Source: an uncultured Ignavibacteriota bacterium
Lineage (GTDB): Bacteria; Bacteroidota; Ignavibacteria; UBA10030; UBA8401
Assembly (NCBI GenBank): GCA_903861125.1
Contig: CAIOTF010000018.1
Location: 1 to 64,000 of the forward strand
Direction: 5' to 3'
DNA: 64,000 nt
The number at the start of each line of letters is the position of its first letter. Position 1 is the stretch's first letter. Position numbers and translations under genes: made by a program. This document shows, in pieces, positions 1 to 64,000 of the stretch. Under the pieces are notes generated by a model. The model made no database searches, was not told where the DNA came from, and saw only the letters and a list, made by a program, of their open reading frames with translations.

Positions 1-2298
<2,298 letters not shown>

Positions 2299-2437
2299 AA
2301 AAATCTTTATTGAATACCCATATACTTTGGTGCATCAATAAACTTGTTAAGACCACATATGAAAAGCGTCTACTCAAAGACTTTTTATTCGCGTAAACGA
2401 ATTACTACGTCTTGTTTCAACACTTCTTTTCAATTTG

Positions 2438-2447
2438 TCAAAGAACA
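2438..2447 (-). promoter_or_regulatory. boxA-like antitermination element in the 16S-23S spacer
   Basis: The minus strand reads TGTTCTTTGA between tRNA-Ala and 23S, close to the boxA consensus TGCTCTTTAACA bound by NusB/S10 in rRNA antitermination. The same ten bases occur in the 16S leader (4358-4367) and after the upstream promoter (4448-4457). Three identical copies in one operon make chance unlikely. The role is inferred from position and similarity. Confidence 0.65.
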
Positions 2448-2463
2448 ATAAAACAAAATCTTG

Positions 2464-2536
2464 TGGAGCTAAACGGGATCGAACCGTTAACCTCCTGCGT
2501 GCAAGGCAGGCGCTCTCCCAATTGAGCTATAGCCCC
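2464..2536 (-). tRNA. tRNA-Ala(TGC)
   Basis: A 73-nt cloverleaf on the minus strand. The acceptor arm GGGGCTA pairs with TAGCTCC (one G-T pair), the T-arm contains GGTTCGATCC, and the anticodon loop reads CTTGCAC, giving TGC (Ala). The CCA end is not encoded. It lies in the rRNA spacer between tRNA-Ile and 23S, the usual place. Confidence 0.97.
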
Positions 2537-2572
2537 ATAACCCTGTTAGCTAAAGTACTGAAAATTACAACG

Positions 2573-2646
<74 letters not shown>

Positions 2647-2666
2647 GGTAAACTACATGAACTTCA

Positions 2667-2704
2667 AAAATTTGTGTGTACGGAACAGTCAAGCTAGTCG
2701 TTTC
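2667..2704 (-). other. 3' arm of the predicted pre-16S rRNA processing stem
   Basis: The plus strand here reads AAAATTTGTGTGTACGG, then AACAGTCAAGCTAGTCGTTTCA. The minus-strand 16S leader at 4315-4358 reads almost the same, so in the minus-strand transcript the two regions are complementary and would pair across the whole 16S gene. Long stems of this kind bracket 16S and are cut by RNase III; an rnc gene is present at 21482-22264. The pairing is seen directly; cleavage is inferred. Confidence 0.75.
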
Positions 2705-2739
2705 AAAAGTTGAATATATTATACTCGCGTATAATAACT

Positions 2740-4274
<1,535 letters not shown>

Positions 4275-4314
4275 AATAAATTTCTTTATTTTCAACTGTG
4301 AGAATTTGTATAAA

Positions 4315-4358
4315 TGAAACGTCTAGTTTTGACTTGTTGAGCCGTACACACAAATTTT
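4315..4358 (-). other. 5' arm of the predicted pre-16S rRNA processing stem
   Basis: This leader segment lies 40-84 nt upstream of mature 16S. Its first 17 bases on the minus strand, AAAATTTGTGTGTACGG, are identical to the plus strand at 2667-2683, and similarity continues to a GTTTCA block on both sides. In the transcript the two arms form a long, slightly bulged stem enclosing 16S. Confidence 0.75.
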
Positions 4359-4367
4359 CAAAGAACA
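4358..4367 (-). promoter_or_regulatory. boxA-like element in the rRNA leader
   Basis: The minus strand reads TGTTCTTTGA, identical to copies at 2438-2447 and 4448-4457. It lies downstream of promoter P2, just before the processing stem, where a leader boxA is expected to load the antitermination complex. Confidence 0.65.
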
Positions 4368-4392
4368 ATTACCGTCGGTTTGTTTCCAAACG

Positions 4393-4428
4393 GGTTACAA
4401 ATATAACACAAAAATTACCGTTTGTCAA
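4393..4428 (-). promoter_or_regulatory. rRNA operon promoter P2
   Basis: On the minus strand TTGACA (4423-4428) and TATATT (4400-4405) are separated by exactly 17 bp, so both hexamers are at or near the sigma70 consensus. The predicted start is near 4393, about 119 nt before mature 16S. The same hexamers and spacing recur at P1, 76 bp upstream. Confidence 0.85.
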
Positions 4429-4447
4429 CCACCAATTTAAACTTTTC

Positions 4448-4457
4448 TCAAAGAACA
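4448..4457 (-). promoter_or_regulatory. boxA-like element downstream of P1
   Basis: A third copy of TGTTCTTTGA on the minus strand, between the P1 start and the P2 -35 box. Transcripts from P1 would carry two leader boxA copies and those from P2 only one. Confidence 0.5.
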
Positions 4458-4468
4458 TTACATTGAAG

Positions 4469-4504
4469 AGTTAATAATATAACATATGTTACCCGGCATG
4501 TCAA
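4469..4504 (-). promoter_or_regulatory. rRNA operon promoter P1
   Basis: On the minus strand TTGACA (4499-4504) and TATATT (4476-4481) are 17 bp apart, the same hexamers as P2. Tandem strong promoters are usual for rRNA operons. The region 4275-4641 holds only these rRNA control elements and the short upstream region of the divergent waaA gene. For waaA a TATACA -10-like box at 4612-4617 is visible but has no good -35. Confidence 0.82.
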
Positions 4505-4641
4505 GCTATTACTCATCTTCTTCATTAATTTAATTTAAGGAAGCTTGGCCGATACTTTCCAAACTGTGCATTAAAGACAAAATAGTCCTTTTCGTTGCAC
4601 TAAAAAATTGGTATACATATATTAGTAAAAATGAATCATCG

Positions 4642-5919
4642 ATGAACTTTTATTTGCTGCTCTACAATATCTTTGCTTTACCGTTCTTATGGTGTGTCTT
4701 TCATATCGCCGGTTTTTTTAACGCAAAAATTAAACGAGGAATACGCGGAAGAAAATATTTATTCCGTGACCTAAAAAAATACGCCGAAAGAAACCACGGC
4801 GCATCCAGGTTTTGGTTCCATTCATCTTCTCTCGGAGAATTTGAACAGGCAAAACCGATCATTTCGGCTATACGTAAAAATCATCCGCACATAGAAATTA
4901 TCGCCACATTTTTTTCACCTTCAGGTTTCGACAATTCAAAAAATTATAAAAATGCAAATGTCATTTCATACATTCCGTTCGATTCATATAAAAATGTAAC
5001 TCAATTTATTGATATCGTAAAACCAACCGTTGCAATCATGGTGCGATATGATATTTGGCCCAATATGATCTTTGCGCTTAAAAAACAAAATATTCCAATC
5101 GTCATCGCCAATGCAACGATGAAAGGGAATTCTCTTCGCAAAATTCCCTTCTTACTTCAGTTTCATCGTTCACTGTACGATTGTTTCAACTATATTCTGA
5201 CGGTATCACAGAATGATCAAATCTCATTTCAAGAATTTAAAACGACCCAGCCAGTGATTCGTGCAATCGGTGACACACGGTTTGATCAAGTGATGATGAG
5301 AAGCAGCGATGCAAGACAAAGACAATTATTGTCTCCTTCGCTAACAAAAAATAAAAAGGTCTTTATCGTCGGACAAAGTTGGGCGGAAGATGATGATGTT
5401 ATTATCCCCGTGCTGCTGAAGATTCAAAAAAACGAAGAATCGTTATTGACCATTATTGTACCGCATGAACCAACGATATCGCACCTGGAAGAACTGGAAT
5501 CGAAATTACTAGATAGGATTTCATTTATACGTTTTTCCGAGATGAACAACTATAACGATGAAAAGGTTATACTAATAGACAGCATCGGCGTACTTGTGGC
5601 ACTGTATCAATATGCAGATGTCGTGTATGTCGGCGGTAGCTTTCGGCAGGGAATCCATAACATACTCGAACCGGCTGTCTTTGATCTTCCTGTGATTTAT
5701 GGACCGAAACATACTAATTCCCAGGAAGCAGTGGACCTTGCGCGTCTTGGCGGCGGCTTTGTGATTGAGAATGAAAAAGAGCTCTACCGCACATTAAGAA
5801 CATTGCTGGAGAATAGTGCTGACCGTGAACGCGCCGGCCGCATTTCAGGAGATTTTGTCCGCGAACACTGCGGCGCGACAGAGCGTTTTCTGCATTTCCT
5901 AAAACCGTATTTGAACTAA
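4642..5919 (+). CDS. waaA: 3-deoxy-D-manno-octulosonic acid transferase
   Basis: 425 residues, the normal length for this GT30 enzyme, which adds Kdo from CMP-Kdo to lipid A precursors at the inner face of the cytoplasmic membrane. The N-terminal hydrophobic stretch (about residues 3-25) is the expected membrane anchor. The family motif HSSSLGEFEQAKP holds the catalytic Glu, and VRYDIWPN and YVGGSFRQGIHNILEP are typical of the acceptor and donor domains. The gene implies an LPS-containing outer membrane. The upstream ATG at 4631 meets an immediate stop, so 4642 is the start, though without a clear ribosome binding site. The stop codon directly abuts the priA start. Confidence 0.93.
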   Translation: MNFYLLLYNIFALPFLWCVFHIAGFFNAKIKRGIRGRKYLFRDLKKYAERNHGASRFWFHSSSLGEFEQAKPIISAIRKNHPHIEIIATFFSPSGFDNSKNYKNANVISYIPFDSYKNVTQFIDIVKPTVAIMVRYDIWPNMIFALKKQNIPIVIANATMKGNSLRKIPFLLQFHRSLYDCFNYILTVSQNDQISFQEFKTTQPVIRAIGDTRFDQVMMRSSDARQRQLLSPSLTKNKKVFIVGQSWAEDDDVIIPVLLKIQKNEESLLTIIVPHEPTISHLEELESKLLDRISFIRFSEMNNYNDEKVILIDSIGVLVALYQYADVVYVGGSFRQGIHNILEPAVFDLPVIYGPKHTNSQEAVDLARLGGGFVIENEKELYRTLRTLLENSADRERAGRISGDFVREHCGATERFLHFLKPYLN

Positions 5920-8409
5920 ATGACTTTCAAACTTATCGATGTTGCACTCCCCGTTCCTCTGCCGCAATTATTTACCTATGGTGTTCCGGAACAATTTGAG
6001 ACTGTCGTTACCCGAGGAACAGCCGTTGTAGTCCCGTTCGGCAAGAAAGTACTGACCGGAATTGTCGTTGGTTTTCCAAAAGACAAACCAAATTTTACCA
6101 TTAAACAGATCACGGGTATTGCCGATCTTCAACCGATCATCAGTGATGCTGATATATCACTCTCTGAATGGATATCCGATTATTACAACACTCCCCTTGG
6201 AGAGACTATACGCCTCTTTCTTCCGGCAGGATTCAGCCAAACAAGTAAGCGGTTAGTAAGTTTATCGGACGCGTTCCCGGGAGGAAAGACTTTTTCGGTG
6301 CAGCAGCGAAAAATCATAGACTCTCTCGGCAGCGGACCGCTGACACTGATGCAATTACAAAAAAAGTCGGGGATAAAGAACATTTATGCGCTTGTGAATG
6401 AACTCTCCTCGATTGGGGCAATCTCAATGGAGGAACAGGCATCCAGAAAACCACGGTCAAAAAAAGAGTGGTATTTTTCGAAGCCACGGCATGACGATCC
6501 GACGAATTTCCGGAGTAAAAAGCAGAAAGAAGTCTGGGATGCTATCGAATCTTTACCAAACGAAGATGTTAATGTTAAACAATTTCTGAAGTCTCATTCA
6601 TTTTCTTTGGCAAACCTCAAAAGTCTTGCGCAGCAGAACTTTATCTCACTCTTTCAAGTAGATGTCGATCGAACAACACCATTCGTGATTGATGAACATA
6701 TTGCGAAAAGCCTTACCATAAAGTTAAACGATGATCAAACCGGTTCGGTCCGTCAGATAACGACGGCGATGGATAAGAATCTTTCCGCCGCTTTTTTACT
6801 ATATGGTATCACTGGCAGCGGGAAGACACAAGTATATATCGAATCAATCCGGCACGCGCTTTCCCAGAACAAAACGGCAATTGTATTGATTCCGGAAATC
6901 TCTTTGACACCGCAGACAGTAAAACGATTTCAAGTGCATTTTGGCGACCTTGTGGTGTGGATGCACAGTAAAATGTCCGACGGTGAACGTTATGATGCAT
7001 GGCGTTTGACGAGAGAAGGAAAATTCAAGATCGTTATTGGACCACGTTCTGCGCTCTTTGCTCCACTGAAAAATATCGGCCTTATAATAGTGGACGAGGA
7101 ACACGAATCTTCATATAAACAATTTGATGCCAATCCGCGGTACAATGCCCGGGATGTTGCGATCATGCGTGCTGCGCTGCATAACGCGGTTACAGTATTA
7201 GGTTCCGCAACACCGTCCCTTGAATCGTATACAAATGCATTGAATGATAAATACACTTTACTTACGCTTCCAGAACGAGCTGATAATGCCGTTCTGCCGC
7301 CGGTGCGGATTGTGAATATGGTGGATGAACGAAAGCGCTTGTATGCCGATGCTAAAATTAGAGCGAAGGAGGAAGGGAAAAAGGCATTTGAAAATCTTTC
7401 CCGTAGCATATCAACTGTGCTGGAATTGAAGATCCGCGACCGGCTGGAGAAGAAAGAAGGGATCATTCTTCTGCAGAACAGACGCGGATTTGCGCCATTT
7501 ATCGAATGTACTTCCTGCGGTCATGTTGAACAATGCGATCAATGCAATGTAACCATGACGTACCATGCCACGCAAAAACATATGCGCTGCCACTATTGTG
7601 GAAAAGTGAAACCAGCACCAACCGTTTGTTCTCAGTGCGGCGGATTTGAGTTTTCTTTGAACGGTTTTGGAACACAGCGCGTTGAACAAGAACTGACTGC
7701 TCTTTTCCCCGATGCCATCATCATGCGGATGGATATGGATACGACCTCAAAAAAAGGGTCGCACGAGAAGATACTGCGGCAATTTGGAGAAGGGGGTGCA
7801 GACATTTTGCTTGGAACACAAATGGTGGCAAAAGGATTAGATTTCCCGAGGGTCACGCTCGTTGGGGTGATTTCGGCCGACACACAGATGATGCTTCCTG
7901 ATTTTCGTTCCGCTGAAAAAACATTTCAACTGCTGACCCAAGTTGCCGGACGTGCCGGGCGAAGCGTACTTGCCGGCGAAGTGATCATTCAAACATCTCA
8001 GCCGGGCCATTATGCGCTGAAACATGTTCAAGAACACGACTTTATCGGTTTCTATAATGAAGAGATCGAATTCCGTAAAGCAATCAATTACCCCCCTTTC
8101 TCAAGAGTGATCGTCGTAGAGTTCAAGGGAAAGAATGAAAAGCATGTTGAGCAACTGGCCATTGCTTTTGGGAAGACATTGTTTTCACTGCTGAATAGGG
8201 ATTCAATCCTTGGACCGTCGCCTGCTGTACTCTCAAAAATCAAAAATGAGTATCGTTGGCAGATTATTATCAAGGCAAATAAAGAGGGGGATAAAAACGG
8301 GACACGCGCCAGGCATTCCGTAGCGCGTGTCGTTCAGCAGGTTCAGCGGCAGTCAGCAACACTCAACGTAAAGATCATCGTTGACGTTGATCCGACGGGA
8401 ATATTATGA
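5920..8409 (+). CDS. priA: Primosomal protein N' (replication restart helicase PriA)
   Basis: 829 residues. PriA reloads the replisome at stalled forks. The N-terminal DNA-binding domain is followed by a superfamily 2 helicase core with Walker A GITGSGKT at residues 296-303 and Walker B DEEH at 392-395. Helicase motif III GSATPS and motifs V-VI (GTQMVAKGLDFPRVTLV, QVAGRAGR) are present. The zinc-binding insert begins at Cys530 (CTSC, CDQC, CHYC, CSQC: eight cysteines). The ATG follows the waaA stop with no gap, suggesting co-transcription. The gene runs convergently into the Yip1-like gene with no space for a terminator. Confidence 0.96.
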   Translation: MTFKLIDVALPVPLPQLFTYGVPEQFETVVTRGTAVVVPFGKKVLTGIVVGFPKDKPNFTIKQITGIADLQPIISDADISLSEWISDYYNTPLGETIRLFLPAGFSQTSKRLVSLSDAFPGGKTFSVQQRKIIDSLGSGPLTLMQLQKKSGIKNIYALVNELSSIGAISMEEQASRKPRSKKEWYFSKPRHDDPTNFRSKKQKEVWDAIESLPNEDVNVKQFLKSHSFSLANLKSLAQQNFISLFQVDVDRTTPFVIDEHIAKSLTIKLNDDQTGSVRQITTAMDKNLSAAFLLYGITGSGKTQVYIESIRHALSQNKTAIVLIPEISLTPQTVKRFQVHFGDLVVWMHSKMSDGERYDAWRLTREGKFKIVIGPRSALFAPLKNIGLIIVDEEHESSYKQFDANPRYNARDVAIMRAALHNAVTVLGSATPSLESYTNALNDKYTLLTLPERADNAVLPPVRIVNMVDERKRLYADAKIRAKEEGKKAFENLSRSISTVLELKIRDRLEKKEGIILLQNRRGFAPFIECTSCGHVEQCDQCNVTMTYHATQKHMRCHYCGKVKPAPTVCSQCGGFEFSLNGFGTQRVEQELTALFPDAIIMRMDMDTTSKKGSHEKILRQFGEGGADILLGTQMVAKGLDFPRVTLVGVISADTQMMLPDFRSAEKTFQLLTQVAGRAGRSVLAGEVIIQTSQPGHYALKHVQEHDFIGFYNEEIEFRKAINYPPFSRVIVVEFKGKNEKHVEQLAIAFGKTLFSLLNRDSILGPSPAVLSKIKNEYRWQIIIKANKEGDKNGTRARHSVARVVQQVQRQSATLNVKIIVDVDPTGIL

Positions 8410-9174
8410 TTACATCCCAAATCCAAAGTCGATAAATACTTTCATCAACGTCCACACCACCCAAATTCCGCCAACAACTCCGATCGATTTACCGAGGGCA
8501 GTATTCCACACTTTTGAAAGTCCTACGCTGATAACAAACATTGACCAAAACTCAAATACATTCAATGCCGCAAGAAGTTTGTGCGTCTTATTCATCGGAT
8601 CGAAATCCGAGATCAATAATGTCGGACTTAATGAAGCATAGATTGACCCCATAGCAACAACAATCACCATTGTCATCAACGATGCAACAGCTGAAACAAA
8701 GAATGATAGACCGACAACTTCAATCACCTTTGAATATGTCACCGGCGATTTATAGAAAAGTTTCCCGGCTGCAAAATACACACCCGAGTATGCAAATAAT
8801 GAAAATGTTCCGGCCAATGCAACACCGACAGCGCCAAAAACCAAGAACATCGGCGATCCGGCTTTTACGGGATTACGTTCAATAGCAGCATCCATTTGTT
8901 CCTGGGTCATTTTCCCATCGGCAACTCTTTTTTGCAAGGCTTTCAACTGTCCTTCAGCCATTTGGTCCTGAATGGGGGGTTGTGAAAAGACGACGAATGT
9001 GAAAATAATCCCTATGATGATTGTCAGCAGAAGTGGCATACCCCAATTTACTTTTTTTGGTTCGGCACCTACAATACTCTGATATACTTCGCCCGGTGAC
9101 GACAGAATTCCAACAAATTTATCCGTTATGGACATTTCATTTGTAGATTCAGGCGTAATAAATTGTTCCGGCAT
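8410..9174 (-). CDS. Yip1-family integral membrane protein
   Basis: 254 residues with about five hydrophobic segments: near residues 47-66, 118-142, 160-190, 210-230 and 232-250. A charged, soluble loop (about 75-105) separates the first two. The layout and the early 'ITDKFVGILSSPGEVY' segment fit the Yip1/YIP1-domain membrane proteins, whose bacterial function is unknown. The start at 9174 is chosen because AAAGGAG lies 7-8 nt upstream; a longer reading frame to 9300 has no such signal and reads through the terminator at 9253-9285. The stop abuts that of priA in convergent orientation. Confidence 0.72.
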   Translation of the reverse strand: MPEQFITPESTNEMSITDKFVGILSSPGEVYQSIVGAEPKKVNWGMPLLLTIIIGIIFTFVVFSQPPIQDQMAEGQLKALQKRVADGKMTQEQMDAAIERNPVKAGSPMFLVFGAVGVALAGTFSLFAYSGVYFAAGKLFYKSPVTYSKVIEVVGLSFFVSAVASLMTMVIVVAMGSIYASLSPTLLISDFDPMNKTHKLLAALNVFEFWSMFVISVGLSKVWNTALGKSIGVVGGIWVVWTLMKVFIDFGFGM

Positions 9175-9252
9175 AGCATGACTCCTTTCAAATAGTGAAG
9201 AATTCGTTGGTAGTTTAAGAAATGAAAAGCGCAGTATCAAATAGAATTTTAC

Positions 9253-9285
9253 AAAAAAGGACAGAAGCAATTCTGTCCTTTTTTT
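9253..9285 (-). terminator. Intrinsic terminator after the M14 carboxypeptidase gene
   Basis: A perfect 8-bp stem GGACAGAA/TTCTGTCC closes a GCAA tetraloop. It has six A on the left and seven T on the right, so it could work in both directions. On the minus strand it ends the carboxypeptidase transcript and separates it from the Yip1-like gene. Confidence 0.88.
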
Positions 9286-9308
9286 AACGTCCAACTGCAA
9301 TATTATGT

Positions 9309-10526
9309 CTATTTTTTCATTTTCTTTAGTAGTTCATCAACATTCACAATATCGTTCATTTCAACCGATCTGCCGTCGATCGTTCTTCCTTCACCATTCC
9401 ATTTTTCATGTGCAAAAAAGACGGAAAGATCGCCATAATCTACCACTCTTCCTTCCCACCGCGTACCCGAAGAATCCCTCACCTCTTCTTTATTGATCGC
9501 AATATCGGCTACGAGCGCAGGCCTACCGTCTGAGAAAGTGACGGTGATTTTTTCGATGATGATGTCGAAAAGATTGCGCGTGTTCATGGGAAGATGTTCG
9601 TACGCATCGGTGCCGGTCTTCTCAATTTCTTTTGTTGAAATGGAATGGAACACAGATAGTAATCCCACACAATTCAATTTGCGGATGAACATTTTTTCCG
9701 GATCATTCTTCCAACCGCCGCTTTCAATCAGCACTACACTTGTTCCCCATTTTTGGATGTTATCTCCAAACGCACGCGGCTCGAATGTATCGTCATATTT
9801 TCCGATATGGTCCGGCGTAAATTGCTGAAGCACCAGCGTCAATTGCGATGCAACTTTCTTTGCACGCATTCGGACATTATTATCATTCTTTTCGACATTA
9901 TATGCCGGAGCCAGCAATGAGATCACCGCAACGGTACCTTTTTCGCCGACTGAGTATCGCGGATCCTGGTCGTGCAGATTGAATCCGATCTCCGGATTAT
10001 ATTTGTCCCTGACCGCCTTTAAGATACGAGCTTCCGGAGTCTGTAAGCGGAGAGCATCGCGGTTCATGTCGATCCCCTGCGATGTGCGCCGCTGGAAACG
10101 CTCGGCACCATCCGGATTGAGCATTGGGATAATGAGAAGCGTAGTTTCCGAAAGTATCTTTTTCACTTCGGCAGTATTTTTGTTCAGCAAAATATAATTC
10201 AGCAGATCAAGCAATCCCATCGTTGCGGTCGGTTCATCGCCGTGCATCTGCGACCATAGAAAGATCTTAGTTTTACCGGTACCGATCTTCAACAGATTGA
10301 TGGAACGGTTTTCTGCGGAACTTCCGACCTGCTCCATTATGGCCATGTTGCCCAGTGACTTTGTCAGTGTTCCGAGATGCGTCATCAGCTCAGCATGCTT
10401 GAATCTGCGGGAGGAAATACCATTGAATTTATAACTGTCGTATGTATCAAACAGAGTTTTTGAGAACTGTGAGTCTGCAACGTTTGTTATCATAACAAAT
10501 GCCAAAAGGATAATAATGTTTTTCAT
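9309..10526 (-). CDS. Secreted M14-family zinc carboxypeptidase
   Basis: 405 residues with an N-terminal signal peptide (MKNIIILLAFVMITNVADS). The M14 zinc site is present: His95 and Glu98 in MHGDE, and His185 in NLHDQ. The substrate-binding NPDG...DMNRD segment (Asn155, Arg156) and a candidate catalytic Glu268 in VVLIESGGW are also seen. The last ~90 residues form a separate β-rich tail. It probably trims C-terminal residues from peptides, or peptidoglycan peptides, in the periplasm or outside the cell. It is monocistronic between terminators at 9253-9285 and 10543-10580. The ATG start at 10526 gives a good signal peptide but has only a weak ribosome binding site. Confidence 0.88.
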   Translation of the reverse strand: MKNIIILLAFVMITNVADSQFSKTLFDTYDSYKFNGISSRRFKHAELMTHLGTLTKSLGNMAIMEQVGSSAENRSINLLKIGTGKTKIFLWSQMHGDEPTATMGLLDLLNYILLNKNTAEVKKILSETTLLIIPMLNPDGAERFQRRTSQGIDMNRDALRLQTPEARILKAVRDKYNPEIGFNLHDQDPRYSVGEKGTVAVISLLAPAYNVEKNDNNVRMRAKKVASQLTLVLQQFTPDHIGKYDDTFEPRAFGDNIQKWGTSVVLIESGGWKNDPEKMFIRKLNCVGLLSVFHSISTKEIEKTGTDAYEHLPMNTRNLFDIIIEKITVTFSDGRPALVADIAINKEEVRDSSGTRWEGRVVDYGDLSVFFAHEKWNGEGRTIDGRSVEMNDIVNVDELLKKMKK

Positions 10527-10542
10527 AAATACTCATACAAAT

Positions 10543-10580
10543 AAAAAATCCCGCCGTGTTTGTGAAAGCACAGCGGGATT
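10543..10580 (-). terminator. Intrinsic terminator after the T9SS cargo gene
   Basis: The minus strand forms a stem AATCCCGCTGTG/CACGGCGGGATT (one mismatch) with a short loop, followed by six T. It lies 73 nt past the stop of the T9SS protein and just before the carboxypeptidase start. Confidence 0.85.
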
Positions 10581-10652
10581 AGTGTACCAAAAAATTACCT
10601 CAATAACATCACCACAGAAAAAAAATGCGGTATTGTTGTTTGACTGACAGGA

Positions 10653-12386
10653 TTATTTAAGCAGCACCATTCGTTTCGTATCGCTGAATGAGCGTCCATC
10701 GCTTAATCGAGCCGTCACCCGATAGAGGTACACACCGCTTGCCGCTTTTAAACCGGAAACATTCGAGGCATTCCACATTATTGCATTGTAACCCTGCTGT
10801 GCTTCACCGTTAAACAGTTCGCTGACAATATTTCCAAGAATATCATAAACAATGACCGTTACAGCCGCATGTACTGGCAGCGTATAGCTGATCAGCGTTG
10901 AAGGATTGAAAGGATTTGGATAGTTCTGATTCAAGGAAAATTCGACCGGCAATCCATCTTTACTAACAGACGATGCATTCTGCACCGTTACTGTGTCGTA
11001 TCCTTTCGTTATACGGGTTACTACCGTGCCGGCCCGCGGAGGAGCTATCATAAAGATCTCTTCATTTGCATTTTCAAACCAAACAATATTTCCAGCCCAA
11101 TCAAGCGCGATATCAGCATTGGTGTTATTATTTCCTCCAATGCTGCCCGGCACATCACCGGACTTAAATATTCGTTTTGCTTCAGGAAATGCACCGTCGA
11201 TGTCGGTAATCTGATGGATTCCCAGATTCAAGGTATCTGAACCGTTAAGTCCCCGGATACTATAATACATCGTATCATCAGAAGCAGAATTTTTGTCCGG
11301 TCCGTGCTTAAGTGCAAAACAGACTGGTAAACCAGTTGAGTGCACAATAGAAAAAGCAGCATCGACCCGTTTTTTTGGAAGTGTGCCAGTAATATCGTAC
11401 CGCTCCACATATCCCGGGGTCGTTCCTGACGCGCCGGTCCTCAGCGAAACAAACATAAAACCGTCATCATCAAGAATCACGTCGCGGACATAAGCGCCAA
11501 ACGAACCAACCAGTTCAAGAGCTGTTGTCAACGTATCACTTGTTCCAATGTTTGCTCTCCAAACGACAGTATCGGCGGCAATATAGAGTTTCAGGTTGGC
11601 ACCTTCTCCGAGTGTATACAATCCGCGTGGCGAGGTAATATTCCTAATGATAATTTTGGGAACGGCTGAGTCATTATCCATTCTTGTTATAAAACTTCCG
11701 CCATTACTGACCTGGTAGATCCTTCCTTTACTGTCGACGGCTGTGGTCCACGGTGCTGTGCCACCCCAATCAAACGTTCCTCCGTTTGCTGTACCTAATG
11801 TTTGCATCAATATCGGATGCCCTGTGTCAGATCCTGCAAATGATCCGTCAGGATTATACCGAAGTGTTCCCGTCCTATATCCGTCATTATTTCCGGGATC
11901 GGAACAACTTGCGTACCAATATCCAAAACCGCGTGTGTCCATATTATTATTGACATCCAACCCGCGGGTATAGATCCCCCGTGCGATCGGAGTCGGCGGC
12001 ACATCGGCAGTCTGCTGAAAATAATATGCAAAGTATGTATCAGCAGAGTGCGGTTTCTGAGTTGCCTGAAGTTTCACATAATATTTTTGACCAAGCACTG
12101 CTCCGGTACCATCCCATGTTATTGAATTTGGTCCTCTTCCTTGCGAAGATGAAACAACCGAAGCGGTCACGGCATTCGTTGATGCATTGTACACTTTCAA
12201 TTCAACGGATGCCGCAGTGTCATTGAGGATATATGACACTTTCATACCGGTTCCATCGGTGAACTTTCCGTCAAACGGGCTTCCATTGGGATTGCTGATC
12301 TTAATCCGCGAAGCAAAGACATCGGCATAGACAATGCCCGAAATGACCAACACCAAAACAGCAATAACAATAGCAATTTTTTTCAT
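10653..12386 (-). CDS. T9SS-exported surface protein with Ig-like and propeller-like regions
   Basis: 577 residues. A signal peptide (residues 1-21) is followed by a FlgD-like Ig domain (about 30-115). A long central region (about 130-480) has repeated β-strand blocks of the NHL/propeller kind. The C-terminal type A sorting domain (about 490-577) begins QNYPNPFNPST and ends with KRMVLLK. That domain directs proteins through the type IX secretion system to the cell surface, where it is usually cleaved. The start is supported by GGAGG 5-9 nt upstream. Its ligand or substrate cannot be told from sequence. Confidence 0.85.
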   Translation of the reverse strand: MKKIAIVIAVLVLVISGIVYADVFASRIKISNPNGSPFDGKFTDGTGMKVSYILNDTAASVELKVYNASTNAVTASVVSSSQGRGPNSITWDGTGAVLGQKYYVKLQATQKPHSADTYFAYYFQQTADVPPTPIARGIYTRGLDVNNNMDTRGFGYWYASCSDPGNNDGYRTGTLRYNPDGSFAGSDTGHPILMQTLGTANGGTFDWGGTAPWTTAVDSKGRIYQVSNGGSFITRMDNDSAVPKIIIRNITSPRGLYTLGEGANLKLYIAADTVVWRANIGTSDTLTTALELVGSFGAYVRDVILDDDGFMFVSLRTGASGTTPGYVERYDITGTLPKKRVDAAFSIVHSTGLPVCFALKHGPDKNSASDDTMYYSIRGLNGSDTLNLGIHQITDIDGAFPEAKRIFKSGDVPGSIGGNNNTNADIALDWAGNIVWFENANEEIFMIAPPRAGTVVTRITKGYDTVTVQNASSVSKDGLPVEFSLNQNYPNPFNPSTLISYTLPVHAAVTVIVYDILGNIVSELFNGEAQQGYNAIMWNASNVSGLKAASGVYLYRVTARLSDGRSFSDTKRMVLLK

Positions 12387-12508
12387 GCTTCCTCCAGCCT
12401 GGTTTAATAAAAATGTGAATTGGGTTTACTAATGTCCGTTTGAATTTATAATCAGAGAATATAGTCTGTTTACCACAAAATCGCAATAAAAGCAAAAAAA
12501 AAGTTGTC

Positions 12509-12541
12509 TTTGGGATTTTACCCATAATTTTCGTATTTTTA
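12509..12541 (+). promoter_or_regulatory. Possible Bacteroidota-type promoter upstream of tig
   Basis: TTTG (12509-12512) and TATTTTTA (12534-12541) are 21 bp apart, close to the Bacteroidota -33/-7 pattern TTTG...TAnnTTTG. It is the only candidate between the divergent T9SS gene and tig. The last base of the -7 element departs from consensus, so this is tentative. Confidence 0.4.
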
Positions 12542-12552
12542 CTGACATTTTG

Positions 12553-12578
12553 AATCCCGATCAGTCGGGATTTTTTTT
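12553..12578 (+). terminator. Terminator-like hairpin in the tig leader
   Basis: A perfect 8-bp stem AATCCCGA/TCGGGATT with a 4-nt TCAG loop is followed by eight T on the plus strand. No plus-strand gene lies upstream (priA is the nearest, over 4 kb away, with three minus-strand genes in between). It is therefore either in the 5' leader of tig or shields tig from antisense or read-through transcription. It is well formed as a hairpin; its role is open. Confidence 0.65.
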
Positions 12579-12607
12579 CTCCAACAGAATAAGTAAGGAG
12601 TTTTTCA

Positions 12608-13879
12608 GTGGAAGTAACCATTAACAACGTGAATGATTGTGTTCGTGAAATGACCGTGACAATGACGCAGGCGGAATTAGCCCCGCATTTTGAGAAGGCA
12701 TACAAAACAGCTGCACCGGCATTAGAGATCAAGGGATTCCGCAAAGGTAAAGTACCAATGCACATGGTCAAAAAAATGTTCGGACCAAGCATTGAATATC
12801 AAGCGGTTGAAGAGATCACAAACGATGTGTTCCGTGCGGAAATGGAATCACGGAATTTCAATCCTATCGGGACTCCGCAAATCAACAAAATAGATTTCAA
12901 ACCGGGAACTCCGCTGACATTCGTTGTCAATTTTGAAGTCCGTCCTGAGTTTGAACTGAAAGACTACAAATCAATCGCAATCGAAAAATATACGCACAAG
13001 ACCAAAGAAACAGAAGTGCAGAACGAGATCGAGCGCCTGCAGCAGATCAATTCTTCGCTTGAAGAGGCTCAAAAAGCTGATGATGAACATTTTGTTGTTA
13101 CCGTTGATATGCTCGATTTGGATGAACATGGTCATTCACGCGAAGGTATGAAGATCTATCTGAGCGAAAAATCCACAGAAAAAGAGATCAAAGAAGCGCT
13201 GATCGGAGCTGTTGTTGGTGACGTGAAGGATGTGAAATTCACTCATCAGCACGGAGACCATTCACACGATGTTCATCTTACGCTGACCGTGAAGAAGATC
13301 GAAAAGGTACTTCTGCCGGTGATGGATGATGCGCTTGCTCAGAAAGTTAGCAACGGGAAATTTCAAACCGCAGAAGAGATGAAGCAGAACATTACGAAGG
13401 AGCTTGAAGAGTTCTGGAAAGAACGAAGCGAACGCCGGTTCGAAAATGATCTGCTGTCGGAGATTGTGAAACAATATGATTTCACCGTGCCGGAAGCTCT
13501 TGTTCAGAACGTAATCGATACATTCATCGAAGATGCAAAAAACCAGCAGCCGAACAAGCAACTGCCGAAAAATTTCAACGAAAAGACCTATCGCGAACAG
13601 GCCCGCGAGACGGCTATCTGGCAGTCAAAGTGGCTTCTGATTAAGGAACATTTCATTGCTCAGGAGAAAATAGAGATCTCGGACTCCGAAATAGAGAAAT
13701 TGGCGGGCGAGGAATCAGCAAAACTGAATATCGATAAAGAACGGCTTGTAAATTTCTATAAAAGCTCCGATACTGCATTGGAACGCCTGAAATATAACCG
13801 CCTTATTGATATTCTCAAACAAAATGTGAAGATTACGGAAGTTGAAACGGACGATTACAGTAAATTTGCAACCCAGTAA
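12608..13879 (+). CDS. tig: Trigger factor (ribosome-associated chaperone)
   Basis: 423 residues. The N-terminal ribosome-binding domain carries the signature GFRKGKVP (about residues 41-48). A diverged FKBP-type domain follows (about 155-240), then the C-terminal helical arms (about 245-420). Trigger factor holds nascent chains at the ribosome exit. The start is GTG at 12608 with AAGGAG 8 nt upstream. The FKBP region contains a His-rich stretch HQHGDHSHDVH. It stands upstream of clpP and clpX, the usual bacterial order. Confidence 0.95.
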   Translation: MEVTINNVNDCVREMTVTMTQAELAPHFEKAYKTAAPALEIKGFRKGKVPMHMVKKMFGPSIEYQAVEEITNDVFRAEMESRNFNPIGTPQINKIDFKPGTPLTFVVNFEVRPEFELKDYKSIAIEKYTHKTKETEVQNEIERLQQINSSLEEAQKADDEHFVVTVDMLDLDEHGHSREGMKIYLSEKSTEKEIKEALIGAVVGDVKDVKFTHQHGDHSHDVHLTLTVKKIEKVLLPVMDDALAQKVSNGKFQTAEEMKQNITKELEEFWKERSERRFENDLLSEIVKQYDFTVPEALVQNVIDTFIEDAKNQQPNKQLPKNFNEKTYREQARETAIWQSKWLLIKEHFIAQEKIEISDSEIEKLAGEESAKLNIDKERLVNFYKSSDTALERLKYNRLIDILKQNVKITEVETDDYSKFATQ

Positions 13880-13945
13880 AAGCAATTTTTTTGCTCTGCT
13901 TACGTCTAATAGATTGTCGGCAAATTTACTAACTCAAGGAGATTT

Positions 13946-14596
13946 ATGGTAACAAACAACACACTGCAAACAAAGCCATACGAAGTATTCAATCAACTCG
14001 TTCCGATGGTCGTAGAACAGACCAGCCGAGGAGAACGTGCTTACGATATTTTTTCTCGTCTCTTAAAAGAGCGCATTGTATTTATCGGCACTGCGATCGA
14101 CGATTATGTTGCGTCGCTTGCCATAGCGCAAATGCTTCACCTAGAAGCAGAGGACCCGGATAAGGATATCTCTGTGTACATCAATTCACCGGGCGGATCA
14201 GTAACGGCCGGACTTGCGATCTACGATACCATGCAGATCATCCGTCCACAGGTGGCGACGATCTGTGTTGGAATGGCCGCAAGCATGGGAGCAATACTGC
14301 TTCTTGCCGGCGAAAAAGGAAAACGCCAGGCATTACCGAATGCCCGCATTATGATCCATCAGCCGTGGGGCGGCGTGCAGGGAACTGCATCCGACATCAG
14401 CATACAAGCTGAAGAAATTTTGAAGACGAAAAAACGTCTGAACGAGATCATTGCCCAGCATACGGGCAAATCAATTGCTGATGTTGAAAAGGATACTGAT
14501 CGTGATAATTATATGTCGTCTCAGCAGGCGGCTGAATACGGATTGATCGATAAAGTATTGACGAAACGGACAAGCGATACTAAAAAAGAAAAGTAA
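13946..14596 (+). CDS. clpP: ATP-dependent Clp protease, proteolytic subunit
   Basis: 216 residues. This serine peptidase forms the tetradecameric chamber used by ClpX or ClpA. The triad is in place: Ser113 in GMAASMGA, His138 in IMIHQP and Asp187 in DTDRD, with spacing matching E. coli ClpP. A 25-30 residue N-terminal propeptide is likely. AAGGAG lies 5-6 nt before the ATG. It is 66 nt after tig and 3 nt before clpX, so the three are probably co-transcribed. Confidence 0.97.
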
Positions 14597-14599
14597 CGT

Positions 14600-15856
14600 A
14601 TGAGCAAGCAAAAAAGCGAAGACAAAGTCCGATGTTCGTTCTGCGGACGCAGACCGGAAGAAGTGACGAGCATTATTGCAGGTCCGGATGTATATATCTG
14701 CGATTTGTGCGTTTCAACATCCATGGATATCATCCGCAATAATCTGTCTTCATCCCGTACAAAAAGGATCAAGAACAAGGGATTGCTTACACCGATGCAG
14801 ATAAAATCCTCGCTTGATGAATATGTAATCGGGCAGGATCAGGCAAAAAAAACATTAGCGGTAGCCGTATACAACCACTATAAACGGATCGACACTCAGG
14901 ATCAGTTCGCCGATCCTGAAAATGTTGAGATTGAAAAGAGCAATATTCTTCTTATCGGTTCAACGGGAACAGGAAAAACACTGCTTGCCCAAACGCTCGC
15001 ACGCATTCTTGATGTGCCATTTGCGATCGCTGATGCAACAACGCTCACCGAAGCAGGATACGTCGGCGACGATGTTGAAACGGTTCTTGTTCATCTGCTG
15101 CAAAATGCCGAATACAATGTTGAGCGAGCAGAACGCGGCATTGTTTACATCGACGAGATCGACAAGATCGCACGAAAAAGCGACAGTGCATCGATCACCC
15201 GTGATGTTTCCGGCGAAGGTGTGCAGCAGGCATTGCTGAAGATCCTAGAAGGAACCGTTGCCGGCGTTCCTCCAAAAGGAGGTCGCAAACATCCCGAACA
15301 GAGTCTCATCAATCTTAACACCAAAAATATCCTGTTCATCTGCGGCGGCGCATTCGAAGGTTTAGAGAAGATCATTTCACGGCGCGTTCACAAGAATGCC
15401 GTCGGTTTTGGCGCAGAGATCAAGGGCAAAAAGGAACAGACGGCTGATGCGTACATTCAAATGGCCGAACCGGACGATCTTCTGAAATTCGGCTTGATAC
15501 CGGAATTCATCGGCCGGCTGCCTATGCTGACTACATTACATTCGTTGGATGAAACAGCGTTGATGAATATCTTGGTAGTACCGCGAAACGCCATCGTAAA
15601 ACAGTTCAAAAAATTGTTCAAATACGAAGGTGTGGAACTGGACTTTGAAGAAGCGGCGCTCAAGCAGATTGTTGCCAAAGCGATCGCTCGCGGAACCGGC
15701 GCGCGAGCACTCCGATCCGTCGTAGAAGAGATCATGCGGGACATTATGTATGAACTTCCGTCCAAAGCAAATGTAACGAAATGCGTTGTGACGAAGGAGA
15801 CCGTGGAGAAGAAAAAAGAACCAATCTATGTTCTTGAAGAGAGAAAATCGGCATAA
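14600..15856 (+). CDS. clpX: ATP-dependent Clp protease, ATPase subunit ClpX
   Basis: 418 residues. This AAA+ unfoldase feeds substrates to ClpP. The N-terminal zinc-binding domain has Cys12, Cys15, Cys34 and Cys37. Walker A is GSTGTGKT at 120-127, and Walker B VYIDEID contains Asp185-Glu186. The pore-loop and sensor regions ([25 protein letters not shown]) are intact. It starts 3 nt after clpP, so translation is probably coupled. A terminator follows at 15857-15886. Confidence 0.97.
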
Positions 15857-15886
15857 TAAAAAAATCCGCTCTGCGGGATTTTTTAT
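15857..15886. terminator. Bidirectional intrinsic terminator between clpX and rsmE
   Basis: The stem AATCCGC/GCGGGATT (one bulged G) has a TCT loop, seven A on the left and six T on the right. It can end both the plus-strand tig-clpP-clpX transcript and the minus-strand transcript ending with rsmE. Confidence 0.82.
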
Positions 15887-15921
15887 TATGTGACTATTCA
15901 TCCATGCCATGAATCATCATT

Positions 15922-16641
15922 TCATTCGTTCCCAACCATCCAACTCAAAGCAATAATCGCAGCGGTTTCGGTCCGTAATCTTCTTCTGCCTAACGACACT
16001 TGAGTAAAAGCTGCTTTCTCTGCCATTTTTACTTCATCATCCGTAAACCCACCTTCAGGACCTATCAGGATCAATGCAGACCGGGGCGGTTTGCGGTGTT
16101 TCAACGCCTCAGCAATGAACAGCACATGGTCAGTACGTTCATAGGGAATCAATTTCACGTCATAGCCGGCAGCATCGGCAATAACACTTTCAAGATTAGC
16201 CGAGGGTGTAATTTTGGGAAGGATGCATCGTCCCGATTGTTTCATGGCGGCGAGCGCAATATTATTCCAGCGGTCTTCTTTCGCAGAACGTGCGATCGTT
16301 CGCTCGGTCTGCAACGGTATAACCGTCCTCACGCCTAACTCCGTTGCTTTCTCGATGATCCAATCCATCCGTGACGGATTTTTCAATTGTGCAACAGCAA
16401 GTGTAACATCGATATCCGGTTCGTGCAGATGATGATGCTCGTAGAGGATCTCGCATTCGATCATTTCCGGTGCAACAAGCCGGATGACAACTTCGTACGC
16501 TTTTCCTGCGCCGTCAACAACCCAAATTCGGTCACCGGGCTGTTTGCGAAGCACTCGGGAAATATGTTTCGCTTCATCCCCTTCGATAGCGATGTGCTGA
16601 TCAATGATAAATTCAGCGGGAACGTAAAAATATTCACTCAT
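15922..16641 (-). CDS. rsmE: 16S rRNA (uracil-1498-N3)-methyltransferase
   Basis: 239 residues, the usual size for this SPOUT-class enzyme, which methylates U1498 of 16S rRNA using S-adenosylmethionine. An N-terminal PUA-like domain (about 1-70) is followed by the knotted SPOUT domain. That domain carries the conserved ILIGPEGGFTDDEV and SLGRRRLRTETA segments that form the SAM-binding trefoil knot. It lies 19 nt downstream of the Omp85-like gene on the same strand. Confidence 0.94.
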   Translation of the reverse strand: MSEYFYVPAEFIIDQHIAIEGDEAKHISRVLRKQPGDRIWVVDGAGKAYEVVIRLVAPEMIECEILYEHHHLHEPDIDVTLAVAQLKNPSRMDWIIEKATELGVRTVIPLQTERTIARSAKEDRWNNIALAAMKQSGRCILPKITPSANLESVIADAAGYDVKLIPYERTDHVLFIAEALKHRKPPRSALILIGPEGGFTDDEVKMAEKAAFTQVSLGRRRLRTETAAIIALSWMVGNE

Positions 16642-16660
16642 AAATTATTCAGCAGCTTTT

Positions 16661-17989
16661 TTACAACGCTGCCCCTAAATCAAAAATAATTTCACCTTTA
16701 GAAATTGGCATCCCATACGGAACACCAAACTCAATTCTGCCGACTGCACTGTATGCAAGCAAGAGGTGCAAACCGACACCATACCCTGAATAGAATCTAT
16801 TGAGCATCAGAGGTGTATCCCTGTACCAGGTATTCCCGGCATCTGCAAACAGAGCAAAATTCAATGCATATCGGACATCCTGGAACTGGTCGAATGGTAT
16901 ATAATCAAAATGGATATATCTCGGAGAAACAATCGGAATATGAGTCTCCACCGTTGCCCCGATTATTTGTTCCCCTTCAAGGATCGTAGAGAAATGCCCG
17001 CGGATACGCTCACTATAACCAAAGAACGTATGTCCGTAATTCGGTATCTGCGCGCCCCCGGCAAGACTCGAAAATGCCCTTCCGGCAATAATGATATTGC
17101 TCCACGTCGGTATATAACGTCGGAAGTCGACCGCAATCCGCTGATAATTCACATCCTTTTCAAATAGACCGAATTTTGAGATACCGATGCTCAATGAAGT
17201 TCCATACGTTGCATATTCCTTCAGGTCGCGGGTGTCGTAAAAATATGAAGCATGCAATGAATAGAATTCATCTCTCCCGTTCGCCGACAACGTTCTTCCT
17301 GCATGATTATCGCTGACATGTAAATTAAGAAATTCAATCTTCATGGTCGCCAGCGAGAAGATTGAAAACCGTTTTCCGATTGTGGTCTCACCTCCCGTGC
17401 GGATCTCGTCAAAATTCGCATCGCTGCCTCGGGATAAGAGACTTCTATTCCTTTGCTCGGTGTAATAAGCGCGAAATGAAAAAAATATCCTGTTCTCCAC
17501 ATCTATTTGCGGATTGGTGTAGTTAATTGAGACGAACGGATCATACCCCAGACCAAAGGCACCGTAGAGCTGCACATTATCCCCTGCAACATTATTATGA
17601 GCCAATCCCAGTCCATAATATATTTTTGAAAAATCCCTGTCTTTGATCCCAAGAATTGGGAATGGATAGTAATACCATCTTTCTATGACGCTGACGGTGA
17701 GGGTTGCACAATTACCTGAATCGGGAATGACTTTTATGTCAACCTTCGTAAAAAGACGAAGGCTGTAGATTCTGTTGATATCGAATTGAACAGCTTCATG
17801 CGTTATCAATGCGCCCGGTTTCAGGGACATTTCCTGTTCAATGATATAATACTTCGTGAGCTCGTTGCCTACATAGATAACACTGCCTACACGGTAGGTC
17901 GAATCAGGAAATGCGAACGCGGGAATCGTGATTTCCTGTGCCTCACACACAACCAGCAACGACAGTAATATTGAAAATGATCGTATCAT
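16661..17989 (-). CDS. Omp85-superfamily (BamA/TamA-like) outer-membrane protein with a short periplasmic part
   Basis: 442 residues from the chosen start. A signal peptide (MIRSFSILLSLLVVCEAQ) is followed by a single POTRA-like module (about 30-105, with 'SLRLFTKVDIKVIPDSG'). The rest is alternating β-strands typical of a 16-strand barrel, including a late ALFADAGNTW strand found in Omp85 proteins. One POTRA is far fewer than the five of BamA, so this is probably an accessory member. The start at 17989 is preferred to one at 18058 because a terminator lies between them and because it begins the signal peptide. Confidence 0.78.
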   Translation of the reverse strand: MIRSFSILLSLLVVCEAQEITIPAFAFPDSTYRVGSVIYVGNELTKYYIIEQEMSLKPGALITHEAVQFDINRIYSLRLFTKVDIKVIPDSGNCATLTVSVIERWYYYPFPILGIKDRDFSKIYYGLGLAHNNVAGDNVQLYGAFGLGYDPFVSINYTNPQIDVENRIFFSFRAYYTEQRNRSLLSRGSDANFDEIRTGGETTIGKRFSIFSLATMKIEFLNLHVSDNHAGRTLSANGRDEFYSLHASYFYDTRDLKEYATYGTSLSIGISKFGLFEKDVNYQRIAVDFRRYIPTWSNIIIAGRAFSSLAGGAQIPNYGHTFFGYSERIRGHFSTILEGEQIIGATVETHIPIVSPRYIHFDYIPFDQFQDVRYALNFALFADAGNTWYRDTPLMLNRFYSGYGVGLHLLLAYSAVGRIEFGVPYGMPISKGEIIFDLGAAL

Positions 17990-18003
17990 CGATGTAATAT
18001 AGC

Positions 18004-18033
18004 AAAAATAAAAAAGCAGAACATCCGTTCTGC
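18004..18033 (-). terminator. Intrinsic terminator after the CoA-binding protein gene
   Basis: On the minus strand the stem GCAGAAC/GTTCTGC (7 bp, 4-nt loop) is followed by TTTTTTATTTTT. It lies 24 nt after the stop at 18058 and just before the Omp85-like start, so the downstream gene needs its own promoter or read-through. Confidence 0.8.
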
Positions 18034-18057
18034 CTTCATTCATTTTTTCAGTAACCA

Positions 18058-18477
18058 TCAGTTCATCAGAGCGCCGTATTCAACGGCAATGCAAAGGTCC
18101 ATCACTACATTTAACCCTGCCTGTTCAGCTTTTTCTGCGGCTGCCTGGTTCACGACGCCAAGCTGCATCCATATGGACCGGGCACCGACAGCAATGGCTT
18201 CGTCAACAACCGGACCAACCTCGTTAGGATTCCGGAAAATGTTGACAATATCAATCTTTTCCGTGACCGATTTCAGATCGGGATAACATTTCATTCCGTG
18301 CACTTCCTGATAATGAGGATTCACGGGAAACACACGGTATCCTTTATTTTTCAGGAATTCTGCAATCGCTCCGCTGTCACGCCATGGTTTCGGCGATGCT
18401 CCGACAACGGCGATTGTTTTAGAACTTGCGAGCAATTGTTTTACTTCCTGGTCAGTGGTAATCATAATTTTCCACAC
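18058..18477 (-). CDS. CoA-binding protein (YccU/CoA_binding family)
   Basis: 139 residues forming a single Rossmann-like CoA-binding domain, as in the succinyl-CoA synthetase alpha subunit. The nucleotide loop IAVVGASPKPWRDSG, the VFPVNPHYQEVHG segment and the closing MDLCIAVEY are typical of this small family, whose cellular role is not settled. It lies 12 nt after gcvP and probably shares its transcript, which ends at 18004-18033. An alternative ATG at 18465 would remove four residues; no ribosome binding site decides between them. Confidence 0.86.
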   Translation of the reverse strand: MWKIMITTDQEVKQLLASSKTIAVVGASPKPWRDSGAIAEFLKNKGYRVFPVNPHYQEVHGMKCYPDLKSVTEKIDIVNIFRNPNEVGPVVDEAIAVGARSIWMQLGVVNQAAAEKAEQAGLNVVMDLCIAVEYGALMN

Positions 18478-18489
18478 ATATCAATTCTC

Positions 18490-21378
18490 TTATTTAGCGT
18501 TATCTGCCACATACGACTCCATAGGAGGACATACACAGACTAATTGCCTGTCGCCAAACGTATCATTTACACGGCCGACACTGGGCCAGAATTTATGAGC
18601 AAGAACCCAAGGCGTAGGGAATGCTGCCTTCTCGCGCGAATATGAATGTTTCCATTCGTTGCTCATTACCGAATGGGCAGTATGCGGGGCATGCTTCAGA
18701 ACATTATCTTCTTTTGTGAACCGGCCTTGTTCAATCTCCTCGATCTCTTTCCGAATTTGAAGAAGGGCATCGCAGAACCGGTCAAGTTCTCCTTTTGGTT
18801 CGCTTTCGGTCGGCTCGATCATCAGCGTGCCGGCAACGGGGAAAGAAACAGTCGGCGCATGGAAGCCGTAATCCATCAGCCGCTTTGCAATATCCGTCAC
18901 TTCAATTCCTGCGGATGATTTGAATTTGCGCATATCCACGATCATCTCGTGAGCACACCGTCCGTTTTTACCCACGTACAAAATGTCGAACTCTTTTTCC
19001 AGACGGGCTTTAATATAATTTGCATTAAGGATTGCATATTTCGTGGCATTTGTCAATCCATTGGCACCCATCATTTTAATATAGGCATACGAAATCAACA
19101 GAATGCTTGCACTTCCCCACGGTGCCGCAGAAACAGCGGACATCGCTTGATCGTCGCCGATCTCAACAACTGCATGTCCAGGAAGAAACGGAACAAGATG
19201 TTCGGCTACACAGATTGGTCCAACGCCCGGACCGCCTCCGCCGTGCGGTATGCAGAATGTCTTGTGCAGATTCAAATGACATACATCCGCACCGATGCGG
19301 GCAGGACTTGTCAATCCCACCTGTGCATTCATATTGGCACCGTCCATATAAACCTGTCCGCCATTCTTGTGAATAACGGCACACATTTCCTGAATGCTTT
19401 CTTCGAACACGCCGTGTGTTGAAGGATATGTCACCATCAAACAGGCTAAATTCGCTTTGTATTGTTCCGCTTTTGCTTTAAGATCTTCAACTTCAACATT
19501 TCCGCGCTCATCGCATTTTACCACAACAACTTGCATTCCCGCCATCACAGCGCTGGCGGGATTCGTGCCGTGAGCTGATGAAGGTATCAACGCAATATTT
19601 CTGTGCGATTCATTTTTTGATTTGAAATATTCCCGGATCACAAGCAACCCTGCATATTCACCCTGGGAACCGGCATTCGGCTGCAGCGAAACGCCGGCAA
19701 ATCCGGTGATCTCTTTCAGATCGTTGGACAATTCTTCGAAGATCTGAGTGTAGCCCATCGCCTGTTCCTGAGGAATGAACGGATGAAGTGATGCAAATTC
19801 CGGCATTGTTACAGGAAGCATTTGCGTTGTAGCGTTCAGTTTCATCGTGCAGGAACCGAGCGGGATCATCGAAAAGTTGAGCGAAAGATCTTTCATCTCC
19901 AGCGCGTGAATATAGCGAAGCATTTCGTGTTCCGAATGATGCATGTTAAAAACAGGATGCAACATAAAGTTACTCGTACGGACGAACTTCTTTTCCCATT
20001 CAAGCTGGAGATTCTTCGCCAGTTCTGATACGGATGTAACTTTGCTTTTCACGGAAGCAAAGATCGAAAGGATTGTCTCAACCTCTTTGAGCGTTGTTGT
20101 TTCATCGACGGAAATTCCGACAGCTGTTTCGCTGATACGGCGTACATTCATCTGTGCACCGGCGATACGATTGATTACAGAGTCTGTTGTCTTCCCTGTT
20201 TCGATGTGCAGCGTATCAAAATATGTACCGTTGGTCTGCTGGAACTCCAATTTCTTCAACCCCTTATCCAGCACTTTTGCCAATCCGTGGACACGCAATG
20301 CGATCTGTTTTAATCCTGCCGGACCGTGATAGACACCGTACATTCCTGCCATTACTGCAAGAAGTACCTGCGCCGTGCAGATGTTGCTTGTTGCTTTTTC
20401 GCGCCGGATGTGCTGTTCGCGTGTTTGCAGCGCCATACGGTAGGCTTTGTTTCCATTGGAATCGATCGACACGCCGATAATGCGTCCCGGCATTACGCGT
20501 TTGTATTCATCTTTGGTAGCAAGAAAGGCGGCATGCGGACCGCCGTAACCCATCGGAACACCGAATCGCTGTGCACTTCCGACAACAATGTCCGCACCGA
20601 ATTCACCCGGAGGAGTCAGAAGCGTCAACGCCAACAGATCGGCAGCAACGGCGACGAGAACATTTTGCGACTTTGCCTGCGCACAAAAATCCGTATAGTC
20701 ATAGATCGCGCCATATCCCGCGGGATATTGCACAAGAGCTCCGAATATTTTTTCTCCAAACTTCACTGTGCGGTGATCGCCGACAACGACGTCGATACCG
20801 AGAGGAACTGCGCGCGTTTTTACGACATCAATTGTTTGCGGGAAACATTCCTCCGAAACGAAAAATTGATTTCCTTTTTTATCATGATTGGCGGAATACA
20901 TCATAAACATTGCTTCGGCAGCAGCCGTCCCTTCGTCCAGCAATGATGCGTTGGCGATCTGCATCCCGGTTAGATCAATAATCATCGTTTGATAATTAAG
21001 CAATGCTTCCAGGCGTCCTTGAGCGATCTCAGCCTGGTATGGAGTATAGGCCGTATACCATCCCGGATTTTCGAGAATGTTACGCTGGATGACGGGAGGA
21101 ACGATCGTTCCGTAATATCCCGTTCCAATAAATGAGCGGAACATTTTATTCCGTCCGGCGATACCACGAATATGATTAATCGTTTCATATTCCGTCATCG
21201 CTTTGCTGATCTTCATTGGTCCTTCAAGACGAATGTGCGGCGGAACAGTCTGTTCGATCAGTTCATCCAGCGTTGATACGCCGATGGTGTTCAGCATTTC
21301 TTTGGTTTGTGCTTCGTTCGGGCCGATATGGCGCGGTTCAAAAATATCTGCAGGATTAAGATTTATATTCATATGCAT
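18490..21378 (-). CDS. gcvP: Glycine dehydrogenase (decarboxylating), P protein of the glycine cleavage system
   Basis: 962 residues, the full-length single-chain form (many bacteria split it in two). This pyridoxal-phosphate enzyme decarboxylates glycine and passes the aminomethyl group to the lipoyl H protein. The N-terminal half has FIGTGYYGT and the C-terminal half [18 protein letters not shown], whose Lys binds PLP, followed by a glycine-rich loop. No gcvT or gcvH is in the window, so the other subunits are encoded elsewhere. A second in-frame ATG two codons in is an equally good start. Confidence 0.96.
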
Positions 21379-21481
21379 TGTATGATTAAAAAAAAGTTTG
21401 TTAAAATATCATTGTGTTACAATTCAGGATTCCAGTTGAGAATAAAACACATCGTTACGAGACCGTATTCTGAAGTTTGGA

Positions 21482-22264
21482 TTATAAAATATTCTGCGAT
21501 AGTTTTGCCACAGCTTCTTCTGCCGCAGCCTGTTCAGCTTCTTTCTTGTTCTTTCCGATACCGATTCCCATTGCATCACTGCCCACCATTACTTGAATTG
21601 TAAAAGTGCGGTCATGGTCTGGGCCTTCTTCTTTCAATGTTTGGTAGCGCGGGATCCCTTTCCCTTTTGCCTGAGACAATTCCAGCAATTCACTTTTATA
21701 ATTCTGATCGCTCACCTTCAAATATCCGTTGGACAGTGCAGAACTCAAACGATCCAGTATGAATTTTTTTGCGGCGACCATTCCGCCGTCTAAATACAAT
21801 GCCGCAATAATTGCTTCATACGCATCGGACAGGATGGTGTCGTATCCTTTTTCCTGAACGCCTGCAGAACTTGTATGCATGAGCAGAAATTTCTTAAGGT
21901 CGATCTCCTTTGCGCAGAATGCCAATGCCTTCCGGTTGACCAACCGGGCCCGCAGAATCGTCAATTCTCCCTCCTCTTTATCCGGATATTTCGCAAAGAG
22001 GTATTCGGCAACCACAAAATTCAGGATCGAATCGCCGAGAAACTCCAATCTCTCATTCGATTCCAGTGCTTCGATACGGGATGTGGGGATAAAGGAACGG
22101 TGAACCAACGCCCGAACAAAAAAATCTTTATTCCGAATACGGTACTGTAATGCAGACGCAAGCAAGTTCCAGTCAACCCTGGGATACAGTAGTGACAATT
22201 GCCCGGGAGACGCAGGAAAGAAGGAAGAAAAAAAATTCCGCAGCCGAATAATCGTATCGCTCAC
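21482..22264 (-). CDS. rnc: Ribonuclease III
   Basis: 260 residues. It cleaves double-stranded RNA, including rRNA precursor stems. The catalytic signature ERLEFLGDS lies at residues 71-79 (Glu71, Glu74, Asp78) and the second metal site is Asp147/Glu150 in SDAYEAIIAALYLDGG. A C-terminal double-stranded-RNA-binding domain occupies about 188-258. The start is GTG at 22264. It ends the fatty-acid cluster, an arrangement (acpP-fabF-rnc) common in many bacteria, 101 nt after fabF. Confidence 0.95.
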   Translation of the reverse strand: MSDTIIRLRNFFSSFFPASPGQLSLLYPRVDWNLLASALQYRIRNKDFFVRALVHRSFIPTSRIEALESNERLEFLGDSILNFVVAEYLFAKYPDKEEGELTILRARLVNRKALAFCAKEIDLKKFLLMHTSSAGVQEKGYDTILSDAYEAIIAALYLDGGMVAAKKFILDRLSSALSNGYLKVSDQNYKSELLELSQAKGKGIPRYQTLKEEGPDHDRTFTIQVMVGSDAMGIGIGKNKKEAEQAAAEEAVAKLSQNIL

Positions 22265-22365
22265 AAAAAAGTCTTCTCTATTACGGTGAGCGTCATTTCA
22301 GCGAAAGCAGGAACAGAACAGCCGGTTCACGCACTCGCCGAACTGACGATAAATACACTCTTGAA

Positions 22366-23625
22366 CTAACTCTCTGAAAATTTCCTGAATGCCAGCGTAG
22401 CATTATGTCCGCCAAAACCGAACGCATTACAGAGTGCGGCATTCACTTGTTTCTTGACCGCTTTGTTCGGAACATAATTAAGGTCGCATTCGGGATCCGG
22501 CGTATCGTAATTGATCGTCGGGTGAACCTCATCCGTCACGATACTCATCACTGTTGCAATCGCACCAACAACTCCGGCCGCGCCGAGCAGATGTCCGATC
22601 ATCGATTTCGTGGAGTTCACAGCAAGTTTTTGGGCATGATCGCCAAAAACAGTCTTGATGGCATTTGTCTCATACTTATCGTTGTAATATGTTGACGTGC
22701 CATGCGCATTTACATAATCGATATCCGTGGGACTCAACCCTGCATCGGCAAGAGCCATTTTCATAGAGCGTTGTGCTCCTTCTCCGCCGGGTGACGGCTC
22801 GGTGATATGGTGTGCATCACCGGTGAATCCCATTCCGGCAAGTTCAGCATAGATTTTTGCACCGCGTGCTTTTGCATGTTCCAATTCTTCAAGAATCAGT
22901 ATCCCGCCCCCTTCACCCATCACAAAACCATCGCGGTCTTTTTCAAACGGACGGCTCGCTTTTTCGGGTGCGTCGTTCCGGGTGGAGAGCGCCTTTAATG
23001 CATTGAAGCCCCCTATTCCCATTTCGCAGATGCCGGCCTCGGAACCGCCGCACACCATCATATCAACTACGCCGCGCTGAATCAGCATCAGCGAATCGCC
23101 GATGGCATGGGATGCCGTTGCACAGGCAGAGACTGTTGCATAGTTCGGACCTTTTAATCCATACTTAATAGAGATACGGCCGGCGGCAATATCAGGGATC
23201 ATCATGGGGATAAAGAAAGGACTGATACGGTGAGGTCCTTTTGCCTCAAAAAGATTTCCTACTTGCGTCTGAAATGTTTTGAAACCTCCGATACCCGATC
23301 CGAATACCACACCGATGCGTTCTTTGTTCTCAATCTCTAGATTGACACCGCAATCCTTAACCGCTTCTTCGGCCGCCGCAAGCGCATACTGTGTATACTG
23401 ATCGACGCGCTGCGCAAGTTTTCGGTCCATATAATTGTGCGGATCGAATCCTTTTAACTGACCGGCAAACTTTGTGTCGTACTGAGTGGTGTCGAAATAT
23501 GTAATATTCGCAATGCCGCTTTTTCCGGCAAGAGCATTCGCCCAAAATTCCTTAACGGTTAATCCGATGGGAGTGACCGCGCCCATGCCGGTAACGACAA
23601 CGCGGCGCATCTGTCGTGGAGTCAT
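22366..23625 (-). CDS. fabF: 3-oxoacyl-[acyl-carrier-protein] synthase II
   Basis: 419 residues. This condensing enzyme extends acyl-ACP with malonyl-ACP in fatty-acid elongation. The active-site Cys168 is in VSACATASHAIGDS and the two catalytic histidines are His308 (NAHGTSTYYND) and His345 (MIGHLLGAAG). The Lys before the second His (STKSMIGH) is also present. AGGA lies about 9 nt before the ATG. It follows acpP by 162 nt on the same strand. Confidence 0.96.
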   Translation of the reverse strand: MTPRQMRRVVVTGMGAVTPIGLTVKEFWANALAGKSGIANITYFDTTQYDTKFAGQLKGFDPHNYMDRKLAQRVDQYTQYALAAAEEAVKDCGVNLEIENKERIGVVFGSGIGGFKTFQTQVGNLFEAKGPHRISPFFIPMMIPDIAAGRISIKYGLKGPNYATVSACATASHAIGDSLMLIQRGVVDMMVCGGSEAGICEMGIGGFNALKALSTRNDAPEKASRPFEKDRDGFVMGEGGGILILEELEHAKARGAKIYAELAGMGFTGDAHHITEPSPGGEGAQRSMKMALADAGLSPTDIDYVNAHGTSTYYNDKYETNAIKTVFGDHAQKLAVNSTKSMIGHLLGAAGVVGAIATVMSIVTDEVHPTINYDTPDPECDLNYVPNKAVKKQVNAALCNAFGFGGHNATLAFRKFSES

Positions 23626-23787
23626 ATCTATATCCTGAGGTTATTTTCTGCACCCAAACTGCACGCGGGGCATCTTGACCGAATCCAATATGGAAACGGA
23701 ACTGAGTGTGGTTGAACGTAAAACAGAAAACCACAACGTCACAGATCATTCTGCGGATTCTGCAACGGTGTGGTTTTGATCGTACTA

Positions 23788-24021
23788 TTATTTTTTTGAA
23801 GAGATATACGTAATGGCATCGCCAACGGTGCCGATTTTTTCTGCATCTTCGTCCGGAATGCTCAATCCGAATGTCTTTTCGAATTCCATGACCAATTCAA
23901 CGGTATCCAATGAATCCGCACCGAGGTCATTTGTGAACGAAGCTGTTTCGGTGACCTGTGCTGCATCAACGCCAAGTTTGTTGACGATGATTTCTTTTAC
24001 TTTTGCTGCGACATCTGACAT
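23788..24021 (-). CDS. acpP: Acyl carrier protein
   Basis: 77 residues, acidic and helical, of normal length. The phosphopantetheine attachment Ser37 lies in [19 protein letters not shown] carries growing acyl chains between the Fab enzymes encoded around it. A very strong ribosome binding site AAAGGAG lies 7 nt before the ATG, in line with the high expression usual for ACP. Confidence 0.97.
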
Positions 24022-24110
24022 GGTATATCTCCTTTAAAGTTAACTGAAGTATATCGTTTGGTTTCGTTTTCTTTTTTGCTTCATTGTTTCATTGATGCAA
24101 CGGATATTTA

Positions 24111-24863
24111 TTACATTGCCATTCCGCCGTCGACCTTGAGTGTTTGACCGGTGATGTAATTTGAGTCTTGCGACGCCAAAAAACAAACAACCGATGCAAT
24201 CTCTTCCGGTTTGGCAATTCGCTTCTGCGGAATGACGCTCAAGATAGCTTCTTTTTGCTTTTCATTCAACTTTTCTGTCATATCCGTTTCGATGAATCCC
24301 GGAGCGATACAATTTGCCTGAATATTGCGAGAAGCAAGCTCTTTTGCAACAGATTTCGTAAATCCGATCACACCCGCCTTGGAAGCGACATAATTTGCCT
24401 GTCCGGCATTGCCTACAACCCCGACAACAGAGGCAATATTGATGATCTTGCCTGATTGCTGACTCATCATCTGCCTGCAGGCTGATTTAGTAAAATTAAA
24501 AACACTTTTCAAATTTGTGGAAATAACATCGTCCCAATCCTGTTCGCTCATCCTCATTAATAAACCGTCTTTGGTAATACCGGCGTTATTCACCAGAATA
24601 TCAATGCGACCGAACGTTTTGATTACGGACTGAACGACTTCGTCGGATTGTTTTGCGTCGGCAGCATTGGATTGAAAAGCAACGGATGTGCGTCCCATAT
24701 TCTGCAGTTCAGCAACAAGCGCATTTGCTTCATCAACTTTGCTGCGATACGTAAAGGCTACATCCGCCCCGGAATGCGCAAGGTGAAGGACGATTGAACG
24801 TCCGATACCGCGCGAGCCGCCGGTGACGAGAGCAATTTTTCCGGTAAGATTGTAATGTGTCAT
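24111..24863 (-). CDS. fabG: 3-oxoacyl-[acyl-carrier-protein] reductase
   Basis: 250 residues, a classical short-chain dehydrogenase using NADPH. The cofactor loop TGGSRGIG spans residues 14-21, NNAG 92-95, and the catalytic residues are Ser145, Tyr158 and Lys162 (NYVASKAG). The ending ITGQTLKVDGGMAM is typical of FabG. It overlaps the stop of the DUF3109 gene by 4 nt (ATGA), so translation is coupled. Confidence 0.95.
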   Translation of the reverse strand: MTHYNLTGKIALVTGGSRGIGRSIVLHLAHSGADVAFTYRSKVDEANALVAELQNMGRTSVAFQSNAADAKQSDEVVQSVIKTFGRIDILVNNAGITKDGLLMRMSEQDWDDVISTNLKSVFNFTKSACRQMMSQQSGKIINIASVVGVVGNAGQANYVASKAGVIGFTKSVAKELASRNIQANCIAPGFIETDMTEKLNEKQKEAILSVIPQKRIAKPEEIASVVCFLASQDSNYITGQTLKVDGGMAM

Positions 24864-25441
24864 TTGGAGTCTTGTAATTTTGAGACCTGATAATTTTTCA
24901 GTTCGCTGTAGCCCTCTTTGCCTAAAACAAATTCCAATTCCGCCTTACACGAATCGACCAATGACGAATTGGTTTCGCTGACGATCGAGCAGCATTGTGT
25001 TTTACCATCCTGGTAATCATCGTATGTGACGACACCATGGTCAACGGCGATCGGGAATGCGATGCAATAGAACGGCTTGATCTTCCATGGATCATTATAT
25101 TTTTCCGCACTTACTAGCTGCACACTGCAGCGCCCATCGGTTCGCAGGAAAACGCATTTATCATTGTGCACTTCCGTACCAACAGCAAATCCGGAGGGGA
25201 AATCGGTGTCAACCTCCTGTTTATTGTCGAACCACACTGCGTGCTCCTGAGTTTGCGTCTCATCCATCTGCAATTTCACTTCCTCTTTGTGCTCAAGAAT
25301 GATGTCGCGGTCGGCAGGATCAAGGAAGACGCCGGATGAACAACACGTTGTTTCACACTGATGCGGCCCGCATCCCTTTGAAAATCCCTTTTCAAACAAT
25401 ACAGGATCAATCTTAAATTTACCAATAATAAGTTCTGTCAT
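24860..25441 (-). CDS. DUF3109-family cysteine-rich protein inside the fab operon
   Basis: 193 residues with no catalytic fold recognised. Cysteines are clustered: Cys24, Cys29, Cys33 and Cys34 in GCGPHQCETTCC, then single cysteines in CVFLRTDGRCSVQ, FYCIAFP and TQCCSI. The pattern resembles DUF3109/YkgJ-like proteins, thought to bind zinc or an Fe-S cluster. The ATG overlaps the fabD stop by 1 nt (TAATG) and the end overlaps fabG by 4 nt. It is therefore firmly embedded in the operon and translationally coupled on both sides, which suggests a role linked to fatty-acid synthesis, but none can be stated. Confidence 0.82.
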   Translation of the reverse strand: MTELIIGKFKIDPVLFEKGFSKGCGPHQCETTCCSSGVFLDPADRDIILEHKEEVKLQMDETQTQEHAVWFDNKQEVDTDFPSGFAVGTEVHNDKCVFLRTDGRCSVQLVSAEKYNDPWKIKPFYCIAFPIAVDHGVVTYDDYQDGKTQCCSIVSETNSSLVDSCKAELEFVLGKEGYSELKNYQVSKLQDSK

Positions 25442-26346
25442 TAAATTTTTACATCCATCGCTTTGTCGATTCCTGAAATCTCCACAGTTGCAACCGTTCT
25501 CTTCACTAACCCCTGTAACACTTTACCCGGTCCGACCTCGATGAATTTTACCGCACCGGCAGAACACATATTGGTCACCGTTTCTTCCCATCGCACAGGA
25601 CTTGTTACTTGTTCAAACAATAATTTTTTAATATCAACCGCCTTCAACACAGACTGTGCTGTTACATTTGCATAGACAGGAAGTTTCGCGTCGCGTATAT
25701 CGGTTCTCTCCAAAGCTTCTTTCAATTTGTCTTTGGCACTTTGCATCAGCGGCGAATGAAACGCACCGCTAACAACCAGTTCCTTCACAAGTTTTGCTCC
25801 GCGTTCTTTTGCAATCTCCATCGCTTTGCGCACGCCTTCAACTGAGCCGGAAATAACGATCTGTCCCGGTGAATTGAAATTTGCCGGCTGAACGATACCT
25901 GCTTCACATGCTTTCTTCGTTATTTCACCGACAACCGCTGCTTCAAGTCCAACAATTGCAGCCATTGTTCCGGGATTTTCTATCCCCGCCTGCTGCATTA
26001 ATTCGCCGCGTAAACGGACAAGCGTAAGTGCATCGGCGAACGAAATTGCATCCGCAGCAACAAGAGCGGAATATTCTCCCAGCGAATGTCCTGCAACCAT
26101 GGACGCATCCGTTGGTTTCAGCAAATTCCAGAGAGCAATACTGTGCAAAAAAATAGCCGGCTGTGTGTTCTTGGTCTGTTTTAATTCCTTTTCGGGTCCT
26201 TCGAAGCAGATCTTAGAAAGAGAGAATCCGAGTATGGAATCCGCCTTGTCAAAATATTTTTTCGCTTCGGGAAATTGATCGCACAAATCTTTCCCCATCC
26301 CAACGTACTGTGAGCCCTGTCCCGGAAAAATGTATGCTGTCATCAT
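25441..26346 (-). CDS. fabD: Malonyl-CoA:ACP transacylase
   Basis: 301 residues. It moves malonyl from CoA to ACP. The oxyanion-hole region FPGQGSQYVGMG is near the start, the nucleophile Ser88 is in VAGHSLGEYSAL, and a later GAFHSPLM contains the catalytic His. Two ATG codons begin the frame (26346 and 26343); either is possible. The gap to fabH is 82 nt. Confidence 0.95.
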   Translation of the reverse strand: MMTAYIFPGQGSQYVGMGKDLCDQFPEAKKYFDKADSILGFSLSKICFEGPEKELKQTKNTQPAIFLHSIALWNLLKPTDASMVAGHSLGEYSALVAADAISFADALTLVRLRGELMQQAGIENPGTMAAIVGLEAAVVGEITKKACEAGIVQPANFNSPGQIVISGSVEGVRKAMEIAKERGAKLVKELVVSGAFHSPLMQSAKDKLKEALERTDIRDAKLPVYANVTAQSVLKAVDIKKLLFEQVTSPVRWEETVTNMCSAGAVKFIEVGPGKVLQGLVKRTVATVEISGIDKAMDVKI

Positions 26347-26428
26347 AAGAACAAAGAAGGATTGAACATGGGAAATTGCTTATACCTCAAATTACACAAC
26401 AACATCAAAACTACACTCTTCATTGATT

Positions 26429-27421
26429 TTAATACGCCCATTTCACATAAACCGCACCCCATGTATACCCTGCGCCGAAACTTGCGAGGATAATGTTCTG
26501 ACCTTTCTTCACTTTCCCTGCATGCCACCATTCCGACAGGCAGAGCGGGATCGTTGCTGCCGTTGTATTGCCGTATTTGTCGATATTGATCATTACTTTG
26601 GATTTGTCGAGTCCCATACGGTTTGCCGTAGCATCAATGATACGCAGATTCGCCTGATGCGGAACGAGCCAATCAACATCGGCACCGGTCAATTTATTCC
26701 TCTCCAATATCTCTGCGGAGACATCGGCCATACCCATCACTGCAACCTTGAATACCGCTTTCCCGTCCTGCACCAAATAGTGCATTTTTTGATCGATCGT
26801 TTCGTGGGACGGAGGATTCAAACTTCCTCCACCCTTCATATACAGATATTGTCCGCCGGTTCCGTCGGAGTATAATTTATGGTCAATCACACCAAGCGTT
26901 TCTTCGGTGCTTGGTTCAAGCAGCACAGCACCAGCAGCATCACCGAACAAAATCGCCGTATTGCGGTCCGTGTAATCCATGATCGAACTCATTTTATCGG
27001 CACCAACAACCAGAACTTTTTTGTACGCACCGGTTTCGATCAATTGAGTCCCAACGGATATTGCGTAAACAAAACCAGAACAGGCCGCCGAGATGTCGAA
27101 ACCCCACGCATTCTTTGCGCCGATCTTCTCCTGGAGAACACATGCTGTTGCGGGAAAGAACATATCGGGGGTAACGGTGGCAAAGATGATCACATCAATC
27201 TGTTCTGCACCAATGCCTCGGTTCTTCAAAAGGTTCTGAACTGCCGGTACAGCCAGATCGGAGGTTGCACCGCTCTCAGCTACGCGACGTTCACGGATTC
27301 CTGTTCGCGTACGGATCCATTCATCGTTTGTATCGACCAATTTTTCAAGATCGAAATTTGTAACTACTTTTTCCGGCACATAATGTCCGACCGCGGTGAT
27401 CGCTGCACGTAATTTATTCAT
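26429..27421 (-). CDS. fabH: 3-oxoacyl-[acyl-carrier-protein] synthase III
   Basis: 330 residues. It starts fatty-acid synthesis by condensing an acyl-CoA with malonyl-ACP. The triad is Cys114 (ISAACSGFVYA), His255 (WLVPHQANLRI) and Asn285 (KYGNTTAAT), at the usual spacing. The ATG overlaps the plsX stop by 4 nt (ATGA), so the two are translated together. Confidence 0.96.
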   Translation of the reverse strand: MNKLRAAITAVGHYVPEKVVTNFDLEKLVDTNDEWIRTRTGIRERRVAESGATSDLAVPAVQNLLKNRGIGAEQIDVIIFATVTPDMFFPATACVLQEKIGAKNAWGFDISAACSGFVYAISVGTQLIETGAYKKVLVVGADKMSSIMDYTDRNTAILFGDAAGAVLLEPSTEETLGVIDHKLYSDGTGGQYLYMKGGGSLNPPSHETIDQKMHYLVQDGKAVFKVAVMGMADVSAEILERNKLTGADVDWLVPHQANLRIIDATANRMGLDKSKVMINIDKYGNTTAATIPLCLSEWWHAGKVKKGQNIILASFGAGYTWGAVYVKWAY

Positions 27422-28440
27422 TGAGCTTGTAATTTTTCTTGAATGTGTCGGTTGATTTTATATTCCACAACTTCTTCCGCCCGATAAAGCATGTTCTTGA
27501 TTGCTTTCGGCGGAGAACCGCCATGGCCGATGATCGTTACGCCATTCACGCCGAGCAGCGGAATTCCTCCGTGCTCGGTGTAATCCATATCTTTGAATAT
27601 CTCGCGCAGTGAGCCACGCAGAATACCGATCATCAATTTGTTGATGATATTCACATCGGCGAATTTTTTGAATTGAAATTTCAGATACCCGGGAATGCTT
27701 TCGGCAAATTTCAATAGCACATTCCCCACAAAACCATCGCACACCACTACATCAACATTTCCTTTAAGAATGTCACGTCCTTCAATATTGCCGACGAAAT
27801 TAAATTTCCCTTTCCGTTCGGAGATGTATTTGAATGTTTCTTTTGCTTGCTCATTCCCTTTTGTCTCTTCTTCACCGATGTTCAGCAAACCGACACGCGG
27901 ATTCTTTTTCTTGAACATAAATTCGGAATAGATGCTTCCCATTACTCCGAATTCGAATAAAAACTGAGGCCGGCAATCGGATACCGCTCCAGCATCAACG
28001 ATCAGTGTGGGACCCTGTTCGCTCGGAAAGATAGCCGCAACGGTCGGACGACTGACACCGGGTATTCTTCCAAGAATCAGCGTGGAAGCTGCCGCTACTG
28101 CACCGGTGTTTCCCGGAGAGACGAAAGCATCGACCGCACCTTCTTTGTGCAGCGTAATGCCTCTAACTAGGGACGAATTCGGTTTTGTTTTGATTGAGAC
28201 GACCGGCGAGTCATGCATATCGATCACATCAGGCGCATGAACTATTGAATAATCCAAACCCGATACATCGAGTTTATTCAATTCCGCTGTTATTCGTCCT
28301 TCATCACCAACCAGCACCACATGAAAACGATTGTTGCATTGACGAAGACACTCGACTGCACCCTGCACCTCATTGGCCGGAGCGAAATCGCCCCCCATGG
28401 CATCAAGAGCAATACGAATTTTTTGTTTGGCTTGGCTCAA
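27418..28440 (-). CDS. plsX: Phosphate acyltransferase PlsX
   Basis: 340 residues. It makes acyl-phosphate from acyl-ACP for phospholipid synthesis. The N-terminal IALDAMGGDFAP and the later VDAGAVSDCRP and VVCDGFVGNVLLK segments are hallmarks. The start appears to be TTG at 28440. The next ATG is inside the conserved DAMGGD motif and would delete the first β-strand, and an in-frame stop lies 27 nt upstream. No clear ribosome binding site is seen. A terminator separates it from rpmF. Confidence 0.94.
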   Translation of the reverse strand: MSQAKQKIRIALDAMGGDFAPANEVQGAVECLRQCNNRFHVVLVGDEGRITAELNKLDVSGLDYSIVHAPDVIDMHDSPVVSIKTKPNSSLVRGITLHKEGAVDAFVSPGNTGAVAAASTLILGRIPGVSRPTVAAIFPSEQGPTLIVDAGAVSDCRPQFLFEFGVMGSIYSEFMFKKKNPRVGLLNIGEEETKGNEQAKETFKYISERKGKFNFVGNIEGRDILKGNVDVVVCDGFVGNVLLKFAESIPGYLKFQFKKFADVNIINKLMIGILRGSLREIFKDMDYTEHGGIPLLGVNGVTIIGHGGSPPKAIKNMLYRAEEVVEYKINRHIQEKLQAQ

Positions 28441-28472
28441 TACGATCGCGCTGTTTGTAAACGGTTATGTAC

Positions 28473-28506
28473 AAAAAAGCCACTGCAGAACATTTCGGCA
28501 GTGGCT
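28473..28506 (-). terminator. Intrinsic terminator between rpmF and plsX
   Basis: On the minus strand a perfect 9-bp stem AGCCACTGC/GCAGTGGCT has an 11-nt loop and six T after it. It ends the DUF177-rpmF transcript, or lowers read-through into plsX and the fab genes 32 nt further on. Confidence 0.87.
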
Positions 28507-28525
28507 GATATTGATCCGAGCATTA

Positions 28526-28717
28526 TTATGCTTGTTTCTTTTCTTTAATCACGCGCCCTTTGTACATCAGTTTACCTTCCGATGTCCAGACAGCACGGTG
28601 ACTTAAATGGGCTTCACCCGATACTTTATCGATCGCAACGGTCGGTTTTTCGGCTTTGTAATGTGTGCGACGTTTGCGTCCGCGTGTTTTGGAATGTCGT
28701 CGTTTTGGATTTGGCAT
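28526..28717 (-). CDS. rpmF: Large-subunit ribosomal protein bL32
   Basis: 63 residues, strongly basic, with the family opening [20 protein letters not shown]. The cysteine pairs that bind zinc in some bL32 proteins are absent, so this is the zinc-independent (C-) type. It follows the DUF177 gene by 26 nt, the arrangement found across bacteria (yceD-rpmF-plsX-fab). Confidence 0.95.
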
Positions 28718-28743
28718 TGCTTCGTTCCCTTCAAAATAATGTA

Positions 28744-29217
28744 TTAGTTTTTTTCAGTCTGTTTCAATATTCGTAATTTTTCCCACCGCGGATCTACTGA
28801 TTCCTGCTTCGCCTGAATGTGTTCCGGAATGACACAATTATTCTTGCAGAGCAATTTTAATGGAACCGAAAGCGTCAGATATTCATTCACAAAGGAAGAA
28901 AAATCAATTTCATTTTCATCTTTTCGAAGGATCCGAAAGTCATCATCCTCTACTGTTTCTTCCGTTTGTTCCCACGTAAAAACTACGGTAAACCGCGTTT
29001 TTACCGAATCGGAAAATTCACTTGCGCAACGGTCACAGATAAAAACGCCCTTGACAGAAGCCGTCACCGTTGCCACAATCTGGTGAGTGCTTTTCTCAAG
29101 GGTAATATTCGCCAGAACGTCACCAATGAAGTTTGGACCAAAACCAACTTCACCGGCAGAACCTGACCGTTCGTACTGATGCGCACCCTCTGACAACCCT
29201 GAAATGTTGATCTTCAT
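28744..29217 (-). CDS. DUF177/YceD-family protein
   Basis: 157 residues from the chosen start. It belongs to the YceD family, encoded next to rpmF and linked in other organisms to 23S rRNA accumulation. A conserved CDRCAS pair sits mid-protein (about residue 75), an acidic stretch EETVEDDD follows, and a second cysteine pair CKNNC lies near the end. The ATG at 29217 ([11 protein letters not shown]) is chosen because GGAAA precedes it and because family members start there; a longer frame would need TTG at 29259. Confidence 0.85.
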
Positions 29218-29345
29218 TCTTTTTCCGGCTTTTTCAGAGAAAATCGCCGTTTTCTTCAAAATTTCAAGGAATTCGTAAAAAAGTCAGAACAAATATAGAA
29301 AGTTTGAGGGAGAGAGTCAAGAAATTGGTCGCGGATTTGAAAATA

Positions 29346-29382
29346 CTCGAAGCCAACAGAGTAAGGCTCCGTTGGCTTCGAG
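29346..29382 (-). terminator. Strong hairpin, probable terminator after the PUR-family gene
   Basis: A 16-bp stem CTCGAAGCCAACAGAG/CTCCGTTGGCTTCGAG with a single mismatch and a 5-nt loop. On the minus strand it is followed by TATTTTC, a modest T-tract. It lies 18 nt after the PUR gene stop. Confidence 0.7.
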
Positions 29383-29399
29383 CAAAGAATATGGAAACA

Positions 29400-29738
29400 T
29401 TATCCTTCGGCGACAGCAACGGGGGCTTCAACAACAACCGGCGTTTCTTCATTCGCACCTGTAACGGGAATTCCCTGTTTCCCAAGTTCATCGTGTACAA
29501 AATCAACGGCTTCCGCTAATGCATCGGCGAATTTTTCGAAGTCTTCCTTGTATAAAAATATTTTATGCTTCTTGAATTCATCTTCCGCAATCTTTTTGCT
29601 CTCCGTGATCGTAATGTAAAAGTCCTTCTCGGATTTTGTCGCTTTTACATCGAAGAAGTACGTACGTTTTCCTGCGCGCACACGTCTGCTAAAGACCTCT
29701 TCCTTTTTTTCCGTCGATTGTGTAGTAGAAGTTTCCAA
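29400..29738 (-). CDS. PUR-alpha-like (DUF3276) nucleic-acid-binding protein
   Basis: 112 residues. The core (about 15-85) contains VFSRRVRAGKRTYFFDVKAT and FLYKEDFEKFADAL, which match the bacterial PUR-alpha/DUF3276 fold, a Whirly-like single-stranded nucleic-acid binder widespread in Bacteroidota and spirochaetes. The last ~20 residues are a low-complexity acidic/valine tail. Its cellular role is unknown. A terminator follows the gene. Confidence 0.85.
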   Translation of the reverse strand: METSTTQSTEKKEEVFSRRVRAGKRTYFFDVKATKSEKDFYITITESKKIAEDEFKKHKIFLYKEDFEKFADALAEAVDFVHDELGKQGIPVTGANEETPVVVEAPVAVAEG

Positions 29739-29763
29739 ATCTGCCCTCCTGAAGTTGATGATT

Positions 29764-29788
29764 GAAAAATTGTGCAGCCATTCTGCAC
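29764..29788 (-). terminator. Probable terminator after the PorZ-like gene
   Basis: On the minus strand GTGCAG/CTGCAC (6 bp, 5-nt loop AATGG) is followed by AATTTTTC. The stem is short but well placed, 27 nt after the stop at 29815. Confidence 0.55.
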
Positions 29789-29814
29789 GTTGTGCAACAA
29801 ATTCGTACTGCCGG

Positions 29815-32118
29815 TTACTTACGGATCACGGCAATTTTCGCCGATCCCACCTGATCGCCGGCCCTGTTGTGCACCACGATGATATACACACCGCTTGCGA
29901 CCGTTCTTCCTTCGCTGTCTTTACAATCCCAGAATGCCCTGCCTCCGCCTTGAGCAGGAAATTGCTTAATCATTTTCCCGTTCAGCGCCAGTACCTTAAT
30001 GGTACTTTCGTCGACCAGACCGCGGATCTCAACAGTCGAATGGCCCGGAAGATAAACCGGATTTGGCGCAAGGTCAATCGAAGAAAATGAATTATTTGCG
30101 GCAACAGCGGCGATCTCAACACCGGAGAGTCCTTTTTCCGTGCCAAAATACGCGATCCCTTTTTTGGTATCGAAAGCAATCGAAATTACATTGTCATCCA
30201 GCATCTTCCCGCCGGAGAGTTCCACATTGTATTGCTGAAGAAGCTGCGTTCCATCCGGCGACAGCACGAACACACCGGTGGATGTAGCGACCCATTTATT
30301 ATTCAGCGGATCAACGGCTATGCAATTGATATTCTGATCACGCACCGCTCCGAGGAATACTTTTGAAACCCGTACTTTGGGATTGCTCACGTCCGTGATA
30401 ATCGTTATTCCTATTCCTGTGCCGATCCAGAGATCACCGTCCTTATCGACCACCATTGTCTCTGTCTGCAAATTAGTCACTCCGTCCTCTTCGGCAATGG
30501 TTCCCCAACCTCCCGGCGTCGATCCCGGAAGAATTTTTGCATCGTTGAAATATGCAATTGTGGGAGAATTTGCTGCCCGGCCATGCACGGCATTGATGAA
30601 CCACTTTGTCTGGTTTTGATCGATGACGATGCCGTGCATAAATGACGGTGAAGTGCCGTACGGCGATCCGGGGAATGATTCCCACGAAGAATCCGGTTTC
30701 ATTTTCCACAGCACTCTGTTATTATCGACGGAAAGAAAACTTGATACCCAAACATTACCGGATCTGTCCGTAGCTACTTTAGATGGTACAATATACGATG
30801 GAAGTCCTAAACCGTCGCTGCGCACCAAACCAATAAGACCGGGATTTGAATAATTGAAACACTTAACGACTTCACCGTTTCCATTCACCAGAATCAATCC
30901 TTCTCCCCATGTGCTGATCCACTTTGAATTATTCGGACCGAGTGAAACGGCAAAACAATCGTTGTTCAATAATGCGGGGGTATTCGCGGTCGTATAATTT
31001 CTCCACTTCGTTCCGTCAAAACTGTAAAATCCGTATCCGCTGTTGTACTGCCCGGACGCTGACCAAAGGACTCCTTTTTCATCCATCACCAATTGATAGA
31101 AGGCGTTCGAATTCGGACCGTTGGGAAAATAGAGATCCCAAGTGGATGAGTTTTTCAGTGTCCCTACTCCGTTCGTCTCAAAACCCAAAAAGATCTTTCC
31201 GTTCAATACCGTGCCGCTTGAAACCGATGCGGGAATGGACGCTGAAATTACCGAGATAACGCTATTCGCGTTCAATGATTTCACCGTGCTGCCTTCAATA
31301 AACAACAGCGCTGTATCGGTGACAGAGAATATTTTTACACCCGATGTTATTCCGGCGACCGGGATCCAGTTATTGTTTTGGAATTTCAGCAAGCCGCTTG
31401 CCGCCGAGAGGAAAAGATTTCCGTTGAATTGGAAGAGTGCATTCCCCGTTGTTATCGGCGAAACGACCTCCCACGACTCTGGTGCTGCAAGGTTCGTTGA
31501 CGAAGCTTTTGATGAAACGATCCCTGAATTTGTTGCCGCAAAAACTCTGTTCTGGAAAAGGACCACCGAAGAAACGTTCGGCTGTATCACTGTACTGGTG
31601 ATTTTCGGATCGCCAAAACTTGTATAAGTGTCTGAAAATTCAAATTTCGAGGCTGAAAACACCGCTATTCCAAATGCGGTTGCTATATAGATCTTATCGC
31701 CGGACCGATGGAGACCGTTGATCGCTCTGTTCGACTTTCCCGATAACGCTACATCAGTGATATATCTCCAGGTGGACCGCTTTGAATCGTACACATCAAT
31801 ATAACCGGACTGGTGTCCGATCCATACCAGACCTGTTGAATCTGTGATCAACGAAGTAACATTATTCGTGGAAAGGCCATCTGAGTTGACAAATTTTTGG
31901 TAGGTAGAATCAGAGGGATCGAAGCGGAAAACGCCGCCGGAGGTGGCAGCCCAGACCGTTTTCCCGTCCGAAGCAACAGAGCGGACACTCTTCATTGACG
32001 TATAATTCTTCCAAACGCCGATACCGGCAACACTCTCATGCGAGAAGAACACCAACGAAAAAACCAGTATTAAACCAAATGACCAGCGACTCATCATCAA
32101 AACTATCCCAGCACGCAT
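29815..32118 (-). CDS. PorZ-like two-propeller protein with T9SS C-terminal domain
   Basis: 767 residues. A signal peptide (about 1-32) precedes two β-propeller regions made of two-component-regulator-type repeats, such as GKTVWAATSGGVFRFD, TGLVWIGHQSG and DGDLWIGTGIGITII. They fill residues 35-670. A C-terminal sorting domain (about 675-767) contains LAPNPVYLPGHSTVEIRG and ASGVYIIVV. Length and order match PorZ, a T9SS attachment-complex component that helps anchor cargo to surface lipopolysaccharide in Porphyromonas gingivalis. The match is by architecture only. AAAGGAGG lies 8 nt before the ATG. Confidence 0.75.
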   Translation of the reverse strand: MRAGIVLMMSRWSFGLILVFSLVFFSHESVAGIGVWKNYTSMKSVRSVASDGKTVWAATSGGVFRFDPSDSTYQKFVNSDGLSTNNVTSLITDSTGLVWIGHQSGYIDVYDSKRSTWRYITDVALSGKSNRAINGLHRSGDKIYIATAFGIAVFSASKFEFSDTYTSFGDPKITSTVIQPNVSSVVLFQNRVFAATNSGIVSSKASSTNLAAPESWEVVSPITTGNALFQFNGNLFLSAASGLLKFQNNNWIPVAGITSGVKIFSVTDTALLFIEGSTVKSLNANSVISVISASIPASVSSGTVLNGKIFLGFETNGVGTLKNSSTWDLYFPNGPNSNAFYQLVMDEKGVLWSASGQYNSGYGFYSFDGTKWRNYTTANTPALLNNDCFAVSLGPNNSKWISTWGEGLILVNGNGEVVKCFNYSNPGLIGLVRSDGLGLPSYIVPSKVATDRSGNVWVSSFLSVDNNRVLWKMKPDSSWESFPGSPYGTSPSFMHGIVIDQNQTKWFINAVHGRAANSPTIAYFNDAKILPGSTPGGWGTIAEEDGVTNLQTETMVVDKDGDLWIGTGIGITIITDVSNPKVRVSKVFLGAVRDQNINCIAVDPLNNKWVATSTGVFVLSPDGTQLLQQYNVELSGGKMLDDNVISIAFDTKKGIAYFGTEKGLSGVEIAAVAANNSFSSIDLAPNPVYLPGHSTVEIRGLVDESTIKVLALNGKMIKQFPAQGGGRAFWDCKDSEGRTVASGVYIIVVHNRAGDQVGSAKIAVIRK

Positions 32119-32186
32119 ACGAAAGCCTCCTTTATTATTTCCGATACGATAAGAGTATCAAAGAGTCTTTCGCGCTTTCCTTTTTA

Positions 32187-32681
32187 TTATGAAGCAAACT
32201 GTGAAAAAAGATTCGACATCTCAATTGCGCCGAGCGCAGCATCGTACCCTTTATTGCCTACACTTCCCCCTGCACGTTCCATTGCTTGTTCAAACGTATC
32301 CGTTGTCAAGACGCCGAACAGTACCGGCAGTCCGCGTTCATGCGAAACCTGACCGATACCCCGTGCACATTCCTGACAGATATACTCAAAATGAGGCGTT
32401 TCGCCGCGTATAACGGCACCCAGACAAATAACCGCGTCGTATTTTTTTTGTTTTGTGACGAACGAAGCAACCTGGGGAAGTTCGTATGCACCGGGACAAT
32501 GAAATACATCCACATCGGCCGCACCATTCTTCCGAAGACACTGCAGGGCGCCGTCGAGCAATTTTTGCGTTACTGCTTTATTGAATGCACTGACAACGAT
32601 CGCGAATTTTTTATCGTCCGCACGAAGAGCACCTTCAAAGACACGCGGGGAAACTTCGGTAGCTATGTTCTGCAGATTCAA
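32187..32681 (-). CDS. ribH: 6,7-dimethyl-8-ribityllumazine synthase
   Basis: 164 residues. It catalyses the penultimate step of riboflavin synthesis. Conserved blocks are PGAYELPQVA, CLGAVIRGETPHFEYI (with the catalytic His of the HFEY segment) and FGVLTTDTFEQAMERAGG. The start is TTG at 32681 with AGAGGA upstream. It follows the PHP gene by 13 nt. No other rib genes are in the window. Confidence 0.94.
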   Translation of the reverse strand: MNLQNIATEVSPRVFEGALRADDKKFAIVVSAFNKAVTQKLLDGALQCLRKNGAADVDVFHCPGAYELPQVASFVTKQKKYDAVICLGAVIRGETPHFEYICQECARGIGQVSHERGLPVLFGVLTTDTFEQAMERAGGSVGNKGYDAALGAIEMSNLFSQFAS

Positions 32682-32694
32682 CGTCCTCTACCTG

Positions 32695-33525
32695 TTATGG
32701 GTTGTTGGAGAAAAGCCGGTGTTTCATCATATTCACTTGGACTTCATCAATATAATAATTTCCAAGTACTTCATCATCATTTTTTTTGCCGCCGTGAAAA
32801 TCCGAACCACCGCTTTCCAGCAGGAAATACTCATTCACCACGCCGCGATAGTACAGCGTATGGCTTTGCTGGTGCGACGGATGGATCACTTCGATTCCGT
32901 CCAGACCGGATTTTATCGTTTGCTGAAGCAATTCTTCTGTAGTGTACCGGCCCGGATGAGCAAGAAACGATAATCCGCCGGACGATGAGATCAGTTTGAT
33001 CGCATCGGTCAAGGTGAGCTGGAATTTTTTTTCGTAGGCCGGTCCGCCGTTGCCGATGAACCGTTCGAACGCCTGCTGATAGTTATCAATATATCCTTTT
33101 TCGACCAAGGCCGACGCAATATGCGGCCGTCCGACCGCACCCTTTCCGGCTCTCTCCATCACTGTTTCCAGCTTCAATGGAACATTGATGTTGTTCAATT
33201 TTGCAACGATCCGTTCCGCACGCTTAACGCGTTCGCGGCGAAAAAATTCAAGATACTCCAACAGATTGGGATTTGTGTAATCAACAAAATATCCGAGGAT
33301 ATGAACATCTTTATCGTCTACGAGTGCGCTGAGTTCGACGCCGGGAATTACTTCCACTCCGAATTCTTTTCCATATTCTATTGCATCGGGAAATGCTTCA
33401 ACACTGTCATGATCCGTGATACTGATAATCGACAGACCTTTTTGTTTGCACTTTTTGATCAATTCATACGGTGAGAACACGCCATCCGAAAAAGTTGTAT
33501 GCGTGTGTAAGTCTGCTTTTACCAT
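32695..33525 (-). CDS. PHP-domain metal-dependent phosphoesterase
   Basis: 276 residues. The opening DLHTHTTFSDG and the ITDHDSVEAFPDA and VIPGVELSA segments give the metal ligands of the PHP fold. FLAHPGRY and SGGSDFHGGK supply later ones. The size fits the RNase AM/YciV-type nucleoside 3',5'-bisphosphate phosphatases rather than polymerase PHP domains; the exact substrate is not clear. It is 18 nt downstream of the Crp/Fnr gene and 13 nt upstream of ribH. Confidence 0.88.
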   Translation of the reverse strand: MVKADLHTHTTFSDGVFSPYELIKKCKQKGLSIISITDHDSVEAFPDAIEYGKEFGVEVIPGVELSALVDDKDVHILGYFVDYTNPNLLEYLEFFRRERVKRAERIVAKLNNINVPLKLETVMERAGKGAVGRPHIASALVEKGYIDNYQQAFERFIGNGGPAYEKKFQLTLTDAIKLISSSGGLSFLAHPGRYTTEELLQQTIKSGLDGIEVIHPSHQQSHTLYYRGVVNEYFLLESGGSDFHGGKKNDDEVLGNYYIDEVQVNMMKHRLFSNNP

Positions 33526-33543
33526 TGTTCTGTCAGCCGTATT

Positions 33544-34227
33544 TTAAGAGTGCAATGTTTTAAAGTTTTCATAATCATTAATTATTAATTTGCTTCCCTG
33601 CAGCTGCAGATATCCTTTTTTAATGAATTTGTGAATCATTCGCGAGATTGTTTCACGCGATGTACCGGCCATATTCGCAAGATCCTGCTGCAACGGCAGT
33701 TCGTCGATCTCAACTTTTCCTTTACGAAACACACCAACATCGTCGGCAAGCTGCAGCACCACATTGGCCACGCGGCCGGCCGCATCCTTCAACGACAAAC
33801 TTTTGATCTGCGCATCCGCTTTACGCAAGCGTCCAGTTAATTCGCGGAGAAGTCCGATCGAAACGGAAGGATAATCGGTTAGTGATTTAAGGAAATCGCC
33901 GCGATGGATCATGAACAGTTCCGACTTCGCTGTCGCCAAGACACTTGCAGATCGTGTGGAACCATCGAGAATCGCCATCTCACCAAAGAAATCACTTTCG
34001 CCAAGAATCGACAAAATGACCTCTCTTCCGTCGTCATCCATTCTTACGATTTTAACTTTTCCGGTAATGATTACAAAAAGAGCTGCACCGGTCTCTTCTT
34101 CTAAAAGGATGATGCTGCCTTTTTTATATTTTTTGCGGACACCAAGTGCGGCAATATGCTCCAGATCTTTATCGCTTAATTCACTGAAAATAGGCACATT
34201 TCGAAGGACATCGATTTCTTCTGACAT
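33544..34227 (-). CDS. Crp/Fnr-family transcriptional regulator
   Basis: 227 residues. An N-terminal cyclic-nucleotide-binding β-roll (about 10-125) includes the phosphate-cassette-like LGESDFFGEMAILDGSTRSAS. A C-terminal winged helix-turn-helix (about 150-220) contains QQDLANMAGTSRETISRMIHK, the recognition region. No Fnr-type N-terminal cysteine cluster is present, so it is more Crp-like than Fnr-like. GGGAG lies 7 nt before the ATG. It heads a probable crp-PHP-ribH transcript. Confidence 0.93.
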   Translation of the reverse strand: MSEEIDVLRNVPIFSELSDKDLEHIAALGVRKKYKKGSIILLEEETGAALFVIITGKVKIVRMDDDGREVILSILGESDFFGEMAILDGSTRSASVLATAKSELFMIHRGDFLKSLTDYPSVSIGLLRELTGRLRKADAQIKSLSLKDAAGRVANVVLQLADDVGVFRKGKVEIDELPLQQDLANMAGTSRETISRMIHKFIKKGYLQLQGSKLIINDYENFKTLHS

Positions 34228-34324
34228 GGTACCACTCCCGAAAGTAGGTTGGATAAATACGACTAAACTGCGTCAATATAGAGCCTGTTGTGATGAAAGT
34301 CAAGAAAGGAGGAAAAACAAAAAA

Positions 34325-35602
34325 TCACCTGAACAAGTATATATTTTTATCTTCGGCAGCAATAACAAGTGAATTTTTCCACACGAGCAGCGTTGTTTTG
34401 ATACGGCTTTCGAAATTATGCTTCCACAGAACCGATCCGTCGACCGGTGATAGAGCATACACATGCTGATCCAATGAAGCGACAAATATTGCCGCCGGTG
34501 TAATGACGGGGGTTGTATTGATAGCATTTTTAGACTGAAACTTCCATTTAAGCGATCCATCGGATATTGAAAACGCCGAGAGAGAACCGTCAAGCGAAGA
34601 TTCATACACAACATCGCCGGCAACAGCCGGTGCCGACATAAGTTTATTTCCGATAAATATTTTTTTATCCGGCACGCCCGTCTTTACATCGATGATATAA
34701 AGACAGGAATCGCGGGAAGCAACAAAAAGTTTTCCGCGGTATGCCGTTAATCCGGCAATGACAGCATTGTTTGTTCCATACTTCCACCGAACTGTCCCGG
34801 TATTTTTTTCTAACGCGAACACCGTTCCTTTTATGTTTGCACAAAAAAGAAGTTCGCCCAAGATGCACGGCGATGACCTGATAGGATCTCCGGTATCGAA
34901 TGTCCATTTTTTTGTGCCGTACGCAGCCTCAAGACAATACAATTTCCCGTCCAGACTTGCGGCGTAGAGAAGCGAATCATCGACCATGGGGGACGATGCA
35001 ACTCCCCCGATATTTTTGGACCACCGGATTTCCCCGCTCTCCGTATTGATAGAAAGAAGACTCTCATTGGTCGATTCGGTACCGACGATAAGATATTTCT
35101 TAAAAAGAACTGGTGAAGAAGAAACGGGTGAAAATGTTTTCATGTAACTGATCATTTTTCCGGTTTCCATATTTACCGCGTGAACATCACCCTGCAGCGT
35201 TCCCATAAACAATACATTTCCGGCAACGACCGGTGAACCGTTTCCGAATCCGGCAGAGGCATCATACTCCCACACACTGTTTAGTGGAAATGAGAATGAC
35301 GATGAATCAGTAAATTCGCGGGAAGGAGTCCTTCCGAACATCGGCACATCAGAAGGCGACGAGGTCAACGGAGTACGTAATTTAAGTGTTGATGCACAAC
35401 TGCTTAATAAAAAAACCAGTATTCCTATGGAAAGGTGTCGAAGTGATCTAATGAATTGAGACTTTCGAAAAATTTGTTGTCCTTTATTATTTCGAGTGGA
35501 GCCCCGAGGGGGCAAGTGAAAAATCTCACGGCAACGAGTCAAGAAAAAAGCGAGATTCCTCTTGATGGCTATGCCGTGAAAAATATTTTTTTGTTCGTTC
35601 AC
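34325..35602 (-). CDS. Lipoprotein with PQQ-type β-propeller (BamB-like); start uncertain
   Basis: The reliable part is about residues 52-425. A lipoprotein signal HLSIGILVFLLSSC, whose Cys is the lipidation site, is followed by seven or so PQQ repeats such as GSLKWKFQ and GSVLWKHNF. The fold matches BamB, the lipoprotein of the outer-membrane assembly complex, but PQQ propellers have many roles. The first ~50 codons from GTG at 35602 are the translation of a dispersed repeat (35475-35585), with no conserved sequence. No ATG, GTG or TTG lies between repeat and signal; an ATT preceded by AAAGGA within the repeat's edge is one possibility. Confidence 0.7.
   Translation of the reverse strand: MNEQKNIFHGIAIKRNLAFFLTRCREIFHLPPRGSTRNNKGQQIFRKSQFIRSLRHLSIGILVFLLSSCASTLKLRTPLTSSPSDVPMFGRTPSREFTDSSSFSFPLNSVWEYDASAGFGNGSPVVAGNVLFMGTLQGDVHAVNMETGKMISYMKTFSPVSSSPVLFKKYLIVGTESTNESLLSINTESGEIRWSKNIGGVASSPMVDDSLLYAASLDGKLYCLEAAYGTKKWTFDTGDPIRSSPCILGELLFCANIKGTVFALEKNTGTVRWKYGTNNAVIAGLTAYRGKLFVASRDSCLYIIDVKTGVPDKKIFIGNKLMSAPAVAGDVVYESSLDGSLSAFSISDGSLKWKFQSKNAINTTPVITPAAIFVASLDQHVYALSPVDGSVLWKHNFESRIKTTLLVWKNSLVIAAEDKNIYLFR
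35475..35585. repeat. Dispersed palindromic repeat, copy 1
   Basis: Begins GTTGTCCTTTATTATTTCGAG, carries GAGCCCCGAGGGGGCAAGTGA, and has a right half with GAGATTCCTC...GATGGCTATGCCG. The second copy at 44975-45100 has the same parts in the same order. The two halves are imperfectly complementary (AATCTC against GAGATT), so it can fold as a hairpin. It occupies the 5' region of the PQQ lipoprotein reading frame. It looks like a small non-autonomous repeat without a transposase. Confidence 0.6.
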
Positions 35603-38421
35603 TAAAAATCCCAGCCGAAGAAAAATTGATAGAACAATCCTTTTTGAAAATCGTTGAACTCATTGATGATCCGTTTGCCGACATCATACCGAAGCACCAA
35701 TACGCCGCCGATGTTCCACCGCACTCCCATTCCGACGCTTCCCAGCGTTGTCCGGTAGATATTGTCCCAGGCGGAACCGGCATCGAAGAATGCCGCGGCG
35801 CGGAACGAACCGAGACCGAAATTAGCAAACGGAAATTTGATGGCCAGCTGATCGACGAACGGAAACCGGAATTCGTGACTCATGATCCACAATTTTTTCC
35901 CGCGGATGGACCATCGGGGCCAACCGCGCAAATCCCAGCTTCCCCCCATAAAATATCTTCGCGCTTCCTGACCTTCGTTCATCATTACCGTAAAGCGCGA
36001 TGCGAGCGCTGTGCGATCGCTCATTCTATTGTATACCCTGTAATCGGCGATCGCCGTATAGTAACCGACATTGCCGAATTGAACATCCTGCGTATAGGCA
36101 ACGGTTGTTGTAAAACGGGAACCATCAATGGGACCGGTCTGCATCCACAGCGAATTATCGTGAACGAAGGTGAACGAATTGGAAAGGATCAGTGCCTTGC
36201 GCGGATGAAGATTGATAAAATTATCTTTGTCCGAATTGCTGAAACTGATTCCCCCTTCTATCCGTTGGAATTTTGAAAGCGGATAACTCAAAACAAAATA
36301 TCCGCCAAAACTCCGCTCATAATAGAACAGGTCCGGATCGGTAAGATCGTACCGCCGTCCGGCAAAATGGAAGATACCGGTTGCAAAATTCATCCGCTGG
36401 GCCAGCGAAACGCGCGTTACAGCAAGATTGAAACTTTCAAGAAATTCATCCGATGCTTGAGCATTGTTATAGAGTAAAAAATAATACTGATCGTTTCCGA
36501 GCACATCGCTTACGGCAAGTGCGGCGCCACCGGATGTTCCGAACACTGGATCGGTTGAGACCTGACTTTGTGCAATATCCAGCGAATATTCGCCCTGATA
36601 CTGCTCGAATTTCACTAATGAATCCGACTGGATCATCTTGGGCTGCCACGATGCATTCGATGTGGGAAGCAGGAACTGACGTTGTGTTGAAGATGAATCG
36701 ATGATAACCGATGCCTTCGGCAGGGTGTAAATTCTGAAGCTGTAGTTTTCAAAGCCGGAAAACAGAATTTCATCGCCATCGGTCCAGCGGGGATCGAACG
36801 CGGCGCCGGTATAATGGGTCACCTTGGTCATTGCCGATCCGGTTTTGCCGATCTGCCGTACCGGAATACTCCAAATATTCTGCGCACCGTCTTGGTTGGA
36901 GACAAACGTCAGATATTTTCCATCCGGTGAAAATGAAGGGGAAAAATAATTTTCTTTCCCGTATGTAACGGCGGAAATATCCCCGGTCTGTACGTTGATG
37001 CTGAACAAATTGTATACATCTGCCCGGTCGAAATTGGATCGGTCAGAACTGAAGATAATCGTTTGTTTCCCGGGAGACCACACCGGATCACGATCATCAT
37101 ACGAATCGTTCGTCAAGCGGCGCAATTCCTCGCGCGTGAAATCGTACACATAGAGATCCATTCGGCCGGATTTATCGTTTGCTGCGAAGGTGATCCTCTT
37201 CCCGTCGTCGGACCAACTCGGCGATGCATAGACAACGAGCTCCGGAAATTGAAGTGTGCGGACAAGTTCATTCTTCTTCACGTCAAATAAATGCAGCGCA
37301 TCCGTTTCACCTTTTTTTGTCACAAACGCCAGGATCCCTTCCTTCGAAATATCCATTTTGCTCTGGAAGACGTGGAACGACTCGAACTCATCGTTCTTTT
37401 CTCCCTGAAGAACGAGCTGCGGTTCACGATCTGCTTTCAATTCATTGTTGAGATCAATTTTGTAGATGGATGTATAACCGGTATGATTGCCGATAAAATA
37501 TACTTCACGCGCCGTATCATTCCGGAAGAAAACCGGTTTGGTATTAAATCCTTTTTTTACTACCGTTGTAGATACCTGACTTGTAAAATCGCTTGCCGAC
37601 AGTACGGGATAATATTTTTTCTTAAAAGCATAGATCCATTCTTCGTCAAGTTCCTTATAATCCTTACCGATCGTCGCCTTCATCACTTCGCTGAATGAGG
37701 AACTCCGCCAATAATTCTCCAGCAGCAGCATAATCCGCTCTTCACCGTATTTCTCTTCGATGTATTTCAAAATGTACTGACCTTGTTTATACATCAGAAA
37801 TGTGCCGTAGATCGTTTCCATATTTTGAAGCGGAACGATGTAATTGTTCAACACTCCGTCGCGGATCAGCATTTCGGACTGATCGTCCGCTTCGGTGGAC
37901 CAGACTTCGGCAAGACCTTCGGTGAACCAGAGCGGAGGCATCCTGTCCTGCGGCAGGCGATGATCAATAAGCACTCTGGCAACTTTACTGTGCATGAATA
38001 CGTGAACAAGTTCGTGCCGGATAACGTGGCGGAAACGAGAAAGCGAACCGTCCGCAGGAATAACAACGCGTCCTTTCATGAATTCGAAAAAACCGCCGAC
38101 TCCTTCCGGGATGAATCCGCCGGTGGTATTCGTCTGTTCAAAATGAAGATGGGAAGAATAAAAAATCAGCGGAACGCGGTTGTTGAGAGAGTGATTGAAT
38201 CTACTTTCGAGCTGCTTGTATGCTTCCTCCGCAAAGAATGCTCCTTGCCGGGCAAGTTCTTTCATCTCAGGATAATAATAAATATCGAAATGTTCCGTGC
38301 GGAGAATCTGCCAGTCAAATTCTGTGTATTGCACCTTATTATGGCCGAAGTACGAGAATTGAGCTGCGAGCGGAAGTGTGCAAATGCAGAAAACAATAGT
38401 ATGGAAAATTTTTCGCCGCAT
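35602..38421 (-). CDS. Outer-membrane fusion: gluzincin metallopeptidase, TolB-like propeller and Omp85-like barrel
   Basis: 939 residues. After a signal peptide (about 1-20) comes a peptidase-MA-like domain. Its zinc site is HELVH at 136-140 and the third ligand probably Glu168 in WFTEGLAE. Residues about 300-610 hold WD40/TolB repeats (PSWSDDGKRITFAAND, PVWSPGKQTIIFSSDRS, PSFSPDGKYLTFVSNQD). The last ~330 residues are β-strands with GGSWDLRGW (the Omp85 loop-6 motif position) and AAFFDAGSAW, ending in a terminal Phe. It is probably a barrel in the outer membrane with a periplasmic or surface protease and sensor. The stop TAG overlaps the following GTG. Confidence 0.82.
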   Translation of the reverse strand: MRRKIFHTIVFCICTLPLAAQFSYFGHNKVQYTEFDWQILRTEHFDIYYYPEMKELARQGAFFAEEAYKQLESRFNHSLNNRVPLIFYSSHLHFEQTNTTGGFIPEGVGGFFEFMKGRVVIPADGSLSRFRHVIRHELVHVFMHSKVARVLIDHRLPQDRMPPLWFTEGLAEVWSTEADDQSEMLIRDGVLNNYIVPLQNMETIYGTFLMYKQGQYILKYIEEKYGEERIMLLLENYWRSSSFSEVMKATIGKDYKELDEEWIYAFKKKYYPVLSASDFTSQVSTTVVKKGFNTKPVFFRNDTAREVYFIGNHTGYTSIYKIDLNNELKADREPQLVLQGEKNDEFESFHVFQSKMDISKEGILAFVTKKGETDALHLFDVKKNELVRTLQFPELVVYASPSWSDDGKRITFAANDKSGRMDLYVYDFTREELRRLTNDSYDDRDPVWSPGKQTIIFSSDRSNFDRADVYNLFSINVQTGDISAVTYGKENYFSPSFSPDGKYLTFVSNQDGAQNIWSIPVRQIGKTGSAMTKVTHYTGAAFDPRWTDGDEILFSGFENYSFRIYTLPKASVIIDSSSTQRQFLLPTSNASWQPKMIQSDSLVKFEQYQGEYSLDIAQSQVSTDPVFGTSGGAALAVSDVLGNDQYYFLLYNNAQASDEFLESFNLAVTRVSLAQRMNFATGIFHFAGRRYDLTDPDLFYYERSFGGYFVLSYPLSKFQRIEGGISFSNSDKDNFINLHPRKALILSNSFTFVHDNSLWMQTGPIDGSRFTTTVAYTQDVQFGNVGYYTAIADYRVYNRMSDRTALASRFTVMMNEGQEARRYFMGGSWDLRGWPRWSIRGKKLWIMSHEFRFPFVDQLAIKFPFANFGLGSFRAAAFFDAGSAWDNIYRTTLGSVGMGVRWNIGGVLVLRYDVGKRIINEFNDFQKGLFYQFFFGWDF

Positions 38422-38523
38422 AATATGTCTGTGTTGAGAGCTACAGTTTGGCGGGAAACGATGTTCCTGGACAATTATTTCCCGTCCCCGACAGGATGCC
38501 GGGAACGGGAACAGTGGACGATA

Positions 38524-39573
38524 TTATTTCACTTTACCCAATTCTTCTTTCAAAAAATCGATCTTCTTCACCGGGCTCGGATCAACGCCGTTCAGCATGG
38601 CAAGGTAGAAACTGAGCCAATCGGCGAGATACAGCAGTGAGAATGTGCGTGCAAGAAGCGATTTTCCTTCGGTGTACACTTCGGTAATTCCATCGGCAAG
38701 TCCGCCGATGATCCCTTTGGAAACATCCATGCGGAGTTTGATCCGCTTATAATCTTCACTGTCGCGAAGGATCACAACATGTATCTTTTTCATGATATCA
38801 GTCAGCACTTCCCAGCCGACGATCTCGTTGTGGTTCAATTCAGGGAAGACATGGCCGAACGCAAGAGTCTTTGCATTCTCTGTGATCTGTCCGCGCCACC
38901 GTGTGTTGACCGTATCGAATTTATCCGCACCGGAATAAATGAGCGGAAGTTTTCCATGGATCGTTTTTGCCAGATTCAGCGCACGATTAACCGGCGAGGC
39001 GTGATCCGAATAACGGGCGGATAGTGTATTCAGAAGAGCGAGGGTTTCCTTAATCTCTTTTTTCTGATCTTTAATAAAGCCGAGTTTACTCAGCGCAATA
39101 AGGGTCGGGAAAAACGAATACCCCAGTGCGGCACGCGGGGGTAATCCGCCGGGGATCTTGATATACGGATGCTTGTTCTTCTTGGCAATCCGCTCCACTT
39201 CGCCGCCGGAGGTGATGCAGAAGATCATTGCCTTCCGTTTGATCGCATCTTTATAGGCTGAAACCGTTTCTTCCGTATTTCCGGAATAGCTTGAAATGAT
39301 AACGAGTGAGTTCTTGTCTACATATTCCGGAAAATAATAGTGACGGTTGACGATTACCGGTACGGCGCATTTATCGGCGAGATAGGAACGGAGCAGGTCG
39401 CCGCCGATAGCAGAACCGCCAAGACCGGTGATAATAATATTCCGGATTTTTGATATGTTCAGTTTGATCTTCGCAGCATTGCCGATAGCAACAGCTTCTT
39501 CGGCTTGTTTCGGAAAATTCAGGATGAGGTTTCTCATTCCTTTTGGATCGTGTTGTCGGATACGGTCATTCAT
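38524..39573 (-). CDS. Bifunctional phosphoglucose/phosphomannose isomerase
   Basis: 349 residues, two SIS domains. GLGGSAIGGDLLRSYL and SSYSGNTEETVSAY are the sugar-phosphate-binding loops of the archaeal/bacterial PGI/PMI family (not the classical Pgi). It interconverts glucose-6-P or mannose-6-P with fructose-6-P. Near the end LNHNEIVGWE contains the His and Glu used in isomerisation. It lies 79 nt after ptsI in the same direction. Confidence 0.9.
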   Translation of the reverse strand: MNDRIRQHDPKGMRNLILNFPKQAEEAVAIGNAAKIKLNISKIRNIIITGLGGSAIGGDLLRSYLADKCAVPVIVNRHYYFPEYVDKNSLVIISSYSGNTEETVSAYKDAIKRKAMIFCITSGGEVERIAKKNKHPYIKIPGGLPPRAALGYSFFPTLIALSKLGFIKDQKKEIKETLALLNTLSARYSDHASPVNRALNLAKTIHGKLPLIYSGADKFDTVNTRWRGQITENAKTLAFGHVFPELNHNEIVGWEVLTDIMKKIHVVILRDSEDYKRIKLRMDVSKGIIGGLADGITEVYTEGKSLLARTFSLLYLADWLSFYLAMLNGVDPSPVKKIDFLKEELGKVK

Positions 39574-39652
39574 ATGGTCACAGAAATATATAATTAAGAA
39601 TTAGTTGATCCGGAATTTTTGGGGAAACACTGCCGTTGCATTGTATTTCAAT

Positions 39653-41401
39653 TTATTCCATGAGTAATTCCGGAACCATGGAATGCAGGTTGACACGGAG
39701 AAAATCTTTAATATCGTCTTCAGTTTTCATTTCGAGAACATGCCGTGCAATTTCTTCCGCTTCCGCAAAGGAGACGGAACGGATGATCTTCTTGATCTCC
39801 GGAAGGATATGCGGCGTCATACTGAATTCATCCAGACCCAATCCAAGCAGAAGAAGGAGTGCAACCGGATCGCCTGCCATTTCACCGCACATACTGACAG
39901 GTTTTCCTGCACGGTGAGCGTCGTTAATAATATTCTGTATCGTCTTAATGACGGCCGGATGAAACTCCTGATACAATGAAGAGACTACTTCGTTGCCCCG
40001 GTCGACAGCAAGGAGGTATTGAATAAGATCGTTTGTTCCGATGCTCAAAAAATCGACTTCCTGCGCGATCTCGCCTGCAATAATGGCGGCCGAAGGGACC
40101 TCGATCATCGCTCCAATTTTGATGTTCTCATCGAATGGTATATTCTTCTCACGAAGTTCGTTTTTTGCCTGTTCCAGAAACTCTTTTGATTGTCGTATCT
40201 CTTTGATCCCAGAGATCATGGGAAGCATAATCCACACCTCGCCGTGTGCGCTTGCACGAAGCATCGCGCGCAGCTGAGTCAGAAACACTTCCGGCATATC
40301 GAGCAGAACGCGAATTCCCCTCCATCCCAGGAAAGGATTTTCTTCGCTCGATGAACTTGACACCACTTTGTCGCCTCCGATATCAAGTGTTCGCATAATC
40401 ACTTTATGAGGATGCGCTTTTTCAACAATGGCACGGTATTCAGAATACTGCTCATCTTCGCTTGGATAGTTTTCCGTCCGCAGAAACAGTCCTTCGGTAC
40501 GGTATAATCCGACACCGGTTGAGCCCTGAGCATGAACACTGACTGCTTCTTCGCTGAATTCAATGTTGCAGGAAAGATGGACGATCTTCCCATCGGTTGT
40601 CTGCGCAGTGAATTCACGAATCTCTTTCAGTCGGGAATCAAAATGCTCGTGTTCCTTCTTTCTTTCAATGCACCGTTCGATCGTCTCCGCCGCCGGATGA
40701 ATGATAACATTGCCGGTATAGCCGTCAACAATAATTGAATCGCCGGTCAGCACCTGTTTTGTGATCTCCTTCAAACCGACAACCGAAGGTATATTCAGTG
40801 ACCGTGAAAGAAGAGCAGCATGTGAAGTAACGCCTCCCATATCCGTTGCGTATGCCAGAACTTCATTGCGGCTGAAAAGCACGGTATCGGCCGGGGTGAG
40901 AATTTCCGAAATAACAATGGAGTTCGGTTCGAAACGGGAGATCAGTTTTTCCTGCTGGATATTTCTGATGATGCGGTTCTTCACATCTTCAACATCATGT
41001 GCACGTTCGCGCATGTACTCATCGGATGAGTTCATCATTAACTGCTGATACTTCGAGATCTCGCGGTGCACAGCAAATTCGGCACACTTCAATTCCTTTT
41101 GAACACGTTTCCGGATCGATCCGAACAGCACAGCATCGGCAAGTATCATGATCTGCGCTTCAAAGATCTTCGCTTTTTGGCTTCCCACTTTTTGTTCGGT
41201 CAGCTGCAGAACCTTTTGCAGTTCTTTCTCGGAACGGTCCACGGCATTCTGCAGCCGCTCTACTTCCAGAGGCACTTCGCTTTCAACGATCGATTTCTCT
41301 TCCACGCGCGGTGCCTGTTTGGCAAACACATACGCTTTTCCAAATACTATTCCCGGTGAAGCAGCGATGCCGTGTAGCACTATTTCTTTTTTTGATTCCA
41401 C
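39653..41401 (-). CDS. ptsI: Phosphoenolpyruvate-protein phosphotransferase (enzyme I)
   Basis: 582 residues, full length. It takes phosphate from phosphoenolpyruvate and passes it to HPr. The phosphorylated His194 lies in MGGVTSHAALLSRSL. The PEP-binding TIM barrel has TEGLFLR, MLPMISG, SIGTNDLIQY and the active-site Cys in VSMCGEMAGDP. The start is GTG at 41401 with no clear ribosome binding site. It is 90 nt after ptsH. No sugar-specific EII genes are near, suggesting a partly or wholly regulatory PTS. Confidence 0.95.
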   Translation of the reverse strand: MESKKEIVLHGIAASPGIVFGKAYVFAKQAPRVEEKSIVESEVPLEVERLQNAVDRSEKELQKVLQLTEQKVGSQKAKIFEAQIMILADAVLFGSIRKRVQKELKCAEFAVHREISKYQQLMMNSSDEYMRERAHDVEDVKNRIIRNIQQEKLISRFEPNSIVISEILTPADTVLFSRNEVLAYATDMGGVTSHAALLSRSLNIPSVVGLKEITKQVLTGDSIIVDGYTGNVIIHPAAETIERCIERKKEHEHFDSRLKEIREFTAQTTDGKIVHLSCNIEFSEEAVSVHAQGSTGVGLYRTEGLFLRTENYPSEDEQYSEYRAIVEKAHPHKVIMRTLDIGGDKVVSSSSSEENPFLGWRGIRVLLDMPEVFLTQLRAMLRASAHGEVWIMLPMISGIKEIRQSKEFLEQAKNELREKNIPFDENIKIGAMIEVPSAAIIAGEIAQEVDFLSIGTNDLIQYLLAVDRGNEVVSSLYQEFHPAVIKTIQNIINDAHRAGKPVSMCGEMAGDPVALLLLLGLGLDEFSMTPHILPEIKKIIRSVSFAEAEEIARHVLEMKTEDDIKDFLRVNLHSMVPELLME

Positions 41402-41491
41402 TGTGATATTAATTTTTTTGATGAACTTTTTTAATCAGATTTGTTTTAATATGGAAGACCCGGGAAAGCACCGAATACTTCTATTGATTCG

Positions 41492-41758
41492 TCACATCTC
41501 GTCGAATCCCCGATCGAACAAGCCGACGATTGCCTGTGCCGCCTGCGCTTCATCGGACCCTTCGAACTTCAATTGCAGCGTCGACCCCTGTTCGGCAGCG
41601 AGCGTCATAACGCCGATGATGCTTTTTCCATTGATCTCAAAACCATCTTTATAGATAAAGAACTCCGACTGGAACTGCGCTGCGAGTTTCACCAGAGCCG
41701 CTGCGGGCCGGGTGTGCAAGCCGGCCCTATTCATTATTGTGACCTCTTTATCAATCAT
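41492..41758 (-). CDS. ptsH: Phosphocarrier protein HPr
   Basis: 88 residues. The phosphorylation site His15 lies in NRAGLHTRPAAAL and the regulatory Ser46 in NGKSIIGVMTLAA, the position used by HPr kinase/phosphorylase where present. It sits 3 nt after the polyprenyl synthase gene and upstream of ptsI, so PTS and isoprenoid genes share an operon here. Confidence 0.95.
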   Translation of the reverse strand: MIDKEVTIMNRAGLHTRPAAALVKLAAQFQSEFFIYKDGFEINGKSIIGVMTLAAEQGSTLQLKFEGSDEAQAAQAIVGLFDRGFDEM

Positions 41759-41761
41759 AGA

Positions 41762-42742
41762 TTAAAACTGTCTGTTCAACACCATATTGGAAAACCAAAA
41801 AAGCATTTCCCGCGCCGATGTGTCGCGTAATTTTTCCAACTGAAGATTTGCCTGCCGAATATCCTTCTCGATAGATTGTTTGGCAAGTTGAAGAATATCG
41901 TACCGCTCATAGATTTCTTTTACTAACGGAATATTCTTTTTCTGTGTCCCTTTATTCCTGATGATGGAATTGATCAGCTTCTTATCCTTCCCTTGCGCCC
42001 GTTCGTACGCCTTAATCAGGAGGAAGGTTTTCTTCCCTTCAATAATATCCCCGCCGATCATTTTGCCGAACTCTTTTTCGTCGGCAATAACATCAAGTAG
42101 ATCGTCCTGGATCTGAAATGCGCGTCCGATGTACGTGCCGAAAGAGCGGAGTGCCCGAATCTCGCGGTCGGTACCCTCTCCGATAAGGCCGCCGATCTCG
42201 GAGGAAACGGAGAATAATTTCCCCGTTTTCTTTGCAATCATCAGCAGGTAATCGTCGATCGATACGTCGTGCAGCATTTCAAATTCCTTGTCATACGCCT
42301 GTCCTTCGCACACTTCAACAACCCCTTCCGTAAAAACATCGGCAACCTGCGCAATGGCTTTGGATTTGGTCCTAAGCAGCTCGCGATAAGCAAGCGCCAC
42401 CAACTCATCACCGACAAGGATCGCGACGTTGCTATCCCAACGTTTATGAACTGTAGCTCTTCCGCGCCGTGATTCAGCATTGTCCATAATATCGTCATGA
42501 ACAAGAGTAAAATTATGCAGCACTTCGATCGCAACTGCCGCATTCATTGCTTCATTCATGGTCCCGCCGACCGCCTCACACGACAGCACTATCAGAAGCG
42601 GACGCATCCGTTTTCCCCCTGCCGACAGGACATATTTCATCGGTTCATAGAGAGAGACAGGTTCATGCTTACGTACGCAGGAATGAATCTTTTGATCGAT
42701 CAGCGATCTATAGCGTTGATATTTTTTTTCGTAGGATCTCAT
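41762..42742 (-). CDS. Polyprenyl (geranylgeranyl/farnesyl-type) diphosphate synthase
   Basis: 326 residues of the trans-isoprenyl diphosphate synthase family. The first aspartate-rich motif DDIMD spans residues 83-87 and the second DDLLD 212-216; GGKRMRP (42-48) binds the pyrophosphate. It elongates allylic diphosphates with IPP in the cytoplasm. Product length (C15, C20 or longer) cannot be read with certainty. The ATG overlaps the fni stop by 4 nt, so it uses the IPP/DMAPP balance set by that enzyme. Confidence 0.93.
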   Translation of the reverse strand: MRSYEKKYQRYRSLIDQKIHSCVRKHEPVSLYEPMKYVLSAGGKRMRPLLIVLSCEAVGGTMNEAMNAAVAIEVLHNFTLVHDDIMDNAESRRGRATVHKRWDSNVAILVGDELVALAYRELLRTKSKAIAQVADVFTEGVVEVCEGQAYDKEFEMLHDVSIDDYLLMIAKKTGKLFSVSSEIGGLIGEGTDREIRALRSFGTYIGRAFQIQDDLLDVIADEKEFGKMIGGDIIEGKKTFLLIKAYERAQGKDKKLINSIIRNKGTQKKNIPLVKEIYERYDILQLAKQSIEKDIRQANLQLEKLRDTSAREMLFWFSNMVLNRQF

Positions 42743-43785
42743 GTTCTCAGATGCAATGCCTTCGTGAACTGCAATTGTTTTACGGAAGATGTGCCGGTCA
42801 GGAACATCACGCCTTTGTATTCACTCATCCATTGTTCAATAGTGTTTCGTAATTTCTTTTTGCCGCCATTCATCAGCGCCTTCAGCATCGGTCTTGCAAC
42901 AGCTATAATATCCGCACCAAACGCCGTCGACTTTGCGCAGTCAAGTCCGCTGGCGATACCGCCCGATGAGATAACGACGAGACCGGCAATATTTTTTTTC
43001 AACAAAACAACGTCCCGCAATGCATCCGTTGTTCTTATCCCCCAATCCCAGAACGGGTCCCAATCTGCATGTTCCGTTTTTTTGCGACGGAGGATCTCCA
43101 CTCCCGCCCAACTCGTCCCCCCCGCGCCGGCAATATCAATATATCGAACGCCGACATTTACCAGCCGTTCTGCAACTTCCTTTGAAATTCCCGCGCCAAT
43201 TTCCTTTACGATAACAGGGATCGGCAGTTGTTTAACCAATTTTTCAATACCGTTCAGCACACCGCGAAAATTCGTATTCCCTTCCGGCTGTAAAAATTCC
43301 TGCAGCGGATTGAGATGTACAGCAAAAGCATCCGCGCGGATCATATCAGCAAGTTTCACAATCGGCGAATGATCTTTGAGAGCCGCTACTTCAGGTGCGC
43401 CGATATTCCCAATCAACGGAATTGACGGTGCTGCTTTTCGCGCAATGGAAAACGACGAATGATACGCAGAACTCTCCATTGCCTGTCGCTGACTACCCAC
43501 ACCCATTGCAAGATGAAATTCCTCGCACACTTCGGCTAACTGCCGGTTGATCGTCTCTGCCTCTGCGTATCCGCCGGTCATGCAGGAGATCATCAGAGGG
43601 AATGACAATTTTTTTCCAAGAAACTCTGTTGCTGTATCGATCCCGGAAAAATCGATCTCGGGCAGAGCGTTGTGAATGAATTCCCACTCTTCAAATCCGG
43701 CCGTTTTACCTCTGAACGCAACATCCTTTTTCACTGCCAGTTCCACATGATCGCGTTTGCGGGAAGATGTTGTTCTCTTTTTCAT
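42739..43785 (-). CDS. fni: Type 2 isopentenyl-diphosphate Δ-isomerase (FMN-dependent)
   Basis: 348 residues. It interconverts IPP and DMAPP with reduced FMN. Family features are the N-terminal RKRDHVELAVKKDV, the PLMISCMTGGYAEA segment, VGSQRQAMES, and the C-terminal SSGGIASGLDCAKSTAFGAD that binds FMN phosphate. The gene overlaps the polyprenyl synthase start by 4 nt. Confidence 0.94.
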   Translation of the reverse strand: MKKRTTSSRKRDHVELAVKKDVAFRGKTAGFEEWEFIHNALPEIDFSGIDTATEFLGKKLSFPLMISCMTGGYAEAETINRQLAEVCEEFHLAMGVGSQRQAMESSAYHSSFSIARKAAPSIPLIGNIGAPEVAALKDHSPIVKLADMIRADAFAVHLNPLQEFLQPEGNTNFRGVLNGIEKLVKQLPIPVIVKEIGAGISKEVAERLVNVGVRYIDIAGAGGTSWAGVEILRRKKTEHADWDPFWDWGIRTTDALRDVVLLKKNIAGLVVISSGGIASGLDCAKSTAFGADIIAVARPMLKALMNGGKKKLRNTIEQWMSEYKGVMFLTGTSSVKQLQFTKALHLRT

Positions 43786-43852
43786 TCAAAAAATAATAGC
43801 CAAATAATAAGGAATATGCAAGAATGGGAATGAAGTGATTTTTTTGCTTTCT

Positions 43853-44371
43853 TTACCGTGGTGATTTCGACCGAAGATAATCCAACGGCCGCAAAGCCGT
43901 AACTGCACTTACGAGTCCTTTGAAAACGATCTCGCCGAAAATGATCGATGCAAGTTCTTCATTTGAGAAAAGACCGGCGAATGCAATGAGATTGAACAGC
44001 AAGCTGTCCAGAGGAACGCTGACGGAATTGCTTTTCAAAACGCGCATTCCCCATGTATTATTGATGAAATGCTGATAGATCTCTGTGTCGGCAGTTTCCG
44101 CAAGTATTATGGCAATCAGAGAGGCGACGACAATACGCCATTCCACTCCTCCAAGAACAGTGACAATAACGTTCAGAACAGCCGCAACGGCAATCATGAC
44201 ATAGACATTCTTATGTCCGAGTGCATTGTGAACCCGGTCGCGTGCTGTGAACGTAATTCCGAAAATAAACGTGGCTACGGAAACCTGTCCGAAAAACGGG
44301 AAATGCACGAACCATGTTGCTGTGTAATTTGCAGCAAGAGTAGCAATAATATAGACGATTGCAAAGAACAT
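43853..44371 (-). CDS. VUT-family (queuosine precursor transporter-like) membrane protein
   Basis: 172 residues with five or six membrane segments (about 2-20, 25-42, 55-72, 76-93, 120-140, 143-160). The sequences FGITFTARDRVHNALGHK and ETADTEIYQHF fit the VUT/YhhQ family, whose characterised members take up queuosine precursors such as preQ0. No queuosine synthesis genes are near, so the substrate is inferred from the family only. It lies 67 nt upstream of fni on the same strand. Confidence 0.8.
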   Translation of the reverse strand: MFFAIVYIIATLAANYTATWFVHFPFFGQVSVATFIFGITFTARDRVHNALGHKNVYVMIAVAAVLNVIVTVLGGVEWRIVVASLIAIILAETADTEIYQHFINNTWGMRVLKSNSVSVPLDSLLFNLIAFAGLFSNEELASIIFGEIVFKGLVSAVTALRPLDYLRSKSPR

Positions 44372-44435
44372 CGTTTATGGAAAATTAACCTTCCAAAGTT
44401 CCAGTTTTATTATTATATTCAGTAAGTATTTTGTT

Positions 44436-44510
44436 CGGGAAGTAACTCGGCCCGGCTTGAGCGTGGCGCCTTCGGCATCAAAGTTTCGGTCGGTTTGAAT
44501 ACTCCACGAA
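44436..44510 (+). pseudogene. Decayed tRNA-Pro copy
   Basis: The segment starts CGGGAAGTAACTCGGCCCGG and is nearly identical to the functional tRNA-Pro over its first ~28 bases, then drifts. The anticodon arm is unreadable, and the T-arm and 3' acceptor strand no longer pair (GGTTTGAATACTCC in place of GGTTCGAATCCTG). It starts exactly 100 bp before the intact gene, so it is probably a duplicated and degraded copy. Confidence 0.7.
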
Positions 44511-44535
44511 CGGTGTAGCAATATTTTTTTATTCA

Positions 44536-44610
44536 CGGGAAGTAGCTCAGCCCGGCTAGAGCGCTTGGTTTGGGACCAAGAAGTCGCAGGTTCGAATCCT
44601 GTCTTCCCGA
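44536..44610 (+). tRNA. tRNA-Pro(TGG)
   Basis: A 75-nt cloverleaf. The acceptor arm CGGGAAG/CTTCCCG pairs perfectly, the D-arm is GCTCAGCCCGGCTAGAGC, the anticodon stem-loop CTTGGTTTGGGACCAAG gives TGG (Pro), and the T-arm contains GGTTCGAATCC. CCA is not encoded. A terminator hairpin follows at 44616-44652. Confidence 0.96.
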
Positions 44611-44615
44611 CACTA

Positions 44616-44652
44616 TGAATCCCCACATACTCTGTGGGGATTCATTATTTTA
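44616..44652 (+). terminator. Intrinsic terminator after tRNA-Pro
   Basis: A perfect 10-bp stem AATCCCCACA/TGTGGGGATT with a 5-nt loop is followed by CATTATTTT. It lies 8 nt past the tRNA 3' end. Confidence 0.82.
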
Positions 44653-44974
44653 AAGAACAATGGCTCGTACCATGCCGAGCCGGTTTTTTTTCCAAAAGAT
44701 TGTTCAAGAACATAATCATTTTCTGTAATATTTGGAACGAAAAAGTTGTATTTTATTTTACCTTGTCCGCTCAACCGAACCATTCCGTTTATCCGGTGCT
44801 TCGATGGGATGTGGTATCCTTCCGGGACGATTTTGTTGGAACGCAGGAACCAGATGCCGGTGGTTTATACCTGTTTTCGCGAAAATAGAACTGTCTCGTA
44901 GAAACAATGAAACGGCTCGCGGTTGACTTTGGAATTAGTTTCAATAAGTTACAATGAGACTTCTGAATAATTAG
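44653..44974. other. Intergenic stretch without a recognised gene
   Basis: No conserved protein, RNA or regulatory element was recognised here. A short open frame crosses it (44634-44888) but has no ribosome binding site and starts inside the tRNA terminator hairpin. The stretch separates the tRNA-Pro locus from the dispersed repeat at 44975. Confidence 0.5.
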
Positions 44975-45100
44975 TTGTCCATTGTTATTCCGAACGAAGC
45001 CCCAATGGGGCAAGCCCCTAAGGGGCAAGTGAGGAATCTCGATCTTGTTATTGAAGATAAAAACAAGATTTCTCGATGCTTCGCATCTGGAAATGACATT
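44975..45100. repeat. Dispersed palindromic repeat, copy 2
   Basis: Starts GTTGTCCATTGTTATTCCGAAC. It contains two GCCCC...GGGGC mini-palindromes in tandem, then TGAGGAATCTCGATCTTGTT, and after a short spacer the complementary AACAAGATTTCTCGATGCTTCG. The two long halves pair as an imperfect hairpin. It shares order and sequence with copy 1 at 35475-35585. It lies 67 bp upstream of the PKD protein. Confidence 0.65.
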
Positions 45101-45167
45101 GATGTAAGATATTTCAGATGTCCCTAACAATATTTCTCTCACTACAAAAACATATCGGGTGAAATAA

Positions 45168-48100
45168 ATGAAGACTGCCGAATTACATAGAGATTCTTTA
45201 CGTCAGACACTCTCCTCCGGCATGTCCGGACACAGCGGCCTGACATTTTTTTTCATCCTGTTCATGTTGGGGTCTTCTTCCCTTCTCTTCGCGCAGGAAG
45301 TGTTCCTTTCCGTTTCCGGAAAGCAGGCCTCTCTGAAAGAGACCGGCGACAAAGTTCATCAATACGATTTCTGGATCAAACCCGAAGCACATGCCGCATC
45401 TGCAGCGCTTCATCTCTTTGATGCCGGACTTGGCGGAGTGGCCGATATGGTTCTTGGCAGTATGGATACCAAAACAACATATGAACTCATTCCGTTCGAC
45501 GCACTCTATTCTTATGCGAACGGAAAACTTTCCGTAACAGCAAAAACTGCCAAGGCAACGGAAAAATTAACAGCACGCGATGAACAGCAGTACTTAAACC
45601 GCTGGAAAAAATTTGCAACACTCAATGCCTCCCAAAAGAACGGCTGGATCCTGCGTGTCCGCACCGGCGAGGGGAATGATGTCAACAATTTTCAGATTCT
45701 CGTAGCAGATTCCAATTCCATTACGTCAACGCGAAATGACTGGACCATCCTGGCCGTGGACCTTTCGATCTGTCTGTTCCGCGTTCCGGTGAATTCGGAA
45801 ATGCAGTTGAGGCCATTTCAACCGGCAGAGAATGCAATTACATCGTTTGCTTCGTTCGGACAAGATCAGTCGCAGGTCGGAGTGCGTGATGAGTTTGGGA
45901 AGTATTCAAAACTTCCCGCCGCAAAAGGATTTATGGTTCCGGTGCTTTCCAACGGAATGTTGAACAATTGGGGTCTCACCATTTCCGGTTCTGTTGTAAA
46001 GGTGAACAACCTCGTGATTAAAGGAACTACTTCGCCGGTCCTGTGGGAGTTGAAACCGACGATCGTACGTCAGCCGCAAAAGCCTTCTATTGATGCGGTT
46101 CAATTGGCCAGTTCATCATGTAACAATGTTGTTCTAGCGCTGACCGAAGCAACAAAGAAGAGCCTTTTCGGAGGTCTGCCGATATGGAGCTTTGGAAAAA
46201 CGGTCGTTGAAAAAGATTCCGCGGATATCGATTTTAAGCGTCCCGGAAAAAATTTCGTTTCATTGTTTGTTCCAACACGCGGAGTCTATTTCCCGAAATA
46301 CTGGCGGCAAGAAATCGCCGTGAGCGTGAATGCCGCGCCGAAGGCCGTCATTACTGCGGATAAGTTTATCGCAGCACCCGGTGAAATTATTACGCTCTCC
46401 TCCACATCATCAACAGACCCTGAACATTCTTCCCTCACGTACCAATGGTATGTGAACGGTGAATTCCGCGGCAACGATAAAGTACTGACACTTTCAAGTC
46501 TGCTCCCGACAACGTATAATGTTAAACTTGTCGTAAATGATGGAGCTCCGAATTCATCGTGCACAGAAGCTGAGGCACAGCAAAAAGTCCGGATCAATGC
46601 ACAGCCGTATGTTGATGTGAAATTCAGAACAATCTTCGGACGTTCTTCCGCAGTACCGTTTGTGGTTGAGAATGATGCCGACAGCGATAATGATCTTCTT
46701 GATTTTCTTTGGACCGGTTCCGGCATTGTTGGACCGAAAAAAGGAAATTCGGTAACTGTACGGCACGATGTAGCCGGAACGTATTCTCTTACATTGACAG
46801 CAAATGATAGAACCAACACGTCGAATGCAACATTTACTCAAAACATCACGTACCGTGTCAATGCCGAACCCCGTCCCTCGTTTGAGTTGATCAAGCAGGC
46901 CGCTCCCGGCGACACACTGAATGTGCGCGCATCGGCAATTGATGACGACAATTCTTCGGTAGCGTTCTCGTGGACTTCAACTGCAGAGCATGCCGTGTCC
47001 GGGAAGAATGCCCGCATCTCCTTTTCTTCTCCGGGAGATTATTCGGTCACGCTGACTGCGGATGATGGAGAAAATGTAGAAAACTCGATCCAAACAGTAA
47101 CACAGAACATCCACATCAACGCGCCGCCGGTCCCAGCAATCATTGCTGAAAAGCGCTCCATTTCTGCCCGTCAGAAGTTCTCTGCCGATAATACGAACGA
47201 CGCTGATCAAAAAGATCTTGCTTATACGTGGGATTTCGGCGACGGAGGAACGGGAAATGGAAAAAATGTTGTACACGAATTCCAGCAAAGCGGACGATAT
47301 ATCATCACATTAACTGTGGATGACCGACAGCGGCAAACAAACAGTATTCAAAAAACAACGCACGAACTTGTGATCAATCGTTACCCGACAGCGCAATTCT
47401 CTCTTCCCGCGCTATGGGAACCGACCCGTCCGCTTCAGGTCGACGGTTCACTCAGCAGCGATCCGGATGGAGCGATCTCGGGATATGTGTGGTATGTGAA
47501 CGGGAAAGAGGTAGCAAAAGGCGCAACACCATCGATCACGTTCGACCAGGCAGGTGATTACGCCGTTGCGCTAAAGGTAAAAGACAATTCCGGATTTGAC
47601 GACGCTGTTGCGATCAAAACGATACCGATCCACATCAATTATCCACCGACCGTGCGATGGAAAACAACCCCCGAAGTGGCAGAACCGAATGTCGCCGTCA
47701 CCTTCGATGCAAGCACATCAACGGACCGAGAGACAAAAAATCTGAAATCAGTCCGGTGGAATTTTCCCGACGGTACAACGGCCGACGGTGTGATTGTTAC
47801 GAGAACATTTTCCCGCACCGGCACAGTTACGGTAAGTGCCATTGTTAACGACGGATCGGGATTTGCAAACTCCGCACAATCACTGCAGAAGACCATACTC
47901 GTAAACACACCTCCGGTTATCGTTACCAAAACGCTCATCAGAACCAATTCGCGGCGTATTCTTCTTGATGCAAGCCAAAGTTATGATATTGATAAACATG
48001 CCCTCAGTTTTGAATGGCTGCTGCCGGACAAGACGCGGGCGAACAAAGCAACGTTCACCTGGGATGCTCCGTCAGGAGGTACTCATTTTATAACACTGAC

Positions 48101-49955
48101 AGCGAACGACGGACAGGGGCGCAAGAACAGTATAACCCGTGAGACAATCAAAGTTCTCGTGAATCGTCCTCCCGTTGCAGTTGTTGATTCGCTCGTCCAT
48201 GCGTGCACGGGCCAAACCATTCGTTTCAACGGTTCTCTTTCGTACGATCCCGATGGTGACTCGGTCTCCACCACATGGAATTTCGGCGACGGGGCAACAT
48301 CGACGGAAACAAATCCCTCGCACACATATAAAACGCCCGGTTACTACTCTGTGAAACTATTGCTGAACGACGGATTTGCAGAACAACCGACTACCGCAAC
48401 AATCCCGATCATTGTAGAAGGCTCGCCGGTCGCGTATCAAACATTTACCGATACGACGGTCTGCGTCAACGTGCCGCTCGAATTTGACGGAACCCGCAGC
48501 ATTGATCCGAACGGACCGATCGGTTCTTACACGTGGAATTTTGGCGACGGAATCAGTTCGCTCGGACCGAAGGTTCTGCACACTTTTACTAAAGCAGGAT
48601 CATATGTTGCAACACTCACCGTTATCGGTACCGGCAGTGGGCGCTGCAGTAAGGTAAGTCAGGCGACATCAACAATCCGTGTAATAGAAGGACCAACGGC
48701 AAACTTTACCATGCCGGAACACATAAGCATCGGAGAATTGGTCACTATCGATCCGGCCCCATCCAAACCGAACGGAACCGTTTCGTCGGTACGGTGGAAA
48801 CTGGGTAAAGATACAACCATCAGCGCACCGCTGTTGAATCCTGTGCAATTCAGATTCAAAAAATCCGGCACATATGAAATTGAATTGATGATCAACATCC
48901 AATCGGCGACGAATTGCAATTCCGCCATGGCAACAAAAAAGATTATTGTGAACGAACCGCCGGTTCTTGTCTGGAATATTCCTTCCGATGCGGCACTTGG
49001 CGATCAGTTGGTTCTTGATGCGTCGGGATCATCCGATGCTGACGGGATTATTGCACAATACGACTGGATGATCGACGGAAACCATATCGGCACTACACCG
49101 ATTGTTACTGCCGCAAATCTTTCGGCGGGAAAGCATACTATCGATCTGACGATTACGGACAATTCCCGGACACAATCACAATCGGTGAGCAAACAAGGTT
49201 CTGTCCACATCAACTCAAAACCGAATCCGACATTTACTCTTGCCGAACCGCTCTATGAGAATGATGTCGTCATTTTGAAGCCCGAACTGCCGAAGGATGC
49301 CGACGGCGACCCGTTGATCTTCTCGTGGAAAGTGAACGACATTGCGGTGCTGTCCGATTCAATACGGCTTGCTGCGGGCAGGACGATTGTTATGCTGACT
49401 GCGAACGACGGAAAGAATATGCGCAATTCGATAGATTCCGTTCAGAAGGAATTCTTTGTGATCGCAAAACCAAATCTCGATATTGAATATCCGGATCAAT
49501 GGATCGCAGGTTCAGAGATCAACATTCAAAAGATTTTTAACAACGGAACGGTTAATTTCTTTACCAACAACAGAGCCCTGCCTACTTGGACGCCGATGAA
49601 ATCAGGAAATCAAACTGCCACAATCGCCTGGACTCCGAATGGAAAAATGCTCGCCGAGAGATCGATCAGCATTACAGTGTGGGATTCTCTCGCCTTTTCC
49701 GAAAGACCGGCGACAATAAATATAATTTGGAACCCGTCGAACCCAACAGTCATTCTAACAGCTCCAAAGGTAAATCGCCCCGACGATGCTAAAGTAATCT
49801 ACGAATGGAGAAAAGGAAAAAATACGTTCGGTGTCGGGAAAGTAGTGGACGCACTCCTGAATAAAGGAAAGAATGTCTTTACTGTCCGCGCGATTGACCA
49901 GGAAATACAGGGAGCGCATCCGGTGGAGATTGATATAGTGGTGATCTGCGAATAA
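45168..49955 (+). CDS. Very large secreted PKD-repeat protein
   Basis: 1595 residues. A signal peptide with the hydrophobic core LTFFFILFMLGSSSLLF ends near FAQ (about residue 43). Residues ~45-385 form a unique N-terminal region. From ~385 to the end there are about a dozen Ig-like PKD repeats; the best kept are YTWDFGDGG, TTWNFGDGA and YTWNFGDGI, while others keep only the W-x-F/W-x-G core. PKD modules serve in adhesion or as spacers on surface proteins. No T9SS sorting domain is seen at the C-terminus, so its route and anchoring are unclear. It is monocistronic, followed by a terminator at 49991. Confidence 0.85.
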   Translation: MKTAELHRDSLRQTLSSGMSGHSGLTFFFILFMLGSSSLLFAQEVFLSVSGKQASLKETGDKVHQYDFWIKPEAHAASAALHLFDAGLGGVADMVLGSMDTKTTYELIPFDALYSYANGKLSVTAKTAKATEKLTARDEQQYLNRWKKFATLNASQKNGWILRVRTGEGNDVNNFQILVADSNSITSTRNDWTILAVDLSICLFRVPVNSEMQLRPFQPAENAITSFASFGQDQSQVGVRDEFGKYSKLPAAKGFMVPVLSNGMLNNWGLTISGSVVKVNNLVIKGTTSPVLWELKPTIVRQPQKPSIDAVQLASSSCNNVVLALTEATKKSLFGGLPIWSFGKTVVEKDSADIDFKRPGKNFVSLFVPTRGVYFPKYWRQEIAVSVNAAPKAVITADKFIAAPGEIITLSSTSSTDPEHSSLTYQWYVNGEFRGNDKVLTLSSLLPTTYNVKLVVNDGAPNSSCTEAEAQQKVRINAQPYVDVKFRTIFGRSSAVPFVVENDADSDNDLLDFLWTGSGIVGPKKGNSVTVRHDVAGTYSLTLTANDRTNTSNATFTQNITYRVNAEPRPSFELIKQAAPGDTLNVRASAIDDDNSSVAFSWTSTAEHAVSGKNARISFSSPGDYSVTLTADDGENVENSIQTVTQNIHINAPPVPAIIAEKRSISARQKFSADNTNDADQKDLAYTWDFGDGGTGNGKNVVHEFQQSGRYIITLTVDDRQRQTNSIQKTTHELVINRYPTAQFSLPALWEPTRPLQVDGSLSSDPDGAISGYVWYVNGKEVAKGATPSITFDQAGDYAVALKVKDNSGFDDAVAIKTIPIHINYPPTVRWKTTPEVAEPNVAVTFDASTSTDRETKNLKSVRWNFPDGTTADGVIVTRTFSRTGTVTVSAIVNDGSGFANSAQSLQKTILVNTPPVIVTKTLIRTNSRRILLDASQSYDIDKHALSFEWLLPDKTRANKATFTWDAPSGGTHFITLTANDGQGRKNSITRETIKVLVNRPPVAVVDSLVHACTGQTIRFNGSLSYDPDGDSVSTTWNFGDGATSTETNPSHTYKTPGYYSVKLLLNDGFAEQPTTATIPIIVEGSPVAYQTFTDTTVCVNVPLEFDGTRSIDPNGPIGSYTWNFGDGISSLGPKVLHTFTKAGSYVATLTVIGTGSGRCSKVSQATSTIRVIEGPTANFTMPEHISIGELVTIDPAPSKPNGTVSSVRWKLGKDTTISAPLLNPVQFRFKKSGTYEIELMINIQSATNCNSAMATKKIIVNEPPVLVWNIPSDAALGDQLVLDASGSSDADGIIAQYDWMIDGNHIGTTPIVTAANLSAGKHTIDLTITDNSRTQSQSVSKQGSVHINSKPNPTFTLAEPLYENDVVILKPELPKDADGDPLIFSWKVNDIAVLSDSIRLAAGRTIVMLTANDGKNMRNSIDSVQKEFFVIAKPNLDIEYPDQWIAGSEINIQKIFNNGTVNFFTNNRALPTWTPMKSGNQTATIAWTPNGKMLAERSISITVWDSLAFSERPATINIIWNPSNPTVILTAPKVNRPDDAKVIYEWRKGKNTFGVGKVVDALLNKGKNVFTVRAIDQEIQGAHPVEIDIVVICE

Positions 49956-49990
49956 CAGTTTCGCGTAAAACATATCTTGCTCAGCGATGG

Positions 49991-50026
49991 AATGTCCGGC
50001 AGTTACAGTATGCCGGACATTTTTTT
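49991..50026 (+). terminator. Intrinsic terminator after the PKD protein gene
   Basis: A perfect 11-bp stem AATGTCCGGCA/TGCCGGACATT with a 9-nt loop runs straight into a T-tract. It lies 36 nt past the stop. Confidence 0.92.
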
Positions 50027-50163
50027 ACTACCCCTTCTTCAATTATTCATCCCTCACTTGACAGAGCAGAAAATATTGAAAACTCAGAAATTCTTTTTTA
50101 CGAAAAATAATTAAGACTTTTCGCTCTGTTGCATGTTTTTCTTGTCTTGTTCAAGGAGGGAAA

Positions 50164-51939
50164 ATGCGCTACCTTTTGGCATCATTATATTTAACAATTC
50201 CTTCGAGGCAATTCATGCAAACACCGGTTAAGATTTCTCACGTTCCGAATATTTTATCACTTCAAGACATGATCATCCAATCGGCAAACAGATACGGCGA
50301 TAAACTTGCCCTTGAAGATCTGAACGATACTCCGATCCCCCGTTTGACATATAGTGCGTTGTTGAAGCAGATCTTGAAATTCGGTTCTGCACTGAAAGCC
50401 CTTGGGATAAAGGAGCGAAGTCACATTGCCGTGATCGGCGAAAATCGGGTGCAATGGGCCCTCAGCTATTTAACAATGTCGTGTTTTAATTATGTTGTCG
50501 TGCCGATGGACAGAAACCTGAACCAAAACGAGATTTTGAACGTCATCCACGAATCCGATGCTGAAGCGGTCATCTTTACTTCGCTATACGAACAGATCTT
50601 CATCGAGTCGCACACATCGCTCCACAAGGTGAAGAATTACATCTCTATGGACCCTATCTCGTACGGACACCACTTTATATCAATGTCCGAACTCATCAGG
50701 AATTCACCGGGATGCACCGTTGAGGAATTGCCGAAAATCGATCCGAAGGAAATGGGGGCCGTTATCTTCACATCCGGGACACTCGGCCGTGCAAAAGGAG
50801 TGATGCTTTCGCAGAACAATATCTCGTCGAATCTGATGGCAATGCTCAGCATTTTTATGATGTATCCAAGCGACCGCTTCCTCTCCGTTCTGCCCATGCA
50901 CCACACATATGAATGCAACTGCGGACTGCTTTGCCCATTATACGCCGGATCATCAATCCATTTTGCACGTTCATTGAAGACTGTTGTTGACGATCTGCAG
51001 AGGGTGCGTGCAACAATTCTTCTCGGCGTTCCGCTATTGTATGATAAAATGTTCAAACGGATCCACAAAGGTATCCAGGAGAAGAAGGCCGTTGCAAAAG
51101 TTTTGAATCCTTTAATCAAATTGACCGATGTCATGCAAACGGTTGGCTGGAAGAACGCCAAAAAATCGATCTTCAAAGACTTGCATCACAAATTCGGTGG
51201 TTCAATCCGTTTCTTTATTGCCGGCGGTGCTGCGCCGGATCCCCTTGTGGCAAAAGGTCTGCGCGATCTTGGTTTCAATTTCATTCAGGGATATGGACTG
51301 ACGGAAACATCGCCGATCCTGGCGTTGAATTCGCCGTCCAAACTAAAAGATGATGCAGCCGGTATCCCGCTGCCGGGAACGGAACTCCGCATTAATGATC
51401 CGGACAAAGAAGGAATCGGTGAAGTATTCGGGAAAGGACCGAATGTGATGCTGGGATATTATAAAAATCCAAAAGCAACGGCCGAGGTAATGCAGGATGG
51501 CTGGTTCAAAACAGGAGACTTGGGTTATTTTGACAAAGAGGGATTTCTTCATATCAGCGGACGAAAGAAAAATGTGATCATCTCCAAATCGGGAAAAAAC
51601 GTTTTTCCCGAAGAGATAGAAGACGTACTGAACCGCAGTCCGTTCGTTCTGGAATCACTTGTGTACGGCGCAGAAGATGCAAAACAAGACGAGATCATTG
51701 CCGCACAAATTGTTGTTGATGCGGAAGCGTTTATCGAACTGGCAGAATCAACCGGGAAAGAAATTACGAAGGAGTTTCTGCATCAGATCATTGCCGATGA
51801 AGTTTCTAAAGTGAACAAACAGATTAGCAGCTACAAACAGATACGGAAGTTCGTCATCCGCGACCAGGAGTTCCAGAAAACAACAACGCAGAAGATTAAG
51901 CGCTTTGCGAATCTGGCGCCGCAGCCGACAGAAGATTAA
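50164..51939 (+). CDS. AMP-forming acyl-CoA ligase (long-chain fatty-acid type)
   Basis: 591 residues of the ANL superfamily. It activates a fatty acid with ATP and joins it to CoA. The phosphate-binding loop is FTSGTLGRAKGV at residues 202-213; here the usual Pro before Lys is Ala. QGYGLTETSP (motif A5) and FKTGDLGYFDKEGFLHISGRKK (A7-A8) are intact. The late catalytic Lys region TTTQKIKRF is also present. The ATG at 50164 has AAGGAGG close upstream; an internal ATG at 50215 with GAGG is an alternative. It is a single gene between terminators. Confidence 0.9.
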   Translation: MRYLLASLYLTIPSRQFMQTPVKISHVPNILSLQDMIIQSANRYGDKLALEDLNDTPIPRLTYSALLKQILKFGSALKALGIKERSHIAVIGENRVQWALSYLTMSCFNYVVVPMDRNLNQNEILNVIHESDAEAVIFTSLYEQIFIESHTSLHKVKNYISMDPISYGHHFISMSELIRNSPGCTVEELPKIDPKEMGAVIFTSGTLGRAKGVMLSQNNISSNLMAMLSIFMMYPSDRFLSVLPMHHTYECNCGLLCPLYAGSSIHFARSLKTVVDDLQRVRATILLGVPLLYDKMFKRIHKGIQEKKAVAKVLNPLIKLTDVMQTVGWKNAKKSIFKDLHHKFGGSIRFFIAGGAAPDPLVAKGLRDLGFNFIQGYGLTETSPILALNSPSKLKDDAAGIPLPGTELRINDPDKEGIGEVFGKGPNVMLGYYKNPKATAEVMQDGWFKTGDLGYFDKEGFLHISGRKKNVIISKSGKNVFPEEIEDVLNRSPFVLESLVYGAEDAKQDEIIAAQIVVDAEAFIELAESTGKEITKEFLHQIIADEVSKVNKQISSYKQIRKFVIRDQEFQKTTTQKIKRFANLAPQPTED

Positions 51940-51940
51940 C

Positions 51941-51970
51941 AAAAAACGCCGACCTCAGGTCGGCGTTTTT
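51941..51970. terminator. Bidirectional intrinsic terminator
   Basis: A perfect 10-bp stem AACGCCGACC/GGTCGGCGTT with a TCA loop, flanked by A on the left and T on the right. It ends the acyl-CoA ligase gene on the plus strand and the GNAT gene on the minus strand. Confidence 0.92.
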
Positions 51971-52002
51971 GTTCTTAGGAAACATTTCCGCGCTATGTTC
52001 GT

Positions 52003-52518
52003 TCACTCCCTCAGCCACGCCATTACAATGTCATCTTCAAATCCGCCATGTACGCTTCTGATCCTCTTGACCAACCGCCCTTCTCGTTTAAAACCAAGCG
52101 ACTCGTAAAAGTGAAGCGCACGTACGTTGCTTTCCCTGGCAATAAGTTCTACACGCAGAATGTCGGGACATTTCGTAACGACCTCGGTCAGTAATTCTGT
52201 AAACAGTAATTTCCCGACCCCTTTCCCTTGGTACTCCGGGTCGACGGCTATGGTAAGTTCTCCAAGCACATGTGCAAATGTTCCAACGCCGTTTCTGTAA
52301 CAATGGATGTCGCCGATGATTCTGCCGGGATTCTCCGCAATTGCAACAAGTTCAATACCGTCCGAGATACTTTTTGAAACAAAATATTCTATATAACCGC
52401 GAGAGATCTCAGATGCTGTCCGCGCAAGAGCACCTTCTATTGCAGCAACACGCTTGTACAGTTCTTCAATTGAGGGAATATCATTAACGAAGGATTTTCG
52501 AACGTAGATGTTTTCCAT
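52003..52518 (-). CDS. GNAT-family N-acetyltransferase
   Basis: 171 residues. The acetyl-CoA-binding loop of the GNAT fold is visible as VDPEYQGKGVGKLLF (Q/RxxGxG/A), followed by ESNVRALHFYESLGFKREG. Many members acetylate protein N-termini, antibiotics or small amines; this one cannot be placed further. ATG at 52518 is preferred over TTG at 52530. The gene lies 89 nt downstream of the histidine kinase. Confidence 0.87.
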   Translation of the reverse strand: MENIYVRKSFVNDIPSIEELYKRVAAIEGALARTASEISRGYIEYFVSKSISDGIELVAIAENPGRIIGDIHCYRNGVGTFAHVLGELTIAVDPEYQGKGVGKLLFTELLTEVVTKCPDILRVELIARESNVRALHFYESLGFKREGRLVKRIRSVHGGFEDDIVMAWLRE

Positions 52519-52536
52519 TGTGTCCGGCAAAAGAAC

Positions 52537-52590
52537 GGCGCAGCCGATCTGCTCTGCGGGTCAAAGAGTATCCCGCAGAGAAGCCGCGCC
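52537..52590 (-). terminator. Stable hairpin downstream of the histidine kinase, possible terminator
   Basis: A perfect 9-bp inner stem CTCTGCGGG/CCCGCAGAG with an 11-nt loop, enclosed by an outer GGCGC/GCGCC pairing. On the minus strand it is followed only by TTCTTTT, so it may be a weak terminator or an RNA-stabilising structure. It sits 17 nt after the kinase stop. Confidence 0.45.
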
Positions 52591-52606
52591 GCAAAGTGAC
52601 AAATAA

Positions 52607-55009
52607 TTAGTGCCTCTTCCCCTCAATCGCCGAGATCTCATTCAGCAGATCACGTTTTGTGAATCCGGATTTTTTCATCAGCGACACAACGAATCCTTCC
52701 AGCTGTTCGCGTGTTTCGTCATCAATCTCCATCGAGGTCATGATCATCACCGGTATCGTATATGTGGCCGAACTCTGTTTCAGCTGATAGGCAACATTAA
52801 AACCGGACATTTCCGGCATCACAAGGTCCAAAATAATCAGATCCGGTTTTTCTTTTTCCGCAAGCGCAAGTCCGTCCTTGCCGTTATGCGCCTTGATTAC
52901 CGTACACCCTTCGGCTTCCAAAATGATCTGAACAAGGTCGGTCACCGACCGGTCGTCGTCGATCACAAGAATCTTTGCGGAATTCTGCGTGCTTCTTCCT
53001 TCAACTTTTTTTACGGCGGCAATCAATTCATCCTTCTGCACCGGTTTCACAAAATATTCCACTGCACCGAGTCCGAAACCGACATTGCGTTCATCCACCA
53101 TGGAGATGATAATCACGGGAATATCTTTGCAGAGCGGATGGTCCTTCAATTCACGCAGCACCTGCCAGCCGTCCTTCACGGGAATTAAAATATCAAGTGT
53201 GATAACGTCGGGTTTCCACAACTTTGCTTTTTCCAGCGCTTCCACGCCGTTCGTCGCAATCTCAACGATATAACCGGATTCCGTCAGATACGTGTGAAGT
53301 AATGTCCGGGCATGCGGTTTATCTTCAACAATCAATACCCGTTTTTGGCCTCCACCCTCGGTTGTTTCCGAAATTTTTTTGAACACTTTCTCTGCTTCGT
53401 TCTCCACCTGCACCATCATCGGAATCCGTGCAATGAATGTGCTGCCAACACCGTATTCGCTTACAACAAAGAGCGATCCGCCATGCAGTTCCGTTAATTT
53501 TTTTGTGATCGCCAGACCAAGCCCTGTACCTTCGATCTTCTTCATTCCCTGGTCCGTCTGCTGAAATGGCTGGAACAATGTCGCAATTTCTTCTTTACGG
53601 ATACCCACACCGAAATCCTGCACGGAGAATTCAATATCATTCTGTTTCCGTTTCGCTGCAATGATTACCTTCCCATCACCGTGACTGAACTTGACCGCAT
53701 TCGTAACCAGATTCAGGAGGATCTGTTTCATACGAACAGCATCCGCAATAATGTCATCCAGTTCCCCATCCATCAATACTTCCAGGGAGATGTTCTTTGC
53801 TTCAAGTTGGGGCTGCACTACCTGCTTCACACCTTCAACAAGATTGCGTATCCCTACAGGAGCGAAACGGAGGTCCATTTTCCCCGCTTCGATCTTGGAT
53901 AAATCAAGAATATCGTTGATAAGATGGAGCAAATGCGAGCCGCTCGATTTGATGGCAGAATTGAATTGAGCAAGTGTTTCGTGCTTTATTGCCGCGCCTT
54001 CTTCGGCAATCAGATCCGAGAATCCTATAATAGAATTGAGCGGAGAGCGGAGTTCATGACTGAAAAACGCCAAAAAGCGTTTCAACTTTTCGTGCGCCTC
54101 CAAGGTTTGCGTACGCTGAATCTCAAGATCCACATTCTTCACCCGCAGTTCATCAATCAATCCGCGGCGGCTGATGCCGACGGTGATCTCGCTTGCCAGA
54201 AGCGACAGGAATGACAGTTCCTTCTCGACAAGATCACGTGAACTATGTATCAGAATCTCAAGCACACCAAGTTTTTCTTTTTCAATCCGCAATGGAAGTG
54301 CTATCAGCGTCGTTACCTCGACTGTGATCACTTTTTCCGGTGCGAACGAAAAGAGCACGCTGCGCGAAAGATCGGTCGTGACAATTTTACTGCCTGTGGA
54401 AAATGCTTCAATACCGGCAAAGTTGGGATTGTCGGCAATCGAAACAGCATACAAACTCTTTTGTAGGTCGGACAACGGCAATTCCGGCGCAAGAAGTATC
54501 AATTGTTCATCCGCCGGACGATGGAAATACAACAAAACATTTTGCTGAGGCAATTCGTACCTTGCCGCAATAACACGAACCACTTCGGAACAAAGATCAT
54601 CCAATTGGGTTGCAGTATTGATCGCATGGGAAATATCAAGAAGTGTATCCCGCTGGCGTTCTTCGATCTTCCGTTCCGTGATATCCGTAAGGAAAACGGA
54701 CAAGCCGTTCTCGTTGGGATAGATACGGAAATCATACCATTTTTCCATCGAAAGGTCTTTGGTGTGATTTGTTGCGGTCTGGAAGGTGTTCGTTTCGATC
54801 GCCAGTTTGTATTTTATCCCGACATCGTGCTTTTCAAGATTCGGAAAGATCTCGAAGATATTTTTTCCGATCACGTCATCACGTTTCCAGAATGTACCTT
54901 CCTCGGCCGCCTTGTTCCAGTAGGTGATGTTGAACTTTTTATCGAGAGCGAAAAATCCGCCGGAGATGCTTTCAAGTATTTCTTGCGAGTTGAGATTTGG
55001 ATGGGGCAT
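52607..55009 (-). CDS. Hybrid sensor histidine kinase (PAS-GAF-HisKA-HATPase-REC-REC)
   Basis: 800 residues, no membrane segment, so a cytoplasmic sensor. The order is PAS (about 8-115), GAF (about 125-280), coiled linker, HisKA with phospho-His318 in FFSHELRSPLNS, ATPase with the N-box around Asn437 (NLVTNAVKF) and G-box GTGLGLAI (494-501), then two receiver domains. Their phospho-acceptors are Asp606 and Asp728. The second receiver lacks the usual Lys-Pro near its end, having SLMKKSGF, and may be altered in switching. No DNA-binding output is attached. The partner regulator is not adjacent. Confidence 0.9.
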   Translation of the reverse strand: MPHPNLNSQEILESISGGFFALDKKFNITYWNKAAEEGTFWKRDDVIGKNIFEIFPNLEKHDVGIKYKLAIETNTFQTATNHTKDLSMEKWYDFRIYPNENGLSVFLTDITERKIEERQRDTLLDISHAINTATQLDDLCSEVVRVIAARYELPQQNVLLYFHRPADEQLILLAPELPLSDLQKSLYAVSIADNPNFAGIEAFSTGSKIVTTDLSRSVLFSFAPEKVITVEVTTLIALPLRIEKEKLGVLEILIHSSRDLVEKELSFLSLLASEITVGISRRGLIDELRVKNVDLEIQRTQTLEAHEKLKRFLAFFSHELRSPLNSIIGFSDLIAEEGAAIKHETLAQFNSAIKSSGSHLLHLINDILDLSKIEAGKMDLRFAPVGIRNLVEGVKQVVQPQLEAKNISLEVLMDGELDDIIADAVRMKQILLNLVTNAVKFSHGDGKVIIAAKRKQNDIEFSVQDFGVGIRKEEIATLFQPFQQTDQGMKKIEGTGLGLAITKKLTELHGGSLFVVSEYGVGSTFIARIPMMVQVENEAEKVFKKISETTEGGGQKRVLIVEDKPHARTLLHTYLTESGYIVEIATNGVEALEKAKLWKPDVITLDILIPVKDGWQVLRELKDHPLCKDIPVIIISMVDERNVGFGLGAVEYFVKPVQKDELIAAVKKVEGRSTQNSAKILVIDDDRSVTDLVQIILEAEGCTVIKAHNGKDGLALAEKEKPDLIILDLVMPEMSGFNVAYQLKQSSATYTIPVMIMTSMEIDDETREQLEGFVVSLMKKSGFTKRDLLNEISAIEGKRH

Positions 55010-55135
55010 GAAATAATGATTGATTGAGATGCTGTATGATTAATGAAGCGATTGAATAATTTATTTCTGAAATGTTCCCGGTCTACCAAAACCTTTCTTA
55101 TACATTATCTTTTCTCTTATCCATCCGATTGCTTA

Positions 55136-55393
55136 TCACCGCTTCAAATGCGGCGGCTGGAATCCGCGGTACGTGTCGAACTGTGAATCGTAAAAGACAA
55201 GATTAAAGTTACTATCGCGCAACGTTCCTCCCGATGGATACAGGTAGAACTCAGAAAGATTCTCCGTCTTTGTTTTGGCAAGCAATCCTCCGGCCGTATA
55301 AAATTTCACCGTATAAAATCCCTGTGTGTACGGCGCCGAACGCAGCTGTTGGTGGAGATTAGCTTCAGTGAAGATAAAAATATCGCCGTTCAT
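55136..55393 (-). CDS. Small conserved-looking protein of unknown function
   Basis: 85 residues, not recognised. It is rich in aromatic residues and β-prone (GFYTVKFYTAGGLL, FYLYPSGG, NLVFYDSQFDTYRGF), with no signal peptide or membrane segment. A good ribosome binding site GGGGAGAG precedes the ATG, and the start overlaps the GroES-like stop by 4 nt (ATGA). This coupling argues that it is real and works with, or is made at the same level as, the GroES-like protein. Confidence 0.62.
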   Translation of the reverse strand: MNGDIFIFTEANLHQQLRSAPYTQGFYTVKFYTAGGLLAKTKTENLSEFYLYPSGGTLRDSNFNLVFYDSQFDTYRGFQPPHLKR

Positions 55394-55788
55394 TCTCTCC
55401 CCTGTCCGATTCCCAATTCAGCTAACGTATCCGGACGAAGAAGCATCAGCAGGTGCGATTGCTGCACGATCAGATATTGTTTTCCTTCAAATTCAATTTC
55501 GATCGCTGCATCGCGGAGAAACAGCGCATAATCACCCTCTTCTGCTTGCAACGGAATATATTTTACGGGATCTTTCGGTGCCGACCACGATTCCTGATCC
55601 ATAAAACTCGGATTAACCACCGGATATCCGGGACCGGCTTTGATGATGTAGCCTGCCTGTACTTTATCCTTCTCCTTCACACCCGGAGGAAGATACAAAC
55701 CATGAGGGGTTTTATCCTGTCCTTTATCAGGTTCGATTAGGATGCGGTCGCCGACCAGGAATATTTTTTTCTTTAACGAAAGTGTCAT
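55390..55788 (-). CDS. GroES-family co-chaperonin-like protein
   Basis: 132 residues from the chosen ATG; canonical GroES is about 95. The start FLVGDRILIEPDKGQDKTPHGLYLP resembles the GroES opening (V-x-P-L-x-D-R-V), with the mobile-loop region around KTPHGLYLPPG. An insertion (about residues 55-80, PSFMDQESWSAPKDP) separates the β-strands EEGDYALFLRDAAIEIEFEGKQYLIV. No groEL is adjacent. ATG at 55788 has GGAG 6 nt upstream; the longer frame from TTG at 55839 has no signal. Confidence 0.75.
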   Translation of the reverse strand: MTLSLKKKIFLVGDRILIEPDKGQDKTPHGLYLPPGVKEKDKVQAGYIIKAGPGYPVVNPSFMDQESWSAPKDPVKYIPLQAEEGDYALFLRDAAIEIEFEGKQYLIVQQSHLLMLLRPDTLAELGIGQGRE

Positions 55789-55860
55789 ACCAACTCCGCA
55801 CAAATATACGAAGTTTTTCTCTTTCTCCAACGTGCTCAAAGTATCTTTCGGGGAGGGGAG

Positions 55861-55914
55861 AAAAAAAACTCCGTCGCACCCGATTCAAGACTGTATGAAC
55901 GGGAGACGACGGAG
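55861..55914 (-). terminator. Intrinsic terminator of the cytochrome operon
   Basis: On the minus strand CTCCGTCG pairs with CGACGGAG, with an inner CCCG/CGGG pairing, and is followed by eight T. It lies 40 nt after the oxidoreductase stop, so it marks the 3' end of the five-gene multiheme operon. Confidence 0.82.
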
Positions 55915-55954
55915 GGAAGAACGGAAACTGATCAACCAGGATGAGAAGCAGAAA

Positions 55955-57253
55955 TTACATTTGCTGTGTGTGCATCTCTATTCCGATCTTTTTAAGGAAG
56001 TCGAACGGCAGTTCACCGCCGGCAAAGACAAAGACATAATCATTGGGAATTTCCTTATCCCCTTCGGAAGTCGAAATCACAACGGAATTTTCACGTATCT
56101 CTTTCACATCGGAACTGAAAATGGTTGAGATCTGTTTCCTTTGCGAATACTCCTCAATATGCTGTTTATTGCGCTCTTTAATGCGGGTAAATTCCTCTTT
56201 CCGGTACGACAGCGTCACCGTATTTCCTTTTTGGATCGCAAGACCAACGGCCGCTTCGATGGCGGAATCACCCCCGCCGACCACAAGCAAATTGTTATTA
56301 TTGAATTGTGACGCATCAATAAGTTTATACATCACTTTCGACAGATCTTCCCCCTGAACATTTAGTTTCCGCGGGGTACCGCGCCGTCCGAGGCCCAGCA
56401 CAACACGTGCAGCCGTCATCGTCCGCTGAGAAGTTGTAAGGATAAAATGGTTATCAACTTTTTCCACCGCCAAGACTTTTTCGTTAACGGATATGTTCAG
56501 TGTGGCGTGAGCAATGATCTTTTGCCATACTTCCAGCAGCGCTTCCTTCCTCACTTCCGTTAACTTCAATTTGCCCCACAACGGCAATTCGACCGGAGAT
56601 GTCATAACGATCTTTGCGCGCGGGAAATGCAGAATTGCACCGCCGATGTCACTCTGTTCAATAATGATGGATTTCAGATTCAATGATTTTGCCATCAGTC
56701 CTGAAGCCAAACCGGATGGACCCGCACCGACGACGACAATATCATAATCAGCTGTATGGGGAGATAATTTTGAAGCGATATATTCTACGGCAGCCTTCCC
56801 TTGTGTAACCGCATTTTTGATCAATCCGATACCGCCCAGTTCACCAACAATGAATACTCCGGGCACGCTCGTTTCATAATGTTCATCCAGAACCGGAACG
56901 CCGGCGCTCCGGCTTGGTTTTGCCGGAAGCAATTCAATGGCACCCACAGGACATGCATCGGCGCATAATCCGTGTCCGACACATTTTGCTCCGTGTATCA
57001 GCGCCGCCTTCATATCAATGATAGCGATGACATCGCCCTCCGGACAGACATTCACGCACCCTCCGCATCCCAAACAATTGGTGACATCGATATGGGGATG
57101 CATTGTGGTCGCTTCATGCAGACCCGTCACTTTCAGTTCCTGGAATTTTTTTCGCGCTTTCGCTTCCTTTTTTTTCACGCCACGTACATACGGAATGACG
57201 GTGATCGAAATTAAAAGCATTGTTACAACCAGTGTAATCAGGGTTTCATTCAT
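55955..57253 (-). CDS. Membrane-anchored ferredoxin/FAD oxidoreductase
   Basis: 432 residues. An N-terminal membrane segment (about 4-25) is followed by two ferredoxin-type motifs. The first, CLGCGGCVNVCP (60-71), is complete. The second, CVGHGLCADACP, has His where the second Cys should be. A thioredoxin-reductase-like flavoprotein domain follows, with FAD loop VVGAGPSGLASG (about 176-187) and a second dinucleotide loop VVGGGDSAIEAA. It probably moves electrons between NAD(P)H and Fe-S/quinone or cytochrome partners. It is 6 nt past the porin gene and last in the operon. Confidence 0.85.
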   Translation of the reverse strand: MNETLITLVVTMLLISITVIPYVRGVKKKEAKARKKFQELKVTGLHEATTMHPHIDVTNCLGCGGCVNVCPEGDVIAIIDMKAALIHGAKCVGHGLCADACPVGAIELLPAKPSRSAGVPVLDEHYETSVPGVFIVGELGGIGLIKNAVTQGKAAVEYIASKLSPHTADYDIVVVGAGPSGLASGLMAKSLNLKSIIIEQSDIGGAILHFPRAKIVMTSPVELPLWGKLKLTEVRKEALLEVWQKIIAHATLNISVNEKVLAVEKVDNHFILTTSQRTMTAARVVLGLGRRGTPRKLNVQGEDLSKVMYKLIDASQFNNNNLLVVGGGDSAIEAAVGLAIQKGNTVTLSYRKEEFTRIKERNKQHIEEYSQRKQISTIFSSDVKEIRENSVVISTSEGDKEIPNDYVFVFAGGELPFDFLKKIGIEMHTQQM

Positions 57254-57259
57254 ACTGTT

Positions 57260-58885
57260 TTAGAATCGCATTCCAACTTCGGCATACACTCTGTAACTAT
57301 TCATCGTCGTGTCAAAAATACCGTCCACGGAAAGGGAGGTATACCACATTTTTGAGATACGGTAATAGAGATTTGCCGTTGCCGTTTGTGTTGTATAAGT
57401 CTGTTTTAGAGAAGTAATTGTGTATTGATAATAGTCGTAGCGCAGTGAGGCCGAGAGTGCATAGAAGAACGTCCGGTCAAAATCGATCGTATAGTTATTC
57501 CCGTCTGAAAATTCCCCTACGATACGCGCATACCGAACTCCTGCATTGATATCCGTGCCCAAAATATCGCTCATGCGCAATGATGTGCCAAGATTATATG
57601 AATCACGGGTGCTTCCCTTCCGCGTACGGAATGTTCCGTTAGTGGAAAGCGTGATAAAATACGGCAGACGGAATGTCACGTTGCCGCGGAATCCCTGAAG
57701 GATATTCTTATCGAAAAGCGTGTCCGACATTGTTTTCATTGTTTCAAAAAGATAGACGCTCCGTGATGCATCGTACCCGATACTTGATGTGAACCATTGT
57801 ACGGGATAATAATTAATGGTGAAGAACGTGTTGGATAATTTCAACGCACCTTTCACCACTCCGTTCGTGATATCATTCAATTCAAGTTCCGTACTTTCAT
57901 ACAGAGAAAGCTCGGGACCGAGCGACAATGAATTCTGCAGGTACAGAAATTCACGGTCGAGTCTGGAACTGACCATCTGGCGTCCATATGCAATCGTTCC
58001 GTCGAACTGATGGAAGAAATCGATTCCCTGCCGGTAGTTCAAAAAGAGGGAAGCTTTTGTTTCGTTGGTATTCACCGACAGGGACCTGTTGGATACCTGC
58101 GCACCCCCTAATACACCCGCTGTGAATTCGTCAAACCGGTAGAACATCTGGAACCCGTCAAATGTCCCCATACCGCCGACATAGCGGGATGTCATTCTGC
58201 CGAAACCGTAACCAAAGTCCTCTTCTGCAATATCACTCTGGAGCGTGAATTCATAGATGCGATGATTCACTCCCGATGATCTGCCGTACATTGAATACGC
58301 TTGTTTTGATTCGTAATAGCTTCTGTCGTAGAAGGAAAGGTTTGCACCGGTCCCGAGAAGATTCTGCACATCAAGCCGAATGACCGTTGAAGGCTGACTG
58401 ATATTAAAACGTGTATTTTCAGCAGCAATGTAATTGTACTGCACTCCTATTCTTCCTGAAACAATATCTTCTGTACTTTGAACAGGAACAGGTGGAAGAG
58501 ATTTCACCGATGCACCCTCAGTATCACGCCTGACCGTTACAGCAGTATCCTTCTTTACCGTTTCTTGTACCGCGCTGATCTCGATGATCTCTTTTTTTAT
58601 CACTGCATCATTCCCCACAGAAAACGGCGATTTCTGCGTTACGATCTGCGCAGCACTGGAACGGCGGGAAACGGCAGTGACGGCAACAGATCCGATCTCT
58701 TTTCCTGCATTGTAGATCTTCAGAGTATCACCAACCTCTATGCGCTGTTCCCTTCCCGCATCAATATAAACAACCGATGCCGCTACGTACGAAACCGCAA
58801 AGCGAAGCTCTTTTTTTGTCTGTCCGTTTCCGTTGACGGCGGACAGCAAAGCAACAATAAATATTATATTAAATATCTTCTTCAT
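57260..58885 (-). CDS. Outer-membrane β-barrel protein with SH3-like N-terminal domain (candidate porin of a cytochrome conduit)
   Basis: 541 residues. A signal peptide (about 1-22) precedes an SH3-like β-domain (about 27-95: YIDAGREQRIEVGDTLKIYN) and a Val/Lys/Thr-rich linker. Some 400 residues of alternating aromatic strands follow (INYYPVQWFTSSIGYD, ASLRYDYYQYTIT), ending in a terminal Phe (EVGMRF), typical of outer-membrane barrels. It sits between the decahaem cytochrome (7 nt before) and the oxidoreductase (6 nt after). In known porin-cytochrome systems a barrel of this size encloses a multiheme protein, so this is the natural candidate; no homology to a named porin is claimed. Confidence 0.75.
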   Translation of the reverse strand: MKKIFNIIFIVALLSAVNGNGQTKKELRFAVSYVAASVVYIDAGREQRIEVGDTLKIYNAGKEIGSVAVTAVSRRSSAAQIVTQKSPFSVGNDAVIKKEIIEISAVQETVKKDTAVTVRRDTEGASVKSLPPVPVQSTEDIVSGRIGVQYNYIAAENTRFNISQPSTVIRLDVQNLLGTGANLSFYDRSYYESKQAYSMYGRSSGVNHRIYEFTLQSDIAEEDFGYGFGRMTSRYVGGMGTFDGFQMFYRFDEFTAGVLGGAQVSNRSLSVNTNETKASLFLNYRQGIDFFHQFDGTIAYGRQMVSSRLDREFLYLQNSLSLGPELSLYESTELELNDITNGVVKGALKLSNTFFTINYYPVQWFTSSIGYDASRSVYLFETMKTMSDTLFDKNILQGFRGNVTFRLPYFITLSTNGTFRTRKGSTRDSYNLGTSLRMSDILGTDINAGVRYARIVGEFSDGNNYTIDFDRTFFYALSASLRYDYYQYTITSLKQTYTTQTATANLYYRISKMWYTSLSVDGIFDTTMNSYRVYAEVGMRF

Positions 58886-58892
58886 TCTTTAT

Positions 58893-59705
58893 TTATTCTG
58901 CCTGTCCTTGCGGATGGCAGCGATAACACGCCTGACTTTGATAGCTGTAATTACGGATACCGCCATGATGACTGTCCGTAGATGACTTGCTGTGCTTATG
59001 ACAATTGATGCACTCGAACAACTGATAATTCGATTGTGTTGTATGACAATCTCCGCACGAATTCCACCTGCCGGGGCTATGCCTTGCTCCGGCACCGATC
59101 GGAAAATAACTGTGCGGGAATAATGATGCCGGCTGCCACGTTAGCGCACGGTGACAAATTGCGCAATCGGGCGGAAACCTTGCCGTCAGATGATTCGGAT
59201 TATTGGCAGACGCATACTCTTTTTGATGACACGTAATACATTGGATCGGTGTTCCGCGAAAAATATTGTTTATATGACACGATGTGCAGGCTACAGCAGC
59301 ATGAGCTCCGCGTGTAGGAAACTGCGTCTTGTCGTGATCAAAATCCGTCTGCCATGATACGGCGGTTTGCCGGTGACACTGACTGCAATCTGTACTGAAT
59401 CCTGCGGTCCGGTGATTGATCGAGATCGCCGCATCATAATCCTTTTTATGACAAAAAATGCATACGGTTGACAATCCGACAAACTTCAACGACGTATGAC
59501 AATTTCTGCATGCCGTATTTCTATGCTGTCCTTCCAGCACATATCCCGTAGCGGCATGATCGAATTTCATCGGTGAAGAAAGTTCATTCCATCCTTCGGT
59601 CGAATGACAATCGACGCATTTCCACTGTATTGTACCGTGAGGTGACCCTTGTGAAAATAGTGACGAAACAACAATCAATTGAACAATGATAAATGTAAAT
59701 TTCAT
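58893..59705 (-). CDS. Decahaem c-type cytochrome
   Basis: 270 residues with a signal peptide and ten CxxCH haem-binding motifs (CVDCH, CRNCH, CIFCH, CSQCH, CTSCH, CITCH, CAICH, CGDCH, CINCH, CYRCH). Its N-terminus (SPHG...CVDCH...PMKFDHAATG) matches that of the 40-haem protein upstream residue for residue in its layout, so they are paralogues. Extra His in the pattern NPNH, FDH and GAH could be distal haem ligands. ATG at 59705 begins the signal peptide; the longer frame starts with TTG. It precedes the barrel by 7 nt, fitting a periplasmic or barrel-inserted role. Confidence 0.92.
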   Translation of the reverse strand: MKFTFIIVQLIVVSSLFSQGSPHGTIQWKCVDCHSTEGWNELSSPMKFDHAATGYVLEGQHRNTACRNCHTSLKFVGLSTVCIFCHKKDYDAAISINHRTAGFSTDCSQCHRQTAVSWQTDFDHDKTQFPTRGAHAAVACTSCHINNIFRGTPIQCITCHQKEYASANNPNHLTARFPPDCAICHRALTWQPASLFPHSYFPIGAGARHSPGRWNSCGDCHTTQSNYQLFECINCHKHSKSSTDSHHGGIRNYSYQSQACYRCHPQGQAE

Positions 59706-59798
59706 TTGTTTAGAACCACAGAGCAAAATAGTATTCCAGAATTCTCTTGTGGAATCATCAGAACAATTCCCGCACTATGACCTTTTACCGTATACCGT

Positions 59799-59829
59799 GT
59801 TTGGTTTTATCTCCACCGGCAGACCAAAC
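59799..59829 (-). other. Hairpin between the 40-haem and decahaem genes
   Basis: A perfect 7-bp stem GTTTGGT/ACCAAAC with a 17-nt loop overlaps the region just after the 40-haem stop at 59837. No T-run follows, so it is not a standard terminator. In the polycistronic RNA it could shield the upstream message or adjust the ratio of the two cytochromes. The 131-nt gap here is the only real gap inside the operon. Confidence 0.3.
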
Positions 59830-59836
59830 AAATCCT

Positions 59837-62824
59837 TTAATTATTGCCGGTTTTATTGCTGGGATGACACCCTGATCCAAGACAGCTTCTTGTTTTATTA
59901 TGTGCACCCGAATGACATCCGGTTGTACAGCTGAAGGTTAAAAAAGTACCGGGAGTAAAATGGCATTGGGCGCACTTAACAGCACTGTGTCTATTTGTTG
60001 AATATGGATACGAAGGAATATGATTAAAAGTCCATGGCTGCCATTTAATTATAGTTCCGTGACAGAATGTGCATACATGTGCAGTATTATATTGACCGGC
60101 AACGTGATCCGGAACTTTCGCTCCATTATAATCCGTCAGATGGCATACATAACAATCCGTGGTCGTCCCTTTATACACTCCATTTTTATGACAACTTACA
60201 CACGAAGCAGTAACGTGAGTGCCGATTAACGGAAACGCAGTTGTGCTGTGATTAAATGTCGCCGGCTTCCATGCCGTCATTGAATGACACGTTAAACAAG
60301 TATGCGAAAATTGCGATGTCACGTGACTCGGAGTTGCTGTAGCGTTAAAATCGGTCAAATGACAGGTGTAACAGTCCGTTGTGGTTCCCTTATACACACC
60401 ATTTTTGTGACAGTCTCCGCACAGAACGGCTGCGTGTGCGCCGAGCAACGGGAAAGCGGTATTAGCATGACTGAACGTAGAAGGCTTCCATACCGTTGTG
60501 GAGTGACACGTTATACAATCGTGCGAGAACTGCGCCGTTACATGGTTTGGATTTGTTACACCATTGAAATTGGTTTGATGACAGCTGTAGCAATCGGATG
60601 GCAATCCTTTGAATACGCCGTTTTTATGACATGACTCACACGCAAGAGATACGTGCGCTCCGACAAGCTGGAAATTGGTGGTAGCGTGATTGAAGGTTGA
60701 AGGCTTCCACGCAATTGTTGAATGGCATGTCATACAATCGTGCGAGAATTGCGCCGTAGCATGGTTCGGACTTGTGGTCGCATTGAAATTAGTCTGATGA
60801 CAACTATAGCAGTCGGACGACAATCCTTTGAATACGCCGTTTTTATGACACGATTCACACGCAACAGTTACGTGCGCTCCGACAAGTTGGAAATTGGTTG
60901 TGGCGTGATTGAAGGTGGATGGTTTCCACGCAATTGTTGAATGGCATGTCATACAATCGTGCGAGAATTGCGCCGTTGCATGGTTCGGACTTGTGGTCGC
61001 GTTGAAATTAGTCTGGTGACAACTATAGCAGTCGGACGGCAAACCCTTATACACACCATTTTTATGACACGATTCACACGCAACAGTTACGTGCGCTCCG
61101 ACAAGCTGAAAATTGGTTGTGGCGTGATTGAAGGTGGAGGGTTTCCACGCAATTGTAGAATGGCATGTCATACAATCGTGCGAGAATTGCGCCGCAACGT
61201 GATTCGGACTTGTGGTTGTATTGAAATTCGTTTGGTGACAGCTGTAGCAGTCGGACGGTAATCCTTTGAATACTCCATTCTTATGACACGATTCACACGC
61301 AACAGTTACGTGCGCTCCGACAAGCTGGAAATTGGTCTTTGCATGGCTGAATGTTGAAGGCTTCCATGCGATTACTGTGTGGCATGTAAGACAATCATGA
61401 CTGAACTGCGCAACAGTATGATTAGGCGCTACAGTCTTTCCAAAATCCTTCTGATGACACGAGAAACAGTCGCCGGGCAAACCGATAAATCTGCCGGCGG
61501 AATGACACGATGCACAATCGGCAGAAGTGTGAGCGCCAACGAGCGGAAAATTAGTCTTCGCATGGTTGAATGATGACGGCTTCCACCCGTTCGGTGAATG
61601 GCACGACACACAGTCATGACTAAGTTGGGCCGTTTGATGGTTCGGCGCGACCGCTTTCTTATAATTCGTTTGATGACAGGTGTAGCATTCGGTATTCAAT
61701 CCTTTATATACTCCCGACGAATGACACGAAGCACAATCAGCATTTTTATGTGCGCCAAGAAGCGGATAACTTGTCTTTGCGTGATCGAAGGTTGATGGCG
61801 ACCATGCAACCAGATTATGACACGCCAGACAATTATGATCGAACTGCGCTTTACTATGGCTCGGTTGTTTCACTTTATTGAAATCAGCCGTGTGACATGT
61901 GAAACAGTCTTTCGTCAACCCTTTGAACTGCCCTGTGGAATGACAGGATGAACATTCCGTACCCGCATGAGCACCAACCAGCGCAAAGTCCGTTTTACTA
62001 TGATCGAACGTGGCAGGTTTCCATCCATTGATCGAATGGCAGGTAAGACATTCGCGGGAGAACTGTGCCGCTAAATGGTTCGGCGTGACCACTTTCGCAA
62101 AATCCTTCTGATGACAGGAATAACAATCGGTCGGAAGCGCGGTATATTTTCCACCGGCGTGACAACCGGAACACTCGATCGCCCGATGCACGCCGACCAA
62201 CGGAAAATTAGTCTTCGCATGATCGAATGCTGCAGGCTTCCATCCGTTCATCGTATGGCAGGTCAGGCACGTATGAGTAAAACGGCCCTGAACGTGATTT
62301 GGTGAGATGGCACTTGTAAAATCCCTTTGATGGCAGTAAAAACAATCGTGGGACAGACCTAAAAATTTATTATTGGTATGGCATGAAGCGCAATCAACGG
62401 ACTGATGGTTGCCAGTTAGCTGAAAATTTGTTTTGGAATGCTGGAAGATCGACGGTTTCCACGCAGTAAGGGTATGGCAGGTAAGACACTCGCGCGAAAA
62501 TTTTCCCAGCTGATGGTTTGGCGTGAACGCCCTCACAAAATCCTTTTGATGACACGAAAAGCATGTTGTCGGGGTACCGGAAAATTTCTTTGTGGTGTGG
62601 CATTGAAGGCATGCAACATTGCCGTGCTGGCCATCCAGCGAAAATCCGGTCACCGCATGGCTGAATTTCATCGGACGCGCTAGTTCTTTCCATGACTTGG
62701 TCGTATGGCAATCCGTACAGGCGATGGAGAGCGGACCGTGAGGAGATTTCTGCGCATGAGCTGTGGAAAAAAGAGCAAACGTCACTGCAAGAACAACGAG
62801 CGTGCGAGAGACGATGCTGTTCAT
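59837..62824 (-). CDS. Giant multiheme c-type cytochrome with about 40 haem sites
   Basis: 995 residues. A signal peptide (MNSIVSRTLVVLAVTFALFSTAHA) is followed by 38 CxxCH motifs, then one CX3CH (CTTGCH) and one CX4CH (CLGSGCH). Most of the chain is a tandem array of a 73-residue unit with three motifs and four spare His (SPNH, FSH, FNH, GAH) suited to bis-His ligation. Around 60.5-61.4 kb the units are nearly identical at DNA level (219-bp period). It is probably exported and folded as a long haem wire in the periplasm or on the surface. ATG overlaps the previous gene's stop by 4 nt. Confidence 0.93.
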   Translation of the reverse strand: MNSIVSRTLVVLAVTFALFSTAHAQKSPHGPLSIACTDCHTTKSWKELARPMKFSHAVTGFSLDGQHGNVACLQCHTTKKFSGTPTTCFSCHQKDFVRAFTPNHQLGKFSRECLTCHTLTAWKPSIFQHSKTNFQLTGNHQSVDCASCHTNNKFLGLSHDCFYCHQRDFTSAISPNHVQGRFTHTCLTCHTMNGWKPAAFDHAKTNFPLVGVHRAIECSGCHAGGKYTALPTDCYSCHQKDFAKVVTPNHLAAQFSRECLTCHSINGWKPATFDHSKTDFALVGAHAGTECSSCHSTGQFKGLTKDCFTCHTADFNKVKQPSHSKAQFDHNCLACHNLVAWSPSTFDHAKTSYPLLGAHKNADCASCHSSGVYKGLNTECYTCHQTNYKKAVAPNHQTAQLSHDCVSCHSPNGWKPSSFNHAKTNFPLVGAHTSADCASCHSAGRFIGLPGDCFSCHQKDFGKTVAPNHTVAQFSHDCLTCHTVIAWKPSTFSHAKTNFQLVGAHVTVACESCHKNGVFKGLPSDCYSCHQTNFNTTTSPNHVAAQFSHDCMTCHSTIAWKPSTFNHATTNFQLVGAHVTVACESCHKNGVYKGLPSDCYSCHQTNFNATTSPNHATAQFSHDCMTCHSTIAWKPSTFNHATTNFQLVGAHVTVACESCHKNGVFKGLSSDCYSCHQTNFNATTSPNHATAQFSHDCMTCHSTIAWKPSTFNHATTNFQLVGAHVSLACESCHKNGVFKGLPSDCYSCHQTNFNGVTNPNHVTAQFSHDCITCHSTTVWKPSTFSHANTAFPLLGAHAAVLCGDCHKNGVYKGTTTDCYTCHLTDFNATATPSHVTSQFSHTCLTCHSMTAWKPATFNHSTTAFPLIGTHVTASCVSCHKNGVYKGTTTDCYVCHLTDYNGAKVPDHVAGQYNTAHVCTFCHGTIIKWQPWTFNHIPSYPYSTNRHSAVKCAQCHFTPGTFLTFSCTTGCHSGAHNKTRSCLGSGCHPSNKTGNN
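60512..61400. repeat. 219-bp tandem repeat array within the 40-haem gene
   Basis: At least four consecutive units are nearly identical. For example TCATACAATCGTGCGAGAAT recurs at 60730, 60949 and 61168, exactly 219 bp apart. Each unit encodes 73 residues and three CxxCH motifs. More diverged units with the same layout continue on both sides to fill most of the gene. The near identity points to recent duplication or ongoing homogenisation. Confidence 0.9.
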
Positions 62825-64000
62825 TGTTTGTCCGTATGACAGTCCGTGCATAAGAGCCCCAGTGGTTTATATTTGGTGATCTTTTTCCCATTCACAGTAT
62901 ATTGTGCATGACACTTCATGCATTGCACTCCGGCGTGCTTTCCCGTTAACGCAAAACGGGCCTGGGTATCGTGATTGAATGTAACTTTTTTCCATGATGC
63001 CGTGCTATGACATTTTGCACACTCCGTTACGCCCGCAAAGGCAAACTGTCCGTCGTGCTCATCGGTATGGCATGAGGAGCATTCCCTGCGAAGATCAGCA
63101 TATTTAATAGGAGAACCGTTCGCCGGTTTTTTGTGGCATTGCTCACACTTCAACTCGGCATGTTTCCCGAGCAGCGGAAATTTTGTTTTTTCATGCGAAA
63201 AGAGAAGTTTGTCCCACGCACTTACCGTATGACACGTTTCACACCCTTTCGTCATTATCTTTGCAAACTGACCTTTGTGAATATCCTGATGGCATGTTAG
63301 GCATTCAAGGTTTCCCTCCCAGTGAAACTTCCGGGTACTTTTTGCTTTCACTGCATTAGCGGTGTGGCATGCTCCGCAGGGAATGGCCGTATGTGCACCC
63401 GCCAGCGGAAACCGTGTCGCCTGGTGCTGCTGATATGCAAAACGGACAATCGTAAATCCTTCTTCGGTATGGCACGACTCGCATTTTCCCTTATCGGTAC
63501 GGTATAGGAACTGCATTGCATGTGCGTCGGAGTGACAGTTTGCGCACGCTTGAAATTTTGTCATGCGATATCCTATCTCTCCGCTTGCATTCACCCCTTT
63601 TGGGTTGGGATTGTGGCACTGCTCGCATTTGAGCTGCGCGTGTTTCCCTTTCAACGGATATTGCGTGGTCGCATGATCGAATTGTCCCTTCGATATTTTG
63701 TGAAAATCATCCGTAGAGTGGCACGCATTGCACTCCTGTTTGAACTTTCCCTTATGCGGATCGACGTGACAATTGCTGCAGGAAGAAAACTCCATCTTCA
63801 CAAAACGAACCGTTTTCCCATCTTCGAGCATCTTGTTATGACATTTCATACACTCTGTTTTCTGATGGCTTCCGGTTAGAGGATAATTTGTCCGGTCGTG
63901 TGAAAATTTAAGAACTGACTTCCACTGATCGATGGTATGGCACGATGAACATTCACGACCGGCAAACTGTCCTTTATGTTTATCCTCATGGCACGAGGAA
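62821..64000 (-). CDS. Multiheme c-type cytochrome, first in the operon (partial, N-terminus beyond window)
   Basis: The frame is open to the window edge, so at least 393 residues are present and the start is missing. Fifteen complete CxxCH motifs are seen (for example CNACH, CEQCH, CESCH, CLTCH, CMKCH, CTDCH), plus a sixteenth cut by the edge at SSCH. Its repeat differs from the 40-haem unit: it carries HKGQF blocks after CxxCH (DIHKGQFA, DEHDGQFA, KHKGQFA) and xKFPLLGKHAELKCEQCH segments. The TGA stop overlaps the ATG of the 40-haem gene, so the two are translated together. It is probably exported to the periplasm. Confidence 0.9.
   Translation of the reverse strand, partial: SSCHEDKHKGQFAGRECSSCHTIDQWKSVLKFSHDRTNYPLTGSHQKTECMKCHNKMLEDGKTVRFVKMEFSSCSNCHVDPHKGKFKQECNACHSTDDFHKISKGQFDHATTQYPLKGKHAQLKCEQCHNPNPKGVNASGEIGYRMTKFQACANCHSDAHAMQFLYRTDKGKCESCHTEEGFTIVRFAYQQHQATRFPLAGAHTAIPCGACHTANAVKAKSTRKFHWEGNLECLTCHQDIHKGQFAKIMTKGCETCHTVSAWDKLLFSHEKTKFPLLGKHAELKCEQCHKKPANGSPIKYADLRRECSSCHTDEHDGQFAFAGVTECAKCHSTASWKKVTFNHDTQARFALTGKHAGVQCMKCHAQYTVNGKKITKYKPLGLLCTDCHTDKQ

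Follow-up and report, generated by a model that had tools for sequence, protein, structure and literature searches.

A minus-strand operon of seven genes in an uncultured Ignavibacteriota bacterium very probably encodes a trans-envelope electron conduit of the PCC3 type, whose barrel, long repeat cytochrome, 20-haem cytochrome and inner-membrane protein (IMP) are here accompanied by a membrane-anchored iron–sulfur flavoprotein (Fe-S/FAD protein). On balance, the operon probably represents a Bacteroidota form of this conduit, with an inner end coupled to the flavoprotein. The core is already known as PCC3; what is added here is the linkage of the Fe-S/FAD gene to it, a second flavoprotein that accompanies IMP homologues, and the quantisation of haem numbers in steps of three.

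Layout of the operon and likeness to PCC3

The window, which is the whole 64,000-nucleotide stretch of DNA analysed (positions 1-64000 of contig CAIOTF010000018.1, C18 among the 54 contigs of a 4.19-Mb genome), ends inside the operon; the contig continues to 83,777, and coordinates above 64000 carry the numbering on along it beyond the window edge. The mechanically called genes, in order of transcription and followed by the terminator, are:

65059-66027 (probable start 65937), minus strand: IMP, five-helix inner-membrane protein, matching no Pfam family; past the window edge
64461-65093, minus strand: TPR protein, CcmH-like (PF23914, 53.5 bits against a cut-off of 42); past the window edge
62821-64461 (window part 62821-64000), minus strand: CYT20, 546 residues, 20 CxxCH; Cytochrome_C7 and Cytochrom_c3_2 matches on the window part
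59837-62851, minus strand: CYT40, 1004 residues, 38 CxxCH, one Cx3CH and one Cx4CH, in repeated 73-residue three-haem modules
58893-59726, minus strand: CYT10, 277-residue decahaem cytochrome (10 CxxCH), a short relative of CYT40
57260-58885, minus strand: outer-membrane barrel, 541 residues, modelled with a signal peptide, a small N-terminal β domain, a disordered linker and 22 strands
55955-57253, minus strand: Fe-S/FAD protein, 432 residues, with one transmembrane helix (TM), two Fe-S motifs and a YpdA/thioredoxin-reductase-like FAD/NAD(P) body
about 55914-55861, minus strand: intrinsic terminator of the operon, CTCCGTCG...CGACGGAG then eight T

Gaps along the seven-gene order are −35, −1, −31, 110, 7 and 6 nt. 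A preliminary description of the window had reported five genes on one strand, most of them separated by 7 nt or fewer; strand and spacing hold for three of the four gaps concerned (−31, 110, 7 and 6), and the gene count rises to seven once the contig is followed past the edge, where the TPR and IMP genes lie upstream and the first cytochrome, a 392-residue frame with 15 CxxCH as cut by the edge, becomes 546 residues with 20. Its other two cytochromes were correctly counted at 40 and 10 sites, so that the 65 or more haem sites proposed earlier become 70 (20 + 40 + 10) with CYT20 complete. The start codon of CYT10 is uncertain (TTG as called, with an ATG seven codons downstream). Among stop-to-stop frames of at least 80 residues in the 64 kb, only the three cytochrome frames contain two or more CxxCH, a clustering therefore far beyond chance; the sole other frame with the motif (15994-16338, plus strand) has it once. 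The strong terminator noted earlier was confirmed by its RNA fold (−29.9 kcal/mol, z −3.7, equalled by 0 of 200 shuffles), and is absent from the list produced by a simple terminator pattern scan. Elsewhere, the genome contains cytochrome c assembly genes, with three PF01578 matches, one of which includes an internal stop.

The plan published for PCC3 (He et al. 2017, PMC5566968) consists of a barrel, a long cytochrome, a cytochrome of about 20 haems and an IMP of about 300 residues and five helices, marked by SGXXG on TM4 and WX3HX13H on TM3 and TM5; its cytochromes have median haem numbers of 34 and 21, with 22-39 residues per haem. All four components occur together in the operon (placement of the cytochromes being predicted), with an IMP of about 300 residues, five TM helices, two HX13H pairs and SGXXG, and with cytochromes of 40 and 20 haems that are similarly dense (25 residues per haem in CYT40 and 27 in CYT20). 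The likeness was drawn from the published description of PCC3, of which Sideroxydans lithotrophicus ES-1 has two copies (Slit_0867-0870 and Slit_1446-1449; PMC8788666). Since the core matches this plan, the conduit is not of a new kind: the earlier proposal of a porin–cytochrome gene plan with long repeat cytochromes is supported, but that of a distinct conduit is not, its telltale IMP having lain beyond the window edge. Compared with PCC3 as presented in the available text, the operon differs by adding the Fe-S/FAD protein and the TPR gene, by having two long-family cytochromes (40 and 10 haems), by a barrel of 22 modelled strands, whereas many are predicted for most PCC3 porins, up to 42, and by a host phylum that is not listed in that text of PMC5566968. 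Electron transfer across the outer membrane is itself described as a putative function of PCC3 (PMC12442390).

The barrel model (AF2, 48 sequences, mean pLDDT 85.3, pTM 0.67) retrieved pilus ushers as top-ranked Foldseek matches, and TonB-type receptors, OprD-type porins and ushers with VIA-align (Z 15.9-18.7, rmsd 4.0-5.6); these matches are read as reflecting barrel size only. An Mtr-type barrel is absent from the 50 VIA-align rows, which does not exclude one, and neither a Pfam family at E 0.01, nor an NCBIfam family, nor, for the 48-row profile, a PDB sequence at E 1 was matched. The chain lacks the plug domain found in TonB receptors, and its lumen could therefore hold a cytochrome.

MtrCAB and MtoAB share with the operon the general idea of a barrel combined with multihaem cytochromes. 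Membership of MtrCAB was rejected, as the preliminary description had anticipated, on Pfam, TIGR03508 and PDB sequence comparisons: the barrel, without a Pfam or PDB sequence match, shows no likeness to MtrB/PioB-type porins, and the cytochromes fall far below the DmsE/MtrA cut-off of 192.2 bits (49.9 for the window part of CYT20, 20.8 for CYT40, none listed for CYT10). For OmbB–OmaB–OmcB, the comparison was made through family models, among which neither Pfam nor NCBIfam had one that matched the barrel. Membership of Hmc was likewise rejected (81.9 bits for CYT40 with the HmcA model, against 400), as was the idea of a nitrogen- or sulfur-oxide reductase at the heart of the operon; linkage to such an enzyme had been named as contrary evidence in the preliminary description, and none was recognised among the seven genes. 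Titles and abstracts of open-licence papers yielded no description of the set with its flavoprotein in Bacteroidota; the unnamed novel PCCs reported from Bacteroidetes (PMC6344600) and a 40-haem cytochrome from Ignavibacteria (PMC7399161) may be the same system.

Cytochromes built from three-haem modules

In CYT40, three-haem modules, most of them exactly 73 residues long, follow one another between end caps, and CYT10 follows the same plan with fewer modules; the 73-residue repeat first noticed in the window is real, its haem spacings of 32, 16 and 25 recurring exactly. Counting Cx2-4CH, the number of haem motifs is 3n+1 in 85 of 87 distinct complete long-family proteins, ranging from 10 to 85 (exceptions L110 with 24 and L123 with 39), and in 74 of the 87 with strict CxxCH, related sequences not being independent and long repeats in draft assemblies being liable to error. 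In the periplasmic-type CYT20 family, subject to the same caution, it is 2 mod 3 in 84 of 90 (63 proteins with 20 haems, 17 with 23 and 1 with 26; exceptions L112, L113, L121, L154, L075 and L081). Both counts take proteins matching one of the operon's cytochromes at E 1e-30 or better, after removal of 28 of 205 ORFs (19 cut by an end, 9 duplicates), and leave out the window's own proteins, which also fit; a looser set, which gave 87 of 92 and 86 of 93, admitted fragments and the cytochromes of other clusters (for example on contig C45).

Haem numbers are thus quantised because 73-residue three-haem modules are gained or lost, a process of which CYT40 retains a trace. Compared unit by unit at the DNA level with the 37-haem protein of L100, a metagenome-assembled genome titled uncultured Ignavibacteriae bacterium, modules 1-6 best match modules 1-6 of L100 (75-81%), and modules 7-10 all best match its module 7 (74-78%), neighbours among them being alike at 82-93%; the middle of the wire has therefore grown by recent tandem duplication. 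CYT40 matched no PDB sequence at E 0.001.

Variability of haem number is already known: the periplasmic cytochromes of Gallionellaceae PCC3 have 21, 24 or 27 haems, likewise steps of three, and the extracellular ones 10-18 and 26-35, which form no single class (PMC10734462), while PMC7399161 describes related Burkholderiales proteins in which haem domains have been inserted or deleted, and Chloroflexi ones in which they were gained or lost in multiples. A fixed three-haem step for this family was not seen stated in the available text of this literature. For work on conduction, the module provides ready-made wires of graded length, from 10 to 85 haems.

A flavoprotein proposed for the inner end

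The Fe-S/FAD protein starts with a single TM followed by many Lys and Arg residues, continues with two Fe-S motifs, and ends in a body resembling YpdA and thioredoxin reductase. Six Fe-S cysteines and one histidine, as well as the FAD and NAD(P) glycine motifs, are invariant in all 31 sequences compared; the second Fe-S motif reads CxxHxxCxxxCP throughout, and position 63 in the first is Cys in 9, Ser in 13 and Thr in 9, so that one cluster may have a His ligand and the other may often be short of one Cys. The body is closest to YpdA bacillithiol disulfide reductase (best PDB match 7a7b, E 1.3e-47), from which the protein differs by the extra TM and the two Fe-S motifs, reaching 180.4 bits with the YpdA model TIGR04018 against a cut-off of 339.9; moreover, Cys is missing beyond residue 101 in the operon's own protein, and the disulfide of thioredoxin reductase is therefore absent.

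The preliminary description proposed looking for the gene order in other genomes, and the set indeed stays together in relatives. L100 has IMP, CYT20, 37-haem, 10-haem, barrel and Fe-S/FAD genes in the same order, the TPR gene not being recognised there by the gene-order script; its IMP is the nearest named match (88% identical, among the best 80 of at least 526 relatives). Those best 80, in which near relatives are over-represented, include by title Ignavibacteria, Melioribacter, Kryptoniota, Saprospiraceae, Bacteroidales, Marinilabiliales, Prolixibacteraceae and a Chlorobiota bacterium. Within them, the Fe-S/FAD gene occurs at 75 loci (71 by ORF and 4 more by tblastn), and at the other five (L103, L106, L108, L109 and L162) the contig ends before its expected place; the TPR gene was recognised at 13 of the 80, probably an under-count.

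Across 395 genomes of the phylum, a strong IMP match (E below 1e-75) is found in 39, two more having weak partial matches only, and 37 have an Fe-S/FAD match at E 1e-100 or below, a number that depends on this threshold, weaker matches being unlisted. All 37 have a strong IMP, which shares a contig with the Fe-S/FAD gene, within a span of at most about 17 kb, in 36, the two being on different contigs in G289. The IMP genomes without an Fe-S/FAD match at E 1e-100 are G136, whose IMP match and barrel remnant both contain stop codons, and G380. A search with the barrel alone reached 35 of the 395 at E 0.001, the last few weakly. In genomes of Bacteroidota type, the Fe-S/FAD gene is part of the set. 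The earlier suggestion that the operon encodes its own inner-membrane electron entry is supported.

In the IMP, HX13H twice and SGXXG are conserved in 27 of 27 relatives, and the four His are invariant also in a 39-row set; within WX3HX13H, the second W is present in all 27 and the first in 21 (Tyr in the operon's own IMP). Helices 91-109, 116-140 and 261-285 carry the motifs in the L100 IMP model, and the two pairs lie on two helices, as in the cytochrome b/ferric reductase domain with two b-haems; the pattern has been likened to FRD in PMC5566968. Taking invariant basic residues after TM2 as the mark of the inside, the first His of each pair would face the cytoplasmic and the second the periplasmic side. 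The IMP matches no Pfam family, ferric-reductase family included, and its profile gave one chance-level match among PDB sequences; the model, which has no haem and may be wrong in packing, found a best Foldseek E of 0.4 and, with VIA-align, helical bundles and ABC transporters, but no haem-protein fold.

IMP homologues also occur on five proteobacterial plasmids (L182, L183, L184, L186 and L187; 50.5-75.6 bits against the IMP profile), from Alteromonas (one of seven records examined), Methylophaga, Methylocystis, Sphingobium and Acetobacter. HX13H pairs stand at matching places, with SGXXG in three of the five and Thr for Ser in the other two, and in all five an annotated 2Fe-2S protein directly precedes the IMP homologue, which is followed by a cytochrome with 7 CxxCH. 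The IMP homologue thus again lies between an Fe-S flavoprotein and a CYT20-like cytochrome, but the flavoprotein has another fold, FAD_binding_6 + NAD_binding_1 + Fer2 (in 3 of 3 scanned, of five), unrelated to the YpdA-like build. No barrel or long-cytochrome homologue was found in the three of the five modules that were compared. These plasmid relatives lie close to copper, mercury or other heavy-metal genes.

The main reason to place the electron exchange of the IMP on the cytoplasmic side is that one membrane family is paired with two unrelated NAD(P)H-type flavo-iron–sulfur proteins. PMC5566968 records an Fe-S gene next to the IMP in one PCC4 subgroup, and reports that clusters with related IMPs contain other redox genes.

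Proposed electron path and its alternatives

In the available text of the papers cited, the electron donor of PCC3 appears only as a hypothesis. Here, direct feeding by NAD(P)H is a serious candidate, somewhat short of an even chance. Cytoplasmic NAD(P)H would reduce the FAD of the membrane-anchored Fe-S/FAD protein, whose Fe-S clusters would pass electrons to the IMP; this would take them through the inner membrane by way of two b-haems, bound by the HX13H pairs in TM3 and TM5. CYT20 would then span the periplasm, the barrel with a cytochrome inside would span the outer membrane, and CYT10 and CYT40 would provide onward transfer outside, the TPR protein possibly helping cytochrome assembly. 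More tentatively, the whole can be pictured as an NAD(P)H-fed cable that bypasses the quinone pool, composed of an NADPH-oxidase-like inner module, a 20-haem periplasmic wire and an outer wire evolving in three-haem steps, with the IMP as a socket that recruited two unrelated NAD(P)H flavoproteins.

In NADPH oxidases, a cytoplasmic flavoprotein feeds two transmembrane haems, and electrons leave down the membrane potential. If the reading is right, the operon would resemble them and ferric reductases in this respect, but differs in its separate polypeptides, its Fe-S clusters and an IMP without a Pfam ferric-reductase match. Outward flow would likewise run down the membrane potential, the cell being negative inside, and would therefore let the cell dispose of reducing power or supply an acceptor outside it; by itself the conduit would not conserve energy, acting as a redox outlet or extracellular reductase. 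The outward direction is preferred because of these energetics, quinone-linked and inward use being kept as possible alternatives.

For PCC3, He et al. proposed that the IMP exchanges electrons with quinones; applied here, with the Fe-S/FAD protein admitting electrons from NAD(P)H or ferredoxin at the side, this is rather unlikely: although the HX13H pattern is like that of cytochrome b and of hydrogenase cytochrome b subunits (PMC5566968), the Fe-S/FAD and IMP genes are strictly linked in this phylum, and an unrelated NAD(P)H-type flavoprotein adjoins IMP homologues elsewhere. The quinone reading draws further support from Sideroxydans, whose PCC3 comprises four genes, none of them for a flavoprotein, in the available text of PMC12442390 and PMC8788666; Gallionellaceae PCC3 more generally is likewise described there without one, and a flavoprotein is therefore not needed everywhere.

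Inward flow, in which Fe(II), Mn(II) or a partner cell would supply electrons and the Fe-S/FAD protein would use them to make NAD(P)H or reduced ferredoxin, is improbable, since electrons entering the cytoplasm have to move against the membrane potential. PCC3 is known from iron oxidisers (PMC5566968), and the IMP gene of one PCC3 copy of Sideroxydans CL21 rose when iron oxidation was possible; against this, both PCC3 clusters of Sideroxydans ES-1 were down on Fe(II), according to the available text. That the cytochromes instead store charge, as suggested for such proteins (PMC7399161), or detoxify metals in the periplasm, with the barrel as a transporter, is likewise improbable. In its favour, the plasmid relatives lie near heavy-metal genes, and the structures closest to the barrel model belong to transporters, porins and ushers; against it, barrel and long-cytochrome genes remain neighbours throughout the phylum, the barrel has no TonB-receptor plug, and no homologue of either was seen in the three plasmid modules compared.

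The additional gene of the Bacteroidota form hints at a donor, and the choice between quinol and NAD(P)H becomes a simple assay question. Should NAD(P)H be the direct source of the electrons that leave the cell, this would be an unrecognised route by which many Bacteroidota dispose of reducing power. Named hosts of the set exist. Emticicia oligotrophica is an aerobe, and anaerobic respiration therefore need not be the use; in its strain DSM 17448 the set resides on a 100-kb plasmid record, with a ResB/CcsA cytochrome-assembly gene at its head, and this was the only record found by plasmid searches with either CYT40 or the barrel. In Maribellus sediminis Y2-1-60, the IMP, Fe-S/FAD, 20-haem, 46-haem and barrel genes stand in a row.

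Beyond the terminator and within the ferredoxin motif

55390-55839, minus strand: protein of 149 aa that matches Cpn10 (GroES) (Pfam scan)
55955-57253, minus strand: gene of the membrane-anchored Fe-S/FAD protein, with a CxxHxxCxxxCP ferredoxin motif at residues 91-101 (sequence comparison)

In the ferredoxin motif of the Fe-S/FAD protein, the second Cys is replaced by a His that is invariant (31 of 31 sequences). Immediately beyond the operon terminator, on the same strand, lies the Cpn10-matching protein, followed by an 85-aa frame to which the Pfam scan of the window assigned no family.

Other loci within the phylum

G136:C56:46016-47135: decayed copy, in another genome of the phylum set
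G000:C45:1-21410 (L060, L061): second cytochrome-rich contig of the window's own genome

At the first locus, stop codons interrupt the matches to both the five-helix inner-membrane protein (IMP) and the outer-membrane barrel, and a search of that genome with the Fe-S/FAD protein gave no match at E 1e-100 or better. The second encodes about ten CxxCH proteins with 3 to 19 motifs each. Alongside them are small redox-like genes and the genes of a 9-TM protein and of a 425-aa protein free of CxxCH; this may be a porin-cytochrome cluster, quinol-oxidising or of another kind.

Relatives of the 40-haem cytochrome and IMP

L130:14014-20436: 85-haem cytochrome of the CYT40 (40-haem cytochrome) family, Bacteroidota MAG Ja1_bin-1389
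L183 (Alteromonas macleodii pAM1A3), L182, L184, L186, L187: compact plasmid modules with an IMP homologue set between an NAD(P)H/FAD/2Fe-2S reductase and a heptahaem cytochrome

The haem number of the former, 85, equals the one that PMC5566968 gives as the largest reported. Among the five plasmid modules, whose reductase domains were scanned in three, some are accompanied by DUF1622, and some adjoin hydrogenase or heavy-metal genes.
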